A stretch of DNA of 64,000 bases from Sanyastnella coralliicola (GTDB taxonomy: Bacteria; Bacteroidota; Bacteroidia; Flavobacteriales_D; Sanyastnellaceae): positions 3,241,501 to 3,305,500 of the forward strand of contig NZ_CP132543.1 in assembly GCF_030845195.1 (NCBI RefSeq). The letters run 5' to 3'. The position numbers were made by a program, and so were the translations under genes. Of the stretch, positions 1 to 64,000 are shown piece by piece. Position 1 is the stretch's first letter; each line of letters starts with the position of its first letter. The notes under the pieces were generated by a model, which was not told where the DNA came from, made no database searches, and worked only from the letters and a program-made list of their open reading frames with translations.

Positions 1-375
1 TCACTCCTATTGGTGATTGCTTTCGCCACGGGCGCCTTGGTTGATATGTTCACGAATACATTGGGCCTACATATTTCAGCGAGTTTGGTACTCGCATTTA
101 TGCAGCCATTAGTGCAGCGTGCCTTGTCACCGCGCGAAGGGTATGAAGCCGGACAACGACCTACCATTCAAGACATGGGATTGGCGTGGTATGTTACCTA
201 TGCGGGTATTCTGACCTTGATCCACCACTTGTGGCTCTTCTTCATTGAGCTCTTCCGCTTTACGCCGTTCTTTAGCACCCTTGGAAAAGTACTACTGAGC
301 ACCTTGGCGACGTTGCTCTTATTGACCATAGGTCAGTACCTCATTTACTCTCCTACAGACAGACGAAATCAATGA
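1..375 (+). CDS. mreD: Rod shape-determining protein MreD, C-terminal part
   Basis: The reading frame is open from the window edge, so the 5' end is missing; about 124 residues remain. The visible part is strongly hydrophobic with three or four membrane segments (for example LASTLATLLLLTIGQY-like stretches near the end), as expected for MreD, the small inner-membrane partner of MreC in the elongasome. I identify it mainly by position: its stop codon overlaps the start of the PBP2 gene by ATGA (372-375) and rodA follows, giving the common mreD-mrdA-rodA order. Sequence similarity alone would be weak for this family. Confidence 0.8.
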   Translation, partial: SLLLVIAFATGALVDMFTNTLGLHISASLVLAFMQPLVQRALSPREGYEAGQRPTIQDMGLAWYVTYAGILTLIHHLWLFFIELFRFTPFFSTLGKVLLSTLATLLLLTIGQYLIYSPTDRRNQ

Positions 376-2177
376 ATCTAGGGAATCGACGCTATATCAT
401 CACAGGGATTTTTCTCCTGTTCGGTGTGATCTTTATTGCACGTCTATTTTCACTTCAGGTAGCCACTGACGACTGGAGAGCCAAAGCCGCTGAGCTCACT
501 GAAGAGAAGGTAAAGATCTACCCAAGTCGTGGATTGATCTATGACCGGAATGGTGAACTCCTCGTAGCCAATCGCGCGATTTATGACCTCATGGCCACAC
601 CGCGTAAAGTGGCTCCATTTGACACGGTTGCATTCTGCGACTTGATCAAAATGGATGTAGAAGATTTCGAAGAAGCATTCAACAAAGCCAAGCGCTATTC
701 TCGATACAAGGCATCGGTGATTAAGAAGCAGATTGACCCCGAAGATTTCGCCCGTATCGCAGAGCAGCTGCATAAGTACCCCGGCTTCTACGGACAAACA
801 CGTACCGTTCGAAATTACACTCGTGGTATTGGTGCCCACGTGCTTGGTGATTTTGCCGAAGCCGGACCTAAAGACATTGAACAAGATTCCTACTACATCC
901 CTGGCGACTACATTGGAAAAGGAGGAATTGAGCGCACTTACGAAGAGGAACTTCGCGGACGAAAAGGCGCGAAATACGTGCTGGTAGATGTACGGAATAA
1001 TGTTCAAGAAAGCTTTGATGGCGGACGACTCGACACCGCTGCGGTTCAAGGACAAGACTTGACCATCACCCTTGATGCAGACCTCCAAGCCTACGCTGAA
1101 AAACTCATGCAGAACAAGCTGGGCAGTGTGGTAGCCATTGAACCAAAAACAGGTGAAATTTTGGCTTTGGTGAGTGCCCCTGGATGGGACCCTAACTTGC
1201 TAGTTGGAAGTCAGCGAGGCACCAACTACGCCCAACTTCAAAGCGACAGTTTAAAGCCGCTCTACAACCGTGCTATTCAAGGCCAATACCGTCCAGGTTC
1301 AATCTTTAAAATGGTTCAAAGTCTCATCGCTCTTCAAGACGGGAAGATTACACCAGCCACTCGCATCACTTGTAACCGAGGCATCATCGGTTGTCACGGC
1401 GCACACAGTTATGACGACTTGGAAGGAGCTATCATGCACTCGTGTAATCCTTATTTCCACCAGGTGATGAAGCGCATGGTAGAGCAAGGAGAAGAAGAAA
1501 GTCGTTTCAAGGATGCGCAAATTGGATTGAATGCCTGGAAAGAGAAGATTCACCGGTTTGGATTCGGAACCGATTTGGACTCTGACATCCCTCGCATCCT
1601 CAAAGGAAATGTTCCAGGATCATCATACTACGACAACATCTATGGTGAACTTTCGTGGGCCTACAGTACGATTTACTCCATCAGTATTGGTGAGGGCGAG
1701 TTGCTGATCAACCCGCTACAGATGGCGAACCTGTCTGCGATTATCGCTAACCGCGGATACTACTATCCTCCTCACGTGATCAAAAGTGTTGGTACGGATG
1801 GCAAGCCAGAACAGTTCCTTGAACCTATTTCAACAGGGGTTGATGAGAAACACTTCGAGACGGTAGTGAACGCCATGCAAAAGGTGGTTGACACCCCAGG
1901 AGGTACAGCTCGACGAGCTCGCATTGAAGGCATTGAAGTTTGTGGTAAGACAGGAACAGTTCAGAATGATCCATTGCCTGACCACTCGGTTTTCATCGCC
2001 TTCGCTCCGAAAGACGATCCTCAAATTGCGGTAAGTGTTTACGTGGAATGGAGTGGATTCGGAGGAACATGGGCCGCACCAATTGCGAGCCTTCTCATCG
2101 AACAGTACTTGAACGACTCTATTGCGAACCCTGCGAAAGAGCAACGTATTCTTGACGCAGAATTCTTGGGACCATGA
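372..2177 (+). CDS. mrdA: Penicillin-binding protein 2 (peptidoglycan transpeptidase)
   Basis: A 601-residue class B PBP that cross-links peptidoglycan during side-wall growth with RodA. An N-terminal membrane anchor (about residues 8-28) is followed by a dimerisation domain with the typical RGLIYDRNG motif. The transpeptidase domain has the catalytic SxxK box in PGSIFKM, an SCN motif in MHSCNPYF, and the KTG triad in CGKTGTVQND. The length is normal for the family. Both ends overlap the neighbours by 4 bp (ATGA), so mreD, mrdA and rodA are very likely translationally coupled in one operon. Confidence 0.97.
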   Translation: MNLGNRRYIITGIFLLFGVIFIARLFSLQVATDDWRAKAAELTEEKVKIYPSRGLIYDRNGELLVANRAIYDLMATPRKVAPFDTVAFCDLIKMDVEDFEEAFNKAKRYSRYKASVIKKQIDPEDFARIAEQLHKYPGFYGQTRTVRNYTRGIGAHVLGDFAEAGPKDIEQDSYYIPGDYIGKGGIERTYEEELRGRKGAKYVLVDVRNNVQESFDGGRLDTAAVQGQDLTITLDADLQAYAEKLMQNKLGSVVAIEPKTGEILALVSAPGWDPNLLVGSQRGTNYAQLQSDSLKPLYNRAIQGQYRPGSIFKMVQSLIALQDGKITPATRITCNRGIIGCHGAHSYDDLEGAIMHSCNPYFHQVMKRMVEQGEEESRFKDAQIGLNAWKEKIHRFGFGTDLDSDIPRILKGNVPGSSYYDNIYGELSWAYSTIYSISIGEGELLINPLQMANLSAIIANRGYYYPPHVIKSVGTDGKPEQFLEPISTGVDEKHFETVVNAMQKVVDTPGGTARRARIEGIEVCGKTGTVQNDPLPDHSVFIAFAPKDDPQIAVSVYVEWSGFGGTWAAPIASLLIEQYLNDSIANPAKEQRILDAEFLGP

Positions 2178-3499
2178 GTGCAACTCGGCGACAAGAAATA
2201 CGCAAGAACCTTGATTGGGTGACCTTGGGGTTATACTTCCTGTTGGTTCTAATTGGCTGGACGGCCATTTACAGTGCCAACTTCGACCCAGATCACCAGG
2301 CCATCTTTGACTTCAAAGCAGACCACGGAAAGCAATTGATTTGGATGGGAATCTGCACCTTCATTGCGCTGGTCTTATTGAATACTGAAGGAGAATTCTT
2401 CATACGGTTCTCCGTCATAAGCTATGTCTCCGTCTTGGTATTGCTGATACTCGTCTTGATTATCGGTAAAAAGGTCGGTGGAGCGCGATCCTGGTTTGGC
2501 GTGGGATCCTTTGGTATACAACCCTCCGAATTTGCGAAGACTACGACGGCCTTGATGCTCGCATGGTTCATTGCACAAACGGGACCCCGATTTAAAGCCC
2601 TTTCCACACGTATTCAAGCCGCTTTGGTAATCGGTATTCCGGCGGGATTAATCCTTCTGCAACCTGATGCTGGAACTGTATTGGTGTTCGCAGGTTTGGT
2701 CTTTGCACTTTACCGAGAAGGACTCTCCGGTAACATTCTGATCGTAGGCTTTGGCGCCATCATTTTGGCCATTGTCGCCATTCTTTCTGGAGCCACTACC
2801 GTGGAATATCCAGGCTTTGGTGAACAGAGTGGAATCTACGTCATGCTCTTCGTCTTGGTGATACTCGGTGCTTTGATATTCTTCGGGGTTCGAAGCTTCA
2901 CCTTGCCGCGTTACCGCAGGAAGAATTACCGCATTGTCGCCCTCAGTTTAGCGGGTGCCTTGGCATTTTCTTTTGCCGTCAATTTCGGGATTGAAGAAAT
3001 CTTGCAGCCACACCAACGAGAGCGTATTTACGTGCTCTTCGGGATGAACGAAAACCCAGACGCCGACTATAACATTCGCCATGCGAAGGCGGCCATTGGG
3101 TCTGGAGGTTGGACCGGAAAAGGCTATTTGAATGGCCCGATGACACGCTACAAGTTCGTTCCGGAGCAACATACCGACTTCATCTTTTGTACGATTGGTG
3201 AAGAGTGGGGCTTCTTTGGGAGTATGTTTGTGGTTGCCTTGTTTATCGCCCTGATCTTGCGCGTGATTCACCTCGCTGAACGACAACGATCCCAGTTCTC
3301 AAGGGTCTACGGATACTCAGTGGCGAGTATATTATTCATGCACTTATTGATCAATGTGGGGATGGTACTGGGTATCGCCCCGGTAATCGGAATCCCTCTC
3401 CCCTTCTTCAGTTACGGAGGATCTTCTTTAATGGGCTTCACGATTCTTCTCATGATCATGCTGCGTTTGGACGGCGAAAGATTCAGCGTATTTCGTTAA
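2174..3499 (+). CDS. rodA: Rod shape-determining protein RodA (SEDS glycosyltransferase)
   Basis: A 441-residue polytopic membrane protein of the SEDS family, which polymerises lipid II into glycan strands together with PBP2. It has about ten hydrophobic segments. The C-terminal signature PLPFFSYGGSSLM and the upstream PEQHTDFIFCTIGEEWGFFG block are typical of RodA/FtsW. It is the last gene of the operon, overlapping mrdA by 4 bp; the next gene starts about 60 bp further on. RodA rather than FtsW is chosen because of the mrdA neighbour. Confidence 0.96.
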   Translation: MSATRRQEIRKNLDWVTLGLYFLLVLIGWTAIYSANFDPDHQAIFDFKADHGKQLIWMGICTFIALVLLNTEGEFFIRFSVISYVSVLVLLILVLIIGKKVGGARSWFGVGSFGIQPSEFAKTTTALMLAWFIAQTGPRFKALSTRIQAALVIGIPAGLILLQPDAGTVLVFAGLVFALYREGLSGNILIVGFGAIILAIVAILSGATTVEYPGFGEQSGIYVMLFVLVILGALIFFGVRSFTLPRYRRKNYRIVALSLAGALAFSFAVNFGIEEILQPHQRERIYVLFGMNENPDADYNIRHAKAAIGSGGWTGKGYLNGPMTRYKFVPEQHTDFIFCTIGEEWGFFGSMFVVALFIALILRVIHLAERQRSQFSRVYGYSVASILFMHLLINVGMVLGIAPVIGIPLPFFSYGGSSLMGFTILLMIMLRLDGERFSVFR

Positions 3500-3557
3500 G
3501 ACCCACTTGAGGTTCACACCTTCGGATGCTATCTTGAAGGCACTAGAACATTTGCCT

Positions 3558-4883
3558 ATGTCTCGATCTATCCTCATAGCCGGGTGCCTGCTGCTCTCAT
3601 TTTTGGTTGTTGGCCAAACGGAGATTGTTTGGGAAGAATTTGAGTGCGCTACCAAAGTAGAGCACCTCCATTCCGTTTCTGAGAACCAACTCATCTCTGT
3701 ATTGGAATCAAATTGCGATGGCGACTATACTATCCGAATACAACGCATCGAATCGCAAGAACCCGTTGATTTCTGGGAAATTCCCGGGGCTCAGTTTAAC
3801 TGTGCATATTCAAATTCTCAGTCCGTCTTCGTTTTCTATCTACTAAACGGGGCATTCTATGTGCAGCAAATTGACAACGATATGGTAGCCAATGAAGCCA
3901 TACTGCTTCCTGTAAATAATTGCTTCTACATCAGGGAAGGGGGTGTATTTGAAGACTACATATTCTTCACTTATCGATCGTCAGCTATTAACCATACACT
4001 TACAGTCTGTGACTTCGGAGGCAACGAACTTGAAAGCACCATGCTTCAATTATTCGGCGCTCCAGTAGACACCCGATATTCTGACATCTTCATTGAGGCA
4101 GATGGTACCATTAGACTAGCCTTAGATTGTCATGCTCACGCCATCTTTCCTATCGACGATCTTAGTACAGCTAGTTGGATAGAAGCACCGGATTTTGTGG
4201 GAAACTGTGTACCTAAGGCAACGCTTAGAATTGATCCATATCAGAATCGATGGGTGGAGATTTATCCGTGGCCACTGCAAAACGATGGAGAAGGGTTATT
4301 CCTCTACTTTCGAGAAGGCGGATATGATGAACCTTATGGCTTTAACTACCTTATCGCCTACTCTGAATTCGGTGAGGATATTACCTTCCTCAGTGAAGAC
4401 ACCATTTTAGGACTCACCACCCTTACTTACGAAGACGGAACCCATAATGTCAACGTCTTTTTTGGCACTGATAATGGCAGCATTAATGGGAGCTACGTTC
4501 ATAATCGACCCGAATTCACGGAAATATTCATGTACGTGCATCACTTCGACGAAATGAACTACGCCTATGGAGCCCGACGAACAGAAATCGAAGATCCATA
4601 CCAACCCTGGATTCTAACTTTCACTGAAGAATCCCTAGCTATTTCCTCTCAAGAAAAACCCCATTCCGCGATAGCGATAAAAGAACAAATCGGAAACATC
4701 CAATTCCATCATCAAGAAGGAAAAAACATGCATCTCCAACTCTTTTCAAGTGATGGAAAACTGCTCAATCAAGATTATGGAAGCAACATTAACCTCGAAA
4801 CTAGCGCTTGGAACTCAAAAATTTTGATCGCTCGCATTGTTACTGATAATGAAGTAGTTACGCATCGTTTTTTCACCCAATAA
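3558..4883 (+). CDS. Secreted protein with T9SS-like C-terminal tail
   Basis: The frame is open from a TTG at 3507, but the ATG at 3558 gives a clean signal peptide (MSRSILIAGCLLLSFLVVGQ), so I start there: 441 residues. The body has no motif I recognise; it is rich in aromatic and acidic residues and in paired beta-like segments. The last 75 residues resemble a type A type IX secretion sorting domain: a LQLFSSDGKLL segment, a later strand, and a basic-aromatic end (HRFFTQ). It is probably exported and then passed through the outer membrane. Function unknown. It carries one copy of the 13-bp motif (4664). Confidence 0.75.
   Translation: MSRSILIAGCLLLSFLVVGQTEIVWEEFECATKVEHLHSVSENQLISVLESNCDGDYTIRIQRIESQEPVDFWEIPGAQFNCAYSNSQSVFVFYLLNGAFYVQQIDNDMVANEAILLPVNNCFYIREGGVFEDYIFFTYRSSAINHTLTVCDFGGNELESTMLQLFGAPVDTRYSDIFIEADGTIRLALDCHAHAIFPIDDLSTASWIEAPDFVGNCVPKATLRIDPYQNRWVEIYPWPLQNDGEGLFLYFREGGYDEPYGFNYLIAYSEFGEDITFLSEDTILGLTTLTYEDGTHNVNVFFGTDNGSINGSYVHNRPEFTEIFMYVHHFDEMNYAYGARRTEIEDPYQPWILTFTEESLAISSQEKPHSAIAIKEQIGNIQFHHQEGKNMHLQLFSSDGKLLNQDYGSNINLETSAWNSKILIARIVTDNEVVTHRFFTQ
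4664..4676 (-). repeat. 13-bp motif CGCTANCGCGGAA (N=T)
   Basis: Exact copy on the minus strand, inside the T9SS-tail protein gene. Confidence 0.85.
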
Positions 4884-4940
4884 AAACAGTCGACTCAGAT
4901 TTTTTTCGAGGATGCATGCAGAACTTTAAAGAAAGCGCCC

Positions 4941-4948
4941 TATCTTTG
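4941..4948 (+). promoter_or_regulatory. -7 promoter box TATCTTTG for the cysteine operon
   Basis: This is an exact match to the Bacteroidota -7 consensus TAnnTTTG. It ends 7 nt before the ATG of the first Cys leader peptide, so the transcript would start at or just before that codon. I see no clear TTTG -33 box at the usual distance. Confidence 0.65.
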
Positions 4949-4955
4949 TACCAGA

Positions 4956-5015
4956 ATGAACACGAATTTCACATATACATGTTGTTGTTTTACTAGCCTC
5001 CAAAAGGTTCGGTAG
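4956..5015 (+). CDS. Leader peptide 1 with three consecutive Cys codons
   Basis: A 19-codon ORF that begins 7 nt after the -7 box, so it may be translated from a leaderless mRNA. It contains TYTCCCFTS: three TGT codons at 4980-4988. The TAG stop (5013-5015) lies inside the segment that can pair with the following terminator. The next gene-sized product is cysteine synthase. I interpret this as a regulatory leader peptide on which ribosomes stall when Cys-tRNA is scarce. In another frame the same bases read as a very short Leu-containing ORF (ATG TTG TTG), which I consider less likely. Confidence 0.7.
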   Translation: MNTNFTYTCCCFTSLQKVR

Positions 5016-5054
5016 GGAACAGTGTATATCACAATATTTCAAGCCCCTCCGACC
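5006..5054 (+). promoter_or_regulatory. Candidate antiterminator of attenuator 1
   Basis: GGTTCGGTAGGG (5006-5017) can pair with CCCTCCGACC (5045-5054): AGGG with CCCT, CGG with CCG and GGT with ACC, leaving two single T bulges. The second partner is the 5' arm of terminator 1, so the two structures exclude each other. A ribosome stalled on the Cys codons leaves 5006-5017 free, while one at the stop codon covers it. Confidence 0.55.
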
Positions 5055-5073
5055 ACCGGAGGGGCTTTTTTTT
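5041..5073 (+). terminator. Attenuator terminator 1
   Basis: An 11-bp GC-rich stem (AAGCCCCTCCG, 5041-5051, with CGGAGGGGCTT, 5057-5067) and a five-base loop, followed by eight T. It lies 26 nt after leader peptide 1 and before any full gene, as expected for a transcription attenuator. Confidence 0.85.
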
Positions 5074-5099
5074 GGTTTATTGGTTTAATACTTGGTTAA

Positions 5100-5195
5100 A
5101 TGTCGGGAGTAAATAACATCGGAGTCCTTTCTAGCACAACATGCTGTTGTTGTTGCTCTGCTGAAAAGCGGAACGGAAGGGGTATGCTCGGATAA
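5100..5195 (+). CDS. Leader peptide 2 with five consecutive Cys codons
   Basis: A 31-codon ORF from ATG at 5100, lying between two intrinsic terminators. Residues 15-19 are five Cys codons in a row (TGC TGT TGT TGT TGC, 5142-5156), an extreme run for any bacterial peptide. The stop is at 5193-5195. I see no convincing promoter directly upstream, so it is probably reached by read-through of terminator 1. A second frame reads ATG followed by five Leu codons and TGC-TGA (5141-5164); the cysteine genes downstream favour the Cys frame. Confidence 0.7.
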   Translation: MSGVNNIGVLSSTTCCCCCSAEKRNGRGMLG

Positions 5196-5231
5196 CAACC
5201 GATCACAGCAGAAAAGATTCAGGGCCCTTCC
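5175..5231 (+). promoter_or_regulatory. Candidate antiterminator of attenuator 2
   Basis: GGAAGGG (5175-5181), inside the 3' part of leader 2, is the exact reverse complement of CCCTTCC (5225-5231) in the 5' arm of terminator 2. The pairings are mutually exclusive. The distance from the last Cys codon (5156) to 5175 is enough for a stalled ribosome to leave it exposed. Confidence 0.55.
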
Positions 5232-5253
5232 ACAAGAAGGGCCCTTTCTTTTT
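5221..5253 (+). terminator. Attenuator terminator 2
   Basis: A perfect 10-bp stem AGGGCCCTTC / GAAGGGCCCT with loop CACAA, followed by a T-rich run (TTCTTTTT). It sits 72 bp upstream of cysM and downstream of leader peptide 2. Confidence 0.85.
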
Positions 5254-5295
5254 GCCCTAAAAAAGCACTTAAAAACACAACACTATAAAACGCAT

Positions 5296-5305
5296 TGTTC
5301 GAACA
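5296..5305. promoter_or_regulatory. Short palindrome upstream of cysM
   Basis: TGTTCGAACA is a perfect 10-bp palindrome 20 bp before the cysM start. It could be an operator half-site pair, but there is no second copy nearby to support this. Confidence 0.2.
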
Positions 5306-5324
5306 GAACGCAATCACTTGACCC

Positions 5325-6263
5325 ATGCACACAATGATACCTACATCTAGATCGGTGGAACGTTTCCACGAATTGCAACACTACGTTGGGAATACGCCGC
5401 TCTATCCAATCACCAAGCTTAGTCCGAATCCAAAAGTGAAGATCTACGCTAAGCTCGAATGGCAACAAATGGGAGGAAGCGTGAAGGCGCGTCCGGCATA
5501 TAACATTATGAAAGAGGCCATCGAATCAGGAAAACTCAACGAAGGAAAACACCTGCTGGATGCTACAAGTGGCAACACAGGAATCGCTTATGCTGTATTT
5601 GCTTCGGTTGCCGGAATCCCGCTTACACTTGCTGTTCCTGGTAATGTCACCAAAGAGCGCAAGAATATTCTCCAGGCACTCGGTGTGAACCTCATTTTCA
5701 CTTCTCCATTTGAATCTACTGATGGTTCTCAACGAGAAGCGTTGGCTCTCGCTAGCGCGGAACCGGACAAGTACTTCTATGCAGATCAATACAACAACGA
5801 TAATAACTGGAAAGCCCATTACAATTCAACGGCGGATGAGATCATTCGCCAAACCGGAGGTCAAATAACACATTTTGTTGCCGGACTAGGAACCACGGGA
5901 ACATTCACTGGTACTTCGCGCAAACTGAAGGAATACGATCCATCAATTCAAGTTATCGGATTGCAGCCAGAAACCGCCCTGCACGGTTTGGAAGGCTGGA
6001 AACACCTGGAGACGGCGAAGGTACCGGGCATTTATGACGATCAACTCGCAGACGACATCCAAGGTGTGGACACGCTAGGTGCCTACGAAGTCTTGAAAGA
6101 TGCTGCTCGTTATGAAAGTCTGTTCCTCTCTCCTAGTTCGGCAGCGAACCTCCTTGGCGCCATTCTCTTGGCTGAGAAGATTGAGGAAGGCACCATCGTC
6201 ACTGTCTTTCCAGATGATGCGACAAAGTATTCAGAGGTCGTAGATCCAATCCTGAAATCATGA
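5325..6263 (+). CDS. cysM: Cysteine synthase, CysM type (probably CysO-thiocarboxylate dependent)
   Basis: A 312-residue fold-type II PLP enzyme. The PLP lysine is K54 in GGSVKARPAYN, the phosphate loop is GLGTTGTFTG, the substrate loop is TSGNTGIAYA and the PLP-N1 serine is in SPSSAANL. The family joins a sulfur donor to activated serine. The neighbours (JAMM protease, Gly-Gly carrier, MoeB-rhodanese) match the mycobacterial CysM/CysO set, which uses O-phosphoserine and a protein thiocarboxylate. By my hand alignment K226 falls where the mycobacterial enzyme has its phosphate-binding Arg, a conservative change. It starts at ATG 5325; ATG 5334 is also possible. The stop overlaps the next gene by 4 bp. 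Confidence 0.93.
   Translation: MHTMIPTSRSVERFHELQHYVGNTPLYPITKLSPNPKVKIYAKLEWQQMGGSVKARPAYNIMKEAIESGKLNEGKHLLDATSGNTGIAYAVFASVAGIPLTLAVPGNVTKERKNILQALGVNLIFTSPFESTDGSQREALALASAEPDKYFYADQYNNDNNWKAHYNSTADEIIRQTGGQITHFVAGLGTTGTFTGTSRKLKEYDPSIQVIGLQPETALHGLEGWKHLETAKVPGIYDDQLADDIQGVDTLGAYEVLKDAARYESLFLSPSSAANLLGAILLAEKIEEGTIVTVFPDDATKYSEVVDPILKS
5750..5762 (+). repeat. 13-bp motif CGCTANCGCGGAA (N=G)
   Basis: Exact plus-strand copy inside cysM, encoding part of LASAE. Confidence 0.85.
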
Positions 6264-6715
6264 AGAAGCTCGAACTCACTACTCAAGCTGAAGATCTCAT
6301 GAAGATTCACTCCCTACAAGGTTTCCCAAATGAGATCTGTGGATTCTTCTATGGGAAAACGGTGGAAGGTGTGAAGCATGTAACGGCGATCAAACCTGTG
6401 GAGAACGCGAAAGAAGGTGATCAACGTCGACGATTTGCGATTGACCCTTTAGACTACATGAAGGCTGAACAATTCGCTATCGCGGAAGAGCTTGAATTCC
6501 TCGGGATTTACCACACCCATCCATTGCATCCAGCCATTCCTTCGGAACACGACTTGAAGCAAGCATTACCATCCTTCAGCTACATCATTCTTAGTGTCCA
6601 ACCAGAAGCAGTAGTAGACATCACCTCATGGACCTTGAACGATGATCGAGCATTCGAACAAGAAGAAATCATATCCAATAGAAACGTAAATACTTCGGCC
6701 AGTAAGGCCTCTTAA
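6260..6715 (+). CDS. mec: JAMM/MPN metalloprotease, Mec-like
   Basis: A 151-residue single-domain M67 peptidase. The zinc site is complete: E25 (NEICGFFYG), H85 and H87 (YHTHP), S95 and D98 (PSEHD), the E...HxH...S..D pattern of JAMM enzymes. In mycobacteria Mec releases cysteine from the CysO-Cys adduct. In quinolobactin synthesis a related protease trims the carrier C-terminus to expose Gly-Gly. Here the carrier next door has two residues after Gly-Gly, so this enzyme could do either job or both (inference). It overlaps cysM by ATGA, and the carrier gene follows after 10 bp. Confidence 0.88.
   Translation: MKKLELTTQAEDLMKIHSLQGFPNEICGFFYGKTVEGVKHVTAIKPVENAKEGDQRRRFAIDPLDYMKAEQFAIAEELEFLGIYHTHPLHPAIPSEHDLKQALPSFSYIILSVQPEAVVDITSWTLNDDRAFEQEEIISNRNVNTSASKAS
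6475..6487 (+). repeat. 13-bp motif CGCTANCGCGGAA (N=T)
   Basis: Exact plus-strand copy inside the JAMM protease gene. Confidence 0.85.
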
Positions 6716-6725
6716 AACTACAATC

Positions 6726-7004
6726 ATGGCACGACTCATTATCCCAACCCCATTGCGCAAGTTTACCGCCGACCAGGCGGAATTTGAAAGCACGGGAAAC
6801 AACGTAAAAGAAGTGATCAACCAACTGATTGATGAATACAACGGACTGAAGCAACACCTCCTCGACGAGCGTGGAGATATTCGTTCATTCGTACGCATCT
6901 ATGTTGGTGATGAAGATATTCAAGCGCTCAATCGAGAACACACGACTGTTGAAGCAAATTCGGTAGTTTCGATTATTCCTGCGATAGCGGGTGGAAGCCA
7001 CTAA
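6726..7004 (+). CDS. cysO: CysO-like small sulfur-carrier protein (MoaD/ThiS family)
   Basis: A 92-residue ubiquitin-like protein. The start (MARLIIPTPLRKFTADQ) and the C-terminal half (NSVVSIIPAIAGG) match the CysO branch of MoaD/ThiS carriers. In this family the C-terminal glycine is adenylated and converted to a thiocarboxylate that donates sulfur to CysM. Unusually the protein does not end at Gly89-Gly90 but continues with Ser91-His92, which would block adenylation until removed. The gene lies between its likely processing enzyme (JAMM protease) and its likely activating enzyme (MoeB-rhodanese), 11 bp before the latter. Confidence 0.9.
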   Translation: MARLIIPTPLRKFTADQAEFESTGNNVKEVINQLIDEYNGLKQHLLDERGDIRSFVRIYVGDEDIQALNREHTTVEANSVVSIIPAIAGGSH

Positions 7005-7015
7005 AAAGCACAATC

Positions 7016-8185
7016 ATGGCAGAAGAAGTGACATTCTCGAAAGAAGAGCTCGAACGTTACAGCCGACATTTGATCATCCCTCAGTTCAACATTGAAGGTC
7101 AACGTAAACTGAAGGAATCAAGGGTTCTGATCGTCGGTTCAGGCGGATTAGGTAGTCCGCTACTCCTCTACCTCGCGGCAGCAGGAGTGGGAACACTGGG
7201 TATCGTTGACTTTGACGTCGTCGATGAATCCAACCTTCAACGTCAAGTGCTTTTTGGAATCGATGATGTAGGTACCCCCAAAGTGGAGGCGGCAGCGAAA
7301 CGCATTCGCGCGCTGAATCCACACATTACAGTCAAGACCTACAACACGCAGCTGACCTCAGCGAACGCACTTGACATTATCAAAGACTACGATGTAGTGG
7401 CAGACGGAACCGATAATTTCCCAACCCGCTACCTGGTCAACGATGCTTGTGTTCTTTTAGATAAGGTAAACGTGTACGCTTCGATCTACCGCTTTGAAGG
7501 ACAAGTCAGCGTATTCAACTACCTGGATGAGGAGGGAAACCGAGGACCGAATTACCGGGACCTCTTCCCTACACCACCTCCTCCAGGATTGGTGCCAAGC
7601 TGTGCCGAAGGAGGCGTCATTGGCGTACTCCCAGGTATCATGGGCAGCCTTCAAGCAAATGAAGTCATCAAGGTCATCTCAGGCGTAGGCGACACCCTCA
7701 ACGGAAGACTCTTCCTTATGGATGCAGCCACCTTTGAGACGAGAACATTGAAGGTATACCGCGATCCCAAAAACCCACTCAACGGCGAAAACCCAACCCA
7801 AACAGAACTCATCGACTACGAGCAATTCTGTGGCATTGGTACAACCGAACGAGTAGAAAAAGCAGAAGTGAAAGAGGTAAGCGTCTCTGACCTTCAGCGC
7901 ATGCGTGAAAGTGGCGTACCTCATCAATTGATCGATGTACGTGAGCCCTACGAATACGCCATCGTGAATATCGACGGTGAATTGGCTCCATTGAAATCAG
8001 TGGGTGAATTTGCCAATCGCATTGATCGCAACAAGAAAGTGATTGTCCACTGTAGAAGTGGCGTCAGAAGCGCTAAAGCAATAAAGCAGTTAGAAACAGA
8101 TTTCGGTTTCGAGAATCTATACAATCTAAAGGGCGGGATTCTGGCCTGGGTAGATGAGGTAGACGCGAGTCTGCCTAAGTATTGA
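7016..8185 (+). CDS. moeZ: MoeZ-like sulfur-carrier adenylyltransferase/sulfurtransferase
   Basis: A 389-residue fusion of an E1-like domain and a rhodanese domain. The N-terminal part has the ATP loop GSGGLGSP (41-48), D130 in VADGTDNF, and C196 in PSCAEGG. The C-terminal rhodanese (from about 288) has active-site C346 in HCRSGVRS. I see no pair of CxxC zinc motifs. The family adenylates the carrier's Gly-Gly end and then loads sulfur from the rhodanese persulfide. It is the last gene of the cysteine operon and could also serve MoaD, but no molybdopterin genes are visible here. Confidence 0.93.
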   Translation: MAEEVTFSKEELERYSRHLIIPQFNIEGQRKLKESRVLIVGSGGLGSPLLLYLAAAGVGTLGIVDFDVVDESNLQRQVLFGIDDVGTPKVEAAAKRIRALNPHITVKTYNTQLTSANALDIIKDYDVVADGTDNFPTRYLVNDACVLLDKVNVYASIYRFEGQVSVFNYLDEEGNRGPNYRDLFPTPPPPGLVPSCAEGGVIGVLPGIMGSLQANEVIKVISGVGDTLNGRLFLMDAATFETRTLKVYRDPKNPLNGENPTQTELIDYEQFCGIGTTERVEKAEVKEVSVSDLQRMRESGVPHQLIDVREPYEYAIVNIDGELAPLKSVGEFANRIDRNKKVIVHCRSGVRSAKAIKQLETDFGFENLYNLKGGILAWVDEVDASLPKY

Positions 8186-8205
8186 CCCCTCCTGACCCCT
8201 CCCGG

Positions 8206-8226
8206 CCTCCCCTCTGCGAGGGGAGG
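8206..8226. terminator. GC-rich hairpin after moeZ
   Basis: A perfect 9-bp stem CCTCCCCTC / GAGGGGAGG with loop TGC, 20 bp after the moeZ stop, without a real T run. Another perfect hairpin, ATTCTTTGC / GCAAAGAAT, follows at 8231-8251, and an 8-bp stem AGTCTACA / TGTAGACT spans 8280-8310. Confidence 0.5.
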
Positions 8227-8313
8227 GGTTATTCTTTGCGTTGCAAAGAATTAAATGGATTAATATGTTGGTTAAGTGGAGTCTACAGGGATTAGGTACT
8301 CTTGTAGACTAAG

Positions 8314-8350
8314 AAACCCCCTTCCGCATTGGGAAGGGGGTTTTTCTTTT
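8314..8350 (+). terminator. Intrinsic terminator of the cysteine operon
   Basis: Stem CCCCCTTCC (8317-8325) / GGAAGGGGG (8332-8340), flanked by AAA and TTTTT. It lies between the convergent moeZ and sucB genes and probably ends the moeZ transcript. Confidence 0.8.
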
Positions 8351-8380
8351 TCCGGCGTCCAGCCTTCAAGGTAGCTCCCA

Positions 8381-8440
8381 CCGCAATCCGCAACCCGCGA
8401 TCCGCATTCCAAATACAGCATACTGCCTACCGTCTACCGC
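8381..8440. repeat. Degenerate heptad tract
   Basis: CCGCAAT, CCGCAAC, CCGCGAT and CCGCATT follow one another at an exact 7-bp period (8381-8408). After a gap come CTGCCTACCGTCTACCGCC-type units (about 8423-8441). It is non-coding and lies between the two convergent terminators. Confidence 0.6.
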
Positions 8441-8444
8441 CCAC

Positions 8445-8469
8445 AAAAAAAGGTGAGCCAACGCCCACC
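8445..8469 (-). terminator. Intrinsic terminator of sucAB
   Basis: Read on the minus strand: stem GGTGGGC / GCTCACC (one G-U pair) with loop GTTG, then seven T. It is 28 bp past the sucB stop codon. Confidence 0.7.
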
Positions 8470-8496
8470 CTTTTCCTAATCTATATCCTTTTTTGC

Positions 8497-9771
8497 TTAC
8501 AACCCAAGCAACACCTCAGCTGGCTCTTTGCCGCTGAATAGCATGCGCTCTGGGTTCTCGAGCATTTCTTTCACTTTGTAGAGGAAGCTTACACTTTCCT
8601 TTCCGTCGATGATGCGGTGGTCGTATGAAAGGGCCACGTACATTACCGGACGAATCACTACCTCTCCGTTTTCTGCGATTGGACGCTCAACGATGTTGTG
8701 CATACCAAGGATTGCGCTTTGCGGTGGGTTGATGATTGGTGTTGAAAGCATCGAACCGAAGACACCTCCGTTGGTAATGGTGAAGGTTCCTCCTGTCATT
8801 TCGTCGATGGTGATCTTACCGTCGCGAGCTTTGATCGCTAGGCGCTTAATTTCGCTTTCAATCTGAGCCAGGCTCATCTGTTCTGCGTTGCGTACTACAG
8901 GCACCATCAATCCTTTAGGTGAACTTACCGCGATACCGATGTCAGCGTAATCATGGAAGACCATTTCTTTACCGTCGATACGTCCGTTTACCGCTGGGTA
9001 GTGGTTGAGGGCGATGGTAACAGCCTTGGTGAAGAAGCTCATGAAACCTAAGCTGGTTCCAAGCTCTTCTTTGAATTTCGCCTTGTACTTCGCACGGATG
9101 TCCATGATTGGTTTCATGTTCACCTCGTTGAATGTCGTTAGCATCGCCGTTTCCTGCTTCACGCTTACGAGGCGCTCAGCAACTTTACGACGGAGCGATG
9201 ACATGCGTTCGCGACGCTCTTCACGACTTCCGCCCCATGTTGAGGCAGCAGAAGTATCAAATCCTGCAGCCATGGCAGCAACAACGTCCTGCTTGAGGAT
9301 ACGTCCGTCTTTGCCAGTGCCTTGCACTTGACCTGCTTGGATTCCATTCTCACTCATCAGCTTCTGAGCTGCTGGTGATGGGTGTCCTGAAGCATATGTT
9401 TGATTCGAAGCGGCAACGGGTGCTGGTGCCGGAGCCGGCGCAGGAGCTGGCGCAGCTTTTGGCTCTTCTTTCTTCTCTTCTGGTTTCGCTTCGGCAGCAG
9501 GTGCTGGAGCAGCAGCTCCGGCCGGACGTTCAGCGTCAGTATCAATGTGGCATACCACATCTCCTACTGCTACCACGTCACCTTCTTCCGCCTTTAGCGT
9601 GATAGTTCCTGCAGCTTCCGCAGGAAGTTCCAAGGTCGCCTTATCTGAATCGACCTCAGCAATCGTTTGATCTTTTTCAACGTAGTCACCGTCTTGTACT
9701 AGCCAAGCTGCGATCTCTACTTCTGAAATTGACTCGCCCGGACTCGGGACTTTCATTTCCAATACAGGCAT
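8497..9771 (-). CDS. sucB: 2-oxoglutarate dehydrogenase E2, dihydrolipoamide succinyltransferase
   Basis: A 424-residue E2 subunit that transfers succinyl groups to CoA in the TCA cycle. In order: a lipoyl domain with K44 in DSDKATLE; an Ala/Pro/Glu-rich linker (about 80-125); an E3-binding domain ([12 protein letters not shown]); and the acyltransferase core ending in [11 protein letters not shown], which holds the catalytic His and Asp. Length and layout are normal for SucB rather than the pyruvate E2. It follows sucA by 18 bp in the same operon. Confidence 0.97.
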
Positions 9772-9789
9772 GGAATAGGGTATTTCGTG

Positions 9790-12516
9790 TTATGCTTTAA
9801 CCTTCGCGTTTTCAAAAAGGCGATCTAGGATCGCTTGCTGACGTTGTGCGTGAATCACAGGAGAACCAGCTGCCGGACTACCACTCGAAACACGAGCAAT
9901 AACGTCCAAGTTAGCTTTGCGGTACTTGCGCAACATGTAGCTCCACGCTCCCATGTTTTCTGGTTCTTCTTGAACCCAAATGTACTTGCAATCTTCTCCG
10001 TATTTCTTCACCAACGCATCTAGCTGTTCTTCAGGAAGTGGGTACAACTGCTCGAGGCGAACCACGGCAATATTATCTCCAGCTCCCGTCTTCTCCTTGT
10101 GCTCAAGGATATCGTAGTAGATCTTACCACTACATAGCGCTACCGTGTCAACGTCTTTCGCGTTTACACTAGCATCGTCAATCACTTCTTGGAAACCACC
10201 TTTCGTCAAATCAGCAAGTTTGCTGACTGCTTTCGGGTAACGAAGAAGTTTCTTCGGAGTGAAGACAATCAATGGCTTGCGGTACTCACGCTTCACCTGA
10301 CGACGTAGCAAGTGGAAGAAGTTCGCTGGGTTAGTACAGTTCGCTACGCACATGTTGTTCTCCGCACACAGCTGAAGGAAGCGTTCCATACGTCCGCTAG
10401 AGTGCTCTGACCCCATTCCTTCATAGCCGTGAGGCAACAACATTACTAGACCATTCATCGTACGCCACTTATCTTCAGCAGCAGAGATGAACTGGTCAAT
10501 CGTGATCTGCGCGCCGTTGAAGAAATCTCCAAACTGCGCTTCCCAGATTGTCAATCCGTTTGGTACACCGAAGGCGTATCCGTACTCAAACCCAAGTACA
10601 GCGTACTCAGATAGAAGTGAGTTGTAGATCGTAAGCTGCGCTTGCTTGTCACTTACGTGGTTGAGTGAGATGAATTCTTCTTCGGTGTCTTCTGTTTTGA
10701 CCACAGCGTGACGGTGCGAGAATGTTCCTCGCTCTACATCTTGTCCAGAGATACGCACAGGGTGCTTTTCATCTAGGAGAGATGCGTAAGCAAGAAGCTC
10801 ACCCATTGACCAATCAAGACGATCTTCAGCAATCATCTTCTCACGATCAGCCATCAATTTTTTCGTCTTACGGAAGAACTTCTTGTCTTCAGGAAGGTGC
10901 GCGATGCGCTCTGCCAATTCTAACAACTTCTTCTTCGGCACTCCTGTTTTTGGAGAAGGGTCGAATTCGCCGTGAGGCAATTGCTGGTACCCTTTCCAAG
11001 TTTCTTCAAGGAAGTGCTTCACATAAGCACGAGAGATTTCTTTCGAAGCATCAAACTTGGCGTTCAACTCTTCTTCCAACACAGCGCGAAGCTTTGTTCC
11101 ATCTTCTGCTGTGTATACACCTTCACCAATCAATTGCTGAAGATAAATCTCACGTGGAGTATCGTGTGCAGCAATCGCTTTGTAGAGCTGAGGCTGCGTA
11201 AATTTCGGTTCGTCACCTTCGTTGTGTCCGTACTTACGGTAACCGAGAAGGTCAATGAATACGTCACGTCCGAACGTCTGACGGAATTCCATCGCTATTC
11301 GAACAGTTTGAATCACCGCTTCCACATCATCCGCATTCACGTGGAATACTGGTGAAAGCGTCACTTTACCTACGTCAGTACAGTACGTTGATGAACGTCC
11401 GTCGAGGTAATTCGTTGTAAATCCAATCTGGTTGTTAACTACGATGTGGATTGTACCTCCTGTGCGGTAGCCATCAAGCTGTGCCATCTGCACCACTTCG
11501 TAAACAACTCCTTGTCCTGAAATAGCCGCATCTCCGTGAATGAGGATCGGTACAATCGCCTTCTCGTCATGGAGGTACTCATCAATCTTCGAACGAACGA
11601 GTCCTTCAACAACAGGATCAACCGCCTCAAGGTGAGATGGATTTGGACAAAGTGTAAGGTGAACTTTCTCACCTGAATCTGCTACTACATCAGTAGAGTA
11701 GCCCAAGTGGTACTTCACATCACCATCAAACACACCATCGTCATCGTACTCTTTCCCTTCGAATTCAGAGAAGATTTGATCGTACGGCTTACCGAAAATG
11801 TGTGCTAGTGTGTTCAAGCGACCGCGGTGAGCCATACCCACCACAAATTCTTTGGCTCCCATGCGCGAGCCTGTCTCAACGATATCGTCGATAGCTGCCA
11901 CGAGGCTTTCGTTTCCTTCAACAGAGAAACGTTTCTGACCAACAAACTTCTTCTGCAAGAACTGCTCAAAGACCGTCGCTTGGTTGATCTTTTTAAAGAA
12001 GTGCTTTTTCTCGTCAGTTGTGAATTTCGGACGATTCTTGATTTCAATTTTGTTGCGCATCCACTCAACATGTTCCGGCTTGCGCATGTACATGTATTCG
12101 ATTCCGATGTGCTGGCAGTAGGTCATCTGCAAATGCTCTACGATATCGCGGAGCTTCGCTTTCCCAATTCCTACCTGTTCACCTGCTTCAAACTCGGTAT
12201 CGAGATCTGCATCACTCAAGCCGAAATTTTCGAGGTCAAGTGTTGGTGAATACTGACGTCGTTGACGCACTGGATTGGTGAGTGTGAAGAGGTGTCCGCG
12301 TGAGCGGTAGCCATCAATGAGGTTGATGACCTTGAACTCTTTCTGCACATTTTCAGGGATGGCACCGCCGTCTTCGTAATTCGCTTGAGCAAATTCGAAC
12401 CCTTCGAAGAATTTCTTCCATCCTTCGTCTACTGATTGCGGGTCTTTGCGATACTGCTGATAAAGAGCTTCGATGGCGTTGACGTCACCGTTGCTCAGGT
12501 ATGAAAAATCATCCAT
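9790..12516 (-). CDS. sucA: 2-oxoglutarate dehydrogenase E1 component
   Basis: A 908-residue thiamine-diphosphate decarboxylase that starts the 2-oxoglutarate dehydrogenase reaction. The N-terminus (DDFSYLSNGDVNAIEALYQQ) is the E2-docking type. The ThDP region GDAAISGQGVVYE...VVNNQIGFTT and the late block GYEGMGSEHSSGRMERFLQLC are diagnostic. The length is typical for SucA. A -7 box lies 25 bp upstream (12542-12549) and sucB follows, so the two form a simple operon. E3 is encoded elsewhere (29207). Confidence 0.97.
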   Translation of the reverse strand: MDDFSYLSNGDVNAIEALYQQYRKDPQSVDEGWKKFFEGFEFAQANYEDGGAIPENVQKEFKVINLIDGYRSRGHLFTLTNPVRQRRQYSPTLDLENFGLSDADLDTEFEAGEQVGIGKAKLRDIVEHLQMTYCQHIGIEYMYMRKPEHVEWMRNKIEIKNRPKFTTDEKKHFFKKINQATVFEQFLQKKFVGQKRFSVEGNESLVAAIDDIVETGSRMGAKEFVVGMAHRGRLNTLAHIFGKPYDQIFSEFEGKEYDDDGVFDGDVKYHLGYSTDVVADSGEKVHLTLCPNPSHLEAVDPVVEGLVRSKIDEYLHDEKAIVPILIHGDAAISGQGVVYEVVQMAQLDGYRTGGTIHIVVNNQIGFTTNYLDGRSSTYCTDVGKVTLSPVFHVNADDVEAVIQTVRIAMEFRQTFGRDVFIDLLGYRKYGHNEGDEPKFTQPQLYKAIAAHDTPREIYLQQLIGEGVYTAEDGTKLRAVLEEELNAKFDASKEISRAYVKHFLEETWKGYQQLPHGEFDPSPKTGVPKKKLLELAERIAHLPEDKKFFRKTKKLMADREKMIAEDRLDWSMGELLAYASLLDEKHPVRISGQDVERGTFSHRHAVVKTEDTEEEFISLNHVSDKQAQLTIYNSLLSEYAVLGFEYGYAFGVPNGLTIWEAQFGDFFNGAQITIDQFISAAEDKWRTMNGLVMLLPHGYEGMGSEHSSGRMERFLQLCAENNMCVANCTNPANFFHLLRRQVKREYRKPLIVFTPKKLLRYPKAVSKLADLTKGGFQEVIDDASVNAKDVDTVALCSGKIYYDILEHKEKTGAGDNIAVVRLEQLYPLPEEQLDALVKKYGEDCKYIWVQEEPENMGAWSYMLRKYRKANLDVIARVSSGSPAAGSPVIHAQRQQAILDRLFENAKVKA

Positions 12517-12541
12517 CAGGATACTTCCGTCGTTTAACTTA

Positions 12542-12549
12542 CAAAGTTA
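12542..12549 (-). promoter_or_regulatory. -7 promoter box TAACTTTG for sucAB
   Basis: An exact TAnnTTTG match on the minus strand, 25 bp before the sucA ATG. No clear -33 TTTG was found. Confidence 0.55.
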
Positions 12550-12605
12550 CACATATAGCCTATAATACCTTAGAGAATTCAGAAAGTTCGGTTTCGCCTT
12601 TTCGC

Positions 12606-12959
12606 TCACGCGGAATAGCTCATCCGATAAAACACTTTAAGCGCTTCTCTTCGTACCAATAGGTAAGTCAATTGGTCTACCACACTGCCAGGATCATCAC
12701 GCTCAATTACCTGTCGAACCGTCTGTTCCGGAAGGTCTACTCGGTAGAATAGACGAACCAGTCCGGGCACGTTACAATCGCACATGATGTTGATCTGTTC
12801 TCGAACAGCTTGGTATATAGATTCGGGAGAGAGTTCGTGGCTGGTGTTGATCCATTCTTCCCCAGCATCCTTATTGATCTGCAACGAAGTAGCTTTCAGC
12901 ACCTCTTGATGATCCTGGATATCAGGGAATGATTGAAAAGGGATCAAGTCTTCGCTCAT
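12606..12959 (-). CDS. Hypothetical protein (117 aa)
   Basis: I do not recognise this protein. It is acidic and soluble, with no signal peptide or membrane segment, and probably mostly helical. Its start overlaps the stop of the polyprenyl synthetase gene by 4 bp (ATGA), which supports it as a real, co-translated gene at the end of the rfbA-polyprenyl synthetase operon. There is a pair of close cysteines (MCDCN) near the middle. A near-match of the 13-bp motif (12603-12615, one mismatch) covers its stop codon. Confidence 0.7.
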   Translation of the reverse strand: MSEDLIPFQSFPDIQDHQEVLKATSLQINKDAGEEWINTSHELSPESIYQAVREQINIMCDCNVPGLVRLFYRVDLPEQTVRQVIERDDPGSVVDQLTYLLVRREALKVFYRMSYSA

Positions 12960-13945
12960 GTAGTTCGCACCAACACCATTTCCGCTAAGAATCGGAAAAG
13001 TAGCTTCCCTTCTTCTGAGCAGTTCAATTCGTCAACGAGGCTGAGGGCTTCGTTGTAATAGTCGTTCATTTCTTTCTTCGCTATCGCGGAAGCGCCCGTA
13101 CTTTCAAAGAGATCTTTGACTACAGCTACCTTCTCTTCGCTCACCACACCATGGAAGCTCTTTAGCGACTTCAGCTGTTCCGCGCTAGCGAGATCTTGAC
13201 ACATTAGATAAAGGAAAGTCTTCTTATCAGCCAAGATATCACCCCCTACTTGCTTACCGAATTTCTCCGGGTCACCGAAAGCATCTAAGTAATCATCTTG
13301 GAGCTGGAAAGCCAGACCTACCTTGATTCCATACGAGTAAATCTTGGCCTGATCTTCTTCAGAAGCGCCCGCGATGATGGCTCCCATTTTCAGCGCTGCA
13401 GCGAGCAACACCGAGGTTTTCAGCTCAATCATCTCCATGTACTCATCGACGGTCACGTTATCACGCGTCTCGAATTCCATGTCGAGTTGTTGTCCTTCAC
13501 AGACCTCAATGGCCGTGTGATTAAAGAGTCTCATCAGCTCTGGAAGCTGCGCCGGATCACTCTTAGCTAGGTGCTGATACGCTTGCACCAGCATGGCATC
13601 TCCGCTGAGAATAGCCGTGTTGGCATCCCATTTTTCATGAACCGTAGGCATCCCACGACGCAGTGGGGCCTTGTCCATGATATCATCATGCATCAGCGTG
13701 AAGTTGTGGAATGTTTCCACCGCTAATGCTACATCCATGGCCTTTTCTTGGCTAGCGCCGAAAGCTTCGGCCGCTGCTAATACCATGGCCGGACGAATAC
13801 GCTTACCGCCCAATTGCATGAGGTAATCGATCGGGTCATAGAGACCTGCGATTTTGTAGACCGTGCCGGTTGGGATAGCGTTATTGAATGCATCTCTGTA
13901 CGCGAGAAGCTGATCTGCAGGGTTCTTCAAAGCCGTTAGTGTCAT
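12956..13945 (-). CDS. Polyprenyl (geranylgeranyl/farnesyl) diphosphate synthase
   Basis: A 329-residue trans-isoprenyl diphosphate synthase, which extends allylic diphosphates with isopentenyl diphosphate. Both aspartate motifs are present: DDIMD at 87-91 ([15 protein letters not shown]) and DDYLD in [20 protein letters not shown] lies near residue 46. Chain length cannot be read from sequence with certainty. It overlaps rfbA upstream and the 117-residue ORF downstream by 4 bp each. It contains two copies of the 13-bp motif in opposite orientations only 86 bp apart. Confidence 0.93.
13079..13091 (+). repeat. 13-bp motif CGCTANCGCGGAA (N=T)
   Basis: Exact plus-strand copy inside the minus-strand polyprenyl synthetase gene; extended flanks TTCGCTATCGCGGAAGCG also occur at 56658. 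Confidence 0.85.
13178..13190 (-). repeat. 13-bp motif CGCTANCGCGGAA (N=G)
   Basis: Exact minus-strand copy, inverted relative to the one at 13079, in the same gene. Confidence 0.85.
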
Positions 13946-14814
13946 TTGTCTGGGTTGCGTAGCTGCTCGAGAAGGTAAAGACCGTATCCACTGTTCTTCA
14001 GTGGCTCAGCTAAGCGTTCCATTTCTTCATCACCAATGTAGCCCATTCGCCAAGCGATCTCTTCGATGCATCCGATCTTTAGTCCTTGGCGTTCTTCAAT
14101 CACCTGAACATACTGACCTGCTTGCATCAGACTCGCGAAGGTACCTGTATCTAACCAAGCCGTTCCGCGCGTCATTTTAGACACTTGCAGCTTACCCATT
14201 TCAAGGTAAGCACGGTTCACATCGGTGATCTCATATTCTCCACGGGCGCTTGGCTCTAGGTTCTTTGCGATCTCGATCACCTGATTGTCATAGTAGTACA
14301 ATCCAGGCACCGCATAGTTCGATTTCGGCAATTTCGGCTTCTCTTCAATGCTGATCACCTTGTTGTTCTGATCAAACTCAACCACCCCATAACGCTGTGG
14401 ATCTGAGACGTGGTAGGCGTAGACAATAGCTCCATCCACCTCCGTATTCTCACGAAGGATTTTCCCAAAACCTCTTCCATAGAAAATGTTGTCTCCGAGA
14501 ATGAGTGCAACCTTATCGTTACCGATGAATTCTTCACCAATCACGAAGGCCTGCGCAAGTCCGTTCGGCACCTTTTGCTCTGCATAAGTAAAGTTGCATC
14601 CCAACTGAGCCCCATCCCCTAACAATCGCTGAAACCCAGGAAGGTCGTGTGGCGTGGAGATGATGAGAATGTCTTTGATTCCGCTTATCAACAAGGTTGA
14701 CAGTGGGTAATAGATCATCGGCTTGTCGTACACAGGCATCAACTGCTTACTGACCGCTCGGGTCAGAGGATAAAGACGCGTGCCGCTACCGCCGGCGAGG
14801 ATGATTCCTTTCAA
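13942..14814 (-). CDS. rfbA: Glucose-1-phosphate thymidylyltransferase RmlA/RfbA
   Basis: A 290-residue nucleotidyltransferase that makes dTDP-glucose, the first step of dTDP-rhamnose and related sugars. It has [11 protein letters not shown] near the N-terminus, [20 protein letters not shown] and the EITDVN block, all typical of RmlA; the length is normal. The start codon is TTG, and no upstream ATG is in frame; the standard N-terminus ([12 protein letters not shown]) begins right there. No rfbB, rfbC or rfbD is nearby, so the rest of the pathway lies outside the window. A TATCTTCG box lies 24 bp upstream. Confidence 0.96.
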
Positions 14815-14838
14815 CTTAGTGGAGTGTAGGTGTTCGTG

Positions 14839-14846
14839 CGAAGATA
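14839..14846 (-). promoter_or_regulatory. -7-like box TATCTTCG for rfbA
   Basis: One mismatch to TAnnTTTG, 24 bp before the TTG start of rfbA. The same TATCTTCG form precedes genes at 17721 and 20617. Confidence 0.4.
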
Positions 14847-14858
14847 AGGTTTTACGGG

Positions 14859-14886
14859 GGCTTAAGGCTTATGGCTTAAGGCGTAT
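14859..14886. repeat. Heptad repeat GGCTTAA/GGCTTAT
   Basis: Four units at a 7-bp period: GGCTTAA, GGCTTAT, GGCTTAA, GGCGTAT. Non-coding. Confidence 0.6.
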
Positions 14887-15031
14887 GTTTTTTGCACCGA
14901 TGCGCAGGATCTAACATCCATTCCGGATAACAATCAAAAAGACAACCCCACATTCGCCTGAGCGATCATTCCCATTCCAAATACCGAATCTTGTATCTTG
15001 TTGGTCCTTCCTTGGAAGTTACAATTGAACT

Positions 15032-15556
15032 ATGAAAACCGTATTGCTTTCTCTCTTTACTTCGAAGAATTTGACTCATGGTTCACGATTCCGCGGTAGC
15101 GTATTTCTCGTCTTAGTTTTACTTTCCTTTTTCGGTTGTAAAGACACCTATGAGATCAACGAAGAACTCTTGCGATGTAACTACAGACTTTACGAAGGGT
15201 TCAGGTTGAGCGAGTTAGATGTGAAACAGTTCGATGACAACGGAATCCCACTTCAATACGAAGCGGCATTCACGGTCCTTCTTAACACCAACCAAGACTA
15301 CAATCCAGCAAAGAAAGGTCGAGAAGTGATCTATTTCACTCAACCTAATGGACCGAAGCACCAAGCGTGGTATTGGCGAGTAAAGGGCAAACAAGAAAAA
15401 AGCTTAGTCCTTCCTCTCTCCTTCAAAAAACAGCAGTGGTACGTGATCGATTTTTCACACCGCAGCTGCCACACAGATAACCTCTTCTTCTACTTTGAAA
15501 ACAACGGAGAGGTGCGCAGCTTTCATGAGAATGTAAGATGCGAGTTCAGGCAATGA
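15032..15556 (+). CDS. Putative lipoprotein, unknown function (174 aa)
   Basis: The N-terminus has a long basic lead (about 22 residues), then a hydrophobic core VFLVLVLLSFFGC ending in a lipobox-like SFFGC, so it is probably a lipoprotein or anchored periplasmic protein. The mature part is mixed alpha/beta with several aromatic residues; no domain is recognised. The ATG at 15032 is the only sensible start. It is convergent with the acid phosphatase gene, 8 bp apart. It carries one 13-bp motif in the signal region. Confidence 0.6.
   Translation: MKTVLLSLFTSKNLTHGSRFRGSVFLVLVLLSFFGCKDTYEINEELLRCNYRLYEGFRLSELDVKQFDDNGIPLQYEAAFTVLLNTNQDYNPAKKGREVIYFTQPNGPKHQAWYWRVKGKQEKSLVLPLSFKKQQWYVIDFSHRSCHTDNLFFYFENNGEVRSFHENVRCEFRQ
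15089..15101 (-). repeat. 13-bp motif CGCTANCGCGGAA (N=C)
   Basis: Exact minus-strand copy within the lipoprotein gene; the only copy with C at the variable position. Confidence 0.8.
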
Positions 15557-15564
15557 AAAGGTTC

Positions 15565-16374
15565 CTATTTGTAAGATTCAATCTTCGCCTTCCTCAACGA
15601 ATCACGCTGCGCGTCTGACCAGTCACGGCTTGCTTCGTAAATCCCTTTCGACTCCCAATCTCCATACATCGGGTTAGGAAAAACGATGAACTGATCTCCA
15701 AAAGAAGCTTGAAGATCCTTGGCCAATTGATTTCGCGCTGCCGTTCCTTGTCCGTCAAACACAGAAGAGAAATCAGACAGATTATCTCCTAGGTACAACA
15801 CCACTTCGTAGTCGTTCAACACGCGATCTCTTCTTGCTTGCTTTTCGCTGGTCTCCGTTTTCAAAAAGACGTGGCTCGAATCTGCATTCGGCAGATCCAA
15901 GGCTTGCATGTTCGCTAAGGTCTCATCGAGCTGCACATGGTAACGGTTTGAAATATAGAATACTTCAACCCCGAGTGAGTCAGCAAAATTGAAGAACTCA
16001 ACCGCACCTGGAACCTCCGCAGCACTTTGTTGCTTTCCCCATTCAATCCAGTCATCCTTATCAAACTCTAAATCTTCCTGCACCTGCATTCCACTGTACG
16101 GACTATTATCCAACACTGTCTCATCAATATCCGTGATGATCGCCAGTGGTTTTTCTGACGTCCCCTCAAGCTGCTGAAGTCGCAGCGTAGCAATATTGAA
16201 CGCCTGGTAACAAAGGGCCTTATACTCAGCTGAATGTTGTTGCCACAACACCGACGACACCACGTACTCTTTGACTGGCATCTCCGGAGCCTCAGGAGTT
16301 GGTGTGGGTTCCGGTGAAGGCGCAGCACAAGAAACGATGAACGCTACTGATAGGAGGAGGGATAGGTATTTCAT
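15565..16374 (-). CDS. Acid phosphatase / 5'-nucleotidase, lipoprotein e(P4) family
   Basis: A 269-residue HAD-superfamily class IIIB phosphatase. The signal peptide ends at a lipobox (FIVSC, Cys16), followed by a Pro/Glu-rich spacer. The DxDxT nucleophile motif is DIDETVLDNSPY; FYISNRY carries motif II and YLGDNLSDF motif III. The family dephosphorylates nucleotides and small phosphoesters at the outer membrane, and in Haemophilus allows NMN use. It is a stand-alone gene, with heptad repeats directly upstream. Confidence 0.92.
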   Translation of the reverse strand: MKYLSLLLSVAFIVSCAAPSPEPTPTPEAPEMPVKEYVVSSVLWQQHSAEYKALCYQAFNIATLRLQQLEGTSEKPLAIITDIDETVLDNSPYSGMQVQEDLEFDKDDWIEWGKQQSAAEVPGAVEFFNFADSLGVEVFYISNRYHVQLDETLANMQALDLPNADSSHVFLKTETSEKQARRDRVLNDYEVVLYLGDNLSDFSSVFDGQGTAARNQLAKDLQASFGDQFIVFPNPMYGDWESKGIYEASRDWSDAQRDSLRKAKIESYK

Positions 16375-16378
16375 TTAC

Positions 16379-16471
<93 letters not shown>

Positions 16472-16473
16472 AC

Positions 16474-16532
16474 CTAACTAATCATGCTATCCGCCTCAGG
16501 CGAACTAACCATGCTATCGCCTCAGTCGAACT
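16474..16532. repeat. Tandem ~27-bp dispersed repeat (copy A)
   Basis: Two diverged units of the form CTAAYCATGCTATCSGCCTC. The same unit recurs at 20231-20296. Confidence 0.6.
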
Positions 16533-16537
16533 ATTTT

Positions 16538-16545
16538 TAACTTTC
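16538..16545 (+). promoter_or_regulatory. -7-like box TAACTTTC
   Basis: One mismatch to TAnnTTTG; ends 7 nt before the ATG of the hydrolase at 16553, suggesting a nearly leaderless transcript. Confidence 0.35.
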
Positions 16546-16552
16546 GGCTCCA

Positions 16553-17197
16553 ATGACCATCTACTGCATCAGCGGCCTCGGAGCAGACCAACGTGTCTTC
16601 GACAAACTTTCTGTAAAAGCGGAATTAGTCCATTTAGAGTGGATTGAACCTGCGGCGAATGAAGACCTGAAGACGTATGCCTTGCGTCTGGCCCAGAAAA
16701 TTGATGTGTCTTCACCTTTCTGTTTATTAGGAGTGAGTTTTGGAGGCATGATTGCCACTGAAATCGGGAAAGCCTTGAAAGCCGAAAAGGTGATTCTTGT
16801 CTCAACCGCTGAAATCGCCTCAGAGCTACCGCTGCATTATCGAGCATTGGGGAAAACGCAGGTGTCTAAATTGATTCCCGCCAAGTGGTATGAAATGCCC
16901 AAAGGCATGGCATCTTTTCTCTTCGGGACAGATCAGAAAGAACTGCTCGGACAGATCCTAGATGACACCGATCCGAACTTTACTAAGTGGGCCATTGGAG
17001 CTTTAACCACTTGGGACAACCAAACCCGTCTGAGCAATTCCTATAAAATTCACGGTTCGAATGACCGAATGATTCCTTTGGGATCAAATCCTGCCGATCA
17101 CGTTATCAAAAACGCCGGTCACTTTATGGCCTACGATCAAGCTGACGAAGTAAGCGAGGTGATTAATCGAGTTCTTCAAGACACCTCGAAACTCTAA
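16553..17197 (+). CDS. Alpha/beta hydrolase
   Basis: A 214-residue compact alpha/beta-hydrolase. The oxyanion region is SGLGADQRVF near the N-terminus, the nucleophile elbow is GVSFGGM with the catalytic Ser, the acid is probably the Asp in HGSNDRMIP, and the His is in NAGHFMAYD. There is no signal peptide, so it is cytoplasmic. The substrate cannot be inferred; the protein is short and appears to lack a large cap domain. No functional partner is evident among the hypothetical neighbours. Confidence 0.85.
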   Translation: MTIYCISGLGADQRVFDKLSVKAELVHLEWIEPAANEDLKTYALRLAQKIDVSSPFCLLGVSFGGMIATEIGKALKAEKVILVSTAEIASELPLHYRALGKTQVSKLIPAKWYEMPKGMASFLFGTDQKELLGQILDDTDPNFTKWAIGALTTWDNQTRLSNSYKIHGSNDRMIPLGSNPADHVIKNAGHFMAYDQADEVSEVINRVLQDTSKL

Positions 17198-17255
17198 TTG
17201 TATTGAACTGTTTCATTTATAGCGCTTAGCAGCAGAACAATCTGACTCAAAATTC

Positions 17256-17657
17256 ATGAGAGAATTCACCATCACTCTGAAAGGGCAAGACATCAAAATC
17301 AGGTTTCCGCGAGCTTCATTCTTGCTTGCGGGATGGATAGTAGGATTGCTACTGTTCAACTTCTTGACTCTGTTTGGTCTGTTCGCTCTGAGCCTGATCT
17401 ACGCAGTGATTCACGGAATACTTTGGCAAACCCTCCTTACCTGGGCTATATTTCAGTTTCTCTCAGAACAAATGGTCCGAAAAGTCTCAAAACTCCTTCT
17501 AGTGCTCTGTGTTGCCTCGTCAACATTATCTATCGTGGCCCATTTTCTTCGTTCCATCACAATACTAGCTGAAGCCTTTTTAGGATTAGCCACAATTGCG
17601 TCATTCAGTTTAGCGGTTTATCTGGTTTTGGTCGGTGCGCGTATTCCTGACGAATAA
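17256..17657 (+). CDS. Small integral membrane protein, unknown (133 aa)
   Basis: A hydrophobic protein with about four predicted membrane segments after a short charged N-terminus (MREFTITLKGQDIKIRFPRA). I do not recognise the family. The ATG at 17256 gives a sensible cytoplasmic start. It is separated from its neighbours by about 60 bp on each side and may be transcribed with the hydrolase upstream. Coding status is moderately supported by length and by the membrane pattern. Confidence 0.6.
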   Translation: MREFTITLKGQDIKIRFPRASFLLAGWIVGLLLFNFLTLFGLFALSLIYAVIHGILWQTLLTWAIFQFLSEQMVRKVSKLLLVLCVASSTLSIVAHFLRSITILAEAFLGLATIASFSLAVYLVLVGARIPDE

Positions 17658-17694
17658 GCGCTTCGAAGTATCTCCTTTTGACGTGGACAGTTCT

Positions 17695-17702
17695 TATCTT
17701 CG
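17695..17702 (+). promoter_or_regulatory. -7-like box TATCTTCG
   Basis: One mismatch to TAnnTTTG, 18 bp before the ATG at 17721. Confidence 0.35.
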
Positions 17703-17720
17703 GAGGAATAACGAACTACT

Positions 17721-18389
17721 ATGAAAAAACTAGGCTGGTTACTGCTTGTCTTCGCTCCTTTCTTGTCTTCAGCACAAGATATCGTCGAAATTGACTCCAT
17801 CTCTTACGTCATTTGTGATCGTATGGAGGAATTAGATATCAAAAATGATGAAGAACTTATGGACAAACTCTACAACGAGATTGCCATCCCTTACATCATG
17901 AGCTATCCAGAACGCAAGAGGCAAGATGCTGCAGATCGATTGTTCTTCAGACTTCAACGAAACTGTACTGCTTTCTCTTTGCTACTTGACCGTCTCAGTC
18001 CGCCAAAAAGTGGCACCGGACGAATCTTTGAAAAACCAGAACCAACCATCTCTGATGAAGACCTTCAAATGTTCAAAGAGGTGGATGAATTCTATTACCT
18101 AGAAGTAGATGGGGTTAGAACCTATGTCACCATGGAAAAGGGCATCTGGAAAGACCATTTCGCAGACGACACCTACTCAAAGCTTTCCTATGAATGGATC
18201 AATGAATATGAGTTTGTCCTTGAATTCATTAAAAGCAACAACCTCGGCCGTGCCAACCTCAGTGTAAAGGGTGACCAATACATTTACCAAGTACTGTCCA
18301 AAGAGAAAAACCACTTCCGCGTTAGCGTCAACGTACCCGGACAAAGAGAGTATCAAATCTTTAAGTTCTTCTTTAAGCCGCAGGAATAA
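17721..18389 (+). CDS. Secreted/periplasmic hypothetical protein (222 aa)
   Basis: A signal peptide (MKKLGWLLLVFAPFLSSAQ) is followed by an acidic, soluble domain with no motif I know. The second half is beta-rich and ends with a typical mixed strand pattern (YQIFKFFFKPQE). It could be a small periplasmic or T9SS-unrelated secreted protein. It carries one copy of the 13-bp motif near the 3' end. Heptad repeats start just after the stop codon. Confidence 0.7.
   Translation: MKKLGWLLLVFAPFLSSAQDIVEIDSISYVICDRMEELDIKNDEELMDKLYNEIAIPYIMSYPERKRQDAADRLFFRLQRNCTAFSLLLDRLSPPKSGTGRIFEKPEPTISDEDLQMFKEVDEFYYLEVDGVRTYVTMEKGIWKDHFADDTYSKLSYEWINEYEFVLEFIKSNNLGRANLSVKGDQYIYQVLSKEKNHFRVSVNVPGQREYQIFKFFFKPQE
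18315..18327 (-). repeat. 13-bp motif CGCTANCGCGGAA (N=A)
   Basis: Exact minus-strand copy near the 3' end of the secreted protein gene. Confidence 0.85.
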
Positions 18390-18446
18390 ATTCTTTTTCA
18401 GGCGTTAGGCGTTAGGCGAACCCAACTAATCACACTACCCAGGACA

Positions 18447-18989
18447 TTGTTAAAGCGTAGAATCTCATATCACTGGCTCAGGGACCTCCTGTATACGTTC
18501 TTTTGGGTTTCATCCATCTCACTGATATTGCTTGTTGCACTAGAATTCTTCAACGAAAAAAGATGGATTCTTGCTCTAAAAAACACCTTAACAACAGCTT
18601 TAGCGGTGAGTATACCTATTGGACTAAGGCCAGTTTTAAGTGTATTCAGGATTCCTAACACCCTGTACTTGGAACAAAACCGACTTGTTTGCAACTCAGG
18701 CGATTTCTTAGATATCGAGAATATTAAGGTCGTGTGGATCAAGACAATTGGCACGGGCGCCGGAACATTTAAATACTTTGAAGTTGAACTACATACTCCT
18801 TTAGCTAGCAGGTCAAAAAAGAGAAGGCAATCGCTAATTCTAGTGGAGAAATATCGCATCAAACACCTATTCCAAACTTCAGAACAAGTAATTTCAGAGC
18901 TCCGAGCAGTCGGTTTGAGCTCAGATAAAATCAAAAGATCTCATGTTAGACTGAAGCACCTATTGGGCATCAGAGATCGATTCAAATAA
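18447..18989 (+). CDS. Membrane protein with PH-like tail, unknown (180 aa)
   Basis: Two membrane segments lie near the N-terminus (about 14-32 and 43-60), followed by a basic soluble domain whose strand pattern resembles the small PH-like cytoplasmic domains common in this phylum (tentative). There is no ATG near the start; the only start in frame is TTG at 18447, directly after heptad repeats, so the true start is uncertain. Function unknown. Confidence 0.55.
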   Translation: MLKRRISYHWLRDLLYTFFWVSSISLILLVALEFFNEKRWILALKNTLTTALAVSIPIGLRPVLSVFRIPNTLYLEQNRLVCNSGDFLDIENIKVVWIKTIGTGAGTFKYFEVELHTPLASRSKKRRQSLILVEKYRIKHLFQTSEQVISELRAVGLSSDKIKRSHVRLKHLLGIRDRFK

Positions 18990-19022
18990 CAAAATTTGTT
19001 CATTGTTTTCACAACCCTTCGC

Positions 19023-19050
19023 GGTCCACGGTCCACAGTCCACGGTCCAC
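19023..19050. repeat. Heptad repeat GGTCCAC x4
   Basis: GGTCCAC, GGTCCAC, AGTCCAC, GGTCCAC at an exact 7-bp period, just before the -7-like box of the next gene. Confidence 0.75.
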
Positions 19051-19062
19051 CCTTGAAACCCA

Positions 19063-19070
19063 TATCTTCA
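19063..19070 (+). promoter_or_regulatory. -7-like box TATCTTCA
   Basis: Ends 4 nt before the ATG at 19075; the transcript would be leaderless if the box is used. Confidence 0.35.
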
Positions 19071-19074
19071 CTCT

Positions 19075-19503
19075 ATGCCAAACCATCTCCACGCCACCCA
19101 AGAAGCTGGCAAGAACTTCTACCTCAACAATGTTGGGAAGGGTAAGATTGTCATGCTCAACCTGTTGAAGTTTCGCGACCTTGCAGATTACTCAGGACAC
19201 GAAGACATCCGCCCAGAAGAAGCTATTTCTGGGAAAGAGGCTTACAATCTGTACATCGAGCACACTCTTCCTGAGCTCGACAAAGTGGGGAGCAAACTAC
19301 TTTTTCATGGGGTGTGTCAGCCTTACTTAATTGGTCCGGAAGGTGAAGGATGGGATGCAATGTTGCTCGTAGAACATGAGTCTGCAGAGGCCTTTGTTGC
19401 TTTTGCCCAAAATGAAGACTACTTGAAGTTCGTCGGACATCGTACAGCAGCTCTTGAAGATGCCCGGCTCGTGCCAATGACTGCCATAGCATCACTAGAT
19501 TGA
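19075..19503 (+). CDS. DUF1330-like protein
   Basis: A 142-residue soluble protein with the ferredoxin-like (dimeric alpha-beta barrel) pattern of DUF1330: GKGKIVMLNLLKF as first strand, a central GWDAMLLVEHESAEAFVAFAQNEDY block, and a short C-terminal strand. The biochemical role of the family is not established. It has no signal peptide. The gene is preceded by a -7-like box and heptad repeats, so it probably has its own promoter. Assignment is by pattern only. Confidence 0.65.
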   Translation: MPNHLHATQEAGKNFYLNNVGKGKIVMLNLLKFRDLADYSGHEDIRPEEAISGKEAYNLYIEHTLPELDKVGSKLLFHGVCQPYLIGPEGEGWDAMLLVEHESAEAFVAFAQNEDYLKFVGHRTAALEDARLVPMTAIASLD

Positions 19504-19528
19504 AACAGCCGGAAAACACTACAACTAC

Positions 19529-20215
19529 ATGAAAAAGAAGGCCCTAATAGGAATAGGCGGACTGGTTTTGATATTGCTCATTGTGCAGCTTTACCGGGTC
19601 GAGAGTGATCGTCAAGACGAAATGGGGGGCTTAGAGGATGTTCCAAGCTACAGGATTATTACCCAAAGCGAAGTCCATGATTTGAAGTGCACGCTCGACA
19701 TAGAAATTAGCGAACGTACGAACTACGCTCAACTTAAATCCATTGCTGAAGAGATTATTGACGACTTACCTAAAGACTATGAGCGGATTTTTATGCTCTA
19801 CTATTTACCCGGAATGAAACTAGGTACTGGTGCATGGGCAACCACTCATACACAAAAGCATATTCAAGTAGAATTCTTGGGTCTTACGCTAGATGAACAA
19901 TTGGAATTCGATCAATACTGCGAGTCCATCCCAAAAAAAGGCACCCTAGGTCTTTGGTATGACGAGTGGATTTACCCCTCGATCATTAGACTTTCTGAAG
20001 AAGGTGATGACGTCACCTTTCATCGCTTTGTTCCTAACGAACCTTCGAGCTCAAAACCCTTCGTAAGAAAGAACTTAAATGGTAAAACCATATTCACGGA
20101 AAAGGGCGATTCAGACTTTGGTGAATACTACGAAATCAACGGTCGGGGCAACCTTAACGTCTACGATGACCAAGGACTGATTGCTACGTACCTCGCTGCG
20201 CCGACGGAGAATTAG
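19529..20215 (+). CDS. Membrane-anchored hypothetical protein (228 aa)
   Basis: An N-terminal membrane segment (KALIGIGGLVLILLIVQLY) anchors a soluble, probably periplasmic domain. The central part (KSIAEEIIDDLPKDYERIFMLYYLPGM...GAWATTHT) resembles small periplasmic domains seen in other Bacteroidota, but I cannot name the family. The start is the ATG at 19529, 25 bp after the DUF1330-like gene, so the two may be co-transcribed. Function unknown. Confidence 0.65.
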   Translation: MKKKALIGIGGLVLILLIVQLYRVESDRQDEMGGLEDVPSYRIITQSEVHDLKCTLDIEISERTNYAQLKSIAEEIIDDLPKDYERIFMLYYLPGMKLGTGAWATTHTQKHIQVEFLGLTLDEQLEFDQYCESIPKKGTLGLWYDEWIYPSIIRLSEEGDDVTFHRFVPNEPSSSKPFVRKNLNGKTIFTEKGDSDFGEYYEINGRGNLNVYDDQGLIATYLAAPTEN

Positions 20216-20230
20216 ATATATGACAACCCT

Positions 20231-20296
20231 ACCTGATCATGCTATCCGTCTTAGGCGGACTAACCATGCTTTCGCCGAAGGCGAACTAATCATGCC
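20231..20296. repeat. Dispersed ~27-bp repeat (copy B)
   Basis: Three diverged units with CATGCTATCCG or CATGCTTTCGCC cores, matching the tandem at 16474-16532. This opens the 401-bp gene-free stretch 20216-20616, the rest of which is heptad DNA. Confidence 0.55.
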
Positions 20297-20319
20297 CACC
20301 TCCATAACGGACTTTTCAT

Positions 20320-20593
20320 TAATCACTATTCATTATTTATTAGTCGTTAGTCCTTGGTGATTTGTTGTTGGTTTTAAGTTCTACCAACGACGGCAGTAAC
20401 GCATGCGTGGTTCGTGGTTCGTGGTTCGTGGTTCGTGGTTCGTGGTTCGTGGTTCGTGGTTCGAAGTACCGGTAATTAGTTTTTAGACTGTAGTTATAAA
20501 TTATCATTTATAGATCATCGATTAAATCCCGTCAACCGTCCACCGTCCACCGTCCACCGTCCACCGTCAACCGTCAACCGTCCACCGTCCACC
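20320..20593. repeat. Long heptad-periodic tract
   Basis: GTGGTTC is repeated eight times at 20407-20462, essentially perfectly. CCGTCCA/CCGTCAA is repeated nine times at 20529-20591. The flanks and spacer are AT-rich words that also step by seven (for example AGTTATA, AATTATC, ATTTATA, GATCATC at about 20491-20518). No gene is present. Confidence 0.8.
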
Positions 20594-20604
20594 AAGATAT
20601 CCCC

Positions 20605-20612
20605 TATCTTCG
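20605..20612 (+). promoter_or_regulatory. -7-like box TATCTTCG
   Basis: Ends 4 nt before the ATG at 20617, directly after the heptad tract. Confidence 0.4.
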
Positions 20613-20616
20613 CCCA

Positions 20617-21384
20617 ATGAAGATCAAAACTGCCAAAGACGTTGAACTGCTCGACCAAAAAATCAAAGACGAATTGGGGATTGATGTCCGCAAGTATGGG
20701 AATGAAGAAGTGGTAGAGAACTTCATCGACCTGTTGATCTTTCCTTCTTATGTGATTCAGTGGGCTATTCGTCCAGTGTTGATCGCTTTTCTAGTTTACA
20801 TCCTAGGCTTTTTCCTTCTCGACCTCGTGCATGTGGAGTACGTACTTTATGGAATCATCGGCCTGGTACTGATCATGGTGTGCGGAGTGCTTAGCGCTGT
20901 GTTGTTTGTCTTGTACAAAATGAAGCAAGACATGGGCAGCATCGTTAACTACTCGCTTGAGGTGATGAAGTCTTCTGTGTCTGATATCAAACAAGTCAAC
21001 AGCCAAACCAGCAAGGAGAATCGCAAAGACGTCATGGGCATGCTTTTTAAAGGGATTGTGCACATCGTCACTATCCCAATGGTATCACCTGTCATCTCTA
21101 ATAAAGTACCATTGATTGGTTGGCTCATTAGTCGGGTCTTCAAATGGTTCATGACCATCGTCACCAACAAGGTGAATTTCGATGAAGAGAAAATCGCCAA
21201 GGAATTGGCAGAGACCAATGAACCTTCTAAAGCCATCGCCATCTACACCAACTCCATCACACGCGTCATGAAAGGCATGGACAAAATGATGAACGTAGTG
21301 TACAAGATTGCAGGATTCCCCTTCAAGCTGGCACTAACGATTATCGGGTTTTTGTTGGTTGTCTTTCTGTGGTTGGTGAATTAG
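20617..21384 (+). CDS. Integral membrane protein, unknown (255 aa)
   Basis: A charged N-terminal segment of about 45 residues is followed by two adjacent membrane helices (about 48-100), a soluble helical region and hydrophobic stretches near 145-185, and a C-terminal membrane helix (LALTIIGFLLVVFLWLVN). I do not recognise the family. The -7-like box sits 4 nt before the ATG. The stop codon runs straight into heptad repeats. Confidence 0.65.
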   Translation: MKIKTAKDVELLDQKIKDELGIDVRKYGNEEVVENFIDLLIFPSYVIQWAIRPVLIAFLVYILGFFLLDLVHVEYVLYGIIGLVLIMVCGVLSAVLFVLYKMKQDMGSIVNYSLEVMKSSVSDIKQVNSQTSKENRKDVMGMLFKGIVHIVTIPMVSPVISNKVPLIGWLISRVFKWFMTIVTNKVNFDEEKIAKELAETNEPSKAIAIYTNSITRVMKGMDKMMNVVYKIAGFPFKLALTIIGFLLVVFLWLVN

Positions 21385-21555
21385 TGCGTAGTTCGTGGTG
21401 CGTGGTGCGTGGTGCGTGGTGCGTGGTGCGTGGTGCGTGGTGCACACAACGATTTCTCGTCCCATACCAAAATTCATTATTCATTACTTACTATTCATTA
21501 GTTGTTGGTTCTTAGTCGTTAGTTATTGGTTATCAGTTATAGATTCTCGATTCTC
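21384..21555. repeat. Heptad tract GTGCGTG and degenerate AT-rich heptads
   Basis: GTGCGTG-type units occur eight times at 21384-21439. After a short spacer, an AT-rich run continues in 7-bp steps: ATTCATT, ATTCATT, ACTTACT, ATTCATT, AGTTGTT, GGTTCTT, AGTCGTT, AGTTATT, GGTTATC, AGTTATA, GATTCTC, GATTCTC. The period is kept although the sequence drifts. Confidence 0.75.
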
Positions 21556-21647
21556 GACCCATGTTAAAAGACACTAAACCCCAAGGTTCCCCCTTCCAAA
21601 GGTCATCGAAATAGCCAATCTTAGAGAACCAACAACACTATTCGGCT

Positions 21648-22564
21648 ATGAGACTTCTCTTGCTCTTTGCGGCATTCACGTTCGTAAACTCCTCCCTTTT
21701 TGCTCAGTATCAAATCGACCTTATTCCACGAGTAAGACCCCTGACCGAGAAACTTACCTTAAACTGGGCCTCACCGAAGTACGAGTGACTTATGGCAGTC
21801 CTGCTGTCAACGGCAGAGAAATCTGGGGAGGCTTAGAGGAATTCGATGAAGTATGGAGAGCAGGAGCAAACAACGCCACCACCATCGAGTTCAGCCATGA
21901 AGTTGAAATTGAAGGACAGACACTCAGTCCCGGCAAATATGCCCTGTTCATTGTCCCGAAAGAAGGAAGAGAATGGGAAATCATATTCAGCAACAATCCT
22001 GATCAATGGGGTGCCTTTTCCTACAACCCCGAAGAAGATGCTTTGCGTATCAAGGCTAACTTAATTACGCTCGATCGTCGAGCTGAACGCTTAACCTACC
22101 ATATCGGCCAAGAAGCGTTTGACATCGGCTTCCTAATGATGGCTTGGGACCGCCTTGGCGTACGATTCACATTTAAGACCCGCCATGTCGACAACTTCAA
22201 AACCCATGTAACATCGCGTCTCGCCGAAACAGACAGCAGCCTTCATTGGATCGTTTACCTCCAAGCTGCAGAGCATTTGATTGATCACAATATAGCCCTC
22301 GATCAAGCCCAAGATTGGATCAACACATCCGCCACCCTTTCCAACAAGGTAACCGATTGGAACCCTCACTTCTACCCTGAAGAATACGTGAAACACCACC
22401 TCCTATTCACCGCTGCGAGATTAACGAGTGTAGAAGACCCAAAAGAAGCCCTGGAAATGGCTCAGCCCATTTTTGATTCGATGTTCTATGAACGGAACAA
22501 AGATTGGGTTGATGAGCTGATGGGGGAATGGGATAGGCGCATGAATGCGCCGTTAAAGGACTAG
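21648..22564 (+). pseudogene. DUF2911 family protein, frameshifted near the N-terminus
   Basis: The ATG at 21648 opens a good signal peptide (MRLLLLFAAFTFVNSSLFAQ), but that frame stops at 21786. The body continues in another frame: upstream of the GTG at 21785 that frame reads RETYLKLGLTEVRV, then TYGSPAVNGREIWGG, the conserved DUF2911 start. The frames therefore join by a shift between about 21705 and 21755. The rest (to 22564) is intact and normal for the family, with some TPR-like helices at the end. It may be a recent frameshift, an assembly error, or a gene restarting at 21785. The role of DUF2911 is unknown. Confidence 0.7.
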
Positions 22565-22584
22565 AGAACCCCAAAGAGTCCTTT
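22555..22584. terminator. Hairpin across the DUF2911 gene end
   Basis: AAAGGACT (22555-22562) pairs with AGTCCTTT (22577-22584), extendable outwards to about 16 bp with two mismatches. There is no T run. Confidence 0.4.
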
Positions 22585-22639
22585 AGCGGTGCACCTGTCC
22601 CGTTTTTCGGGATTCATGCACCTTTTAATGCCGGGTGGT
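22577..22639. repeat. Hairpin-bearing repeat, copy 1
   Basis: Starts AGTCCTTTAGCGGTGCA and ends AATGCCGGGTGGT. It contains nested inverted repeats GGTGCA / TGCACC and TCCCG / CGGGA. Copy 2 is at 22752-22795. Confidence 0.6.
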
Positions 22640-22660
22640 ATTTGGTTCGTGGTGCGTAGC

Positions 22661-22703
22661 GACGGTTATTAGTTGTTGGTCGTTAGTTATTGGTTATCGC
22701 CCC
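22661..22703. repeat. AT-rich degenerate heptads
   Basis: GGTTATT, AGTTGTT, GGTCGTT, AGTTATT, GGTTATC in exact 7-bp steps, close to those at 21481-21540. Confidence 0.55.
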
Positions 22704-22751
22704 TTGCACGTCTACCCATTCTCGAAAACATGAGTTAGACCTAAATCCAAA

Positions 22752-22795
22752 AGTCCTTTAGCGGTGCATTTATGCACCAATTAATGCCAGGTGGT
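22752..22795. repeat. Hairpin-bearing repeat, copy 2
   Basis: AGTCCTTTAGCGGTGCAT at the start and TTAATGCCAGGTGGT at the end, as in copy 1 but with the inner hairpin lost. The remaining palindrome is GGTGCAT-TT-ATGCACC. With the heptads on either side it fills the 370-bp gene-free stretch 22565-22934. Confidence 0.6.
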
Positions 22796-22814
22796 TCATG
22801 GTTCGCAAAGACAG

Positions 22815-22878
22815 ACCTCAGTTATAGATTATCGATCATAGTTTATAGATTCTCATCCGCAATCCGCAATCCGCGTTC
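22815..22878. repeat. Degenerate heptads before the MFS gene
   Basis: AGTTATA, GATTATC, GATCATA, GTTTATA, GATTCTC, ATCCGCA, ATCCGCA, ATCCGCG: an uninterrupted 7-bp period that passes from AT-rich to GC-rich words. Confidence 0.6.
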
Positions 22879-22920
22879 CTCTTTCCACTTTCTCGTGACA
22901 CTCTCATGATTTCCGCATTC

Positions 22921-22928
22921 TACCTTGC
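22921..22928 (+). promoter_or_regulatory. -7-like box TACCTTGC
   Basis: Two mismatches to TAnnTTTG; ends 6 nt before the MFS start. Confidence 0.3.
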
Positions 22929-22934
22929 GGTCTG

Positions 22935-24104
22935 ATGCGTCAACTGAAGTTCATTTTACCGGTGATTGTACTCGCCCAATTCTTCTGCACCTCCTTGTGG
23001 TTTGCAGGAAATGGAGTGATGCCCGGACTGATCGAAAACTTCGGACTGGAAGGAAATGACCTTGGGCACTTGACTTCAGTAGTGCAGTTCGGTTTCATCT
23101 TAGGCACCTTACTCTTCGCTTTGCTTTCTGTGGCTGATCGCTTTTCCCCATCCCATGTGTTCTTCACTTGTGCCTTATTAGCTGGAGGCTTCAATTTGGC
23201 TATGATCTGGGATGGAAATGATTTTCAGAGCATCATCGCCATTCGTTTCTTCACAGGATTTTTCCTCGCGGGAATCTATCCTGTTGGAATGAAAATCGCC
23301 TCTGATTACTTCCATGAAGGCCTTGGTAAATCACTAGGATTTTTAGTGGGCGCACTGGTTCTTGGAACCGCCTTCCCTCACCTACTCAGTGGAATCTCAA
23401 CGACCTTCGAATGGCAATCTGTTTTGATCACGACCTCGATTTTGGCCTTCATTGGTGGGCTCATGATCGTACTCTTCATACCAGACGGGCCTTTCAGAAA
23501 GAGAAGTCAGCAGGTAGAATTATCGGCTATGTTCAAGGTGTTTAAAGTTCCAGCCTTTCGATCGGCGGCCTTTGGGTACTTCGGACATATGTGGGAACTC
23601 TATGCTTTTTGGGCGTTTGTCCCGATCATCATCGCTGCTTTTAACAGGGTGCATGACCATGCCTTCAATGTTTCGCTTACATCCTTTGCCATTATCGCCA
23701 TCGGCGGAATTGCATGTGTTGTTGGAGGTTTTTTGTCTCAGCGATTTGGAGTGAAAAAAGTAGCGACCTTGAGCCTACTTATCTCAGGTATTTGTTGCCT
23801 GCTATGTCCGTTCGTTTTCCTTTCCGGCTCGGCCATCCTCATGATTCCTTTCTTGTTGATTTGGGGTATGTCTGTCATCGCTGACTCTCCTCTCTTTTCC
23901 ACGCTAGTGGCTCAAAACGCACCTGCAGAATGGAAAGGAACAGCTCTCACCATTGTCAATAGTTTAGGTTTCGCGATTACTATTGTGAGTATCCAATTGG
24001 TCAGTGCTTTACTCGCTAACGCGGAATCGAGCTTCATCTTCATGATCCTAGCGATAGGACCATTGTTCGGACTGATCGCCCTACGTCGTCACCAGCACAG
24101 TTAA
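22935..24104 (+). CDS. MFS transporter
   Basis: A 389-residue protein with about twelve hydrophobic segments, the normal size for the major facilitator superfamily. The loop between helices 2 and 3 has a weak form of motif A (LFALLSVADRFSPSHVF), and the second half begins after a basic central loop (RKRSQQVELSAMFKVFK). Helix 1 has FFCTSLWFAGNGVMPGL, which resembles sugar-phosphate/nitrate-type MFS carriers, but the substrate cannot be assigned. One 13-bp motif lies near the 3' end. Confidence 0.88.
   Translation: MRQLKFILPVIVLAQFFCTSLWFAGNGVMPGLIENFGLEGNDLGHLTSVVQFGFILGTLLFALLSVADRFSPSHVFFTCALLAGGFNLAMIWDGNDFQSIIAIRFFTGFFLAGIYPVGMKIASDYFHEGLGKSLGFLVGALVLGTAFPHLLSGISTTFEWQSVLITTSILAFIGGLMIVLFIPDGPFRKRSQQVELSAMFKVFKVPAFRSAAFGYFGHMWELYAFWAFVPIIIAAFNRVHDHAFNVSLTSFAIIAIGGIACVVGGFLSQRFGVKKVATLSLLISGICCLLCPFVFLSGSAILMIPFLLIWGMSVIADSPLFSTLVAQNAPAEWKGTALTIVNSLGFAITIVSIQLVSALLANAESSFIFMILAIGPLFGLIALRRHQHS
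24014..24026 (+). repeat. 13-bp motif CGCTANCGCGGAA (N=A)
   Basis: Exact plus-strand copy inside the MFS gene, encoding part of LANAE. Confidence 0.85.
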
Positions 24105-24110
24105 TTCGTC

Positions 24111-24118
24111 TACCTTGG
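24111..24118 (+). promoter_or_regulatory. -7-like box TACCTTGG
   Basis: One mismatch to TAnnTTTG; ends 4 nt before the ATG at 24123. Confidence 0.35.
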
Positions 24119-24122
24119 CAGC

Positions 24123-24293
24123 ATGGAAAACGAAAAACTACTGGCTATTCCTGTAGCTATTGGAGTGGTAGCAGGCATCATTATCGGGTCCATCACAGAG
24201 AATATTGGACTCTGGCTCTCCATTGGCATTTCATGCGGAGCTGGGATTGGAGTGGTCGCTAGCCAACAAAAAAAGAAGGAAGAGGAGAATTAA
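24123..24293 (+). CDS. Small glycine-zipper-like membrane protein (56 aa)
   Basis: A 56-residue ORF. It has a short hydrophilic start (MENEKLLA), two hydrophobic segments rich in Gly and Ile (AIGVVAGIIIGSI and LWLSIGISCGAGIGVVA) and a highly charged tail (QQKKKEEEN). This layout is typical of real small membrane proteins. A -7-like box lies 4 nt upstream. Function unknown. Confidence 0.6.
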   Translation: MENEKLLAIPVAIGVVAGIIIGSITENIGLWLSIGISCGAGIGVVASQQKKKEEEN

Positions 24294-24496
24294 TTTCTGC
24301 TCTTGCCTTGGTTACGAAAAATGCTCGATCCGTGTTAAGTGCTAATCTGCTCACAACGATTGAGTATTATTTCGATGAAAAATCAGCCTTGACCTTAAGT
24401 CTATTCCAGAACTATGTCTTTGAAGATGTTGACTTCTGGACGAGAGGAAGAAATGCCACAGGCTTCTCGATCGGATTTATCACATCTCTAATGTAA
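24270..24496 (+). pseudogene. C-terminal fragment of an outer-membrane beta-barrel protein (tentative)
   Basis: The frame ending at 24496 reads TTIEYYFDEKSALTLSLFQ followed by NYVFEDVDFWTRGRN and GFSIGFITSLM. The alternating aromatic/hydrophobic strands and the end look like the last strands of an outer-membrane barrel. There is no good start: the only in-frame initiator is the TTG at 24308. I read it as the remnant of a longer gene whose front part is gone, but a short real gene cannot be excluded. The 5' boundary is arbitrary. Confidence 0.35.
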
Positions 24497-24580
24497 ATCG
24501 CTAACTGCCAATAAATCATAACCATGCGATTCCAATTCGATTAATAAGCAACTTGATGAGGTAGACTAAAATCATCGACT

Positions 24581-25795
24581 ATGCTTTCCATCTCTCTTAG
24601 TAAAACCCCTCTCGCGATGGCGTGCCTTTTGGCCATGGCCATCGGTTGTACATCACCGGACTCATCCACTTCAATTCAAGCCGATGCCATTGCTGAAGAA
24701 GCAGCAACTCCGGCAGTAAATGCAGCTGCGGTGGCGCCTACAGAAGAAACAGCTGATTTAATTCAACTCGCCATCCTATTAGATACTTCCAATAGTATGG
24801 ACGGGCTCATCGATCAAGCTAAAAGCCAATTATGGCAGATTGTCAATAAGGTAACCTCAGCGAAACGTCCTGACGGAAGTCTGCCGAACGTACGTGTAGC
24901 CTTGTACCAATATGGTAACGACGGACTCCCAATGCGCGAGAATTACATCCAAAAGATCTCTGATTTTACCGGTGAATTAGACCAAATCTCAGCCGAGCTT
25001 TTTGCCTTGACAACGAACGGAGGTTCAGAATACTGCGGTGCAGTGGTGGGTCATTCTCTCGATCATCTTGAATGGACGAACGTCGAGAACTCACTGAAGA
25101 TGGTCTTCATTGCAGGAAATGAAGCATTCTCACAAGGTCCAATCCCTTTCAAAGAAAGCTGCAGAACGGCTAAAGAACGCGATATCATTGTGAACACCAT
25201 TTTCTGCGGACCAGAAGACGAAGGGCTCCAGACAAACTGGGGAAACGCTGCACTTCTAGCAGAAGGCAAGTTCTTCTCCATTGATTCGGATGCTCAGACT
25301 GTCTTCATTGAAACACCTTATGACGACCGCATTATTGAGTTGAACGACTCATTTAACGAGACGTACATGTGGTACGGTGAACTAGGTCAGGGAAGCTTGC
25401 AATTACAGAGAGAAACGGACGGCTTAGCCGAAGGAACAGATAAGGGGTATTATGCCGACCGAATCATTTCGAAGAACTCTAATGCATACTTCAATAGTAG
25501 CTGGGATTTAGTTGACGCTTATAGCGCTGACTCTACTGTCGTATTCAAAGAATTAGGTCAACTTCCAGACTCACTCTCGGATAAATCGGAAGAGGAAATC
25601 AAAGAAATCGTAAAGCAGCAAAAGGCTGATCGAGATGCTGTGAAACAGGAGATTGCTGAGCTGAAAATCAAACGCGAAGAATTTATCGCTCAAACCAAAG
25701 CTGCCATGGCAGGTGGTGCTGATCAATTGGGCGACGCCATTCTAAACGCCATTGAAAATCAAGCAGTAGAAGCGGGATATAACTTTGAGAAATAG
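24581..25795 (+). CDS. Von Willebrand factor A domain lipoprotein
   Basis: 404 residues. The signal peptide ends in a lipobox (AMAIGC, Cys23), followed by an Ala/Glu-rich spacer. The VWA domain begins around residue 60 with an intact MIDAS motif DTSNS (D68) in LAILLDTSNSMDG, so it should bind a metal ion and a protein ligand at the cell surface or in the periplasm. The C-terminal 90 residues are a charged helical, probably coiled-coil region (KEIVKQQKADRDAVKQEIAE). No obvious partner gene is adjacent. Confidence 0.9.
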   Translation: MLSISLSKTPLAMACLLAMAIGCTSPDSSTSIQADAIAEEAATPAVNAAAVAPTEETADLIQLAILLDTSNSMDGLIDQAKSQLWQIVNKVTSAKRPDGSLPNVRVALYQYGNDGLPMRENYIQKISDFTGELDQISAELFALTTNGGSEYCGAVVGHSLDHLEWTNVENSLKMVFIAGNEAFSQGPIPFKESCRTAKERDIIVNTIFCGPEDEGLQTNWGNAALLAEGKFFSIDSDAQTVFIETPYDDRIIELNDSFNETYMWYGELGQGSLQLQRETDGLAEGTDKGYYADRIISKNSNAYFNSSWDLVDAYSADSTVVFKELGQLPDSLSDKSEEEIKEIVKQQKADRDAVKQEIAELKIKREEFIAQTKAAMAGGADQLGDAILNAIENQAVEAGYNFEK

Positions 25796-26086
25796 TCAGA
25801 AAAGTCTATTTCTTAGTTCTTGCCTACCCACAATCGCAATAATGAGAATCTGGTTTTCTTGATATCGAAAATAGATGGTCTCGGAATAGTAAACACATCT
25901 CCTTACTCCTCGTCCTAATTCAATGACTTCAGGAAACTGAAGCGGATTCGCGACTATTTTGTCGAATGACCGGTATATCCCGTCGAAATACTTGCGTGCC
26001 TGAATTTTACCAAAACGTTCAATTCCGAAGAGGAGAATATTTGAAAGGTCCTGCTTAGCAGCATTGGTAAGAACCAGTTCATTCAT
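25796..26086 (-). CDS. parE: RelE/ParE family toxin
   Basis: A 96-residue protein with the ParE-type pattern: an N-terminal strand (NELVLTNAAKQDLSNI), helices with FGKIQARKYFDGIYRSFDKI, NPLQFPEV, and C-terminal strands with VYYSETIYFRYQENQILIIAIVGRQE. Family members act as type II toxins, either ribosome-dependent nucleases (RelE) or gyrase poisons (ParE); this one looks closer to ParE. It overlaps the antitoxin gene by 8 bp and lies downstream of it, the usual order. Confidence 0.88.
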   Translation of the reverse strand: MNELVLTNAAKQDLSNILLFGIERFGKIQARKYFDGIYRSFDKIVANPLQFPEVIELGRGVRRCVYYSETIYFRYQENQILIIAIVGRQELRNRLF

Positions 26087-26324
26087 TTAGGTTGTTTCGT
26101 TTCAGCAGTTCCTGTCGTATTTGTTCTGGACTTTCTTCAGCAATTCCACTGTCTTCTGCGTCTTGAAGCCGAGCGCGGATATATTTCACTCGTTCTTCTT
26201 CTACCCGGGCTTTGCGAATAAGGTCATTCACAACTTCACTCTTGGAGAGGTATTCTTCGCTTTCAACTTGTTTTGAAAGCCATTCATCGTTCGGGGAAGT
26301 AAAGGTGATACTCTGACGTGGCAT
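26079..26324 (-). CDS. parD: ParD-like antitoxin
   Basis: An 81-residue protein whose N-terminus (RQSITFTSPNDEWLSKQVESEEYLSKSEVVNDLIRKAR) fits the ribbon-helix-helix DNA-binding domain of ParD antitoxins. It is followed by a charged, probably unfolded toxin-binding tail. It should repress its own operon together with the toxin (family knowledge). I see no clear operator palindrome in the 65 bp upstream. Confidence 0.85.
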   Translation of the reverse strand: MPRQSITFTSPNDEWLSKQVESEEYLSKSEVVNDLIRKARVEEERVKYIRARLQDAEDSGIAEESPEQIRQELLKRNNLNE

Positions 26325-26389
26325 AGTGGTGCATTTATGATTCTAATTTACACCACTAACAGGAATATTCAAAAGCCTTAAGTCAGAAC

Positions 26390-29059
26390 CTAGTGCTCGG
26401 AATCAGGAATATTCAACCCCTGACGAACCTCTAGTTCTTCTAACTCTATGTCCTCCTCCTCGTCGATAATTTCGAGGAATGGTTCACTAAAGGCCTTCGT
26501 TGTAATCCAGCGCTCAAAGCTGAGTAGCAACGAAGGTAGAAGAACCAAGTTGGCAAACATGGCCACTAAGAGGGTCATTGAAACCAAGATCCCAAGTGCT
26601 CTTGTCCCTTCGAATTCTGAAGCAGCGAACATTCCGAAACCGAAGAAGAGCACGATCGAGGTATACATCATACTCACCCCTGTTTCCTTCACAGCAAGAA
26701 GAACAGAGTCTTTGATGTTCCATGAAAGCACCTTCAACTCTTGACGGTATTTGGCCAAGAAGTGAATGGTATCATCAACGGAAATACCAAAGGCAATCGA
26801 GAATACGAGAATAGTTGACGGCTTAATTGGAATACCAAAGTAGCCCATCACCGCTGCCGTGAATAGTAGCGGAATCATGTTCGGCACCAAGGAAATCAAG
26901 ACCATACGCCCCGACTTGAATAACAAAGCCATGATTCCGGCGATGACACAAATGGCCAACATCAACGAAATCATCAGGTTCGTAGTCATGTACGATGTCC
27001 CTTCCAGGAAGACGATACTAGTACCGGTAAGAGTGACATCAATTCGGGAGTCATTGACAGCTCCGCTGATGGCTTCCATCACCGCCGTGTCATCATTCAC
27101 CGCAAGGATGCAATCGAGTTTTTCCGTACATGTGCTATCAATGAGGCCTTGTGCGACTAGTTTCTCAAGTACCGGTTTCTGGTAGGCCTTGAATTCACCT
27201 AAGAATGTCGCTAACGCGGAATCAGCTTTCGACTGCTTCATCACCGCTAATGCGCTATCTACCCTGAACAAACGAGGATTAAAGATGGAATCGATTCGCG
27301 GACGCAATTCACCCAACAACACTGCCATTTCTTTGGTACCGATATCCGCTACTTGAGAAGTGATGCGCGTGCGCTGGCGTGTACTATCAATGAAGGTAGA
27401 CTCTATGCCTCCCGTTTCATAGTCTGAACTGAAATACGGACCAATGAAACCTTGCTCTTGGCGATTCATTAAACTGTATCGCGAAGGATCTCCGTTATAA
27501 AAGGCTTGCTTTCCAAACTTAATCGCGTCAACAATTGAAAGCGATCGGCTGAATTGAGGATACTCAGCAAGCACCTCTTGCAGCTCTTCCATGCGCTTCA
27601 AGTTCTTATCGCGTAGAGCTTGTCCTTTGCGCTTGGTATCGATGATCACCTCGAAAGGCATCACCCCTTTAAATTCGTCCTCAAACCAATGCAGATCGGT
27701 GATTACCTTGTCTTCTTGCGGTAGGTCATCCACAACGTTTCCGGTGGTTTCCATGAGCGACAGACCGTACACACCAAAACCGACCATCACAATGGTCGCG
27801 ATGTACACAACACGACGATAATTCGTCACAATGCTTACCAGTCCATTCACCACACCAAATACCCATTTGCGATCGAGGTGACGAACGTGGCGACGCTTTG
27901 GTGCTGGTAGATAGCTAAATACCGTTGGAATAGTAATGAGTGATATCACGAACATCGCCATGATGTTAATCGAGGCTACGACACCGAAGTGCTGGAGGAT
28001 ATCAGAGTGTGTGAAGATGAAGGTGGCGAAACCAAGTGCAGTGGTCGCATTTGTCATGAAGGTCGCATTACCCACCTTGTGTACTACGCGAGACAACGCT
28101 TTGGCTTTGTTCCCGTGCTTCTTGAATTCCGCGTGGTACTTATTCAGGAGATAAATACAGTTAGGAACCCCAATCACGATCATCAGCGGAGGGATTAATC
28201 CCATCAGCATCGTAATCGGGTAATCGAACAATGCAATGGTTCCTAATGACCATACCACACCAATTCCCACGACAGTGATACAGACCACCATCACTCCGAA
28301 GTTTCGGAAGAACAGCAGCAATAACAAGGCAGTAACCGCAATAGCAAGAATGACAAATAGGCGAAGCTCTACCTTCACCTTACCCACCATTTGTGTTCGG
28401 ATATAAGGTAATCCAGAGAGGTGTGTTTTGATTCCAGTCTCTTCTTCGAAACCTTCTACTGCCTCTACAATGAGATCAACACTAGGTCCGCGGTCTTCAG
28501 AATTGAACAGCTCTGCATTGACGAATACCATCATCAAGGTTGCAGGTGAATCGTTCTTATACAGAAGGCCTTCGTAAAAAGGTAAGTTCTTTACTCGCGC
28601 TAACGCGGAATCGAGTTCCTGCTGTGTGGAAGGAGGACCGCGGAAGACACGCTCGAACCCAAATCTCTCCAAGGAGTCGTCACGCACAATAGTGTAACTG
28701 TGCCCGATAGAAAAGACTGAATCAATGGCTGAAACCAACGGTGCATCAGGTTCCGTACCCGAGGCAATTTTGATTTGCTTGATTCCGTCTGTCAGTTCGT
28801 ACCACTTGTTAAAATTCTCAAGGTCATACAGCGAAGTATCATCCACACCGATAACAATGACATTACCGTCTTCAGAGAAATTTTCGAGAAAATCGAGGTA
28901 AGCCAAATTGGTGGGGTCATCTTCAGGAAGAAGCCCTCCAAATCTGTAGCTCATACGTACATTCTGTGCCTGCCAACCCATGAATGCAGTAAGAGCAAGC
29001 ATTCCGATCAAAATCGGAAGTCGATACCTCAGAATAAAAGTCGCAAGCGATGTCCACAT
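26390..29059 (-). CDS. MMPL/RND superfamily exporter
   Basis: An 889-residue transporter with two similar halves. Each has one membrane helix, a large periplasmic loop and five further helices; the second half includes the RND signature region FSIAFGISVDDTIHFLAKYR and the first half GLIPPLMIVIGVPNCIYLLNKYH. The family uses the proton gradient to export lipids or other hydrophobic molecules (as in HpnN and MmpL). The substrate is not predictable here and no accessory gene is adjacent. It contains two 13-bp motifs. Confidence 0.9.
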   Translation of the reverse strand: MWTSLATFILRYRLPILIGMLALTAFMGWQAQNVRMSYRFGGLLPEDDPTNLAYLDFLENFSEDGNVIVIGVDDTSLYDLENFNKWYELTDGIKQIKIASGTEPDAPLVSAIDSVFSIGHSYTIVRDDSLERFGFERVFRGPPSTQQELDSALARVKNLPFYEGLLYKNDSPATLMMVFVNAELFNSEDRGPSVDLIVEAVEGFEEETGIKTHLSGLPYIRTQMVGKVKVELRLFVILAIAVTALLLLLFFRNFGVMVVCITVVGIGVVWSLGTIALFDYPITMLMGLIPPLMIVIGVPNCIYLLNKYHAEFKKHGNKAKALSRVVHKVGNATFMTNATTALGFATFIFTHSDILQHFGVVASINIMAMFVISLITIPTVFSYLPAPKRRHVRHLDRKWVFGVVNGLVSIVTNYRRVVYIATIVMVGFGVYGLSLMETTGNVVDDLPQEDKVITDLHWFEDEFKGVMPFEVIIDTKRKGQALRDKNLKRMEELQEVLAEYPQFSRSLSIVDAIKFGKQAFYNGDPSRYSLMNRQEQGFIGPYFSSDYETGGIESTFIDSTRQRTRITSQVADIGTKEMAVLLGELRPRIDSIFNPRLFRVDSALAVMKQSKADSALATFLGEFKAYQKPVLEKLVAQGLIDSTCTEKLDCILAVNDDTAVMEAISGAVNDSRIDVTLTGTSIVFLEGTSYMTTNLMISLMLAICVIAGIMALLFKSGRMVLISLVPNMIPLLFTAAVMGYFGIPIKPSTILVFSIAFGISVDDTIHFLAKYRQELKVLSWNIKDSVLLAVKETGVSMMYTSIVLFFGFGMFAASEFEGTRALGILVSMTLLVAMFANLVLLPSLLLSFERWITTKAFSEPFLEIIDEEEDIELEELEVRQGLNIPDSEH
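27209..27221 (+). repeat. 13-bp motif CGCTANCGCGGAA (N=A)
   Basis: Exact plus-strand copy inside the minus-strand MMPL gene. Confidence 0.85.
28598..28610 (+). repeat. 13-bp motif CGCTANCGCGGAA (N=A)
   Basis: Second exact plus-strand copy in the MMPL gene. Confidence 0.85.
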
Positions 29060-29178
29060 AGGAACTGGGCAGGATTACAGTTTTCAGGAAGCCTGGATTC
29101 GGGTGCAAAGAAACAAAAATAAGGCCAAGCAGAATCAAAATGAACCTTAACACAGGCACTTAGATTCGCCCCCTTTCA

Positions 29179-29186
29179 TAACTTTG
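29179..29186 (+). promoter_or_regulatory. -7 promoter box TAACTTTG for lpd
   Basis: An exact TAnnTTTG match, 20 bp before the lpd ATG. The same octamer precedes sucA (12542-12549), so the enzymes of one complex may share promoter strength. Confidence 0.6.
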
Positions 29187-29206
29187 TAGGTACAACTTGC
29201 ATAAGA

Positions 29207-30616
29207 ATGTCCATGGCAACATATGACGTAGCCGTTATCGGCTCAGGCCCAGGAGGGTACGTGGCAGCGATCCGCTGTGCACAGCTAGGTCTCAAGACCG
29301 CGATCATTGAAAAATACAACACCCTAGGAGGTACTTGCCTCAACGTTGGATGTATTCCTTCAAAAGCGCTGCTTGATTCATCAGAACACTACCACCAAGC
29401 AAAGGAGCAATTTGAAACGCACGGAATCAAATTGAACAACCTTGCGGTAGACATGCCACAAATGATCAAGCGTAAACGCGAAGTGGTGGAGCAAACGGTT
29501 GGTGGAATCGATTTCTTGATGAAGAAAAACAAGATCGACGTATTCCACGGACATGGTTCATTCAAGTCTACTACTGAGATCAATATTGCGAAAGAAGACG
29601 GATCAACAGAAACCATCGAAGCGAAGAAGACCATCATCGCTACCGGTTCGAAGCCATCTTCTCTTCCATTCATCGAAATCGATAAGAAGCGCGTGATCAC
29701 TTCAACAGAAGCCTTGGAACTTCAGAAAGTACCAAAGAAGATGGTCGTGATTGGTGGTGGAGTTATCGGACTCGAGCTCGGATCAGTATACCAACGTCTA
29801 GGTACAGAAGTAACCATCGTGGAGTACATGGATTCGATCATCCCGACGATGGATCGTACGATGGGGAAAGAACTCGGTCGTTCCTTGAAGAAGATGGGCA
29901 TGAAGCTTTTGTTGAGCCACAAGGTGAAAGAAGTAAGTGCTACGAGTCGCTCAGTAACTGTCAAAGCTGACGATAAGAAAGGCAAAGAGATCGAGCTCAA
30001 AGCAGATTACTGCTTGGTAGCGGTAGGTCGCAAGCCATACACTGACGGACTAGGACTTGAGAACGTTGGAATTGCTACTGACGAGCGTGGTCGCATTGAG
30101 GTGAATGATCACCTTCAAACCAAGCACGCCAACATCTACGCAATCGGAGACGTGATCAAGGGAGCGATGCTAGCGCATAAAGCTGAAGAAGAAGGAACTC
30201 TTGTAGCTGAGCAGATTGCGGGCCAAAAGCCACACATCAACTACCTATTGATTCCTGGTGTGGTGTACACTTGGCCTGAAGTTGCCAGCGTTGGTCACAC
30301 CGAAGAGCAATTGAAAGACGCCGGAACACCTTACAAAGTGGGTTCATTCCCATTCAAAGCCAGCGGACGTGCTCGTGCGAGCATGGACACAGATGGACTG
30401 ATTAAGGTATTGGCACATAAAGAAACAGATGAGATCCTTGGTGTTCACATGTGTGGTCCACGTGCAGCTGACATGATCGCGGAAGCGGTAGTTGCTATGG
30501 AATTCCGCGCTAGCGCCGAAGATATTACACGTATGAGTCACGCGCACCCAACCTTCACTGAATCATTCCGTGAAGCAGCTTTGGCGGCAACTGATAATCG
30601 TGCAATCCACATCTGA
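29207..30616 (+). CDS. lpd: Dihydrolipoyl dehydrogenase (E3)
   Basis: A 469-residue FAD-dependent disulfide oxidoreductase that re-oxidises lipoyl groups of the 2-oxo acid dehydrogenase and glycine cleavage complexes. The FAD loop is VIGSGPGGYVA, the redox disulfide is C44/C49 in GGTCLNVGCIPSK, the NAD loop is VIGGGVIGLELGSV, and the C-terminal His-Glu is in HAHPTFTE. Full length. A strong -7 box lies upstream. It stands apart from sucAB, as expected for an E3 shared between complexes; hemH follows after 36 bp. It carries one 13-bp motif. Confidence 0.98.
   Translation: MSMATYDVAVIGSGPGGYVAAIRCAQLGLKTAIIEKYNTLGGTCLNVGCIPSKALLDSSEHYHQAKEQFETHGIKLNNLAVDMPQMIKRKREVVEQTVGGIDFLMKKNKIDVFHGHGSFKSTTEINIAKEDGSTETIEAKKTIIATGSKPSSLPFIEIDKKRVITSTEALELQKVPKKMVVIGGGVIGLELGSVYQRLGTEVTIVEYMDSIIPTMDRTMGKELGRSLKKMGMKLLLSHKVKEVSATSRSVTVKADDKKGKEIELKADYCLVAVGRKPYTDGLGLENVGIATDERGRIEVNDHLQTKHANIYAIGDVIKGAMLAHKAEEEGTLVAEQIAGQKPHINYLLIPGVVYTWPEVASVGHTEEQLKDAGTPYKVGSFPFKASGRARASMDTDGLIKVLAHKETDEILGVHMCGPRAADMIAEAVVAMEFRASAEDITRMSHAHPTFTESFREAALAATDNRAIHI
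30503..30515 (-). repeat. 13-bp motif CGCTANCGCGGAA (N=G)
   Basis: Exact minus-strand copy near the 3' end of lpd, encoding part of FRASAED. Confidence 0.85.
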
Positions 30617-30652
30617 TGAACTCGATCCCTATGGGATTGTTTCAATCGGACT

Positions 30653-31666
30653 ATGAAGACCGGAATCTTACTTATTAACCTTGGAACGCCTGATGCACCC
30701 ACACCAGGGGCAGTGGGACGTTACCTCACAGAATTCCTAGGAGATGGACGTGTTATCGATATCCCGTGGCTACCACGAAAGATATTGGTGAATGGAATCA
30801 TCTCTCCTACGCGACGATTCAAATCATCTGCTGAATACAAGAAAGTGTGGACCGATGCCGGCTCACCGCTGCTCTTGTACAGTCAAGAATTGACGAAGAA
30901 ACTTCAGACTCGTTTTGAAGGTGAAGATGTGACTGTAGAATTGGCAATGCGCTACCAGAGTCCTTCCATGGACTCGGTCATGGCGCGAATGGAAAAAGCC
31001 AATTATGATCGCATCATCATCGTTCCACTATATGCACAGTACGCCAGCGCAACTACCGGATCCACCATTGAAAAGGCATTTAAGATCATTTCAAAGTGGT
31101 ATGTGATTCCTGAAATCACTGCGGTAAGCCAATATTGGGATGACGACATGTACATCAATGGCTTCGTGACACGTGCTCAGAAATTTGATCTAGAGAGTTA
31201 CGACCACTTCCTATTTAGCTACCACGGTCTTCCGGAGCGTCAGGTAGACAAAGTATATGAAGATCGTCAGTGCTCGAATCACAGCTGTGAAGACGAGATC
31301 AACGAAGAGAACAAGTTCTGCTATAAAGCAACTTGTTACGCAACTACACGTGCCATCGCAGAACGACTAGGCATCAAAGAAGAAGACTACACGGTATGCT
31401 TCCAATCACGCCTCGACAGCAAATGGCTACGTCCGTTCGCTGACGAAGTAGTAGAAGAACAAGCAGAGAAAGGTGCGAAGCGATTGTTAGTATTCTCTCC
31501 AGCCTTTGTTGCTGATTGTTTGGAAACATTAATCGAAATTGGTGAGGAGTACGATAAGGACTTTCAAGAAGCTGGGGGCGAGAAGTTAGATCTTGTACCG
31601 AGTTTGAATGCCGATGATGATTGGGTTGATGCGCTGGAGTCGCTAGCGCGGAAACGGATGGTCTAA
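30653..31666 (+). CDS. hemH: Ferrochelatase
   Basis: A 337-residue enzyme that inserts iron into protoporphyrin IX in the last step of heme synthesis. It has LLINLGTPDAP at the N-terminus, the catalytic His in FSYHGLPERQ, and FSPAFVADCLETLIEI near the end. Right after the catalytic His is a Cys-rich insertion with four cysteines (QCSNHSC and CYKATC), a possible metal or Fe-S site. One 13-bp motif overlaps the final codons. Confidence 0.96.
   Translation: MKTGILLINLGTPDAPTPGAVGRYLTEFLGDGRVIDIPWLPRKILVNGIISPTRRFKSSAEYKKVWTDAGSPLLLYSQELTKKLQTRFEGEDVTVELAMRYQSPSMDSVMARMEKANYDRIIIVPLYAQYASATTGSTIEKAFKIISKWYVIPEITAVSQYWDDDMYINGFVTRAQKFDLESYDHFLFSYHGLPERQVDKVYEDRQCSNHSCEDEINEENKFCYKATCYATTRAIAERLGIKEEDYTVCFQSRLDSKWLRPFADEVVEEQAEKGAKRLLVFSPAFVADCLETLIEIGEEYDKDFQEAGGEKLDLVPSLNADDDWVDALESLARKRMV
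31641..31653 (+). repeat. 13-bp motif CGCTANCGCGGAA (N=G)
   Basis: Exact plus-strand copy in the last 30 bp of hemH. Confidence 0.85.
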
Positions 31667-31672
31667 AAAAGT

Positions 31673-31702
31673 GATAAGGGCTCCACGTTTGGACCCCTTA
31701 TC
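31673..31702. terminator. Hairpin after hemH
   Basis: GATAAGGG (31673-31680) pairs with CCCTTATC (31695-31702), with three further inner pairs after one mismatch. It lacks a T run, so termination is uncertain. Confidence 0.4.
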
Positions 31703-31858
31703 GAGCTAATCATCTGAAATAAACTCTTGGCATTCGGTTATCTATGAGATTACCAGTGAGAGTCCGGCATACCAATGGCAAAGTGCGTACCATTTTATAC
31801 AGACAAAGCATAGTTGTTGAATATCAGGAGTTTAGATATCGTGCCAAAATCACACAAT

Positions 31859-31873
31859 TTCCCATATTGGGAA
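31859..31873. promoter_or_regulatory. Palindrome TTCCCATATTGGGAA upstream of pabB
   Basis: Six-base arms around TAT, 18 bp before the pabB start; a possible repressor site. No second site was seen in an intergenic region. Confidence 0.25.
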
Positions 31874-31890
31874 TATAATTTCATTTTGGG

Positions 31891-33120
31891 ATGATAGAGA
31901 CACTCATCCCTGAATTGGGCAGCCTCCCACATGACACCGTCGTTTACCTTCACGACGGATCATTTCACGGCCGATCCTTACTTGCCGTTGGCGAAGCACA
32001 CTCAATTCGCTTTCAATCCAACACAGAATTGAAGGCAATTGACCGCTTCTTAGCACAACACAAAGACGAGTGGAAAGTAGCCCTGTTCGGATACAATCTG
32101 AAGAACAGCATTGAAGACCTCTCCTCGAAACACCCCGAAAACACTGGCATTCCAGAGAGTCTGATTCTCGTCCCACAAATGCTTTTCTCGATTGAGCGAG
32201 GCAATATTGAAGTAATCAGCGGACACTCTCACCCTCAACTGAGTGAAGCTCTCAAATCAATTCTTGAACCGAGCGATAACCTCACACAAGAAGCGATTGA
32301 ACTGCATCCAAGACTCACGCGTGAAGACTACCTTGAAGACCTGGGTAAAGTACAGCAGCACATCCAACGAGGAGACATTTACGAGATGAACTACTGTCAG
32401 GAATTCTTCAATGAATCTGCTGACATTCAACCTTTTGAGACCTACAAGAAACTGCATCACCTTACCAGGGCTCCATTCTCCGTTTTTGTCAGAACAAACG
32501 CCTCCTACCTGCTTTGCGGCAGTCCGGAACGCTACCTAAAACGCATTGACGACCAACTGATTAGCCAACCCATCAAAGGAACCACACGACGTGGAAACAC
32601 TCCAGAGGAAGACGAACTGCTGAAAGCAACGCTCCGAGCTGACGAGAAAGAGCGTGGAGAGAATATCATGATCACTGATCTTGTGCGGAATGACCTTGGT
32701 CGGATCGCTCAGCCAGACTCAGTTAAGGTGGATGAACTCTGCGAGATCTATTCATTCGAGACCGTTCACCAAATGATCTCAACTGTTTCCGCGCTAGCGA
32801 AAAAGGAACTGAAATTCAGCGAATTACTGCAAGCAACATTCCCTATGGGATCGATGACAGGCGCTCCTAAAGTGAGATCGATGCAGCTGATTGACGAAAT
32901 CGAAAGGTCAGACCGCGGACTGTACTCAGGAAGCGTAGGCTACATTGAACCCAATGGCAACTTCGACTTTAACGTTGTGATTCGCAGCCTTCTATACAAT
33001 AGCGAAAGCCACTATCTTTCAGCTCGCGTTGGAGGAGCCATCACCGCTCTTTCTGACCCAGAGAAAGAATACGAAGAGTGCCTGCTCAAAGCAGATGCAC
33101 TATTCAAAGCACTACGCTAA
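31891..33120 (+). CDS. pabB: Aminodeoxychorismate synthase component I (chorismate-binding)
   Basis: A 409-residue member of the anthranilate synthase I / PabB / isochorismate synthase family. Diagnostic blocks are QRGDIYEMNYCQEF, SPERYLKRIDDQLISQPIKGTTRRG, MITDLVRNDLGRIAQPDSV and FPMGSMTGAPKVRSM. The IKGT pattern fits aminodeoxychorismate synthase (a folate precursor) better than anthranilate synthase, and there are no trp genes nearby. Its stop overlaps the tilS start by one base (TAATG). Confidence 0.88.
   Translation: MIETLIPELGSLPHDTVVYLHDGSFHGRSLLAVGEAHSIRFQSNTELKAIDRFLAQHKDEWKVALFGYNLKNSIEDLSSKHPENTGIPESLILVPQMLFSIERGNIEVISGHSHPQLSEALKSILEPSDNLTQEAIELHPRLTREDYLEDLGKVQQHIQRGDIYEMNYCQEFFNESADIQPFETYKKLHHLTRAPFSVFVRTNASYLLCGSPERYLKRIDDQLISQPIKGTTRRGNTPEEDELLKATLRADEKERGENIMITDLVRNDLGRIAQPDSVKVDELCEIYSFETVHQMISTVSALAKKELKFSELLQATFPMGSMTGAPKVRSMQLIDEIERSDRGLYSGSVGYIEPNGNFDFNVVIRSLLYNSESHYLSARVGGAITALSDPEKEYEECLLKADALFKALR
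32787..32799 (-). repeat. 13-bp motif CGCTANCGCGGAA (N=G)
   Basis: Exact minus-strand copy inside pabB. It is the last copy before an 18-kb stretch in which I found none. Confidence 0.85.
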
Positions 33121-34451
33121 TGCTCCAAGCCTTCAAACAACACATCGAACAACGCCGTCTCCTTCTAAAAGACGATAACGTGATCATTGCCACTAGTGGC
33201 GGACCAGACTCTATGGTCTTAACAGACCTATTACTTCAACTGGGCATGGAGGTAGATCTCGCCCATGTAAACTTCGGCCTAAGGGGCCAAGATTCAGATG
33301 ACGATGAAGCATTCGTAGACAACTACGCGCAATCGAACAACATCCCTGTTCACATTCGAAGAATTGACGCCAAGTCGCTCGCCAAGGAACGTGGAATGGG
33401 GATTCAAGAAGCAGCACGTAAAGCGCGATACGACTGGTTTGAGGAGCTTCGCGCTGAAATTGAAGCCGATGTCATTGTCACAGCACACCACGCGGATGAC
33501 GCCACAGAATCTTACCTCTGGCATATCATGCGCGGCAGCTCACTCGGTGGATTCGACGCCATTCCAGAAGCTTCAGGAAATGTGGTTCGTCCGCTACTGA
33601 GATTCACCAAAGAAGAGATCTTAGCTTATGCTGAAAGTCGGAAAATCCCTTTCCGAACCGACGCCTCAAATGCAGATCGCAAATATGCGCGCAATCAAAT
33701 TCGTCACGACCTCATACCACTGATGCGCCGCATCAGACCAGGGTTTGAGCGAAATGTGCAACGCCAAGTTTCAATGTTCGACGAGGTGAATTTCATCATT
33801 GACCAATTCGTGAGTCAACTAGCTCCAGGCATGATGATCTTAACTGAAGAAGGCATCGAGCTAAATGTAGAAGACCTCGCCGAATTACCATTTCAGCGCT
33901 TGATGCTGGGACACATCGGAAACGACTATGGCTTCCCGGCCCGCAGGGTAGACGAAATGATCAATCTGCTCTACAGCAAGCCAGGCAAGGCAATCTACTC
34001 CCAGTCTCACCGCATTATCAGAGAGCGTGAAACGCTAGTAATCAGCACAATACCTTCCGGAAAAGGCGATCAAAGCGCTACGATCGAAATCGACACTGAG
34101 GAGATCCATTCACCAGTGCATATTCAGATCGAAAAAGGTGCAAAATCCGATTTTCCCATTTTGGGAATCGACTGGCAAGCCACGCTGGACGCGGATAAGA
34201 TCAACTTCCCTATCACCGTTCGACCATGGAACGAAGGAGATAGGATGCGTCCACTAGGCCTAGAAGGAACTCAATTGCTCAGCGACATCTTCACTCAGGC
34301 GAAATGGAGCCAAGCCCAAAAAGAGAATGCATGGGTTTTTGAAAGCGCCGGAGAAATCATCTGGCTCGCAGGACTTCGCATCGCAGATTCTGTAAAGATT
34401 TCAGACAAGACAGAGCAAGTCATTCAGTTTAGCTTGTCAGACAAATTCTGA
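33120..34451 (+). CDS. tilS: tRNA(Ile)-lysidine synthase TilS
   Basis: Starting at the ATG that overlaps the pabB stop (TAATG), the protein has 443 residues. The longer frame from 33078 would lie inside pabB. The PP-loop ATP site SGGPDS (26-31) is followed by HVNFGLRG, TAHHADDATES and the YARNQIRHDLIPLM block. TilS converts C34 of tRNA-Ile(CAU) to lysidine, which is essential for AUA decoding. The C-terminal domain (WNEGDRMRPLGLEGTQLLSDIF) is complete. Confidence 0.97.
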   Translation: MLQAFKQHIEQRRLLLKDDNVIIATSGGPDSMVLTDLLLQLGMEVDLAHVNFGLRGQDSDDDEAFVDNYAQSNNIPVHIRRIDAKSLAKERGMGIQEAARKARYDWFEELRAEIEADVIVTAHHADDATESYLWHIMRGSSLGGFDAIPEASGNVVRPLLRFTKEEILAYAESRKIPFRTDASNADRKYARNQIRHDLIPLMRRIRPGFERNVQRQVSMFDEVNFIIDQFVSQLAPGMMILTEEGIELNVEDLAELPFQRLMLGHIGNDYGFPARRVDEMINLLYSKPGKAIYSQSHRIIRERETLVISTIPSGKGDQSATIEIDTEEIHSPVHIQIEKGAKSDFPILGIDWQATLDADKINFPITVRPWNEGDRMRPLGLEGTQLLSDIFTQAKWSQAQKENAWVFESAGEIIWLAGLRIADSVKISDKTEQVIQFSLSDKF

Positions 34452-34498
34452 AACCTTTGTGAGACATCTCCGTTGAAGGACTCACCTAACTGACCCTC

Positions 34499-34816
34499 AT
34501 GTCTCACTTTCCAATTGACCGCACCGTAACCCGTGCGATCCTGAACGAATTCCATGCATCTCGTGTAGATGTCCTTCATAGCGAACCGGCAAAACGCCAG
34601 CGCATGACCTCCCTATTGAAAGCCCTTTCGTATGACTGCGCACATCAAGAGCGTATCGTATTCTGGGTAGAAAACGACCAGGCCTGCTTTCCAATTCTAA
34701 GTAGAGTAGTTGCCCTTGGAGATCGCTCCGTTTTCTTGGAACGAAATATCACCTTGCCGATTCAAAGCATATGCAAGGTTCAGTTCCTCGGTATCCCCGG
34801 ACGCTTGTTTTCATAA
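34499..34816 (+). CDS. Hypothetical protein (105 aa)
   Basis: A basic, soluble protein with no recognised motif, no signal peptide and three dispersed cysteines. It lies between tilS and the YhhQ-like gene; its stop codon ends inside the region of the downstream -7 box (34814-34821). Start by ATG at 34499. Coding status is supported only by its length and by fitting between same-strand genes. Confidence 0.5.
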   Translation: MSHFPIDRTVTRAILNEFHASRVDVLHSEPAKRQRMTSLLKALSYDCAHQERIVFWVENDQACFPILSRVVALGDRSVFLERNITLPIQSICKVQFLGIPGRLFS

Positions 34817-34821
34817 CTTTG
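34814..34821 (+). promoter_or_regulatory. -7 promoter box TAACTTTG for the YhhQ-like gene
   Basis: An exact TAnnTTTG match ending 4 nt before the GTG at 34826; implies a leaderless transcript. Confidence 0.5.
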
Positions 34822-34825
34822 GGAG

Positions 34826-35530
34826 GTGGATCAAGCCTCCCTATCACCTAAAGACCGTGAAGCAGCGTTTCGACTGTTCATCCTCCTCGGAGGACTATTC
34901 ATCGCAGCGCTTGTTTCATGCAATCTGATCTTTCGAAAGTTCTTCTCGTGGGAGCTTTTTGACGGATTCAGCTTCGAACAAAGCGTAGGCATATTGCCTT
35001 ACCCGATTACTTTCCTCATTACAGACTTAATCAGTGAGATCTACGGAGCGAAACGCGCCAATCAGGTTGTTTTTGCTGGATTGTTTGCCTCATTGTTCGT
35101 CTTATTGATCATTTATCTCGGAAACGCTGCCCCGGCAACTAGCTGGTCGCCAGTAACTGACGATCAATACAGCCATGTTTTCGGACAAACAGCCATGGCG
35201 GTAGGCGCTAGCATGACGGCCTATCTCATCGCACAGTTTATTGATATCCGCGTCTTCCACTTCTGGAAACGCCTCACGAAAGGCAAGATGCTCTGGGTTC
35301 GAAACAACTTTTCGACCCTCACCTCACAGTTTATCGATACTTTTACGGTCATTCTATTGCTTTGCCTTGGCGGCGAAATTGAATGGGCGCTGTTTTGGAC
35401 ACTCGTCTTCAACGGATTTTTATTCAAGGCGCTGGTCGCTTTGTTTGATACCCCGCTCTTCTACCTCACCTCTTGGGCCGTTCGTAAACGATTCAAATTG
35501 GAAGTCGGACAGGAGATTTCTCTGTTTTAG
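34826..35530 (+). CDS. yhhQ: Queuosine precursor transporter, YhhQ/VUT family
   Basis: A 234-residue membrane protein with about six hydrophobic segments. The blocks LPYPITFLITDLISEIYGAKRA and FIDTFTVILLLCLGG match the vitamin-uptake-like transporter family (YhhQ), which imports 7-cyano-7-deazaguanine for queuosine synthesis. The start is GTG at 34826, with a -7 box just upstream. It could belong to a sub-family with another substrate, as no queuosine genes are adjacent. Confidence 0.85.
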   Translation: MDQASLSPKDREAAFRLFILLGGLFIAALVSCNLIFRKFFSWELFDGFSFEQSVGILPYPITFLITDLISEIYGAKRANQVVFAGLFASLFVLLIIYLGNAAPATSWSPVTDDQYSHVFGQTAMAVGASMTAYLIAQFIDIRVFHFWKRLTKGKMLWVRNNFSTLTSQFIDTFTVILLLCLGGEIEWALFWTLVFNGFLFKALVALFDTPLFYLTSWAVRKRFKLEVGQEISLF

Positions 35531-35580
35531 GATTCCAATTCGAAAAATACTACGACGTAACTAAAACCAAGCAATAGCGT

Positions 35581-35588
35581 TATTTTTG
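35581..35588 (+). promoter_or_regulatory. -7 promoter box TATTTTTG for dsbD
   Basis: An exact TAnnTTTG match, 23 bp before the dsbD ATG. Confidence 0.5.
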
Positions 35589-35611
35589 ATGTTATCTAAC
35601 ACATTCTTACG

Positions 35612-38110
35612 ATGTTGAAACTCAAAGCAACTTTCGGATTATTGGCATCCTTACTCCTCATTTCTTGGAGTGGTTTTGCACAGATTGAAGAACCAGTAAC
35701 GTGGGATCTTTCGATCGAGAAAAAGGCAAATAACGAATTCGAACTCGTGGCAAAAGCTTCGATTGAAGCGAAATGGCACGTATATGCGTCGGTAATCAGT
35801 GACGACCCAGACGCTTTCGGACCGATCCCAACCACTGTCGTTTTCAAAGACACACTTGGGTTCACCACTATTGGAAGCCTAAAAGAGGGAGAACACATCA
35901 CTCACTACGATCCGAACTTTGAAATGGACCTGAACTATTTCGAAGATGAAGTGGAGTTCCGACAAGGATTTAAGTTCGAAGGTCAATCAGCCGAAATCGA
36001 GGGACAACTCGATTACATGGCTTGTGATGATAGCAAGTGTATCTTCCCAGACCCGATTTATTTTACCCTCATTTTCAATGAAGGTGACCTTGCCTATGCA
36101 GGTACGGATGACGGCGGAATCTACGGTAAGAAGCCAGAACCAGAGATCTACGAGCCCGCAAAATGGAACTTCTCGTCGATGGATAATGGCGACGGAACGC
36201 ACACCATTAAAATGGTTTGTAACCTCGACGAAGGATGGCACTTATACTCTCAGCATCTAGACAACAACGAAGGACCAGTTCCAACTTCTTTCATCTTCAC
36301 TCTACCAGATAGCTATGCAACAGTAGGTGAAACAGAAGAAGAGACACCAATCGTACACTACGATCCAAACTTCATGATGGACCTGGCGTACTTCGAAGGT
36401 TCGCCAGTATTCCTTCAGAAGATTAAGGTTGACGGAGACCTCGCTACGATTACTGCCGGGGTTGACTTCATGGTTTGCAATGATGAGATGTGTCTACCAC
36501 CAGAGTTGGTTGAGTTCAATGTGAACTTAGCTACGGGAATGGGGCAGCCAGTTGGATACGAAGGAGAAGAAGGAGTTACGGCAGACGACCTCCTTCCAGC
36601 ATTGCCAATGGTTAATCTAGACAACCCAGAAGGATCTTGTGGAGCTGAGTCTTCGATCAACGAGGTGAAAAGTAATAAAGGTATCTGGAACGTATTCCTA
36701 CTCGGATTCTTTGGAGGGCTCATCGCCCTATTGACACCATGTGTATTCCCAATGATTCCACTTACCGTGAGCTTCTTCACTAAAGGAGGACAAGAAAAGG
36801 GATCAGGTATTCGCAAGGCATTGCTATACGGGTTCTTCATCGCATTGATCTATGTGCTGCTTTCAGTTCCTTTCCACTTCGGAACGGACCCTGAGACACT
36901 CAACTTGATCGCAACTTCTGCGTGGTTGAACCTCATTTTCTTTGTGTTATTCGTTGTGTTCGCGATTTCATTCTTCGGATACTTCGAAATCACACTACCA
37001 AACGGACTATTGAATAAGGCAGACAGTGCATCTAACGTAGGTGGACTTGCCGGAATCTTCTTCATGGCCTTGACACTCGCTTTGGTGAGTTTCTCTTGTA
37101 CAGGACCTATCCTTGGTACCGTTCTAGGTAACGCGCTTAAGAACGGACCTTGGCCAATTACTGCCGCTATGGCAGGATTTGGAGTAGCACTTGGACTTCC
37201 GTTTACGCTATTCGCTGCTTTCCCTTCAGTACTGAACAGCATGCCGAAATCAGGTGGTTGGTTGAACAGTGTAAAAGTTGTTCTTGGATTCGTGGAGCTT
37301 GCCTTAGCGGTGAAATTCTTGAGTAATGCCGATTTGGTTTACCAATGGGGAATTCTCGAACGTGAGACGTTCTTCTTGATCTGGGCTATCATCGGACTAG
37401 GACTGACGCTATACCTCCTGGGTGTGTTGAAGTTCCCTCACGATTCACCAATCAAGAAATTCTCACTCTTCCGCGTGGGGTTTGTTGCACTTGTGGCTGC
37501 ATTTACTATTTACGTGGCACCAGGGGTTCTACAATCACCACCATGGAACCACAACCTCCTGTCAGGCTTCCCTCCACCAAGCTTCTACAGCTGGTATGCA
37601 GGTGATTCACACGATGGAGATCACGAAGGAATTCACCCTGAGTTTATGGACTTCGACGAAGCCATGGCACACGCCAAAGAAGTAAACAAACCTCTTTTGG
37701 TTGACTTCACAGGATGGGCTTGTGTGAACTGTCGTAAGATGGAAGAAACAGTATGGACGGATCCAACGGTGGCGGAGACGATCAAGAATGACTTCGTATT
37801 GGTATCACTCTATGTTGATGACAAGAACTCGCTTCCTGAAGAAAAGCAAGGAGTATTCACTTTTGAGTCAACTGGAAAAACGAAGCGTATCCGTACCATC
37901 GGAAATAAGTGGGCAACTTTCCAGAACCATTACTTCAACAACAATAGTCAACCGTACTACGTAATGTTGAGTCCTGATGGTGAACTCCTAGGAAACCCAG
38001 TTGGATACACTCCAGACGTCTCTGAGTACCAAAGCTACTTGGAATGTGGGGTGGAAACGAATAACAAACTGAGCGGAAACACAGAATCTTCTCAGTTCGC
38101 GGCGGAATAA
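35612..38110 (+). CDS. dsbD: Thiol:disulfide interchange protein DsbD with duplicated N-terminal domain
   Basis: An 832-residue protein that carries electrons from cytoplasmic thioredoxin to the periplasm. A signal peptide (1-24) precedes two similar periplasmic domains (about 28-150 and 180-310). Both contain a WHLYS/WHVYA block and a Cys pair (MACDDSKC and MVCNDEMC). Then comes the eight-helix CcdA-like core with TPCVFPMIPLT and SFSCTGPILG. The C-terminal thioredoxin domain has WACVNCRKM. Two alpha domains instead of one are unusual. It has its own promoter box and a clear terminator. Confidence 0.95.
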   Translation: MLKLKATFGLLASLLLISWSGFAQIEEPVTWDLSIEKKANNEFELVAKASIEAKWHVYASVISDDPDAFGPIPTTVVFKDTLGFTTIGSLKEGEHITHYDPNFEMDLNYFEDEVEFRQGFKFEGQSAEIEGQLDYMACDDSKCIFPDPIYFTLIFNEGDLAYAGTDDGGIYGKKPEPEIYEPAKWNFSSMDNGDGTHTIKMVCNLDEGWHLYSQHLDNNEGPVPTSFIFTLPDSYATVGETEEETPIVHYDPNFMMDLAYFEGSPVFLQKIKVDGDLATITAGVDFMVCNDEMCLPPELVEFNVNLATGMGQPVGYEGEEGVTADDLLPALPMVNLDNPEGSCGAESSINEVKSNKGIWNVFLLGFFGGLIALLTPCVFPMIPLTVSFFTKGGQEKGSGIRKALLYGFFIALIYVLLSVPFHFGTDPETLNLIATSAWLNLIFFVLFVVFAISFFGYFEITLPNGLLNKADSASNVGGLAGIFFMALTLALVSFSCTGPILGTVLGNALKNGPWPITAAMAGFGVALGLPFTLFAAFPSVLNSMPKSGGWLNSVKVVLGFVELALAVKFLSNADLVYQWGILERETFFLIWAIIGLGLTLYLLGVLKFPHDSPIKKFSLFRVGFVALVAAFTIYVAPGVLQSPPWNHNLLSGFPPPSFYSWYAGDSHDGDHEGIHPEFMDFDEAMAHAKEVNKPLLVDFTGWACVNCRKMEETVWTDPTVAETIKNDFVLVSLYVDDKNSLPEEKQGVFTFESTGKTKRIRTIGNKWATFQNHYFNNNSQPYYVMLSPDGELLGNPVGYTPDVSEYQSYLECGVETNNKLSGNTESSQFAAE

Positions 38111-38131
38111 TCAAACGCCTATAAAGGATTG

Positions 38132-38164
38132 AAGGCCGACCGTAAAACGTCGGCCTTTTTCTTT
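38132..38164 (+). terminator. Intrinsic terminator of dsbD
   Basis: Stem AAGGCCGAC / GTCGGCCTT followed by TTTTTCTTT, about 20 bp after the stop codon and upstream of gmhA. Confidence 0.85.
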
Positions 38165-38200
38165 GCTCCACTGTGGAAAATGTGCCAACTTCGAAGCGTC

Positions 38201-38776
38201 ATGAGTACAGAACACATTCGCCAACACTTCGAAGACGCTGCGCGCGTTTTGAACGATTTCTTCACCAATGAGAATAACCTAATGGCTATCGCCGAAGCGG
38301 GAGATGCCATGGTGAACGCGCTTTCCTTTGGAAACAAAATTCTGTCGTGCGGAAATGGCGGTTCAATGTGTGACGCCATGCACTTCGCAGAAGAACTCTC
38401 AGGAAGATACCGAGATGATCGTCCAGCTCTTGCTGCAATTTCGATTTCTGACCCCTCCCACATGAGCTGCGTCGGAAACGACTACGGCTACGAGTACGTC
38501 TTCAGTCGTTACATTGAAGGACTAGGTCGCGAAGGCGATGTCTTACTGGCGATCTCAACAAGTGGTAACAGCGGCAACGTACTCCGCGCAGCGGAAGCGG
38601 CTCGTAAACTCGGCATCACAGTGGTTGGTCTCACCGGAAAAGACGGTGGTAAACTAGCCCCACTCTGCGACGTAGAAATCCGCGCCCCATGGGACGGTTA
38701 CGCTGACCGAATCCAAGAAATCCATATCAAGGTGATTCACTCGTTGATTGATCATATTGAGCGAGCGGATTCTTAG
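38201..38776 (+). CDS. gmhA: D-sedoheptulose 7-phosphate isomerase GmhA
   Basis: From ATG 38201 the protein has 191 residues, the normal length; the longer frame from 38129 begins inside the dsbD terminator. It is a SIS-domain isomerase with [44 protein letters not shown] and the C-terminal [15 protein letters not shown]. It makes D-glycero-D-manno-heptose 7-phosphate for the lipopolysaccharide inner core. No other heptose genes are nearby. Confidence 0.94.
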
Positions 38777-38951
38777 CCGGCGTCAGGCGTCCGGCGTCCG
38801 GCGTCCGAAGACTAAAGACCAAAGACCAAAGACCAAAGACCAAAATTTGCTAGTGAATTTCAATTGACAAGAACTTTGCTCCATTCACTATTCATTAATC
38901 ATTATTTATTAATCAAAAACGGCAGCATACCGCCTACTGCCTACCGCCTAC
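38777..38951. repeat. Heptad tract (CCGGCGT, AGACCAA, AT-rich, CCGCCTA)
   Basis: CCGGCGT-type units occur four times from 38777. AGACTAA plus AGACCAA four times fill 38809-38843. AT-rich words (ATTCACT, ATTCATT, AATCATT, ATTTATT) and then GCCTACT/GCCTACC/GCCTACA continue in 7-bp steps to 38951. Four unrelated heptamers share one spacer. Confidence 0.75.
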
Positions 38952-39015
38952 AGCGCTTGTAAAGCGCTCCTACAGTTCCCCGACACCCTTGTCTGCGCAC
39001 GCGAGAACAAAACAC

Positions 39016-40557
39016 ATGCTAGTACAGACTTACGGATCTGCCATTTTCGGTATTTCCGCTACGACCGTGACCGTGGAGGTGCGGATTGAAAAGGGCATCT
39101 ACTTTATGATGGTGGGTCTCCCTGATAGTGCTGTGAAAGAAAGCCAGCAGCGCATCAAAACGGCTATTGAAGAAACAGGAATGAACTGGCCGGGAAAAGG
39201 AATCATCATCAACCTCGCCCCTGCAGACATTCGAAAAGAAGGAGCGGTTTATGACCTTCCTTTGGCGATTGGCATATTGGCCGCGAGTGAACAGATTCCG
39301 GCTTCAGCCTTGGAGAAAACCATGATCATGGGTGAGCTTTCTTTAGACGGAACACTGCGTCCGATTAAAGGAGCCTTGCCGATCGCAATTCAAGCGAAAA
39401 AGGAAGGCTTTGAACGCTTGATCCTTCCGGAGATCAATGCGCAAGAAGCAGCGATGGTCAACGAACTCAAGATTATTCCTGCGCACAATCTTGGTCAAGT
39501 CATTGAGTACCTCAAGGGGAAGGAAGAGATCAGTCCGGTAGCGATCGATACAGAAGCCATCTTTAAGGAGCAGCTCACCAATGCTTCCATCGACTTCTCA
39601 GATGTGAAAGGACAAGAAAACATCAAGCGTGCATTTGAGATCTCTGCCGCCGGAGGACATAACGTCATTTTGATCGGACCTCCAGGCGCGGGTAAAACGA
39701 TGCTAGCGAAACGGCTTCCAACTATCCTGCCTCCTTTGACCATACCTGAATCACTCGAGACGACGAAGATTCATTCTGTGGCTGGAAGGCTTCGCAGTAA
39801 TACTTCGTTGGTGACTTCTCGTCCTTTCAGGGCGCCTCACCACACCATCAGTGATGTAGCGCTCGTCGGAGGAGGAGGCTGGCCTCAACCTGGAGAAATT
39901 TCACTGGCACATAACGGCGTATTATTCCTAGACGAACTACCTGAATTCAAACGAACGGTACTCGAAGTCCTTCGCCAGCCTCTAGAAGACAGAGTCGTCA
40001 CCATCTCACGTGCACGATTCACGGTAGACTATCCATCCAGCTTTATGCTGGTCGCTTCTATGAACCCGTGCCCTTGTGGCTATCACAACCATCCTTTCAA
40101 GTCGTGTCAATGCGAGAATGGCGCTGTTCAGCGATACCTGAATAAAGTCTCAGGTCCATTACTTGATCGTATTGACTTGCACGTAGAAGTGACACCCGTG
40201 GACTATGATGAATTGCTAAGTACACCCCGTAGTAAAGTCACCAGCCATGACATCCGAAAGCGAGTAGTCGCTGCTCGCGAGATTCAACTTCAACGTTTCG
40301 AATCTCACAAAGAACTTCACTGCAATGCCCAAATGGGAAGTAATGAACTGCGAACCTATGCCCAGCTCACCTCTGAAGGAAACGAGACCCTCAAAACCGC
40401 CATGCGCAAGATGAATCTCAGTGCTCGCGCACATGACCGCATCCTGAAGGTAGCACGCACCATTGCTGACTTAGATCAAAGTGAAAACATCGAGATTAAG
40501 CACTTAGGCGAAGCTATTCAGTACCGAACTTTGGATAGGAGTTCTTGGGCGGGGTGA
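39016..40557 (+). CDS. comM: ComM/YifB family AAA ATPase
   Basis: From ATG 39016 the protein has 513 residues. It has an N-terminal Lon-protease-like fold (GLPDSAVKESQQRI), a magnesium-chelatase-type AAA domain with Walker A GPPGAGKTML and Walker B LFLDELPEF, a Cys cluster (NPCPCG...SCQC) and a C-terminal Mg-chelatase domain. In Vibrio and other competent bacteria ComM is a branch-migration helicase that integrates transformed DNA. That is relevant here because the window is rich in an uptake-sequence-like motif. Confidence 0.93.
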   Translation: MLVQTYGSAIFGISATTVTVEVRIEKGIYFMMVGLPDSAVKESQQRIKTAIEETGMNWPGKGIIINLAPADIRKEGAVYDLPLAIGILAASEQIPASALEKTMIMGELSLDGTLRPIKGALPIAIQAKKEGFERLILPEINAQEAAMVNELKIIPAHNLGQVIEYLKGKEEISPVAIDTEAIFKEQLTNASIDFSDVKGQENIKRAFEISAAGGHNVILIGPPGAGKTMLAKRLPTILPPLTIPESLETTKIHSVAGRLRSNTSLVTSRPFRAPHHTISDVALVGGGGWPQPGEISLAHNGVLFLDELPEFKRTVLEVLRQPLEDRVVTISRARFTVDYPSSFMLVASMNPCPCGYHNHPFKSCQCENGAVQRYLNKVSGPLLDRIDLHVEVTPVDYDELLSTPRSKVTSHDIRKRVVAAREIQLQRFESHKELHCNAQMGSNELRTYAQLTSEGNETLKTAMRKMNLSARAHDRILKVARTIADLDQSENIEIKHLGEAIQYRTLDRSSWAG

Positions 40558-40575
40558 TGGGGATCAAAATCCCTC

Positions 40576-41730
40576 TTAATTAATCTCACCACCCACCGGC
40601 AATCCACTCGGAACACTTGAGGGAATGGAGGTGTCGAAATCTGGATCATTCAGTGCATTCAAGAACACAATGATTTCGTCCATATCATCTCCGTTTACGC
40701 GCAGGTCGCGGGCGTCTTGATCAATTTGATTGTTCGCCACATCTGGGTTCTGTGAATTCGCATTTCCACCGGAAATATCTCGGTAGAACTCAAGCACCTC
40801 TTCCAAGTCATCAAAAACGCCGTTGTGCATGTACGGCTCAGTGAAAGCTAGATTCCTGAGTGTAGGTGTCCGGAAATCAAAGTTGCCTGTGGCGCCTTCA
40901 TCTTCTACCTGTGGGTGATTGGGTGTACTCAAGGTGTGGAGTTCGTAATCAGAAAACATCGGACCGCCGTGGCAATCGGCGCAGCCTGACTCGATAAAGG
41001 TGTTCATACCTTGCACTTGAGCGTTCGTCATGGCATTCATATTCCCGCGCATGTAGCGGTCGAACGGACTATTATTCGCTACGATTTCACGTTGGAAGTT
41101 CGCCAATGCCTGTGCAATGCGCGTTTCGGTGATCTCATCACTTCCGAATGCCGCCTCAAAGAGGTTTCTGTATTCGGCGATAGCCAATAAGCGATTCACA
41201 AGCGTATCGAGAATGTCCGATTCGGCGATAGCCACACCACGCATCTCTTCAGCAGAAAGCATAGGAAGCAAAGCCTGTTCTTCCAAACTCGAAGCACGGT
41301 TATCCCAAAACATGGGAGACGCCATTGGATTAACCGTTCCCGAAACGCTAATGCCATTGTAGGCCGTATTGATCACGGTAGGCGAATTGCGCTTCACAAC
41401 CACTCCTCCAGTGCGATTCGGTCCCAAACCCTGACCATTCACACCAGACGATAAGGCACGTCCGTCAGAGTAGCCCAAACTTGGGTGATGGCACGTCGCA
41501 CAAGCCACCTCATTGGTTCCAGAAAGCACCGGATCCCAAAACAGCAGTTGGCCCAATTCAAACTTCGCATTCGAATATGGATTGTCGGATGGATAAACGA
41601 TAGATGCCGGTAAGGCACTGATCTCTGTTACCTCTTCGTTGTCTTGTTCATCATCTGGCCTGCACGAAGTCAACGTGGCCAAAGACCCTAAAAATATGAT
41701 GCATAAAATGGCTGATTTGTCTAATCTCAT
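40576..41730 (-). CDS. Di-heme cytochrome c peroxidase family lipoprotein
   Basis: The ATG at 41730 gives a good lipoprotein signal (MRLDKSAILCIIFLGSLATLTSC) and 384 residues; the longer frame starts outside it. Two heme-binding CxxCH motifs are present: CATCH in the N-terminal half and CADCH in the C-terminal half, with the usual spacing of the CcpA/MauG family. Such enzymes reduce hydrogen peroxide or oxidise protein residues in the periplasm. Convergent with comM, 18 bp apart. Confidence 0.93.
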   Translation of the reverse strand: MRLDKSAILCIIFLGSLATLTSCRPDDEQDNEEVTEISALPASIVYPSDNPYSNAKFELGQLLFWDPVLSGTNEVACATCHHPSLGYSDGRALSSGVNGQGLGPNRTGGVVVKRNSPTVINTAYNGISVSGTVNPMASPMFWDNRASSLEEQALLPMLSAEEMRGVAIAESDILDTLVNRLLAIAEYRNLFEAAFGSDEITETRIAQALANFQREIVANNSPFDRYMRGNMNAMTNAQVQGMNTFIESGCADCHGGPMFSDYELHTLSTPNHPQVEDEGATGNFDFRTPTLRNLAFTEPYMHNGVFDDLEEVLEFYRDISGGNANSQNPDVANNQIDQDARDLRVNGDDMDEIIVFLNALNDPDFDTSIPSSVPSGLPVGGEIN

Positions 41731-41868
41731 GTTGCTAGTCTTTAATGCATCCCCTGTGAAGTAACGCAAGAAAATGCCACCCTAGTGAGTGACTAGACAA
41801 AAAGCTTACTGGAATACTTAATGGTTCAAATTGGCGTTTTAGAGGACGTTAAACCGAACTCGACTGCT

Positions 41869-42549
41869 ATGATCTTTCGCCTTTCGCTCATAATACTCAC
41901 GTTCATTCCATTTCTGTCTTTTGGTCAATCAGAGAACTTGGAGAAGATGTATTATCACGCTGACGGTGATCGCTATATCGGATTTGACAAGGACAAAAAT
42001 TTCGCTCTGTATATCCTTGAGGTCCTTGTAATGGAAGGTAAATACGAATTTGCGGCAGATAATCATCTTCTCCTGATAGTCGACGGAGACACCTTAAGAG
42101 TTGAGTATAACATTGACCATAGTCAGGACCTATATCTCAAATTCTATAAGCTATACCCTGAAATTGACCATCATATCGATGAAATCACCAAAGTCTATCC
42201 CGAAGAAGAGTCAGAAGACCTGCCTTTTAATTGCACGGTAATACAACTACCAGAAGACCCAAGAGGCAGGCACTTTATTCATTTCAACTGTCAGCTTTCG
42301 TTAGAACTAAACCCATGTGAAACTTTGGATATCTCATCGCCCGGATTGACGCTGTCTTTAGTTCCGATCGACATTAAGAACTACGAGATGATTCGCTTTG
42401 TAGATCACAACGGCTCCACCATGGAATCTAGCTCAATGGACGATTCCAAAATCACCATAGAAGGCTTCAACCAAATACCGCGAGAACGCATTGAAGATCT
42501 ATTTGGTCAGAAACTTGACGGCGACATCTTCATGTTCGAAGTTCACTGA
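41869..42549 (+). CDS. Secreted hypothetical protein (226 aa)
   Basis: The ORF opens at 41821, but the ATG at 41869 gives a signal peptide (MIFRLSLIILTFIPFLSFGQ), so I start there. The mature part is acidic and beta-rich; one segment (MYYHADGDRYIGFDKDKNF) suggests a small lipocalin-like or META-like sheet, but this is not firm. Function unknown. Its 3' end overlaps the convergent gene by 20 bp. Confidence 0.65.
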   Translation: MIFRLSLIILTFIPFLSFGQSENLEKMYYHADGDRYIGFDKDKNFALYILEVLVMEGKYEFAADNHLLLIVDGDTLRVEYNIDHSQDLYLKFYKLYPEIDHHIDEITKVYPEEESEDLPFNCTVIQLPEDPRGRHFIHFNCQLSLELNPCETLDISSPGLTLSLVPIDIKNYEMIRFVDHNGSTMESSSMDDSKITIEGFNQIPRERIEDLFGQKLDGDIFMFEVH

Positions 42550-43009
42550 TCACTTGGCTCAGCTCATCTTGCTGCTGCGTTCCAACAACCAACTGGCTGC
42601 CATCTTTCAATTCGAGATGGAGTCCGATTCTTCCGCTGACATTGTAAACCGTGCCGTATTTCGTTTTTAAGCGAATTCCCCAACCGCCAACAAAACCGTA
42701 GTCAATCACAGCGGCCTTCTCTACTTCAGTCCAAGCAATAGACCGACGGACAAAAGGAAAATAGCGGATATGAACACCCTGCTCATCTATGGTGGTGGTT
42801 AACTTGAGCATGAGAAAAAGAAGCAACAGAATCAGCACCATTCCCACTGTGAAGATGACGGTGACCCCAGAGACCTTTTCCGATCCAACTTGACCCGCCT
42901 GATAAAACATGGCGTAAACACCATATCCTGGAATACATGCAACCGCAAGTAGAACTAACCATAACCACCACTGGTTAAATTTCTGTTTTTCGGTAAAAAG
43001 TGCTTCCAT
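42530..43009 (-). CDS. Two-helix membrane protein with PH-like domain (159 aa)
   Basis: Two membrane helices (about 15-35 and 48-68) are followed by a compact beta domain (TTTIDEQGVHIRYFPF...IAWTEVEKAAVIDYG). The TWTEVE-type strand-turn is typical of the small PH-like domains that are common, and uncharacterised, in Flavobacteriia. The gene ends inside the 3' end of the convergent secreted-protein gene (20 bp overlap). Function unknown. Confidence 0.7.
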   Translation of the reverse strand: MEALFTEKQKFNQWWLWLVLLAVACIPGYGVYAMFYQAGQVGSEKVSGVTVIFTVGMVLILLLLFLMLKLTTTIDEQGVHIRYFPFVRRSIAWTEVEKAAVIDYGFVGGWGIRLKTKYGTVYNVSGRIGLHLELKDGSQLVVGTQQQDELSQVISELRT

Positions 43010-43108
43010 GGAAAGATTTTCCGAAATGTATCAAATCACACAAGAAACGGAACGGTCTTTGTGCTTTGAAAGACCAATTAAAAACGCAAACAATTTTAAT
43101 CTCTCAAT

Positions 43109-43588
43109 ATGAAAAAACTCAATTACCTCACCCTTGGAGTAGCTGTTGTAGCTCTAGCATTTGTACTTGCTTCTTTCAGCACCTCTCCTACCCCTGCTAC
43201 TTATGAGTTTACTTCTTTCACTGTCGTGGAATCGATCATCCCTAACGGATTAGGTAGATCTCGTATCATCTCTTCCCTAGAACAACGCGACTACAAAGAA
43301 TTCACCTCTGTCCGCACCGCAGAAGACAATTCAAGAAACAAGTCTGATCGCGGTGAGATTCGCGTGAAGAACTTCGAAGAAACGAAGCTCCTCAACTTCT
43401 TCAACATCGGTGGAATCCGTTTCCAAAACATTGCTGCAAACGACGCGGTAATCAACAACAAGGTGAACACCATGATGAACGAAGGATGGGAACTAGTAAG
43501 CATCACAGCCGGCGTTGAATCTGTAGGAGACAAAACAGACAATAACGGAATCTACATCACTCGATTCTACTTTAAACGAGTTAAATAG
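43109..43588 (+). CDS. Secreted/anchored hypothetical protein (159 aa)
   Basis: The N-terminus MKKLNYLTLGVAVVALAFVLASFS is a signal peptide or anchor. The mature protein is basic. Its C-terminal half (MMNEGWELVSITAGVES...GIYITRFYFKR) resembles the small DUF4177-like fold, in which GWELV is a recurring signature; I offer this as tentative. It is a single gene with heptad repeats and a terminator after it. Confidence 0.65.
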   Translation: MKKLNYLTLGVAVVALAFVLASFSTSPTPATYEFTSFTVVESIIPNGLGRSRIISSLEQRDYKEFTSVRTAEDNSRNKSDRGEIRVKNFEETKLLNFFNIGGIRFQNIAANDAVINNKVNTMMNEGWELVSITAGVESVGDKTDNNGIYITRFYFKRVK

Positions 43589-43627
43589 ACAGGAGACGAG
43601 GGACTAGAGACTAGGGTCGAGAGACAT

Positions 43628-43662
43628 CCGTCAACCGTCCACCGTCAACCGTCAACCGTCTA
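43628..43662. repeat. Heptad repeat CCGTCAA/CCGTCCA x5
   Basis: CCGTCAA, CCGTCCA, CCGTCAA, CCGTCAA, CCGTCTA at an exact 7-bp period; the same words as at 20529-20591. ACGAACA three times follows at 43716-43736. Confidence 0.75.
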
Positions 43663-43672
43663 CAATAAACAT

Positions 43673-43700
43673 CTTAAGGGCTCTTTTAGGGCCCTTTTTT
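43673..43700 (+). terminator. Intrinsic terminator
   Basis: Stem AAGGGC / GCCCTT with a short loop and six T, after the 159-residue protein gene at 43109. Confidence 0.65.
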
Positions 43701-43831
43701 CGTGAATTCAAAACCACGAACAACGAACAACGAACAACGTACCAAAGGACACTTGTTTAAAACTCTGCGCAACGAACACTTCCCTAACACGCTTATTTCA
43801 AATAACTTGAAGGCAAACTAAATCCAAAGCT

Positions 43832-45397
43832 ATGCGCCAAGTTGTTCTACTTTGCTCTCTCATCCTTCTTCTGTTTACCGCTTGTCAAAAGGAAGTTCAA
43901 GACGATTCGCCTGCTCCGTATGTGCCGGATCTTCGAACGAGCTGGAATGCGGAAGAACGTATTCCTACCCAAGTAGCAAGTAGAGCTGAGATTGACGAAG
44001 AAGCCTTGAAACTGCTGCATAGAGATGGCGTGATCAAGTGGGAGAACATGTCGACCCATATGTTGTGGAGTGCGGCAGTGAACACTGATTCCCTCTTATC
44101 AATTGGCTATCAGCCGAACGGATTCACGGGCATCGAAAATGTGATGCACCAAATCAACGTCAACGACGAAGAATGGATGAAAACACGCAATGCGTTGATC
44201 GATTTCATCGTCAGTGAGACCAACAGATTGCATCCAGAAAGTCAGGTAAAAGCGGAAGACATCCTTGCTTTCGGAGAAAAGCCGTTGCCTTACTTCAACG
44301 TATTCGTCCAAGACTATGAGACCATTGCTAAGTTACGTGGAATGGAAGTAGTACGCTACGTTGAACCTATGGGCTACGGTACAGAAACACAGCAACGTTC
44401 CGGACTAGGCTGTGGTGGAAACACACCGGACTACTCACTTCAAAACGGTGTCGACTACTACGTAGATTCCCCAAACACGAAAGTGAGTTGGAACTACGAC
44501 TACATGAACATCGAAGAAGCATGGAACAGCAGCACAGGAGATAACATCACCATTGGATTGATCGATTCCGGCGTTAGCCAAAACCAACCGCAACTGAACA
44601 ACTCATTCAGTAGTGGATGGTCTGCAGGTAGAAGTATCGAGAAGCTCGGTTTCTACGAAGAATGTTGGTGGTGGTGGTGCTGGAACGACGGCATCTGGGA
44701 CGATTGTGGACACGGAACTTCTATGGCTGGCATCATCGCCGCACCGCGTAACTCCGCAGGAAACAGCGTAGGTGTAGCCTACGACGCCAACCTCGTAAGC
44801 TGCCGTGGAACAACAGATGTCATCATCAACACGTCAAACGAAAAAGACGGCGTTTCAGACTCGTACTACTACCTCGGAAACCGCGGTGATGTGAGAATCA
44901 TTTCAATGTCGCTCGGTGATGTCTTCTACAGCGGACAAGTAGCTGACGCTATTCACTACGCTAACAACCAAGGCAAGCTCATATTCTGTGCGGCCGGCAC
45001 AAGCCTCAGCTGGACAAGCTGGTGGGGTGTGATCTTCCCAGCGAATATGAGTCAGACAACTGCAGTAACAGGGATTAAAACTGGAGCTCCAATGGAGCGC
45101 TGCGTCGAGTGTCATTCAGGTTCTCAAGTTGATTTCGTGATCGTCATGCAAGACCGCAACGATTCCGACCGCGGACCAATCACTCTCGCTGACTACGGAA
45201 ATCAACCAAACTACACGGGGGGTTCTTCAGCAGCCACAGCAACCACAGCCGGAATTGCCGCATTGGTTTGGGCACAAAACCCTGGACTGAGCAAGAATCA
45301 GGTAAAGAATATCCTCAAACAAGCGTCAAGCAACTACCCATATCGCGACGGACAGTTTGGTTGGGGGGTTATTGATGCGGCTGAAGCAGTGAATTAG
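43832..45397 (+). CDS. S8 family serine peptidase (subtilase) lipoprotein
   Basis: 521 residues. The signal peptide ends in a lipobox (LLFTAC), then a propeptide-like region of about 190 residues. The catalytic triad is D245 (GLIDSGVS), H294 (GHGTSMAG) and S466 (GGSSAAT). Between Asp and His lies an odd loop with C278, four Trp and C283 (ECWWWWCWND). It should be an outer-membrane-anchored or exported protease. No T9SS tail is visible. The stop codon runs straight into heptad repeats. Confidence 0.93.
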   Translation: MRQVVLLCSLILLLFTACQKEVQDDSPAPYVPDLRTSWNAEERIPTQVASRAEIDEEALKLLHRDGVIKWENMSTHMLWSAAVNTDSLLSIGYQPNGFTGIENVMHQINVNDEEWMKTRNALIDFIVSETNRLHPESQVKAEDILAFGEKPLPYFNVFVQDYETIAKLRGMEVVRYVEPMGYGTETQQRSGLGCGGNTPDYSLQNGVDYYVDSPNTKVSWNYDYMNIEEAWNSSTGDNITIGLIDSGVSQNQPQLNNSFSSGWSAGRSIEKLGFYEECWWWWCWNDGIWDDCGHGTSMAGIIAAPRNSAGNSVGVAYDANLVSCRGTTDVIINTSNEKDGVSDSYYYLGNRGDVRIISMSLGDVFYSGQVADAIHYANNQGKLIFCAAGTSLSWTSWWGVIFPANMSQTTAVTGIKTGAPMERCVECHSGSQVDFVIVMQDRNDSDRGPITLADYGNQPNYTGGSSAATATTAGIAALVWAQNPGLSKNQVKNILKQASSNYPYRDGQFGWGVIDAAEAVN

Positions 45398-45459
45398 GCG
45401 TATGGCGTATGGCGTATGGCGTATGGCGTATGGCGTATGGCGTATGGCGTATGGCGTAA
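45397..45459. repeat. Heptad repeat GGCGTAT x8
   Basis: Eight perfect GGCGTAT units and a final GGCGTAA, starting inside the stop codon of the subtilase gene. AT-rich heptads (TAATTAT, TAATCAC, TAATTAT) continue to about 45520. Confidence 0.85.
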
Positions 45460-45547
45460 TGAGTGACAAATTCTCAATCGAGAGAATCTCAAATTCAGTA
45501 ATTATTAATCACTAATTATTATTCAAAAGAGGATAAAGGGCACCTAT

Positions 45548-45946
45548 CTACCTCCATGTCATGACGCGAACAGTCTCCCCGGTTCTCGAATCTACTACTG
45601 CCACGAGGGTGCCGCCTGCGAAGCCTTCTGGGAGTAATCCTTTGACAATCCAGTAGCCATTGATATCGTGGAAGGCGTATGCTCGTACGAGGATGTCTTC
45701 GTCTTCACCGAATGCTTCACGAAGGTCTGGTTTTGCAGCTGCGAAGGCTTGAAGGTCAGTGTTGATCTTTTTATCGCGCTTTCGAATGCGTTCATGCAGG
45801 TTCAACTCGTAAAGTGAATCACCGAGTGCTTCCACCAAAATGAAGGAATTGTCTTCTGGGTATGGGTCTACCCCTCGGCTGAACTCAGCGTATACACACG
45901 AAACCAGACTAAGTAAGAACAAGTAGGCAATGAGCTTCAGTTGCAT
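45548..45946 (-). CDS. Secreted hypothetical protein (132 aa)
   Basis: A hydrophobic N-terminus (MQLKLIAYLFLLSLVSCVYA) acts as a signal peptide and may contain a lipobox (LVSC). The mature region is small and charged, with no family I know. Read on the minus strand, a box TAGCTTCA lies 5 nt before the ATG. It is flanked by heptad tracts on both sides. Function unknown. Confidence 0.6.
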   Translation of the reverse strand: MQLKLIAYLFLLSLVSCVYAEFSRGVDPYPEDNSFILVEALGDSLYELNLHERIRKRDKKINTDLQAFAAAKPDLREAFGEDEDILVRAYAFHDINGYWIVKGLLPEGFAGGTLVAVVDSRTGETVRVMTWR

Positions 45947-45974
45947 GGGGTTGAAGCTACAAAAAAAGCGTTCA

Positions 45975-46002
45975 GGCTTATGGCCTATGGCCTAAGGCGT
46001 AA
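45975..46002. repeat. Heptad repeat GGCTTAT/GGCCTAA
   Basis: GGCTTAT, GGCCTAT, GGCCTAA, GGCGTAA in 7-bp steps, close to the words at 14859-14886. Confidence 0.6.
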
Positions 46003-46055
46003 GTCTTGAACAGTGAATAGCCATTCATTATTCAGAAATCATTATTTATTATTCC

Positions 46056-48488
46056 TCAGCTTCCTACGCGGTCTGCTTCGCTATCAAGTCCGGTGTCACG
46101 GCGGCGTTGTGATTTGACGCTTTGGTTACCGAAGTTGTAGCCTACTGAGAGGCTGAAGAAACGGCTATCCCAGTTTCCTCTACCGGTGCTGATGAGGCCG
46201 TTGAATTCTGAGATTCCGCTCCATCCGCTTTCGTAGAAGATGTCGTTGACTGTAGCTCGTACGCTCAACTTGTCTTGGAAGAAGTTCTTGCTCACCCCTA
46301 AGTTCAAGGCCCAACTTGGATCATAGAGGAATACCCCTCCCCAAACTCCTGGTCCGCTGAACCACCCTGAGATTTCACCTTTGAACCCTTTTGGAAGGGT
46401 AATCGTGTTCTGAGTGTAGATGTTGTACGAATAGGCTTGAACGTCAACAATAGCTCCGTCGCCGTAGTCAGCTTGGTTGTCTGTGTGCGCTGCACTCAGG
46501 TTGACGAAAGTGCTCCACTTCTCTGTTACCGACATCGGAATACTCGCATTGAAGCTCCAAACCGTTTGTGTGGCAAGGTTGTCCCAAGAAATGAAGGTCG
46601 CACGTGGGTCTGTTTCATCTGGTCCAATCAATCGTGTGATCTGATCTTCAGTACGGCTGTATGCAATCTTAAAGTTGAATCGGTATTGGTAGGTGTACCC
46701 AATCTCTGCATTGTTCACAATCTCAGGCTGCAGACGCGGGTTTCCTTTCTCATAAGAGATCTGACTCAGCTGGTTGTTGAACGGGTTCAACACGTTGTAG
46801 TCAGGACGGTTAATACGGCGACCGTAATTCACCGAAAGAACGTTCGCAGGGTTGAAGGTATAAGTAAGTCCTGCACTTGGGAACCAACGAAGGTAGTTCA
46901 GTGCTACTGGTGGTTCACGCAACTCTTCCAAGAATGCCTGGAGGTCACCTGTAGCTTCTGTTTGCTCCGCGCGAAGTCCGAGGCTCAACCCAATTTTCTG
47001 ACCGAACTGACGATTGTACGACACATAACCGGCATAAACGACTTCGTCGTAGTTGAAGATATTCGACAAGGTATCATTCTGAACAGGCACTCCATCTGCA
47101 TCGTCAAACACAAGGAAGGTGTTATCAGAGATCACTTGACTGTACTTAGCTCCTACACCCAGCTTCCCTCCGAAGAGTTGATTTTCAAAGTCAATTCGTC
47201 CGGTACGGATTTCAATATCTGTAGGTGTATCAAAGTAGTTCGTGATCGATGTCAACTGGTTTTGAAGCCCCGCATCAAAGTAGATGTTTGGTAGTGTACG
47301 GTATGAATCTGTCGAGTATTTTCCCCAATCAAGGTCAACATTCAAACTGCGTTGCTTTTCACGATCATCATAGCGGTAGTTCAGGTTGTACGACTGATTC
47401 GTGTTGTCGGTATTCGTGAAGCTATTTGCAATCAACACGCTGTCGATAGCATCGGATGCTGCTGGAGAAATCGTCACTTGGTTGTCGATGGTGTTTACCC
47501 CGTCGTTCAACATTCCATTCGCTAAGACACCAATGATGCTTTTTTCACCAAGGTAGAAGTCAGCTCCAAGTCGCAGGTTTACGGTCTCCCACTCGTTTCC
47601 AATTAAGTTCGATTCAATCAAGTGAAGGTCATTCTGGAAGCTGTCGAAGTAAAGATCATTGAACCCTTCTCCTTTCGCGACTCCCGCAGTGCCGAAGACG
47701 TTCACCTTCTTGCTGCGGTAATTCCCCGTGAAATTGGCGTTGTTTCGTGTGCGTTGACCTTGAGTGTACGTAGCACGTACACTTCCGTTCGCACCTAGCG
47801 TCTTGTCTTTCTTTAGGCGGATATCAATGATTCCGGCATTTCCTTCAGCATCGTACTTCGCACCTGGGTTGGTAATGATATCAATACGATCGATTTGATC
47901 CGAAGGAAGGTTCTTCAAGTAATTCGCGAGGTCTTCACCAGACAAAGGAAGCTGCTTGCCATCAACGTAAACCATGACCCCAGCTCTACCTAGAACGTTG
48001 ATGTTGTCATTGTTATCTACGTTTACCCCTGGCGCTTTACGCATTAAGGTGAAGGCATTGTCTCCAGTGTTGTTCACCGTTCCTTCCACATTGAACACCG
48101 TGCGGTCAGGTAAAATCTCAACTAACGGACGTTCCACAGCGACTTCTGCTTCTGCCAGCGCTACAGATGAAGGGCTCATTTTGATTGAACCCAACTTCGT
48201 TTCTTCACCTGAATTGATTTGAACGTCATCAATGCGTTTGTTGTCGAATCCAATGAACGACGCATCTACGTAGTACTGACCAACTGGAACCTCAATGAAG
48301 TTGAAGACCCCATCCTGAGTTGTCGCTTCCACTTTCGCCATGCTGCTATCTGCAGCACTGTACAGAATAACATTGGCAAACGGCACCGGTGAATTGGTGT
48401 TGTCGATGAGCGTTCCAGAAACAGAACCTACTTGAGCTGAGAGAGTGCCTGATACCAAGAGCATCAGACAAGAGAGTAAGATTCGCAT
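46056..48488 (-). CDS. TonB-dependent-receptor-like outer-membrane beta-barrel protein
   Basis: From the ATG at 48488 the protein has 810 residues with a signal peptide (MRILLSCLMLLVSGTLSAQ); the longer frame adds an unlikely lead. In order: a carboxypeptidase-like beta-sandwich (VSGTLIDNTNSPVPFANV), a plug domain (VNNTGDNAFTLMRKAPGV, PGAKYDAEGNAGIIDIRLKK) and a large barrel. This is the Bacteroidota outer_membrane_beta-barrel group that includes TonB-dependent receptors. No SusD partner is adjacent, so the ligand is open. Confidence 0.92.
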   Translation of the reverse strand: MRILLSCLMLLVSGTLSAQVGSVSGTLIDNTNSPVPFANVILYSAADSSMAKVEATTQDGVFNFIEVPVGQYYVDASFIGFDNKRIDDVQINSGEETKLGSIKMSPSSVALAEAEVAVERPLVEILPDRTVFNVEGTVNNTGDNAFTLMRKAPGVNVDNNDNINVLGRAGVMVYVDGKQLPLSGEDLANYLKNLPSDQIDRIDIITNPGAKYDAEGNAGIIDIRLKKDKTLGANGSVRATYTQGQRTRNNANFTGNYRSKKVNVFGTAGVAKGEGFNDLYFDSFQNDLHLIESNLIGNEWETVNLRLGADFYLGEKSIIGVLANGMLNDGVNTIDNQVTISPAASDAIDSVLIANSFTNTDNTNQSYNLNYRYDDREKQRSLNVDLDWGKYSTDSYRTLPNIYFDAGLQNQLTSITNYFDTPTDIEIRTGRIDFENQLFGGKLGVGAKYSQVISDNTFLVFDDADGVPVQNDTLSNIFNYDEVVYAGYVSYNRQFGQKIGLSLGLRAEQTEATGDLQAFLEELREPPVALNYLRWFPSAGLTYTFNPANVLSVNYGRRINRPDYNVLNPFNNQLSQISYEKGNPRLQPEIVNNAEIGYTYQYRFNFKIAYSRTEDQITRLIGPDETDPRATFISWDNLATQTVWSFNASIPMSVTEKWSTFVNLSAAHTDNQADYGDGAIVDVQAYSYNIYTQNTITLPKGFKGEISGWFSGPGVWGGVFLYDPSWALNLGVSKNFFQDKLSVRATVNDIFYESGWSGISEFNGLISTGRGNWDSRFFSLSVGYNFGNQSVKSQRRRDTGLDSEADRVGS

Positions 48489-48718
48489 AACAGTTATTTT
48501 GTCCGTAGCAGAAAACGGAGTTCTCTTGCTTGATGACAAAGGGAAACATTTTCCATGTCGCACGCTGATTTTTTGTGACGAATGGTTCAGCATCTTGGGA
48601 AATGGTATACTGATAATCAGTGATTTCAACCGTTCATACTTATCACCTATAACCTGATTAACAACACCTTAACGCAAAAAAGAAGATTTCTCTCACTGAA
48701 AACCCTTAGCTTAAGCCA

Positions 48719-49885
48719 ATGACTTTCAGGCTACTTAATTTCCTTCTCTTCATCCTTCTATCTTCACTCACTCATGTGGGAATGGCGCAATCATGCCTTT
48801 CGGAAGGGCTCTACCTAAATGATCAATCACAGACACTAAACTTCGCTTCTGACTATCCAGATTGCACCACCATTGATGGCAACATTTACATTCAAGGTGT
48901 TTCAAATTTCGAGGGAATGGAGCAAATCACCCAGATCAACGGCACCATCATCTGCAATGAATGCGGAGGATTTACCAGCTTTGAAGGACTGAACAATGTG
49001 ATTACTGTAGGAGGAATTTCAATTGATGAGGGAAGTTCATTCTCGTTCGAAGGGCTCGATAACCTGAATTTCGTGACCAACAATATTGACCTCGACGAGG
49101 CGAGTTTCGAAGACTTTACGGGATTAGAGAGCCTAATAACCATCGGAGGTTATCTAGAGATAAATGAAAATGGACCTAACAATTTGAATGGACTCCAATC
49201 ACTGATTAGTATCGGAGGCAATCTCAGGATCACTGAGAGCAGCATCACAAGTTTGGAAGGTATGTCTTCTTTATCATCTATCGGAGGAACCCTCGAGGTG
49301 AGTGATTGCACCCTGATTCCTTCATTGTCCGATCTCGAGCCCATTGGCTTTGTGTTAGGTGGCTTAACCATTGACGATTGTGATCTCCTAATAGACTTAA
49401 GCGGAATAGATAACATCGGCTCTCTTCAGGGTGAAATAAGAATAGAAGGCAACGCATTACTTAATGACATCTCCGCTATTGCCAACTTTAACTCTGACGG
49501 CTTCACGTATCTCGAAATTGACTTTAATCCAATGCTCTCCGCTTGTTCAGTGGCTTCAGTCTGCGGTCATTTACTTTCAAACGGAGAAAATCTCATCAGT
49601 GACAATCTTGAAAATTGCAACAGCGCAGAAGAGGTCCTCTCTTTCTGTAGTGTGAATCTGGATGAAGTTTCAATCACAGACCAAATTCGAGTTCTTCAAG
49701 ACGAGATATTCATCACTGGTGAAGCCCTCAACAACCCTCTCGTAATTTATACCACCACAGGCCAAATCGTAAGGTACTACGAACAAGCGCCGTCCTACCT
49801 TTGGATTGAAGATCTTCCCTCAGGAATCTATGTCATCAATCTACCCGATCAACCTGGAAAACACCTTCGGTTTGTTCATCCTTGA
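48719..49885 (+). CDS. Secreted repeat protein (receptor L-domain-like) with T9SS-like tail
   Basis: 388 residues. The signal peptide is MTFRLLNFLLFILLSSLTHVGMAQ. The body is a series of about nine imperfect 22-26-residue repeats around the pattern L..I.GG.L.I..., for example LQSLISIGGNLRI and MSSLSSIGGTLEV, as in receptor L-domain/leucine-rich surface proteins. The last 75 residues (NPLVIYTTTGQIVRYYE...LPSGIYVINL) look like a type A T9SS sorting domain. It is therefore probably displayed on the cell surface. Confidence 0.85.
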   Translation: MTFRLLNFLLFILLSSLTHVGMAQSCLSEGLYLNDQSQTLNFASDYPDCTTIDGNIYIQGVSNFEGMEQITQINGTIICNECGGFTSFEGLNNVITVGGISIDEGSSFSFEGLDNLNFVTNNIDLDEASFEDFTGLESLITIGGYLEINENGPNNLNGLQSLISIGGNLRITESSITSLEGMSSLSSIGGTLEVSDCTLIPSLSDLEPIGFVLGGLTIDDCDLLIDLSGIDNIGSLQGEIRIEGNALLNDISAIANFNSDGFTYLEIDFNPMLSACSVASVCGHLLSNGENLISDNLENCNSAEEVLSFCSVNLDEVSITDQIRVLQDEIFITGEALNNPLVIYTTTGQIVRYYEQAPSYLWIEDLPSGIYVINLPDQPGKHLRFVHP

Positions 49886-50016
49886 TGCGTCTTAGGGTAG
49901 ACTACACAATTTGAGCCCGTTTTTTTCTTCCTGATTGTTAGACACTTACAAATGTGTCCACCCTTTGTCCACCCCTATAATTAGGGTAGGAGGTGCGTGA
50001 TCCACACATTTGTCTC

Positions 50017-50514
50017 ATGTCAATCAACGCACACATTTCTATCGGCCTCTGGATCCTATTCATGGCATCCAGTATGGCCTCTTTCGGTCAGCTTGAAGTG
50101 CATCACTCGAGCATCGGAAACGCGGCCATCAAGAGTGGTTTTTCTGGCCAAGTTCTGGTCTCACATAGCTCCGGACAGTCAGGCGTAAATGGGACCCGTT
50201 CCACAGATCAATTTTTGGTCTTTGAAGGATTTCAGCAACCGATGACTTCGCAAGTCAGAAAGACCGAAAGCCTATTGATGGTAGACGCTTGGCCTAACCC
50301 GTTCCAAGATATCCTGACGATCCAAGTGGAGGGTGTCGAGACTTCTTCCATTCAGATCAGTGCTTATGATATGACCGGACGTCAACTTTACCAAGAGACC
50401 AGCACGGCCGCAACACAGAACCAAATCAACTTATCCCAGCTTCCTGCGGGCAGCTACCTCATCACCATTACTGACCAAGTCAACTCGGTCAGTCTTCAAG
50501 TCATCAAGCAATGA
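50017..50514 (+). CDS. Short secreted protein with T9SS type A sorting domain
   Basis: From ATG 50017: 165 residues with a signal peptide (MSINAHISIGLWILFMASSM). The first part is short (about 60 residues). The second is a clear T9SS type A domain: VDAWPNPFQDILTIQVEG, ISAYDMTGRQLYQ, LPAGSYLITITDQ. The body before the tail is small, so the protein may act as a surface adaptor. It overlaps the next gene by ATGA and is the first of three coupled genes. Confidence 0.88.
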   Translation: MSINAHISIGLWILFMASSMASFGQLEVHHSSIGNAAIKSGFSGQVLVSHSSGQSGVNGTRSTDQFLVFEGFQQPMTSQVRKTESLLMVDAWPNPFQDILTIQVEGVETSSIQISAYDMTGRQLYQETSTAATQNQINLSQLPAGSYLITITDQVNSVSLQVIKQ

Positions 50515-51170
50515 AACAGCTACTACTCATCGTCGTGACTTTGCTTCTTTGCGCGGTTTCTTCTCAAGCACAACAGGTGTTTGCTGAAGCAGGACGTGTC
50601 ACCAGCAAATTCAACTACACCAATTCAGACGGACAAGAGCTTACCGGCCTCGTGAATCAAACGAATTTCCATTATGCGCTCGGCTATCGCCGGAATTTAT
50701 CACCCCGCTTTCATGCATCAGGCGCCTTCACCTTCAATCAATACGGCTCTCTTGGAAACGATCCCGTATACGGCAACTCCTACGAATGGAGTGCCCGCTA
50801 TTTTGGGATTAACGTGGGCATGGACTACGAGTTCTACAAAAAGAAAGAATGGTCATTCTTCACCCGCGCTTCCTTCGAGCCAGAATTCTTGATGTCGGGA
50901 AATCAAGTCGTCAATAACGAGATCTATGACCTCAATGGCGTAGAGCAATTCGATGAAACCTTCCTTTTTGTCAATGGAGGACTTGGTGTCAACTACTGTG
51001 CTGATGGTCGCGTGGTTGTTCGATTGAAATATGAATATGGCTACGGCTCACCTCTATTCACCACTGATCCAGAGACGCTTCGTTTCTCGGTTCATCGCTT
51101 AACCCTCGGCGTCATCGTCGGATCTAAATACTGCTCTTACTGCTACCAAAACTCATTGAAAGGATCATGA
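50511..51170 (+). CDS. Outer-membrane beta-barrel protein (219 aa)
   Basis: A signal peptide (KQLLLIVVTLLLCAVSSQAQ) is followed by alternating amphipathic strands typical of an eight-to-ten-stranded barrel, such as FHYALGYRRNLSPRFHASG and VVVRLKYEYGYGSPLF. It overlaps both neighbours by 4 bp, so the three proteins are probably made in fixed proportion. I infer that it could anchor or export the large partner encoded next; the family is not identified. Confidence 0.8.
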   Translation: MKQLLLIVVTLLLCAVSSQAQQVFAEAGRVTSKFNYTNSDGQELTGLVNQTNFHYALGYRRNLSPRFHASGAFTFNQYGSLGNDPVYGNSYEWSARYFGINVGMDYEFYKKKEWSFFTRASFEPEFLMSGNQVVNNEIYDLNGVEQFDETFLFVNGGLGVNYCADGRVVVRLKYEYGYGSPLFTTDPETLRFSVHRLTLGVIVGSKYCSYCYQNSLKGS

Positions 51171-53227
51171 AAAAGCTAATCATCCTCATCCTCTGCGCTG
51201 TTGCCCTATTCCGCGTTAGCGCACAAACAGACGGCTTTAGTTATCAAGCCTTGATCATTGATCAAAACGCACAAGAAATCCCCGGGGTTGATATCACTGG
51301 AAACTACCTTGTTGAAGCTTCGATTTCACTGCTATTCACCGTGTACAACAGCGATTCTGACGTGGAATACCAGGAATTGCATGAGACGATGACAGATCGT
51401 TTCGGTATGGTCAATTTGATCATCGGAAGTGGTGAGCACACTGGTTTCGGAAATGAGTCTTTCAATATGATTGATTGGGACGGTACGGCGAAGGAGCTCG
51501 AAGTGCAGATTTCATATACAGGAACAGACTTCGAAGTTTTGAGTCGAGAAGAGCTGCTTTTCTTGCCTTACGCCTACCACCGTGATATTTATGCCGCAGG
51601 CGATCAAGTCATTGAAGGGAGTTCAACGTTGAATGGCGAAACGACGGTAAATAGCAACTTCTATGTCCTAAACGGCGGGAATGCGCTTTTCGGAGCAGAC
51701 CTATTGGTTGAAGGAAACACTGATCTCATGGGTGAACTGAACGTTCTAAATAGCTCACCGACTTACCTCACAGGAAGTTTGACGGTTGACGGTTTGACTC
51801 AACTTAATGACAACTTCAATGTCAACAACGGCGCTGCTGCGTATTTCTCTGGGGATGCCACTTTTGATGGTGATGTGACTTTCAACGCTGGCGCGGAATT
51901 TCTTGATCTCTCGGTGACGAATACCACCACAATGAATGGTCCGGCTACGGCAGAATCAACGTTCGAAGTAAACGGAGAGACTTCCCTCAACGATCAAGTA
52001 ATCATCGATGCAGACATCAATGGTGATCAGTTTGCGTTCGACAGCTACCCGCTTATCGTTGAAGGATCAAACCAGGGAATCCTGATCAAGGTGGATGGCA
52101 CGGCTAACGAATCAAAGAACTTCCTCACTTTCATTAATGGTAGCGATCAGGCAGTTGGTCGTGTTGAAGGACAAACTCTTGACGAGCTTCAAAGCAGTTT
52201 CCGTTTCATTTGGGATGTTGTGATGGGTGGATTAGAGCAAGCCTTCATTGCTGCAGAAGGAGCTGCATGTAGCGCCCAGCTGGACATCGGTGAGGCTACA
52301 GTGATGGTGTTAAATACGGCTGTAATGGGCGCACAATGGGTTGAGTTAACGGCGTACTACGAGTTAAATGTAGGCTGCAACTTCAGCTCAGGTGGTGCTG
52401 ATTATGCTGAATACCTTCCAAAAATGAATCCTGCAGAGCAGTTTCACCCAGGTCAAGTTGTGGGTGTGCACGCCGGACAAATTGCCTACAACACAGCGAA
52501 TGCTGATCACTACATGGTGGTTTCTACCAACCCTATTGTACTGGGGAATATGCCTGAAGAAGGCAAAGAATCTGACTACGCCGTGATTGGTTTCATCGGC
52601 CAGGTTCCAACCCAAGTCCTCGGTCAGGTAAACGAAGGCGATTACATCTTACCTAGCGGAAATAATGATGGATTTGGCGTGGCGTTTTCACCCGAAGAAT
52701 TGCCTACCCATCGCTTCAACGAAATCATCGGTATTGCTTGGGAAAGCGGTGATAACATTGGTTCTAACATCGTCAATGTGGCTGTTGGGCTCAACACAAA
52801 TGACCTTGCGCAACGTGTTGCTGAAACAGAACGTGAATTGGCTTCTATGAAGTCAGAAATGGAACTGTTGAAGTCAATGATTGCTTCCTTAGCCAATGGT
52901 GATGATCCTTCTTTCGCTAGCGCGGAAACGGGTAGGGATGCATCTGCTTCAGCAGCGAGTTATGATAACAGTCTGGCGAAGTCAATGGTGCCTTCCACGT
53001 CTGAACAAGTTCAGTTTGAAGAGTGGCTCGAAGACTACCAAGAAATATTCGTGGCGCACATGACACACGTCAAAGGAAAATTAAACGAAATCGGAGCTGA
53101 CTATCAGCAATACCCTGACTTGGCGATGTTGTTGGATGATCCTATAACAGGATTAAAGAAAATGCACAGCGGAGAGCTTCTCGCGGGTGTTTGGTCTGAG
53201 TATGCGAAGCGTTACCAGATTAAGTAA
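51167..53227 (+). CDS. Large secreted repeat protein with Peptidase_G2-like C-terminal domain
   Basis: 686 residues with a signal peptide ending in RVSAQ. Residues 150-300 contain beta-helix-like repeats built on NG.T.LNG (STLNGETTVNSNF, NGETSLNDQ), like tail-fibre or trimeric adhesin stalks. About residues 410-520 (ADYAEYLPKMNPAEQFHPGQ, VVGVHAGQIAYNTANADHY) resemble the self-cleaving Peptidase_G2/intramolecular chaperone domain of phage spike proteins. A coiled coil follows (RVAETERELASMKSEMELLK). Two 13-bp motifs lie inside. It overlaps the convergent regulator gene by 8 bp. Confidence 0.75.
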   Translation: MKKLIILILCAVALFRVSAQTDGFSYQALIIDQNAQEIPGVDITGNYLVEASISLLFTVYNSDSDVEYQELHETMTDRFGMVNLIIGSGEHTGFGNESFNMIDWDGTAKELEVQISYTGTDFEVLSREELLFLPYAYHRDIYAAGDQVIEGSSTLNGETTVNSNFYVLNGGNALFGADLLVEGNTDLMGELNVLNSSPTYLTGSLTVDGLTQLNDNFNVNNGAAAYFSGDATFDGDVTFNAGAEFLDLSVTNTTTMNGPATAESTFEVNGETSLNDQVIIDADINGDQFAFDSYPLIVEGSNQGILIKVDGTANESKNFLTFINGSDQAVGRVEGQTLDELQSSFRFIWDVVMGGLEQAFIAAEGAACSAQLDIGEATVMVLNTAVMGAQWVELTAYYELNVGCNFSSGGADYAEYLPKMNPAEQFHPGQVVGVHAGQIAYNTANADHYMVVSTNPIVLGNMPEEGKESDYAVIGFIGQVPTQVLGQVNEGDYILPSGNNDGFGVAFSPEELPTHRFNEIIGIAWESGDNIGSNIVNVAVGLNTNDLAQRVAETERELASMKSEMELLKSMIASLANGDDPSFASAETGRDASASAASYDNSLAKSMVPSTSEQVQFEEWLEDYQEIFVAHMTHVKGKLNEIGADYQQYPDLAMLLDDPITGLKKMHSGELLAGVWSEYAKRYQIK
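51209..51221 (-). repeat. 13-bp motif CGCTANCGCGGAA (N=A)
   Basis: Exact minus-strand copy in the signal-peptide region of the large secreted protein. Confidence 0.85.
52915..52927 (+). repeat. 13-bp motif CGCTANCGCGGAA (N=G)
   Basis: Exact plus-strand copy in the same gene as the one at 51209. A one-mismatch copy lies at 51886-51898. Confidence 0.85.
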
Positions 53228-55064
53228 TCGCCAAGATCACTGACTCTAGACTTTCGTTCGATTCTAGCTCCATTTTCTTTCTCAGACGGTACCTGGATTT
53301 CTTAACACCGTCTTCAGAAATCGAAAGAATGGTGGCAATCTGCTTCGAACTAAGGTTCATCTTCAACAGAGCAGCAAGGCGCAACTCACCTTTACTCAAG
53401 CTCCCATACTGAGCTTGAAGATTGGCGAAGAATGACGCATTTATATCCGTAAACGTACGGGTGAACTCGTCCCAGTTATTGTCGATGCGTTTATCGAAGT
53501 CGATTTTCTGCGTGAGCGCCCTTGTTTCACTCTGTTCATTACTCTTCTTCTCTAACTCTTTGAGCTCTTGGTTAATCTGCGCCAAGAGCTCATTTTTTTG
53601 CGCCAAGTGTAATGCTGATGAAGTCAATTCTCGGTTCTTAAACTCGAGCTGATCTTCTAGTCGTCCGCGTTCAAGATTTGCTACTTGGATTTCAGCCTCG
53701 TGCAGTTCTTTGGCTTTTCTGCGACGTCCGACTTCACGAACGATAATCACGGAAGACAATAACACCACCACTACCAAAATGGCGATCAAGGTATTCCGTT
53801 GGAGACGTTCCATTTCCTTTTCACTTTCAAGCCGTTGAATTTCTTGTTCTCTCTTCAACGAATCGAATTCTTCGCGTAGGGCCAAGACCTCTTTTGAACG
53901 CTCCAATTCGAAGATGGAGTCGTTCATCGCTGCCTGTAGTTTGAATGATTCTAAGGCTAGTTTATCCTCGCCTCTGGCGGAATAGACATCACTCAAGGTC
54001 AAGTGGATATCGCGTTTGCGTTCGAACATCAATCCATCTTGTGCCAAGGCTAGTGCTTGCTCACCGTAGTACAGCGCACTGTCCAACTCTCCGAGCGATA
54101 ACTTGGCCTTACTGATTTCATTGATGTAGTCTGCCGCCTTTTCATCTCGTCCTCGTAGCTCATTGTACTTGAGGGCCCTTCTCGCTTCGATTAACGCATT
54201 ATCCGGGTCTCCCATGAGGTTGCTGATAATGGCGCGGTTACCATGGGCACTCATGAGACCTTCAGTGAATTGTGCTTCTTCGTACAACGCAATGATGGGA
54301 GCATAGAGCTCGTAAGCTTCTTCGTACTTACCCATGGATTTATAGAGTAGTCCAAGGTTCCCTCGAGCTGCAGCCGCACTGTAAGGATCATTGATTGATT
54401 CACTCAATACTATCGATTCAAGGAGGCTTTCTTCCGCGCTAGCGAAATTCTCTTGCCGCTTATGAAGAATACCCATACCCAACATCGCACTGGCCAGCTC
54501 AAGCGTATCCTTACTTGCCACGGCTAAATCGTAGGAGTAGAGGTAGACCTCCATCGCTTCATCATGGCGATCTGCCATGTTTAACAACCAGCCTTTCTTG
54601 GACAAAACGAATAGTAGGTTCGCGGTGTCTTTGCGCATTTCACGAATCTGCTGTGCATCGTTTAACCAAAACAACGCCGAGTCTTCTTGACCCATATCGG
54701 TATGCGTAACCCCCAACGAAACCGCTGAGTACGCCATTTCATTCGTATCTCCCTCTTTCGTGGCGAGGTCATAGGCTATGTGGTAGTAATAAAGGGCGCT
54801 GTCGAGATACGGACTGTAAAAAAAGTTCTCGCCCTTAATCTGAACCGCATTGATCTTTGCTTTGAAGATGCCCTCTTTCTCTCCAATCTCCGCGAGTTCA
54901 TCTGCAATGCGCATGGCATCAGGACGTGTTTCTGTCCACAAGATGTAATCCCATGCTGAGTCAGCTTTCATCTTGATGTATTCATCAGATGTTTGGGCGA
55001 TGGAAAGAAGAGGAAAACAAAAAAGAGCCAGAAAAAATCCGGCGTTGGTTAGGGTACGGCGCAT
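53220..55064 (-). CDS. TPR-containing transmembrane transcriptional regulator
   Basis: 614 residues. A signal peptide (ending LLSIAQ) leads to an extracytoplasmic part with about seven TPR repeats (MAYSAVSLGVTHTDMGQEDSALFW, LASAMLGMGILHKRQEN). A membrane helix (TLIAILVVVVLLSSVIIV), a long coiled coil and a C-terminal helix-turn-helix (LSKGELRLAALLKMNLSSKQIATILSIS) follow. This is a common Bacteroidota layout in which a periplasmic sensor is fused to a LuxR-like DNA-binding domain. A TATATTGC box lies 4 nt before the start. Its target may be the convergent surface operon. Confidence 0.88.
   Translation of the reverse strand: MRRTLTNAGFFLALFCFPLLSIAQTSDEYIKMKADSAWDYILWTETRPDAMRIADELAEIGEKEGIFKAKINAVQIKGENFFYSPYLDSALYYYHIAYDLATKEGDTNEMAYSAVSLGVTHTDMGQEDSALFWLNDAQQIREMRKDTANLLFVLSKKGWLLNMADRHDEAMEVYLYSYDLAVASKDTLELASAMLGMGILHKRQENFASAEESLLESIVLSESINDPYSAAAARGNLGLLYKSMGKYEEAYELYAPIIALYEEAQFTEGLMSAHGNRAIISNLMGDPDNALIEARRALKYNELRGRDEKAADYINEISKAKLSLGELDSALYYGEQALALAQDGLMFERKRDIHLTLSDVYSARGEDKLALESFKLQAAMNDSIFELERSKEVLALREEFDSLKREQEIQRLESEKEMERLQRNTLIAILVVVVLLSSVIIVREVGRRRKAKELHEAEIQVANLERGRLEDQLEFKNRELTSSALHLAQKNELLAQINQELKELEKKSNEQSETRALTQKIDFDKRIDNNWDEFTRTFTDINASFFANLQAQYGSLSKGELRLAALLKMNLSSKQIATILSISEDGVKKSRYRLRKKMELESNESLESVILAIT
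54432..54444 (-). repeat. 13-bp motif CGCTANCGCGGAA (N=G)
   Basis: Exact minus-strand copy inside the TPR-HTH gene. Confidence 0.85.
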
Positions 55065-55089
55065 TCATGCAATATACGCCGAAAGTAAA

Positions 55090-55875
55090 TTACAGTACTG
55101 ATTCAGAGTGCATTCCGAAAGTGTTGAAATGCTCTTGATAGTAAGCTTGAAATTCAGAAGGCTCAATTCGCTTCACAGAGCGTTCATCCCCATTGGTCAC
55201 CACTAGCTTATCATGGGTTAATGTGACTCTTCCGTTTGCAGTTCGCAGGGTAGCTAAGGTGCCTTGTGTGAAAATACTCTCTGGCGAATGCTGGTGATAC
55301 CTGAACATCGGTGCAAACTCTTCAATCGTTCGAGGCACCAAGGTGAAGAGATACAATGACTTCCAATGACGACGATTTCGTGAATGCTCTACCACCATAT
55401 ATCTTCGATCAAAGCGACTGATGCGATAGTACTCCCCTTGATCTTCTTGGATCATTCCTTCTTCAATCACAAGAGGTATGCTTGAGAATGATCCGAAGCC
55501 TACGTCTACCAGGTACTTCTTCCCCCCATGCGCCACCATCAACGCCAGGTGATCAAACTCAGGTCCGAGATCTCCAGATTTCGAAAACACCCTGGCACTG
55601 ATCATACGTACTCGAAAGTGCGATTGACGAAGGAGCAAACAAAACAAGTAATTGAGTTCGTAACAGAAACCACCCCTACTCTGATCAAGGATCTTGGCCA
55701 CCAAGTCGTGCCATTCCAGACTGAGAGGCTGCTGATTTCTGATATCAATATTCTCAAAAGGAATGACTTCCTGATGTCGCCGATGAAGATCCATCAGCAA
55801 CTTCAGATCAGCCGATTTCGGTATAGCCATGCCGAGTCGAGCTGCATACTTTTTATGGATGAGAGAGGTATCCAT
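55090..55875 (-). CDS. nat: Arylamine N-acetyltransferase
   Basis: From ATG 55875 (the TTG at 55881 is less likely): 261 residues. The catalytic triad is complete: C71 in RGGFCYELN, H109 in FDHLAL and D124 in VDVGFGS. It transfers acetyl groups from acetyl-CoA to arylamines and hydrazines; physiological substrates in bacteria are often unknown. It is a single gene, 26 bp upstream of the TPR regulator on the same strand. Confidence 0.94.
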   Translation of the reverse strand: MDTSLIHKKYAARLGMAIPKSADLKLLMDLHRRHQEVIPFENIDIRNQQPLSLEWHDLVAKILDQSRGGFCYELNYLFCLLLRQSHFRVRMISARVFSKSGDLGPEFDHLALMVAHGGKKYLVDVGFGSFSSIPLVIEEGMIQEDQGEYYRISRFDRRYMVVEHSRNRRHWKSLYLFTLVPRTIEEFAPMFRYHQHSPESIFTQGTLATLRTANGRVTLTHDKLVVTNGDERSVKRIEPSEFQAYYQEHFNTFGMHSESVL

Positions 55876-55993
55876 TCGCAATTGTTAGCATACTTGGTAC
55901 ATAAAAGACAAGCAAATCCCGAAAAGGATGTCTGACATGCGGTTCACTTAACAATTATTTGAAACACAGAAAGCATGCCAGAAAAACCCTGCT

Positions 55994-56001
55994 TACCTTG
56001 G
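55994..56001 (+). promoter_or_regulatory. -7-like box TACCTTGG
   Basis: One mismatch to TAnnTTTG; ends 4 nt before the ATG at 56006. The same octamer and spacing occur at 24111. Confidence 0.4.
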
Positions 56002-56005
56002 CTTT

Positions 56006-56512
56006 ATGATCATAGAATGTCAAGGCAAAACCCCTGAACTAGGAAAAGACTGTTTCATTGCTCCTAACGCCACGCTGATTGGAGAACTTACGGCGGGTAA
56101 CCAATGCAGCTTTTGGTTCAATGCCGTCGTTCGCGCTGACGTCCACTTTATCAAGCTCGGAGACCGCGTAAATGTGCAAGATGGTGCGATCATTCACTGT
56201 ACTTACAAGAAGGCCGCGACCACCATTGGCAACGATGTGAGCATCGGCCATAACGCAATTGTGCACGGCTGCACCATTGATGATCATGTGCTTATCGGCA
56301 TGGGCAGCATCGTTATGGATGGATGCCATGTTTCATCCGGATCGATCATTGCCGCTGGGGCTGTATTGAAAGAAGGAACACAAGTAGGGCCCGGTGAAAT
56401 TTGGGCTGGTGTTCCAGCCAAGAAGGTCAAAGAAATGGATGCAGGTCAGTCTATTGAGCGTTTGCAGCAACTTGCTTCCAATTACGTCATGTATGGTAGC
56501 TGGTTCAAGTGA
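56006..56512 (+). CDS. Gamma carbonic anhydrase family protein
   Basis: A 168-residue left-handed beta-helix protein of the YrdA/PaaY/CaiE group. Hexapeptide repeats run through SFWFNAVVRADV, VNVQDGAIIHC, SIGHNAIVHGCTI and GMGSIVMDGC; two of the three metal-binding His are in IGHNAIVHG. Members are zinc- or iron-dependent carbonic anhydrases or related hydrolases. Its stop codon directly abuts the stop of the convergent murI. Confidence 0.93.
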   Translation: MIIECQGKTPELGKDCFIAPNATLIGELTAGNQCSFWFNAVVRADVHFIKLGDRVNVQDGAIIHCTYKKAATTIGNDVSIGHNAIVHGCTIDDHVLIGMGSIVMDGCHVSSGSIIAAGAVLKEGTQVGPGEIWAGVPAKKVKEMDAGQSIERLQQLASNYVMYGSWFK

Positions 56513-57310
56513 TCAATCCCAAATCCGAAGTTCTTCCAGGCTAATGCGCTCTTTGAAGAAGATGCGCGTGCTTTTTTCGAATGAAGAGGTCTTATCAGAT
56601 ACGATGAACCGGTAATCTGCTTTGCGCTGGCTTTCGAGTTGGTGTTCTTTTAGTGTTTTCGCTATCGCGGAAGCGACTATCCCTGGAGAGTCGAGGATTT
56701 CTACTTTACCATCATAAAAAGCCTTCACCTCACGCTTAATCAAAGGATAGTGCGTGCAGCCAAGTATCAATGCCTGAATCTCGCTCAGTGATTTCTTCTC
56801 GAGGTAATTATGGATGATGGATTGACTAATTGTATTCCGGAAGAATCCCTCTTCAATCATCGGGGCAAGTAGTGGTGTTGCCAGCGAAGCTACTTTTACC
56901 GAAGCATCTGCCTTCTTGATTCTCCGCGGATAGATGCGTGAATCCACTGTTCCTTTTGTTCCGATGATTCCCACTTTCTTTCCCTGATAACGATCCACGA
57001 CTTCGTTGACTACCGGATCAATCACATTGATCACCGGTACATTAGGACCAACGACATCTTTGACTGTTTGAAAGGCATGTGATGAGGCCGTGTTACAGGC
57101 GATGACAATCATCTTACACCCTTGATCAGAAAGAAAGTGAGCAATGCGCGCAGCATAATGACGAATCAATTCAGGAGACTTGTCACCATACGGGAGGTGG
57201 GCGGTATCGCCGAAGTACACCAAAGACTCATTCGGCAATTTCTTGCGAATGGCATTGGCTACGGTCAAACCGCCAATTCCTGAATCAAAGATGCCAATTG
57301 GTGCTTCCAT
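56513..57310 (-). CDS. murI: Glutamate racemase
   Basis: From ATG 57310: 265 residues (the longer frame begins inside the terminator). Makes D-glutamate for peptidoglycan. It has IFDSGIGGLTV at the start (D9-S10) and the two catalytic cysteines C72 (VIACNTASSHA) and C185 (ILGCTHYPL), as in all MurI. It is downstream of the bamA-skp block but separated from it by an intrinsic terminator that ends 15 bp before its start codon, so it needs read-through or its own promoter. Confidence 0.96.
   Translation of the reverse strand: MEAPIGIFDSGIGGLTVANAIRKKLPNESLVYFGDTAHLPYGDKSPELIRHYAARIAHFLSDQGCKMIVIACNTASSHAFQTVKDVVGPNVPVINVIDPVVNEVVDRYQGKKVGIIGTKGTVDSRIYPRRIKKADASVKVASLATPLLAPMIEEGFFRNTISQSIIHNYLEKKSLSEIQALILGCTHYPLIKREVKAFYDGKVEILDSPGIVASAIAKTLKEHQLESQRKADYRFIVSDKTSSFEKSTRIFFKERISLEELRIWD
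56660..56672 (+). repeat. 13-bp motif CGCTANCGCGGAA (N=T)
   Basis: Exact plus-strand copy inside the minus-strand murI, with the same extended flank as at 13079. Confidence 0.85.
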
Positions 57311-57325
57311 CGACTTCAAAAGAAT

Positions 57326-57352
57326 AAAAAAAAGCACTCCGAAGAGTGCTTT
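57326..57352 (-). terminator. Intrinsic terminator after the skp genes
   Basis: Read on the minus strand: stem AAAGCACTC / GAGTGCTTT with a TTCG loop (the very stable UUCG tetraloop) and then eight T. It separates the skp genes from murI. Confidence 0.85.
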
Positions 57353-57372
57353 TCTATTATTTGTGGTGGTTT

Positions 57373-57870
57373 TTATTCCATTCCGAGCTTGGCTTTCACC
57401 AAGTCCATCACGTCTTCACCTCCGTTGTACACGGTTACACCAGTCGATGTATCGAAGATGTAAGTGAATCCGTTCTCTTTACCAACGGCCTCAATCGCTT
57501 CTTTCGCGCGGTCGAGCATTGGTGTCAATAGTGTCTCTTCCAATTTTGCAAGGTCTTGCTGAGCTGTCACAGAGAAGTCTTGAATTCCTTGCTGTAGGTT
57601 TTGCAATTCAACCTCTTTCGAGCTGCGGATTGCATCCGGCCAAGTGTTCACTTTCTGCTGGTACTCTTCGTACTTCGCTTGGAATGATGCCTGCATGTTC
57701 TGAAGCTCTTGTTCGTAAACAAGCGCCTCTTGTTCGATCTTACCTTGGATCTCAGTTGTTTCAGGCATGCTTGCCAACAATGCGCTCGAATCAATGTGTC
57801 CGAACTTCTGCGCTAGAGTTGGAACTGCAAGTAGTGCAGTAAAAATGGTGAGTAAAAGCGTGCGCTTCAT
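57373..57870 (-). CDS. skp: Skp/OmpH family periplasmic chaperone (165 aa)
   Basis: A signal peptide (MKRTLLLTIFTALLAVPTLAQ) precedes FGHIDSSALLASMPET and a long helical, probably coiled-coil region with many Gln/Glu/Lys; this is the jellyfish-like Skp fold. Skp holds unfolded outer-membrane proteins on their way to BamA. It is the second of two skp-like paralogs directly downstream of bamA, 25 bp after the first, and is the last gene before the terminator. Confidence 0.92.
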   Translation of the reverse strand: MKRTLLLTIFTALLAVPTLAQKFGHIDSSALLASMPETTEIQGKIEQEALVYEQELQNMQASFQAKYEEYQQKVNTWPDAIRSSKEVELQNLQQGIQDFSVTAQQDLAKLEETLLTPMLDRAKEAIEAVGKENGFTYIFDTSTGVTVYNGGEDVMDLVKAKLGME

Positions 57871-57895
57871 AATCTATGCTTCGTTGTATTAAGTC

Positions 57896-58543
57896 CTATT
57901 TTCTTTTCATTTGAGTGTCTCCACCACCACCGCGGTTTCCGCCAGCAGCTCCTGAGTTACCCTTATTTCCTCCAGAGTTGGCTCCACCTTTGTCGCCGCC
58001 TCCGTCTTTATCGTCTTCTACCAGTTCTCCTGGCGTGTAACCCATCTTCTTGATCACGTCATCGCTGAGATCATATTTAGGGTTGGTGTAGAGCATGTTG
58101 CTCTGGTTACTCTTGTCGAAGATTACGTAGTATCCACGGCTGTCTGCCACCTTTTGGATTCCTTCGTAAAGCTTGTCTTGAACCGGTTTGATCAGTTCCT
58201 CTCGCTTCTGGAAAAGTTCGCCATCCACACCGAATTTCGCCTTCTGCATTTCCTGTGCTTCCATGCGTTTCGTGCGAATCTCATCTTCACGACGCTGACG
58301 CATTTCCTGTGTAAGGAGCACCTTCTCCGCTTTGTATGATTCCTCCAACAAACGGATGGCTTCATACTTCGCTTCGATCTCCACTTGCCAGTCAGCCGCA
58401 AGGCGGTTCAACTCAGCTTGTGCTTCCGTGTATTCCGGCATGTGCTTCAGAATGTAGTCGGTATCTACATATCCGAACTTCTGGGCAGATGACATCGTCG
58501 GCAAGAGTAGCAAAAAGGCAAACGCTGCAAGTATGTTCTTCAT
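57896..58543 (-). CDS. skp: Skp/OmpH family chaperone with Gly-rich tail (215 aa)
   Basis: Signal peptide ending in MSSAQ, then FGYVDTDYILKHMPEY and the helical Skp body. Unlike its neighbour it carries an extra 40-residue tail of Gly, Asn, Asp and Lys (DDKDGGGDKGGANSGG and GGNRGGGGDTQMKRK), which is probably disordered. It lies 47 bp downstream of bamA. Duplicated OmpH genes are usual in this phylum; the tail is the notable part. Confidence 0.92.
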   Translation of the reverse strand: MKNILAAFAFLLLLPTMSSAQKFGYVDTDYILKHMPEYTEAQAELNRLAADWQVEIEAKYEAIRLLEESYKAEKVLLTQEMRQRREDEIRTKRMEAQEMQKAKFGVDGELFQKREELIKPVQDKLYEGIQKVADSRGYYVIFDKSNQSNMLYTNPKYDLSDDVIKKMGYTPGELVEDDKDGGGDKGGANSGGNKGNSGAAGGNRGGGGDTQMKRK

Positions 58544-58590
58544 TTTAAAATTGTTTCAGGCTCAGGAAGGCGAAATTAAATATTTCTATG

Positions 58591-61131
58591 TCACAGTTCT
58601 CCAAGATTCATGCCAATGCTGAAATGGAACTGTCCTTGGGTCATATTTGGGACTTCTGGAATGTCGTCCAATCTCCATCCGTAATCCAGTCCGAGTAGAC
58701 CGAACATTGGTAGGAAGATTCGAAGACCAACACCCCCTGCTCTCTTTACATTGAACGGGTTGAAGTCACGAACATTTGCCCATGTATTACCTGCCTCCAA
58801 GAAGCTAAGTGCGTAAATAGTTGCGTTCGGATTCGTTGAAAGTGGGTAGCGGAGTTCAACTCCGTACTTCACAATCGATGGTGAACCTGTATTAGGGTTC
58901 GGGTAGGTCACAGAAAGGTCATCGTACCCACGAAGGTTTACGATTTCACGTCCGTCAAGTACGAAACCAGAAAGGAAGACCCCTCCGAGGTAGAATCGTT
59001 CGAAAGGTGAAAGACCAATGTCGCTGTTGTAAAGTCCGAGAACACCCATACCGAAGTTCGCGTTGAGGACCAGCTTGCGGTTGTTTTCCTCGCTACCTTT
59101 CGTCAGTGGCGTGTACCAGTTCGCAGTGAACTTCCACTTGTGGTACTCTACCCATTTGAACTTCTCTTCATCGGTCATTGATGCGTAGTCAACATCTTCT
59201 CCAAGAACGTTCTTGCGGATGAATGAGTATGGCGCAGTGGCCTTAAAGCTAAACTTCACATTCGACCCCCAGGTCGGGAAGATCGGATCGGCTACCGAGT
59301 TACGTTGGATTGAGAAGTTCAATGCCAAGTTGTTCGATTTACCGTTCGCGAATGAGAAGAAACTCTGGAAGTTATTCAGGTCAAAGTGCTGGTAGCTAAT
59401 TCCAGCGTACATCAAGAACCAGTCATCTGGACGCTTCCAACGCTGTCCGAAACCGATGCTAGCTCCTGTAATATTCAATGACTGACGCAGCGGGTTGGCT
59501 TCGCCATCAATCGTACGTCGCTGTCCGTTACTCTGTATTGAGTGATAAACACCGAAGGTTAATGAGTTCGGCTTCTTACCACCCAACCAAGGCTCAGTAA
59601 ATGACAGGTTGTAGCTCTGGAAGAACACCCCGTTCGACTGCGCTCGAATGCTCAATTGCTGTCCGTCACCTGAAGGGATTGGGCGCCAAGCATCTTTCTT
59701 GAACATGCGACGAAGTGAGAAGTTGGTGAAGCTCAAACCGAGGGTACCCACCACACGGCCTCCACCCCAACCACCAGAAAGCTCAATCTGATCGGAAGGT
59801 TTTTCTTCAACTACGTATTCAATGTCTACCGTTCCTTCATCATCGTTCTGGATTGGATTCACCTGGAAGGCTTCCGGGTTGAAGTAATTCAATCGCGCAA
59901 GCTCTCGCTGTGTACGAATGATATCTGTTCTAGAGAAGAGGGCTCCTGGCTTGGTCTTGATCTCGCGGTAAATTACGTGATCGTTTGTCTTGGTATTTCC
60001 TACCACAGTCACTCGTCCAATGCGGAACTGCTTACCCTCGTACATTCTCACTTCAATATCGATCGAGTCATTCTCAACCAATACTTCTACTGGGAACGCC
60101 TGGAACTGGAGGTATCCATCATCCTGGTAAAGACTTGTGATGTCTAGTCCTTTCGGGTTCATGTAGAGACGCGTTTCCAACATCTGTGCGTCGTAAACGT
60201 CCCCTGATTTGATTTTTAGGATCGAATCAAGCTGCGAACTTCTGTATTTCGTGTTACCACTGAAGTAGATGTTTCTGAAGTAGAACTGCGTTCCTTCATC
60301 TACGGTGATGTCAATGGCAATGCGATTATCAGCGGTGCGGTAAATGCTATCAGAAACAATACGCGCATTGCGGAAACCTTTCGCGTTATACTTCGCAATG
60401 AGGGCTTCCTTGTCTCCTTCGTAGCTCTCCTCAATGTACTTTGAGCTCTTGAACACCCGCCACCAAGCCTTCTGCTTGGTTTCTTTCATTGAACGAGCTA
60501 GTTTCTTCTCGCTCATCTCTTCAACCCCAACAAAGTTGATTTCAGAAATCTTCACGCGCTGGCCTTTATTCACCTTGATGGCCATCTTCACGCTATTCTC
60601 AATCTGGTCATACGGCTCTGTGGTCACCGTCACGTCAGCGTTCAAGAATCCTTTATCGATGTAGTGATCAATGATCTTCTTCTTGGTAGTAGCTATCAAG
60701 TTTTCATTGACAATTCGTCCAGAGTAAAGATCAAGTAGCTCTCGCAGGCTTTCACGCTCAGAGCGTTTCAAACCAGGGAAGTTATATTTCCCCAGTCGAG
60801 GCATCTCCTTCAAGTCGATGACCAAGAAGATCTCGGTACCACGAACTTCCGCGGCGTAAATCGAGATATCGCTAAAAAGCTGCTGACGCCAAAGATTTCT
60901 AATGGCCTGTGTGATATCGTCACCAGGTACGGTAATCTCTTGACCTACTTGAATCCCAGCAAAAAGTTTGATGGCTTGCACATCACTGAATTCCACACCT
61001 GTCACGGTAACTCCGGCAACAGTGTAGGTAGATGGCAAACTATAATCAACTACTTCACCGAGGCGGGTTACCTGCGCTGAAGCAAATAAGGCGACATGAC
61101 ATACCAGGAAAATGAGGACGTTCCTAAGCAT
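58591..61131 (-). CDS. bamA: Outer-membrane protein assembly factor BamA
   Basis: From ATG 61131 (overlapping the uppS stop as TAATG): 846 residues with a signal peptide (MLRNVLIFLVCHVALFASAQ). Five POTRA-type repeats are followed by a 16-strand barrel with the substrate loop block near the end (GVGLRIFLPMFGLLGLDYGWRLDD); the last strand ends in FHFSIGMNLGEL. It folds outer-membrane proteins with the Skp chaperones encoded next. The ORF can be read upstream into uppS, but that part has no BamA features. Confidence 0.96.
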   Translation of the reverse strand: MLRNVLIFLVCHVALFASAQVTRLGEVVDYSLPSTYTVAGVTVTGVEFSDVQAIKLFAGIQVGQEITVPGDDITQAIRNLWRQQLFSDISIYAAEVRGTEIFLVIDLKEMPRLGKYNFPGLKRSERESLRELLDLYSGRIVNENLIATTKKKIIDHYIDKGFLNADVTVTTEPYDQIENSVKMAIKVNKGQRVKISEINFVGVEEMSEKKLARSMKETKQKAWWRVFKSSKYIEESYEGDKEALIAKYNAKGFRNARIVSDSIYRTADNRIAIDITVDEGTQFYFRNIYFSGNTKYRSSQLDSILKIKSGDVYDAQMLETRLYMNPKGLDITSLYQDDGYLQFQAFPVEVLVENDSIDIEVRMYEGKQFRIGRVTVVGNTKTNDHVIYREIKTKPGALFSRTDIIRTQRELARLNYFNPEAFQVNPIQNDDEGTVDIEYVVEEKPSDQIELSGGWGGGRVVGTLGLSFTNFSLRRMFKKDAWRPIPSGDGQQLSIRAQSNGVFFQSYNLSFTEPWLGGKKPNSLTFGVYHSIQSNGQRRTIDGEANPLRQSLNITGASIGFGQRWKRPDDWFLMYAGISYQHFDLNNFQSFFSFANGKSNNLALNFSIQRNSVADPIFPTWGSNVKFSFKATAPYSFIRKNVLGEDVDYASMTDEEKFKWVEYHKWKFTANWYTPLTKGSEENNRKLVLNANFGMGVLGLYNSDIGLSPFERFYLGGVFLSGFVLDGREIVNLRGYDDLSVTYPNPNTGSPSIVKYGVELRYPLSTNPNATIYALSFLEAGNTWANVRDFNPFNVKRAGGVGLRIFLPMFGLLGLDYGWRLDDIPEVPNMTQGQFHFSIGMNLGEL

Positions 61132-61877
61132 TACTTTTCTTCGTTCGTTAGAGTGATCTGTTCTGCTGTCTTCCCGAAACGTCGTTGGCGCTGTTGGTAA
61201 GCCTTGATCGCGTCGTAAAGATCGCTTTCGCGGAAATCCGGCCAGAATTTCGGAGTGAAGTACAACTCTGCATAAGCGATTTGCCACAGCAAAAAGTTAC
61301 TTATACGTTGTTCACCACTGGTTCTGATCATCAGTTCCGGGTCTGGTATATCCTGTGTTGTTAGGTGCTTGGTGATCAATTCTTCATCGATCTCATTGGC
61401 TTTCACTCCAGAGGCTACGATCGAGCGAACCGCTTCCACGATTTCCCAACGTGCACTGTAGCTCAATGCCAAAACCAATTGAATTCCTTTGTTTGATGCA
61501 GTGCGTTCCATGGCCGCTTCGAGCTGAAGCTTTGCCTTCGGCGGAAGGCTGTCTAACGCGCCAATAGCGCGTAAACGCACATCATTTTGATCGAGTTCGC
61601 TCACCTCATCAACGATGGTTTGAACGAGCAGATCCATGAGGGCTGCAACCTCCTCTTGAGGACGGTTCCAGTTCTCCGTAGAAAATGCATAGAGTGTGAG
61701 GTAGTTCACGCCCAGTTTGCGTGCTCCTTTCAGCGCAGAGCGCACTGATTCAACCCCATTAAAATGGCCAAAGATGCGTTCTTGGCCTTTTTCACGAGCC
61801 CAACGTCCATTGCCGTCCATAATAATGGCGACATGCTGCGGAATATTATTCTGATCAATGCCCTCGATCTCCCCCAT
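61131..61877 (-). CDS. uppS: Isoprenyl transferase (undecaprenyl diphosphate synthase)
   Basis: A 248-residue cis-prenyltransferase that makes the C55 lipid carrier for cell-wall synthesis. It has the catalytic D21 in AIIMDGNGRWA, the FSTENWNRP block, and the C-terminal RTSGEQRISNFLLWQIAYAELYF signature. It overlaps bamA by one base and follows the DUF6089 gene by 124 bp. A one-mismatch copy of the 13-bp motif lies at 61223-61235. Confidence 0.97.
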   Translation of the reverse strand: MGEIEGIDQNNIPQHVAIIMDGNGRWAREKGQERIFGHFNGVESVRSALKGARKLGVNYLTLYAFSTENWNRPQEEVAALMDLLVQTIVDEVSELDQNDVRLRAIGALDSLPPKAKLQLEAAMERTASNKGIQLVLALSYSARWEIVEAVRSIVASGVKANEIDEELITKHLTTQDIPDPELMIRTSGEQRISNFLLWQIAYAELYFTPKFWPDFRESDLYDAIKAYQQRQRRFGKTAEQITLTNEEK

Positions 61878-62001
61878 GCAATTGGTGTTGTTTTGGTCAT
61901 TCTCCTAACGGAGTAGAACGCAGGATATGCGCAGTTAAGCAATTTTAACAACGCAGCTCCGCAGTTCAGCGGCAAATGTACCCAAAAAGAAGGGGACTTC
62001 C

Positions 62002-62850
62002 TTACTGATTCCAACAGCTTGTTGGGGGCTTTCCTAAACGGATGGAAAGGGTTACAGTGGTGAAATTGAACCAATCGCGTCTACCCGGGTCTCCTCGCTG
62101 CAGTCCGGCGTTGTTCTCAAGGTCTCCCTCGAGTCCTAAACTGCGGTCTGAAAGGATGACTGCGAGCTCTCCACTTTCGTCAGCCAGAACAGCTGGATTC
62201 GCATAAGTGGTTGACACGTCGTCAAGATAATCGGTGTATGTCTTGCGCATCCCCCATTCTAGAGAGATGGCTACAATGCTGAACAGGTTGGCTTTTAGTC
62301 CAACACCGAATGGAATTGACACTCCATTCAAACTGTATGGCGCTTCTCCTTCAGAGGTTCCTTGACCTTCTGTTCCTAATGGCTGAAGCTCGTACCAACG
62401 TCCTAAGTAGTTCGCTTGCGGCTTGTGTGAGTAGTACCCAAGACCAAGAAAAACGTAAGGGGAAATTGGATCCTTACGGTTTCCAATTTGATAGTCCACG
62501 TAGTTCAACTCTACCGTTACAGAACCTTCAATGATTTCGTTTCGGAAACTCAGGTTACGGTTTTGTTGCCAGAGATCGTCACTATCAGCGTCTGTTGCTT
62601 CGATGGTTCCGTAGAATACTTGGCCCTTGATAGACCAACGCTTGTCTAGATTCTCTCGGTACATCGCGCCTCCACCTACTCGTAACGTTCCGTTGAAGTG
62701 TTGGTATGGGTTGATGTCTCCGATGTAGTATGAAGTACCAGCTACCAAACCGAATTCTCGACTGGTTTCGAACTTCTTTCCTTGAGCGGAGAGATCAATT
62801 CCTGCGGTTAGCAGAAATAAAGATGATATGAAAGCGACAATTAAACGCAT
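62002..62850 (-). CDS. DUF6089-like outer-membrane protein
   Basis: 282 residues with a signal peptide (ending DLSAQ) and an outer-membrane barrel pattern: FGLVAGTSYYIGDINP, GGGAMYRENLDKRWSIKG, SPYVFLGLGYYSHKP, IPFGVGLKANL, LEWGMRKTYTDYLDDVS. In Flavobacteriia a DUF6089 protein regularly sits between nadK and uppS-bamA, as here. The position suggests a role in envelope biogenesis, but the function is not known. Confidence 0.85.
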   Translation of the reverse strand: MRLIVAFISSLFLLTAGIDLSAQGKKFETSREFGLVAGTSYYIGDINPYQHFNGTLRVGGGAMYRENLDKRWSIKGQVFYGTIEATDADSDDLWQQNRNLSFRNEIIEGSVTVELNYVDYQIGNRKDPISPYVFLGLGYYSHKPQANYLGRWYELQPLGTEGQGTSEGEAPYSLNGVSIPFGVGLKANLFSIVAISLEWGMRKTYTDYLDDVSTTYANPAVLADESGELAVILSDRSLGLEGDLENNAGLQRGDPGRRDWFNFTTVTLSIRLGKPPTSCWNQ

Positions 62851-62902
62851 ACCGCACTATAAACGAGATATTTCCAATTGTGTTGCAAAAGTAGTCGAAA
62901 CC

Positions 62903-63781
62903 TTAATTCCTTCGATCAATTCCCCACAGTAACTTATTGCGAATCGTCTGGAAGAAATGCTGATCTTCCATATCGATCAATTTCATCCGGAAAGCCGCTG
63001 TAGAAAGGACTACCTGGGCTCCAGCCTTCAAGCTATAACTATGCGAATCCAAGGTTAGAAGGAATTCTTCTGCTCGTCCTTCAGCACGCAAACGAATTTT
63101 ACAATCATTCGGCACTACCAGTGGACGAACATTCAAATTGTGCGGTGCAATTGGAGTAAGGATGAAATTTTCAGACCCTGGCATCACAATCGGACCTCCA
63201 CAACTTAAGCTGTAAGCCGTAGACCCTGTTGGTGTGGCCACGATCAGCCCATCTGCCCAATAGGTATTGATGAACTTATCGTCTTTATAGGCATCCACTG
63301 TCACCATCGAAGCATCTTCCTTTTTGTGGATCGTCACTTCGTTGAGCGCATATGGGAAATCAATATCTGTGAGATCAGGACAATCAACCTTGATCAAAGA
63401 ACGCTCATCGATTTTGTACTCTTTGTTCTCTAGCGCATCAATGGCCTGGCCGATTTCATCTGTTGGAATGTTCGAAAGGAACCCGAGACGTCCTGTATTG
63501 ATACCAAGCACAGGAATGTCTTTGTCTCGGATAACACCGAGGGTATCAAGCAAGGTTCCATCACCTCCAATGGAGATCATGACATCTGCCCCTTCGATTT
63601 CTGTATGGTCGTGGAATATTTCTGCTTTCGCAGGAAGCGCGATTCCGATCTCATTCAAGAAACGACTAAATCGCTCTCCAACGAGAAGATCATGCCCTCT
63701 AATCACGAGCATATCGAGTAGACCAGTTATGGCATCGATGTACTCGGTTTCGAAGCGTTTACCAAAGACTGCGAGCTTCAT
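62903..63781 (-). CDS. nadK: NAD kinase
   Basis: A 292-residue enzyme that phosphorylates NAD to NADP. The GGDGT motif is at residues 72-76 (SIGGDGTLLDTL, catalytic D74), followed by PVLGINTGRLGFL, ALNEVTIHK and the TPTGSTAYSLSCGGPIV block. Normal length. It begins 38 bp downstream of the CBS-domain gene and leads into the DUF6089-uppS-bamA series. Confidence 0.97.
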   Translation of the reverse strand: MKLAVFGKRFETEYIDAITGLLDMLVIRGHDLLVGERFSRFLNEIGIALPAKAEIFHDHTEIEGADVMISIGGDGTLLDTLGVIRDKDIPVLGINTGRLGFLSNIPTDEIGQAIDALENKEYKIDERSLIKVDCPDLTDIDFPYALNEVTIHKKEDASMVTVDAYKDDKFINTYWADGLIVATPTGSTAYSLSCGGPIVMPGSENFILTPIAPHNLNVRPLVVPNDCKIRLRAEGRAEEFLLTLDSHSYSLKAGAQVVLSTAAFRMKLIDMEDQHFFQTIRNKLLWGIDRRN

Positions 63782-63819
63782 GCTTACGAAGGTATCAATA
63801 TTCTATGGGGAAAAGAGGA

Positions 63820-64000
63820 TCAGGTATTGAGATAGCGCATCAGCTCATCATAGCGATTGCGCAGGTCATCCTGATAGTTCGGCGCATCATAAGTAGCCTT
63901 AATGGTGTAATTGTAACGCTGCAAGGTCTGCACGATTCCGCGAATGCTTGTTTCGTTGATCTTGAGCGAGACTTGCACCATTCTGCTATCGCCCATTCGA
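63820..64000 (-). CDS. CBS domain-containing protein, C-terminal part
   Basis: The frame is open to the window edge; about 60 residues are visible and the N-terminus is missing. The tail (VQVSLKINETSIRGIVQTLQ, then RYNYTIKATYDAPNYQDDL and RNRYDELMRYLNT) matches the end of the CBS-domain protein that lies upstream of nadK in many Flavobacteriia, where the tail follows two CBS domains. The CBS domains themselves lie outside the window, so the name rests on this tail and on gene order. Confidence 0.7.
   Translation of the reverse strand, partial: RMGDSRMVQVSLKINETSIRGIVQTLQRYNYTIKATYDAPNYQDDLRNRYDELMRYLNT

Follow-up and report, generated by a model that had tools for sequence, protein, structure and literature searches.

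Two probable cysteine attenuators in series upstream of the cysM operon of Sanyastnella coralliicola, with counterparts in several orders of Bacteroidota

Why should a cysteine operon be preceded by two short open reading frames (ORFs) that both contain consecutive Cys codons and both have an intrinsic terminator behind them? Such an arrangement is found in the window analysed here, a 64,000-nucleotide stretch of the 4.10-Mb single-contig genome of Sanyastnella coralliicola, where the gap between the end of the upstream gene at 4883 and the start of a CysM-like gene at 5325 holds both ORFs. Attenuation through leader peptides belongs to textbook knowledge, and a preliminary description of this DNA had proposed ribosome-mediated attenuation by cysteine, with the geometry known from trp and his. 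This proposal is supported by the conservation of the Cys runs, covarying 2:3 pairings, conserved 1:2 pairings and the content of the operon, and it also fits the absence of such units elsewhere in the loci that were fetched. In our judgement, the two units are very probably trp-type transcription attenuators in series, which would read charged tRNA-Cys and control the cysM-JAB-thiS-moeZ operon.

All features of the locus lie on the + strand. Leader peptide ORF 1 (4956..5015) encodes MNTNFTYTCCCFTSLQKVR with three Cys codons at 4980-4988, and Cys-run leaders are present at the equivalent site in relatives; it is followed by an intrinsic terminator (5041..5073) made of a stem at 5041-5067 and a T run. 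Leader peptide ORF 2 (5100..5195) encodes MSGVNNIGVLSSTTCCCCCSAEKRNGRGMLG with five Cys codons at 5142-5156, and the intrinsic terminator behind it (5221..5253), with a stem at 5221-5245 and a T-rich tail, ends about 70 nt upstream of the cysM start. Both leaders, their Cys runs of three and five, both terminators and the alternative pairings of the terminator 5' arms had been listed in the preliminary description, and all of them were recovered. Antiterminator segment 2 of unit 1 (5005..5018) overlaps the stop codon of ORF 1 and forms a bulged 2:3 pairing, GGTTCGGTAGGG (5006-5017) with CCCCTCCGACC (5044-5054), the duplex of the segment with the terminator 5' arm reaching -16.0 kcal/mol (z -3.8 against shuffles). 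Segment 2 of unit 2 (5174..5184) contains GGAAGGG (5175-5181), the exact complement of CCCTTCC (5225-5231); its duplex with its own terminator arm amounts to -14.7 kcal/mol, a value that taken alone has z -1.3 and p 0.11 against shuffles, and in the window this segment prefers the arm of unit 1 (-17.7) over its own.

Two kinds of element can be added to that earlier picture, namely the protective 1:2 hairpins of both units and a promoter box, TATCTTTG. The hairpin of unit 1 (4973..5029) has its arms at 4973-4999 and 5005-5029, encloses the Cys codons within its first arm, and appears in the minimum free energy fold of 4953-5080 (z -5.1). In unit 2, segment 1 is CCUUUCU (5126..5132), which in the absence of a covering ribosome would have GGAAGGG at 5175-5181 as its partner, as in the minimum free energy fold of 5100-5255 (z -5.0). 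No Rfam family matched the window at its gathering score. A lax search of 4880-5330 returned 24 sub-threshold matches, including rnk_leader (30.3 bits, cut-off 50) and Phe_leader (27.9 bits, cut-off 55), and these were set aside as chance, except for a weak resemblance to Phe_leader.

The genes downstream bear directly on what the leaders might control. The first one (5325..6263, +) encodes a CysM-like, PLP-dependent cysteine synthase with a PALP domain (PF00291), whose best NCBIfam match, TIGR01138 cysM, scores 298 bits, below the cut-off of 394. It is followed by a Mec-like JAB-domain metalloprotease (6260..6715, +; PF14464, Prok-JAB), a ThiS/CysO-like sulfur carrier with the C-terminus GGSH (6726..7004, +; PF02597, from the ORF list) and a MoeB/MoeZ-like adenylyltransferase with a rhodanese domain (7016..8185, +; PF00899 and PF00581). 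Presumably, cysM, JAB, thiS and moeZ together make up the genes for cysteine synthesis by the protein-thiocarboxylate (CysO-CysM-Mec) route, and the controlled pathway is apparently CysO-like cysteine synthesis. Homologues of JAB, ThiS and MoeZ were each found in 76 of the 77 loci with at least 2700 nt from the cysM start, presence being counted irrespective of order. Among 87 ThiS-like matches, the C-terminal tail was GG plus two residues in 51, bare GG in 5, and GG with one or three extra residues in 10, while 21 had no GG near the end; this tail may be a substrate for trimming by the JAB protease encoded in the operon. A CysM that is 100% identical is present in the metagenome-assembled genome (MAG) 'Flavobacteriales bacterium isolate ALOHA_ZT_13', the nearest named relative among the matches listed. 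In the close relatives L022, L023, L024, L005 and L025, the double attenuator is separated from cysM by a peroxiredoxin-like gene (motif PVCTTE or PVCITE); no such gene lies between the two in the window.

How the leader RNA would begin can be judged from the promoter box. The -7 box TATCTTTG (4941..4948, +) agrees with TAnnTTTG, the consensus of Bacteroidota sigma-A, and lies 7 nt upstream of the first ATG. As the excerpt of PMC9723704 places the Bacteroidota box at -12 to -5, the start is expected at about 4953, with 3 nt left to the ATG of ORF 1, and the predicted transcript of the window is nearly leaderless at leader 1. No clear -33 element was found upstream of the box, and a sigma-70 promoter scan gave nothing near the leader start. 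Among 28 loci with two Cys leaders, an exact box 2-14 nt before the ATG was present at nine first leaders and at none of the second leaders, compared with 31 of 2100 shuffles; a tolerance of one mismatch at the same distance raised this to 19 first and 5 second leaders (351 of 2100 shuffles). A separate promoter for unit 2 was considered and rejected, since none of the 28 second leaders has an exact box 2-14 nt before it and mismatched boxes occur there near the shuffled rate. Leaders of single units carry an exact box at 2-14 nt in 4 of 49 cases and at 15-27 nt in 14 of 49; as the box of single leaders is mostly farther off, the nearly leaderless start seems to be mainly a trait of the first leaders of doubles. 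These distributions support one promoter from which both units would be transcribed in succession on a single RNA.

The comparison with relatives was based on 101 cysM loci, of which 21 came from the first search of relatives (21 of 60 genomes matched) and the others were the best 80 of 579 candidates, a choice that biases the sample toward close homologues. Removal of duplicates left 93 loci, and 89 remained after four with less than 200 nt upstream had been dropped. When a strict unit was defined by at least three consecutive TGY codons in an ORF of at most 45 codons with a terminator within 150 nt, one unit was found in 56 of the 89 loci and two in 17. The preliminary description had asked that relatives be compared for conserved Cys runs, and at least one unit was present in 73 of 89 cysM loci, against none in the 89 reverse strands and none in 890 dinucleotide shuffles of the homologous regions. 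The other 16 loci had no strict unit, and seven of these possess a Cys-run leader whose terminator was undetected. With an ATG start required and the terminator left aside, one Cys-run leader was found in 49 loci, two in 28 and none in 12; no locus among the 89 had more than two units. Cultured bacteria with one unit include Flexithrix dorotheae DSM 6795 and Reichenbachiella agariperforans DSM 26134; the 23 doubles that bear a name are all MAGs. Within the 12, a Cys run is present in L018, L052, L071 and L081, in an ORF that fails the ATG or length rule; cysM lies behind tetrapyrrole-methylase-like genes, by our own reading of the ORFs, in L067, L095 and L100; and L019 and L020 are distant homologues. 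All 87 ATG-started units stand upstream of cysM and on the cysM strand, with both strands counted over 93 loci and 1.12 Mb. A family-wide search found a CysM homologue in 32 of 114 genomes, and the 13 further loci that it yielded (L139-L151) lie outside all counts given here. In the Balneolales (Aliifodinibius) loci L097, L098 and L071, poly-Cys runs precede cysM in Balneolota too, where a unit-forming terminator was not detected. In L055 (Splendidivirga corallicola), a single Cys leader precedes a pair of successive terminator hairpins, at -121 to -52 before the start of the cysM match.

Over 90 strict units, the own 2:3 pairing, formed by the stretch from Cys run to terminator with the 5' arm of that terminator, averaged -14.8 kcal/mol, against -10.4 kcal/mol when segments were swapped between units (none of 5000 permutations), and the own partner fell within the best tenth in 40 of them. 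The difference persisted in 26 mutually dissimilar representatives (-15.3 against -9.6, none of 5000), the own partner being in the best tenth in 17. Against shuffles of the own segment, p was below 0.05 in 61 of the 90 units, with a median z of -2.6. The two sides of the pairing change together: CCTTTCC terminators face GGAAAGG, those with CTCCACC face GGTGGAG, and in L085 the CATTCC of unit 1 faces GGAATG. The compensatory changes that the preliminary description had suggested looking for in relatives do occur. The own 1:2 pairing, in which the beginning of the leader and its Cys run face the region behind them, was likewise stronger than permuted ones (-19.1 against -15.2, none of 5000), and this also holds without the Cys codons. 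In plain folds, segment 2 paired upstream in 71 of 90 units and still in 52 of 90 after segment 1 had been shuffled, so that folding gives weaker evidence for the 1:2 hairpin than the permutations do. The own terminator arm was preferred in 15 of 17 first units and 14 of 17 second units of the strict doubles.

The distances also suit a ribosome-controlled switch. Segment 2 begins a median 11.5 nt past the last Cys codon, and in 78 of 90 units it is overlapped by a footprint of -17 to +14, as assumed for a ribosome on the stop codon; by the same simple footprint rule, a ribosome on the first Cys codon leaves segment 2 clear in 89 of 90 units and one on the last in 50 of 90. In a folding model limited to the RNA from the front edge of the ribosome as far as the terminator loop, segment 2 took at least 30% of the terminator arm plus loop in 88 of 90 units for the first Cys codon and in 89 for the last, compared with 8 for the stop codon and 52 with no ribosome. 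When the 3' arm was included, the terminator won at equilibrium in every ribosome state (mean stem probability 0.89-0.95), and the model consequently needs a kinetic order of folding, that is, capture.

Over the whole set, every comparative test speaks for function, with the weak points of unit 2 of the window noted above, and together these features suggest how the locus may work. Transcription would start at about 4953, and leader 1 would be translated from a nearly leaderless mRNA. With Cys-tRNA plentiful, the ribosome would reach the leader stop codon and mask segment 2 (5005-5018 in unit 1 or 5174-5184 in unit 2), and the terminator would form. With Cys-tRNA scarce, the ribosome is predicted to halt on the Cys codons, in or beside segment 1, and thereby to break the 1:2 hairpin; the freed segment 2 could then capture the 5' arm of the terminator before the 3' arm is made, and RNA polymerase would read through. 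The polymerase would face the same test at unit 2, an AND-like logic in which expression of the operon would require readthrough at both terminators.

Several other readings of the same features have to be weighed, and the most direct one concerns the frame. The preliminary description had cautioned that a Leu-rich frame overlaps the Cys codons, and ATG TTG TTG TTT TAC TAG is indeed present in unit 1; a leucine attenuator, in which this TTG/CTG reading is the translated one, could moreover draw on an ATG-started Leu frame in 26 of the 91 runs of at least four TGY codons upstream of cysM. The relatives give this caveat no support: an ATG-started ORF of at most 45 codons is available in the Cys frame in 87 of these 91 runs and in the third frame in 6, the Leu reading would use TTG or CTG throughout while such codons make up 46% of 2536 Leu codons in cysM genes, and no leucine genes were seen in the operon, so that we consider a leucine attenuator extremely improbable. 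Sensing might instead lie in the peptide, with poly-Cys nascent chains halted directly by Zn, Cu or oxidised thiols. The length of the runs (up to eight Cys) would agree with metal or redox sensing, as would the peroxiredoxin gene that lies upstream of cysM in 9 of 93 loci and, in close relatives, between attenuator and cysM. Yet the Cys run is positioned as a codon-reading attenuator requires, the operon makes cysteine, the residues flanking the runs vary and runs of just three Cys also exist, and we would give direct sensing little credence. Much the same small weight goes to the idea that control is exerted on translation, as by the poly-Cys leaders of mycobacteria, with the hairpins serving as plain terminators or as sites of processing; the excerpt of PMC13236596 cites those leaders as acting at the level of translation, and in the part of PMC1262725 available to us they are without conserved terminators. 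Here, on the other hand, both units combine a GC-rich stem and a T tract with an antiterminator that covaries, and the second terminator stands close before cysM.

Attenuation by Cys-tRNA thus being the preferred reading, it might still be that just one unit is functional, the other being a relic or a by-product of duplication whose sole effect is to reduce background transcription. Loci with a single strict unit do outnumber doubles (56 against 17), and in L032 and L061, both scored as single, the Cys run of the first leader is broken up or cut short (CCWC and CC) with its terminator kept, which looks like decay of unit 1 and may possibly be so. Nevertheless, both units of the window retain leader, Cys run, antiterminator and terminator, and doubles were found in separate tree groups; they occur in the family of the window, in Saprospiraceae and in Chitinophagaceae. 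The two leaders also differ: in the 17 strict doubles, the stop codon ends a median of 18 nt past the Cys run in first leaders and 36 nt past it in second ones (p 0.0004), which suggests a distinct, maintained role. On balance, we regard a vestigial unit as unlikely, and two working attenuators remain the reading that we follow below.

On the CysM tree of 89 rows, the labels double and single are strongly clustered, with 13 changes compared with a shuffled mean of 24 (none of 500 as low), at least 10 of the 13 being forced by well-supported branches; the 13 changes are not taken as a number of gains, as two 'single' loci, L032 and L061, keep a decayed first leader, whereby doubles are undercounted and changes overcounted. 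Second leaders are not clearly different from strict-single ones in the distance from Cys run to stop (36 against 39 nt, p 0.11), the strict singles here including some loci with a second Cys leader whose terminator escaped detection, and of the two units the one nearer the operon may have arisen first. Within 28 doubles, the second Cys run exceeds the first in length in 18, falls short of it in 4 and matches it in 6 (sign test 0.004, relatedness disregarded). It is plausible that serial units would make a steeper switch or set two thresholds, a view to which the scatter of doubles over separate tree groups and the longer second runs lend indirect support. A fuller proposal, that the homotypic double cysteine attenuator before the cysM operon is a recurrent Bacteroidota design, in which a nearly leaderless unit 1 with a shorter run and an internal unit 2 with a longer run would multiply two thresholds into a steep switch, seems to us evenly poised between right and wrong.

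The units share much with the trp, his and phe attenuators, including a short leader ORF with repeated cognate codons, the 1:2, 2:3 and 3:4 pairings, an intrinsic terminator and a biosynthetic operon; they are unlike them in the cysteine signal, the Bacteroidota host and promoter, the nearly leaderless first leader and the presence of two full units. A leader RNA with two ORFs that both act as attenuators is also described for mgtCBR of Salmonella in the excerpt of PMC3641672, where, however, the signals are different (ATP and proline) and the stem-loops do not resemble intrinsic terminators; both leaders here carry Cys runs, each has an intrinsic terminator, and the different signals that mark the mgtCBR kind are not found. 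According to the available part of PMC8632094, uORFC-8-2 before cysS in Rhodobacterales has leader-ORF Cys codons, a U-tract terminator and predicted attenuation in common with the present units, but it has two Cys codons and a single unit, precedes cysS and belongs to Alphaproteobacteria. The mycobacterial poly-Cys leader ORFs (Canestrari 2020; PMC1262725) resemble them in their Cys-codon runs before cys genes and are leaderless by a cited title, yet as far as the excerpts go they are cited as translation attenuation and lack a conserved terminator, PMC1262725 giving Cys leaders without terminators in Actinobacteria. Tandem T-boxes and riboswitches for one ligand, as presented in the accessible portion of PMC12452182, are alike in placing two full regulators of the same signal in series and unlike in that the RNA binds the ligand or tRNA directly, with no leader peptide. 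The same portion expects a digital, pseudo-cooperative response from tandem T-boxes and c-di-GMP riboswitches, and by analogy this logic would extend to the double Cys attenuator.

In the part of PMC2965389 (2010) consulted, no leader-peptide system is said to be known as shown outside Proteobacteria and Actinobacteria, ermC apart, to which that study adds a Firmicutes case, and a second tandem terminator is mentioned for some rimP leaders. Clues to leader-peptide attenuation in Flavobacterium and Bacteroides appear in the excerpts of PMC9723704 (2021) and PMC7366714. An earlier cysteine attenuator in Bacteroidota, or a double for the same amino acid, was not found among the open-licence papers listed, and a report or table entry may exist. 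The class of mechanism is known, and what is new, as far as searched, is a Cys attenuator in several Bacteroidota orders and its doubling. The comparative support for a cysteine attenuator across several orders of the phylum is strong, with two Cys leaders in 28 of 89 sampled loci, 17 of them strict doubles. Moreover, natural singles and doubles before the same operon allow a direct test of the effect of serial attenuators on threshold and steepness.

The genome of the window was also searched for further units, and it has 24 distinct sites with at least four TGY codons in a row (39 overlapping matches), a threshold above the run of three in ORF 1. A terminator within 150 nt follows just two of the 24, the window site and one unrelated 33-aa Cys-rich ORF, and no further poly-Cys attenuator was found among these sites. 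The 33-aa ORF, MKSNDPCCGNDSGCCTCCCCQCSPNQQGGNCQC, lies at L138:1442-1540 of the reverse complement (2005348-2008348 of the same genome), is followed by the terminator and starts, by our own reading of the sequence, about 55 nt after a sigma-factor-like gene. As well, the CysM of two records, L066 (NZGD01000088.1, Rhodopirellula sp.) and L024 (CAMCHP010000022.1, Chryseobacterium gleum), falls among uncultured Flavobacteriales in the tree, and these records are probably mislabelled or contaminated MAGs.
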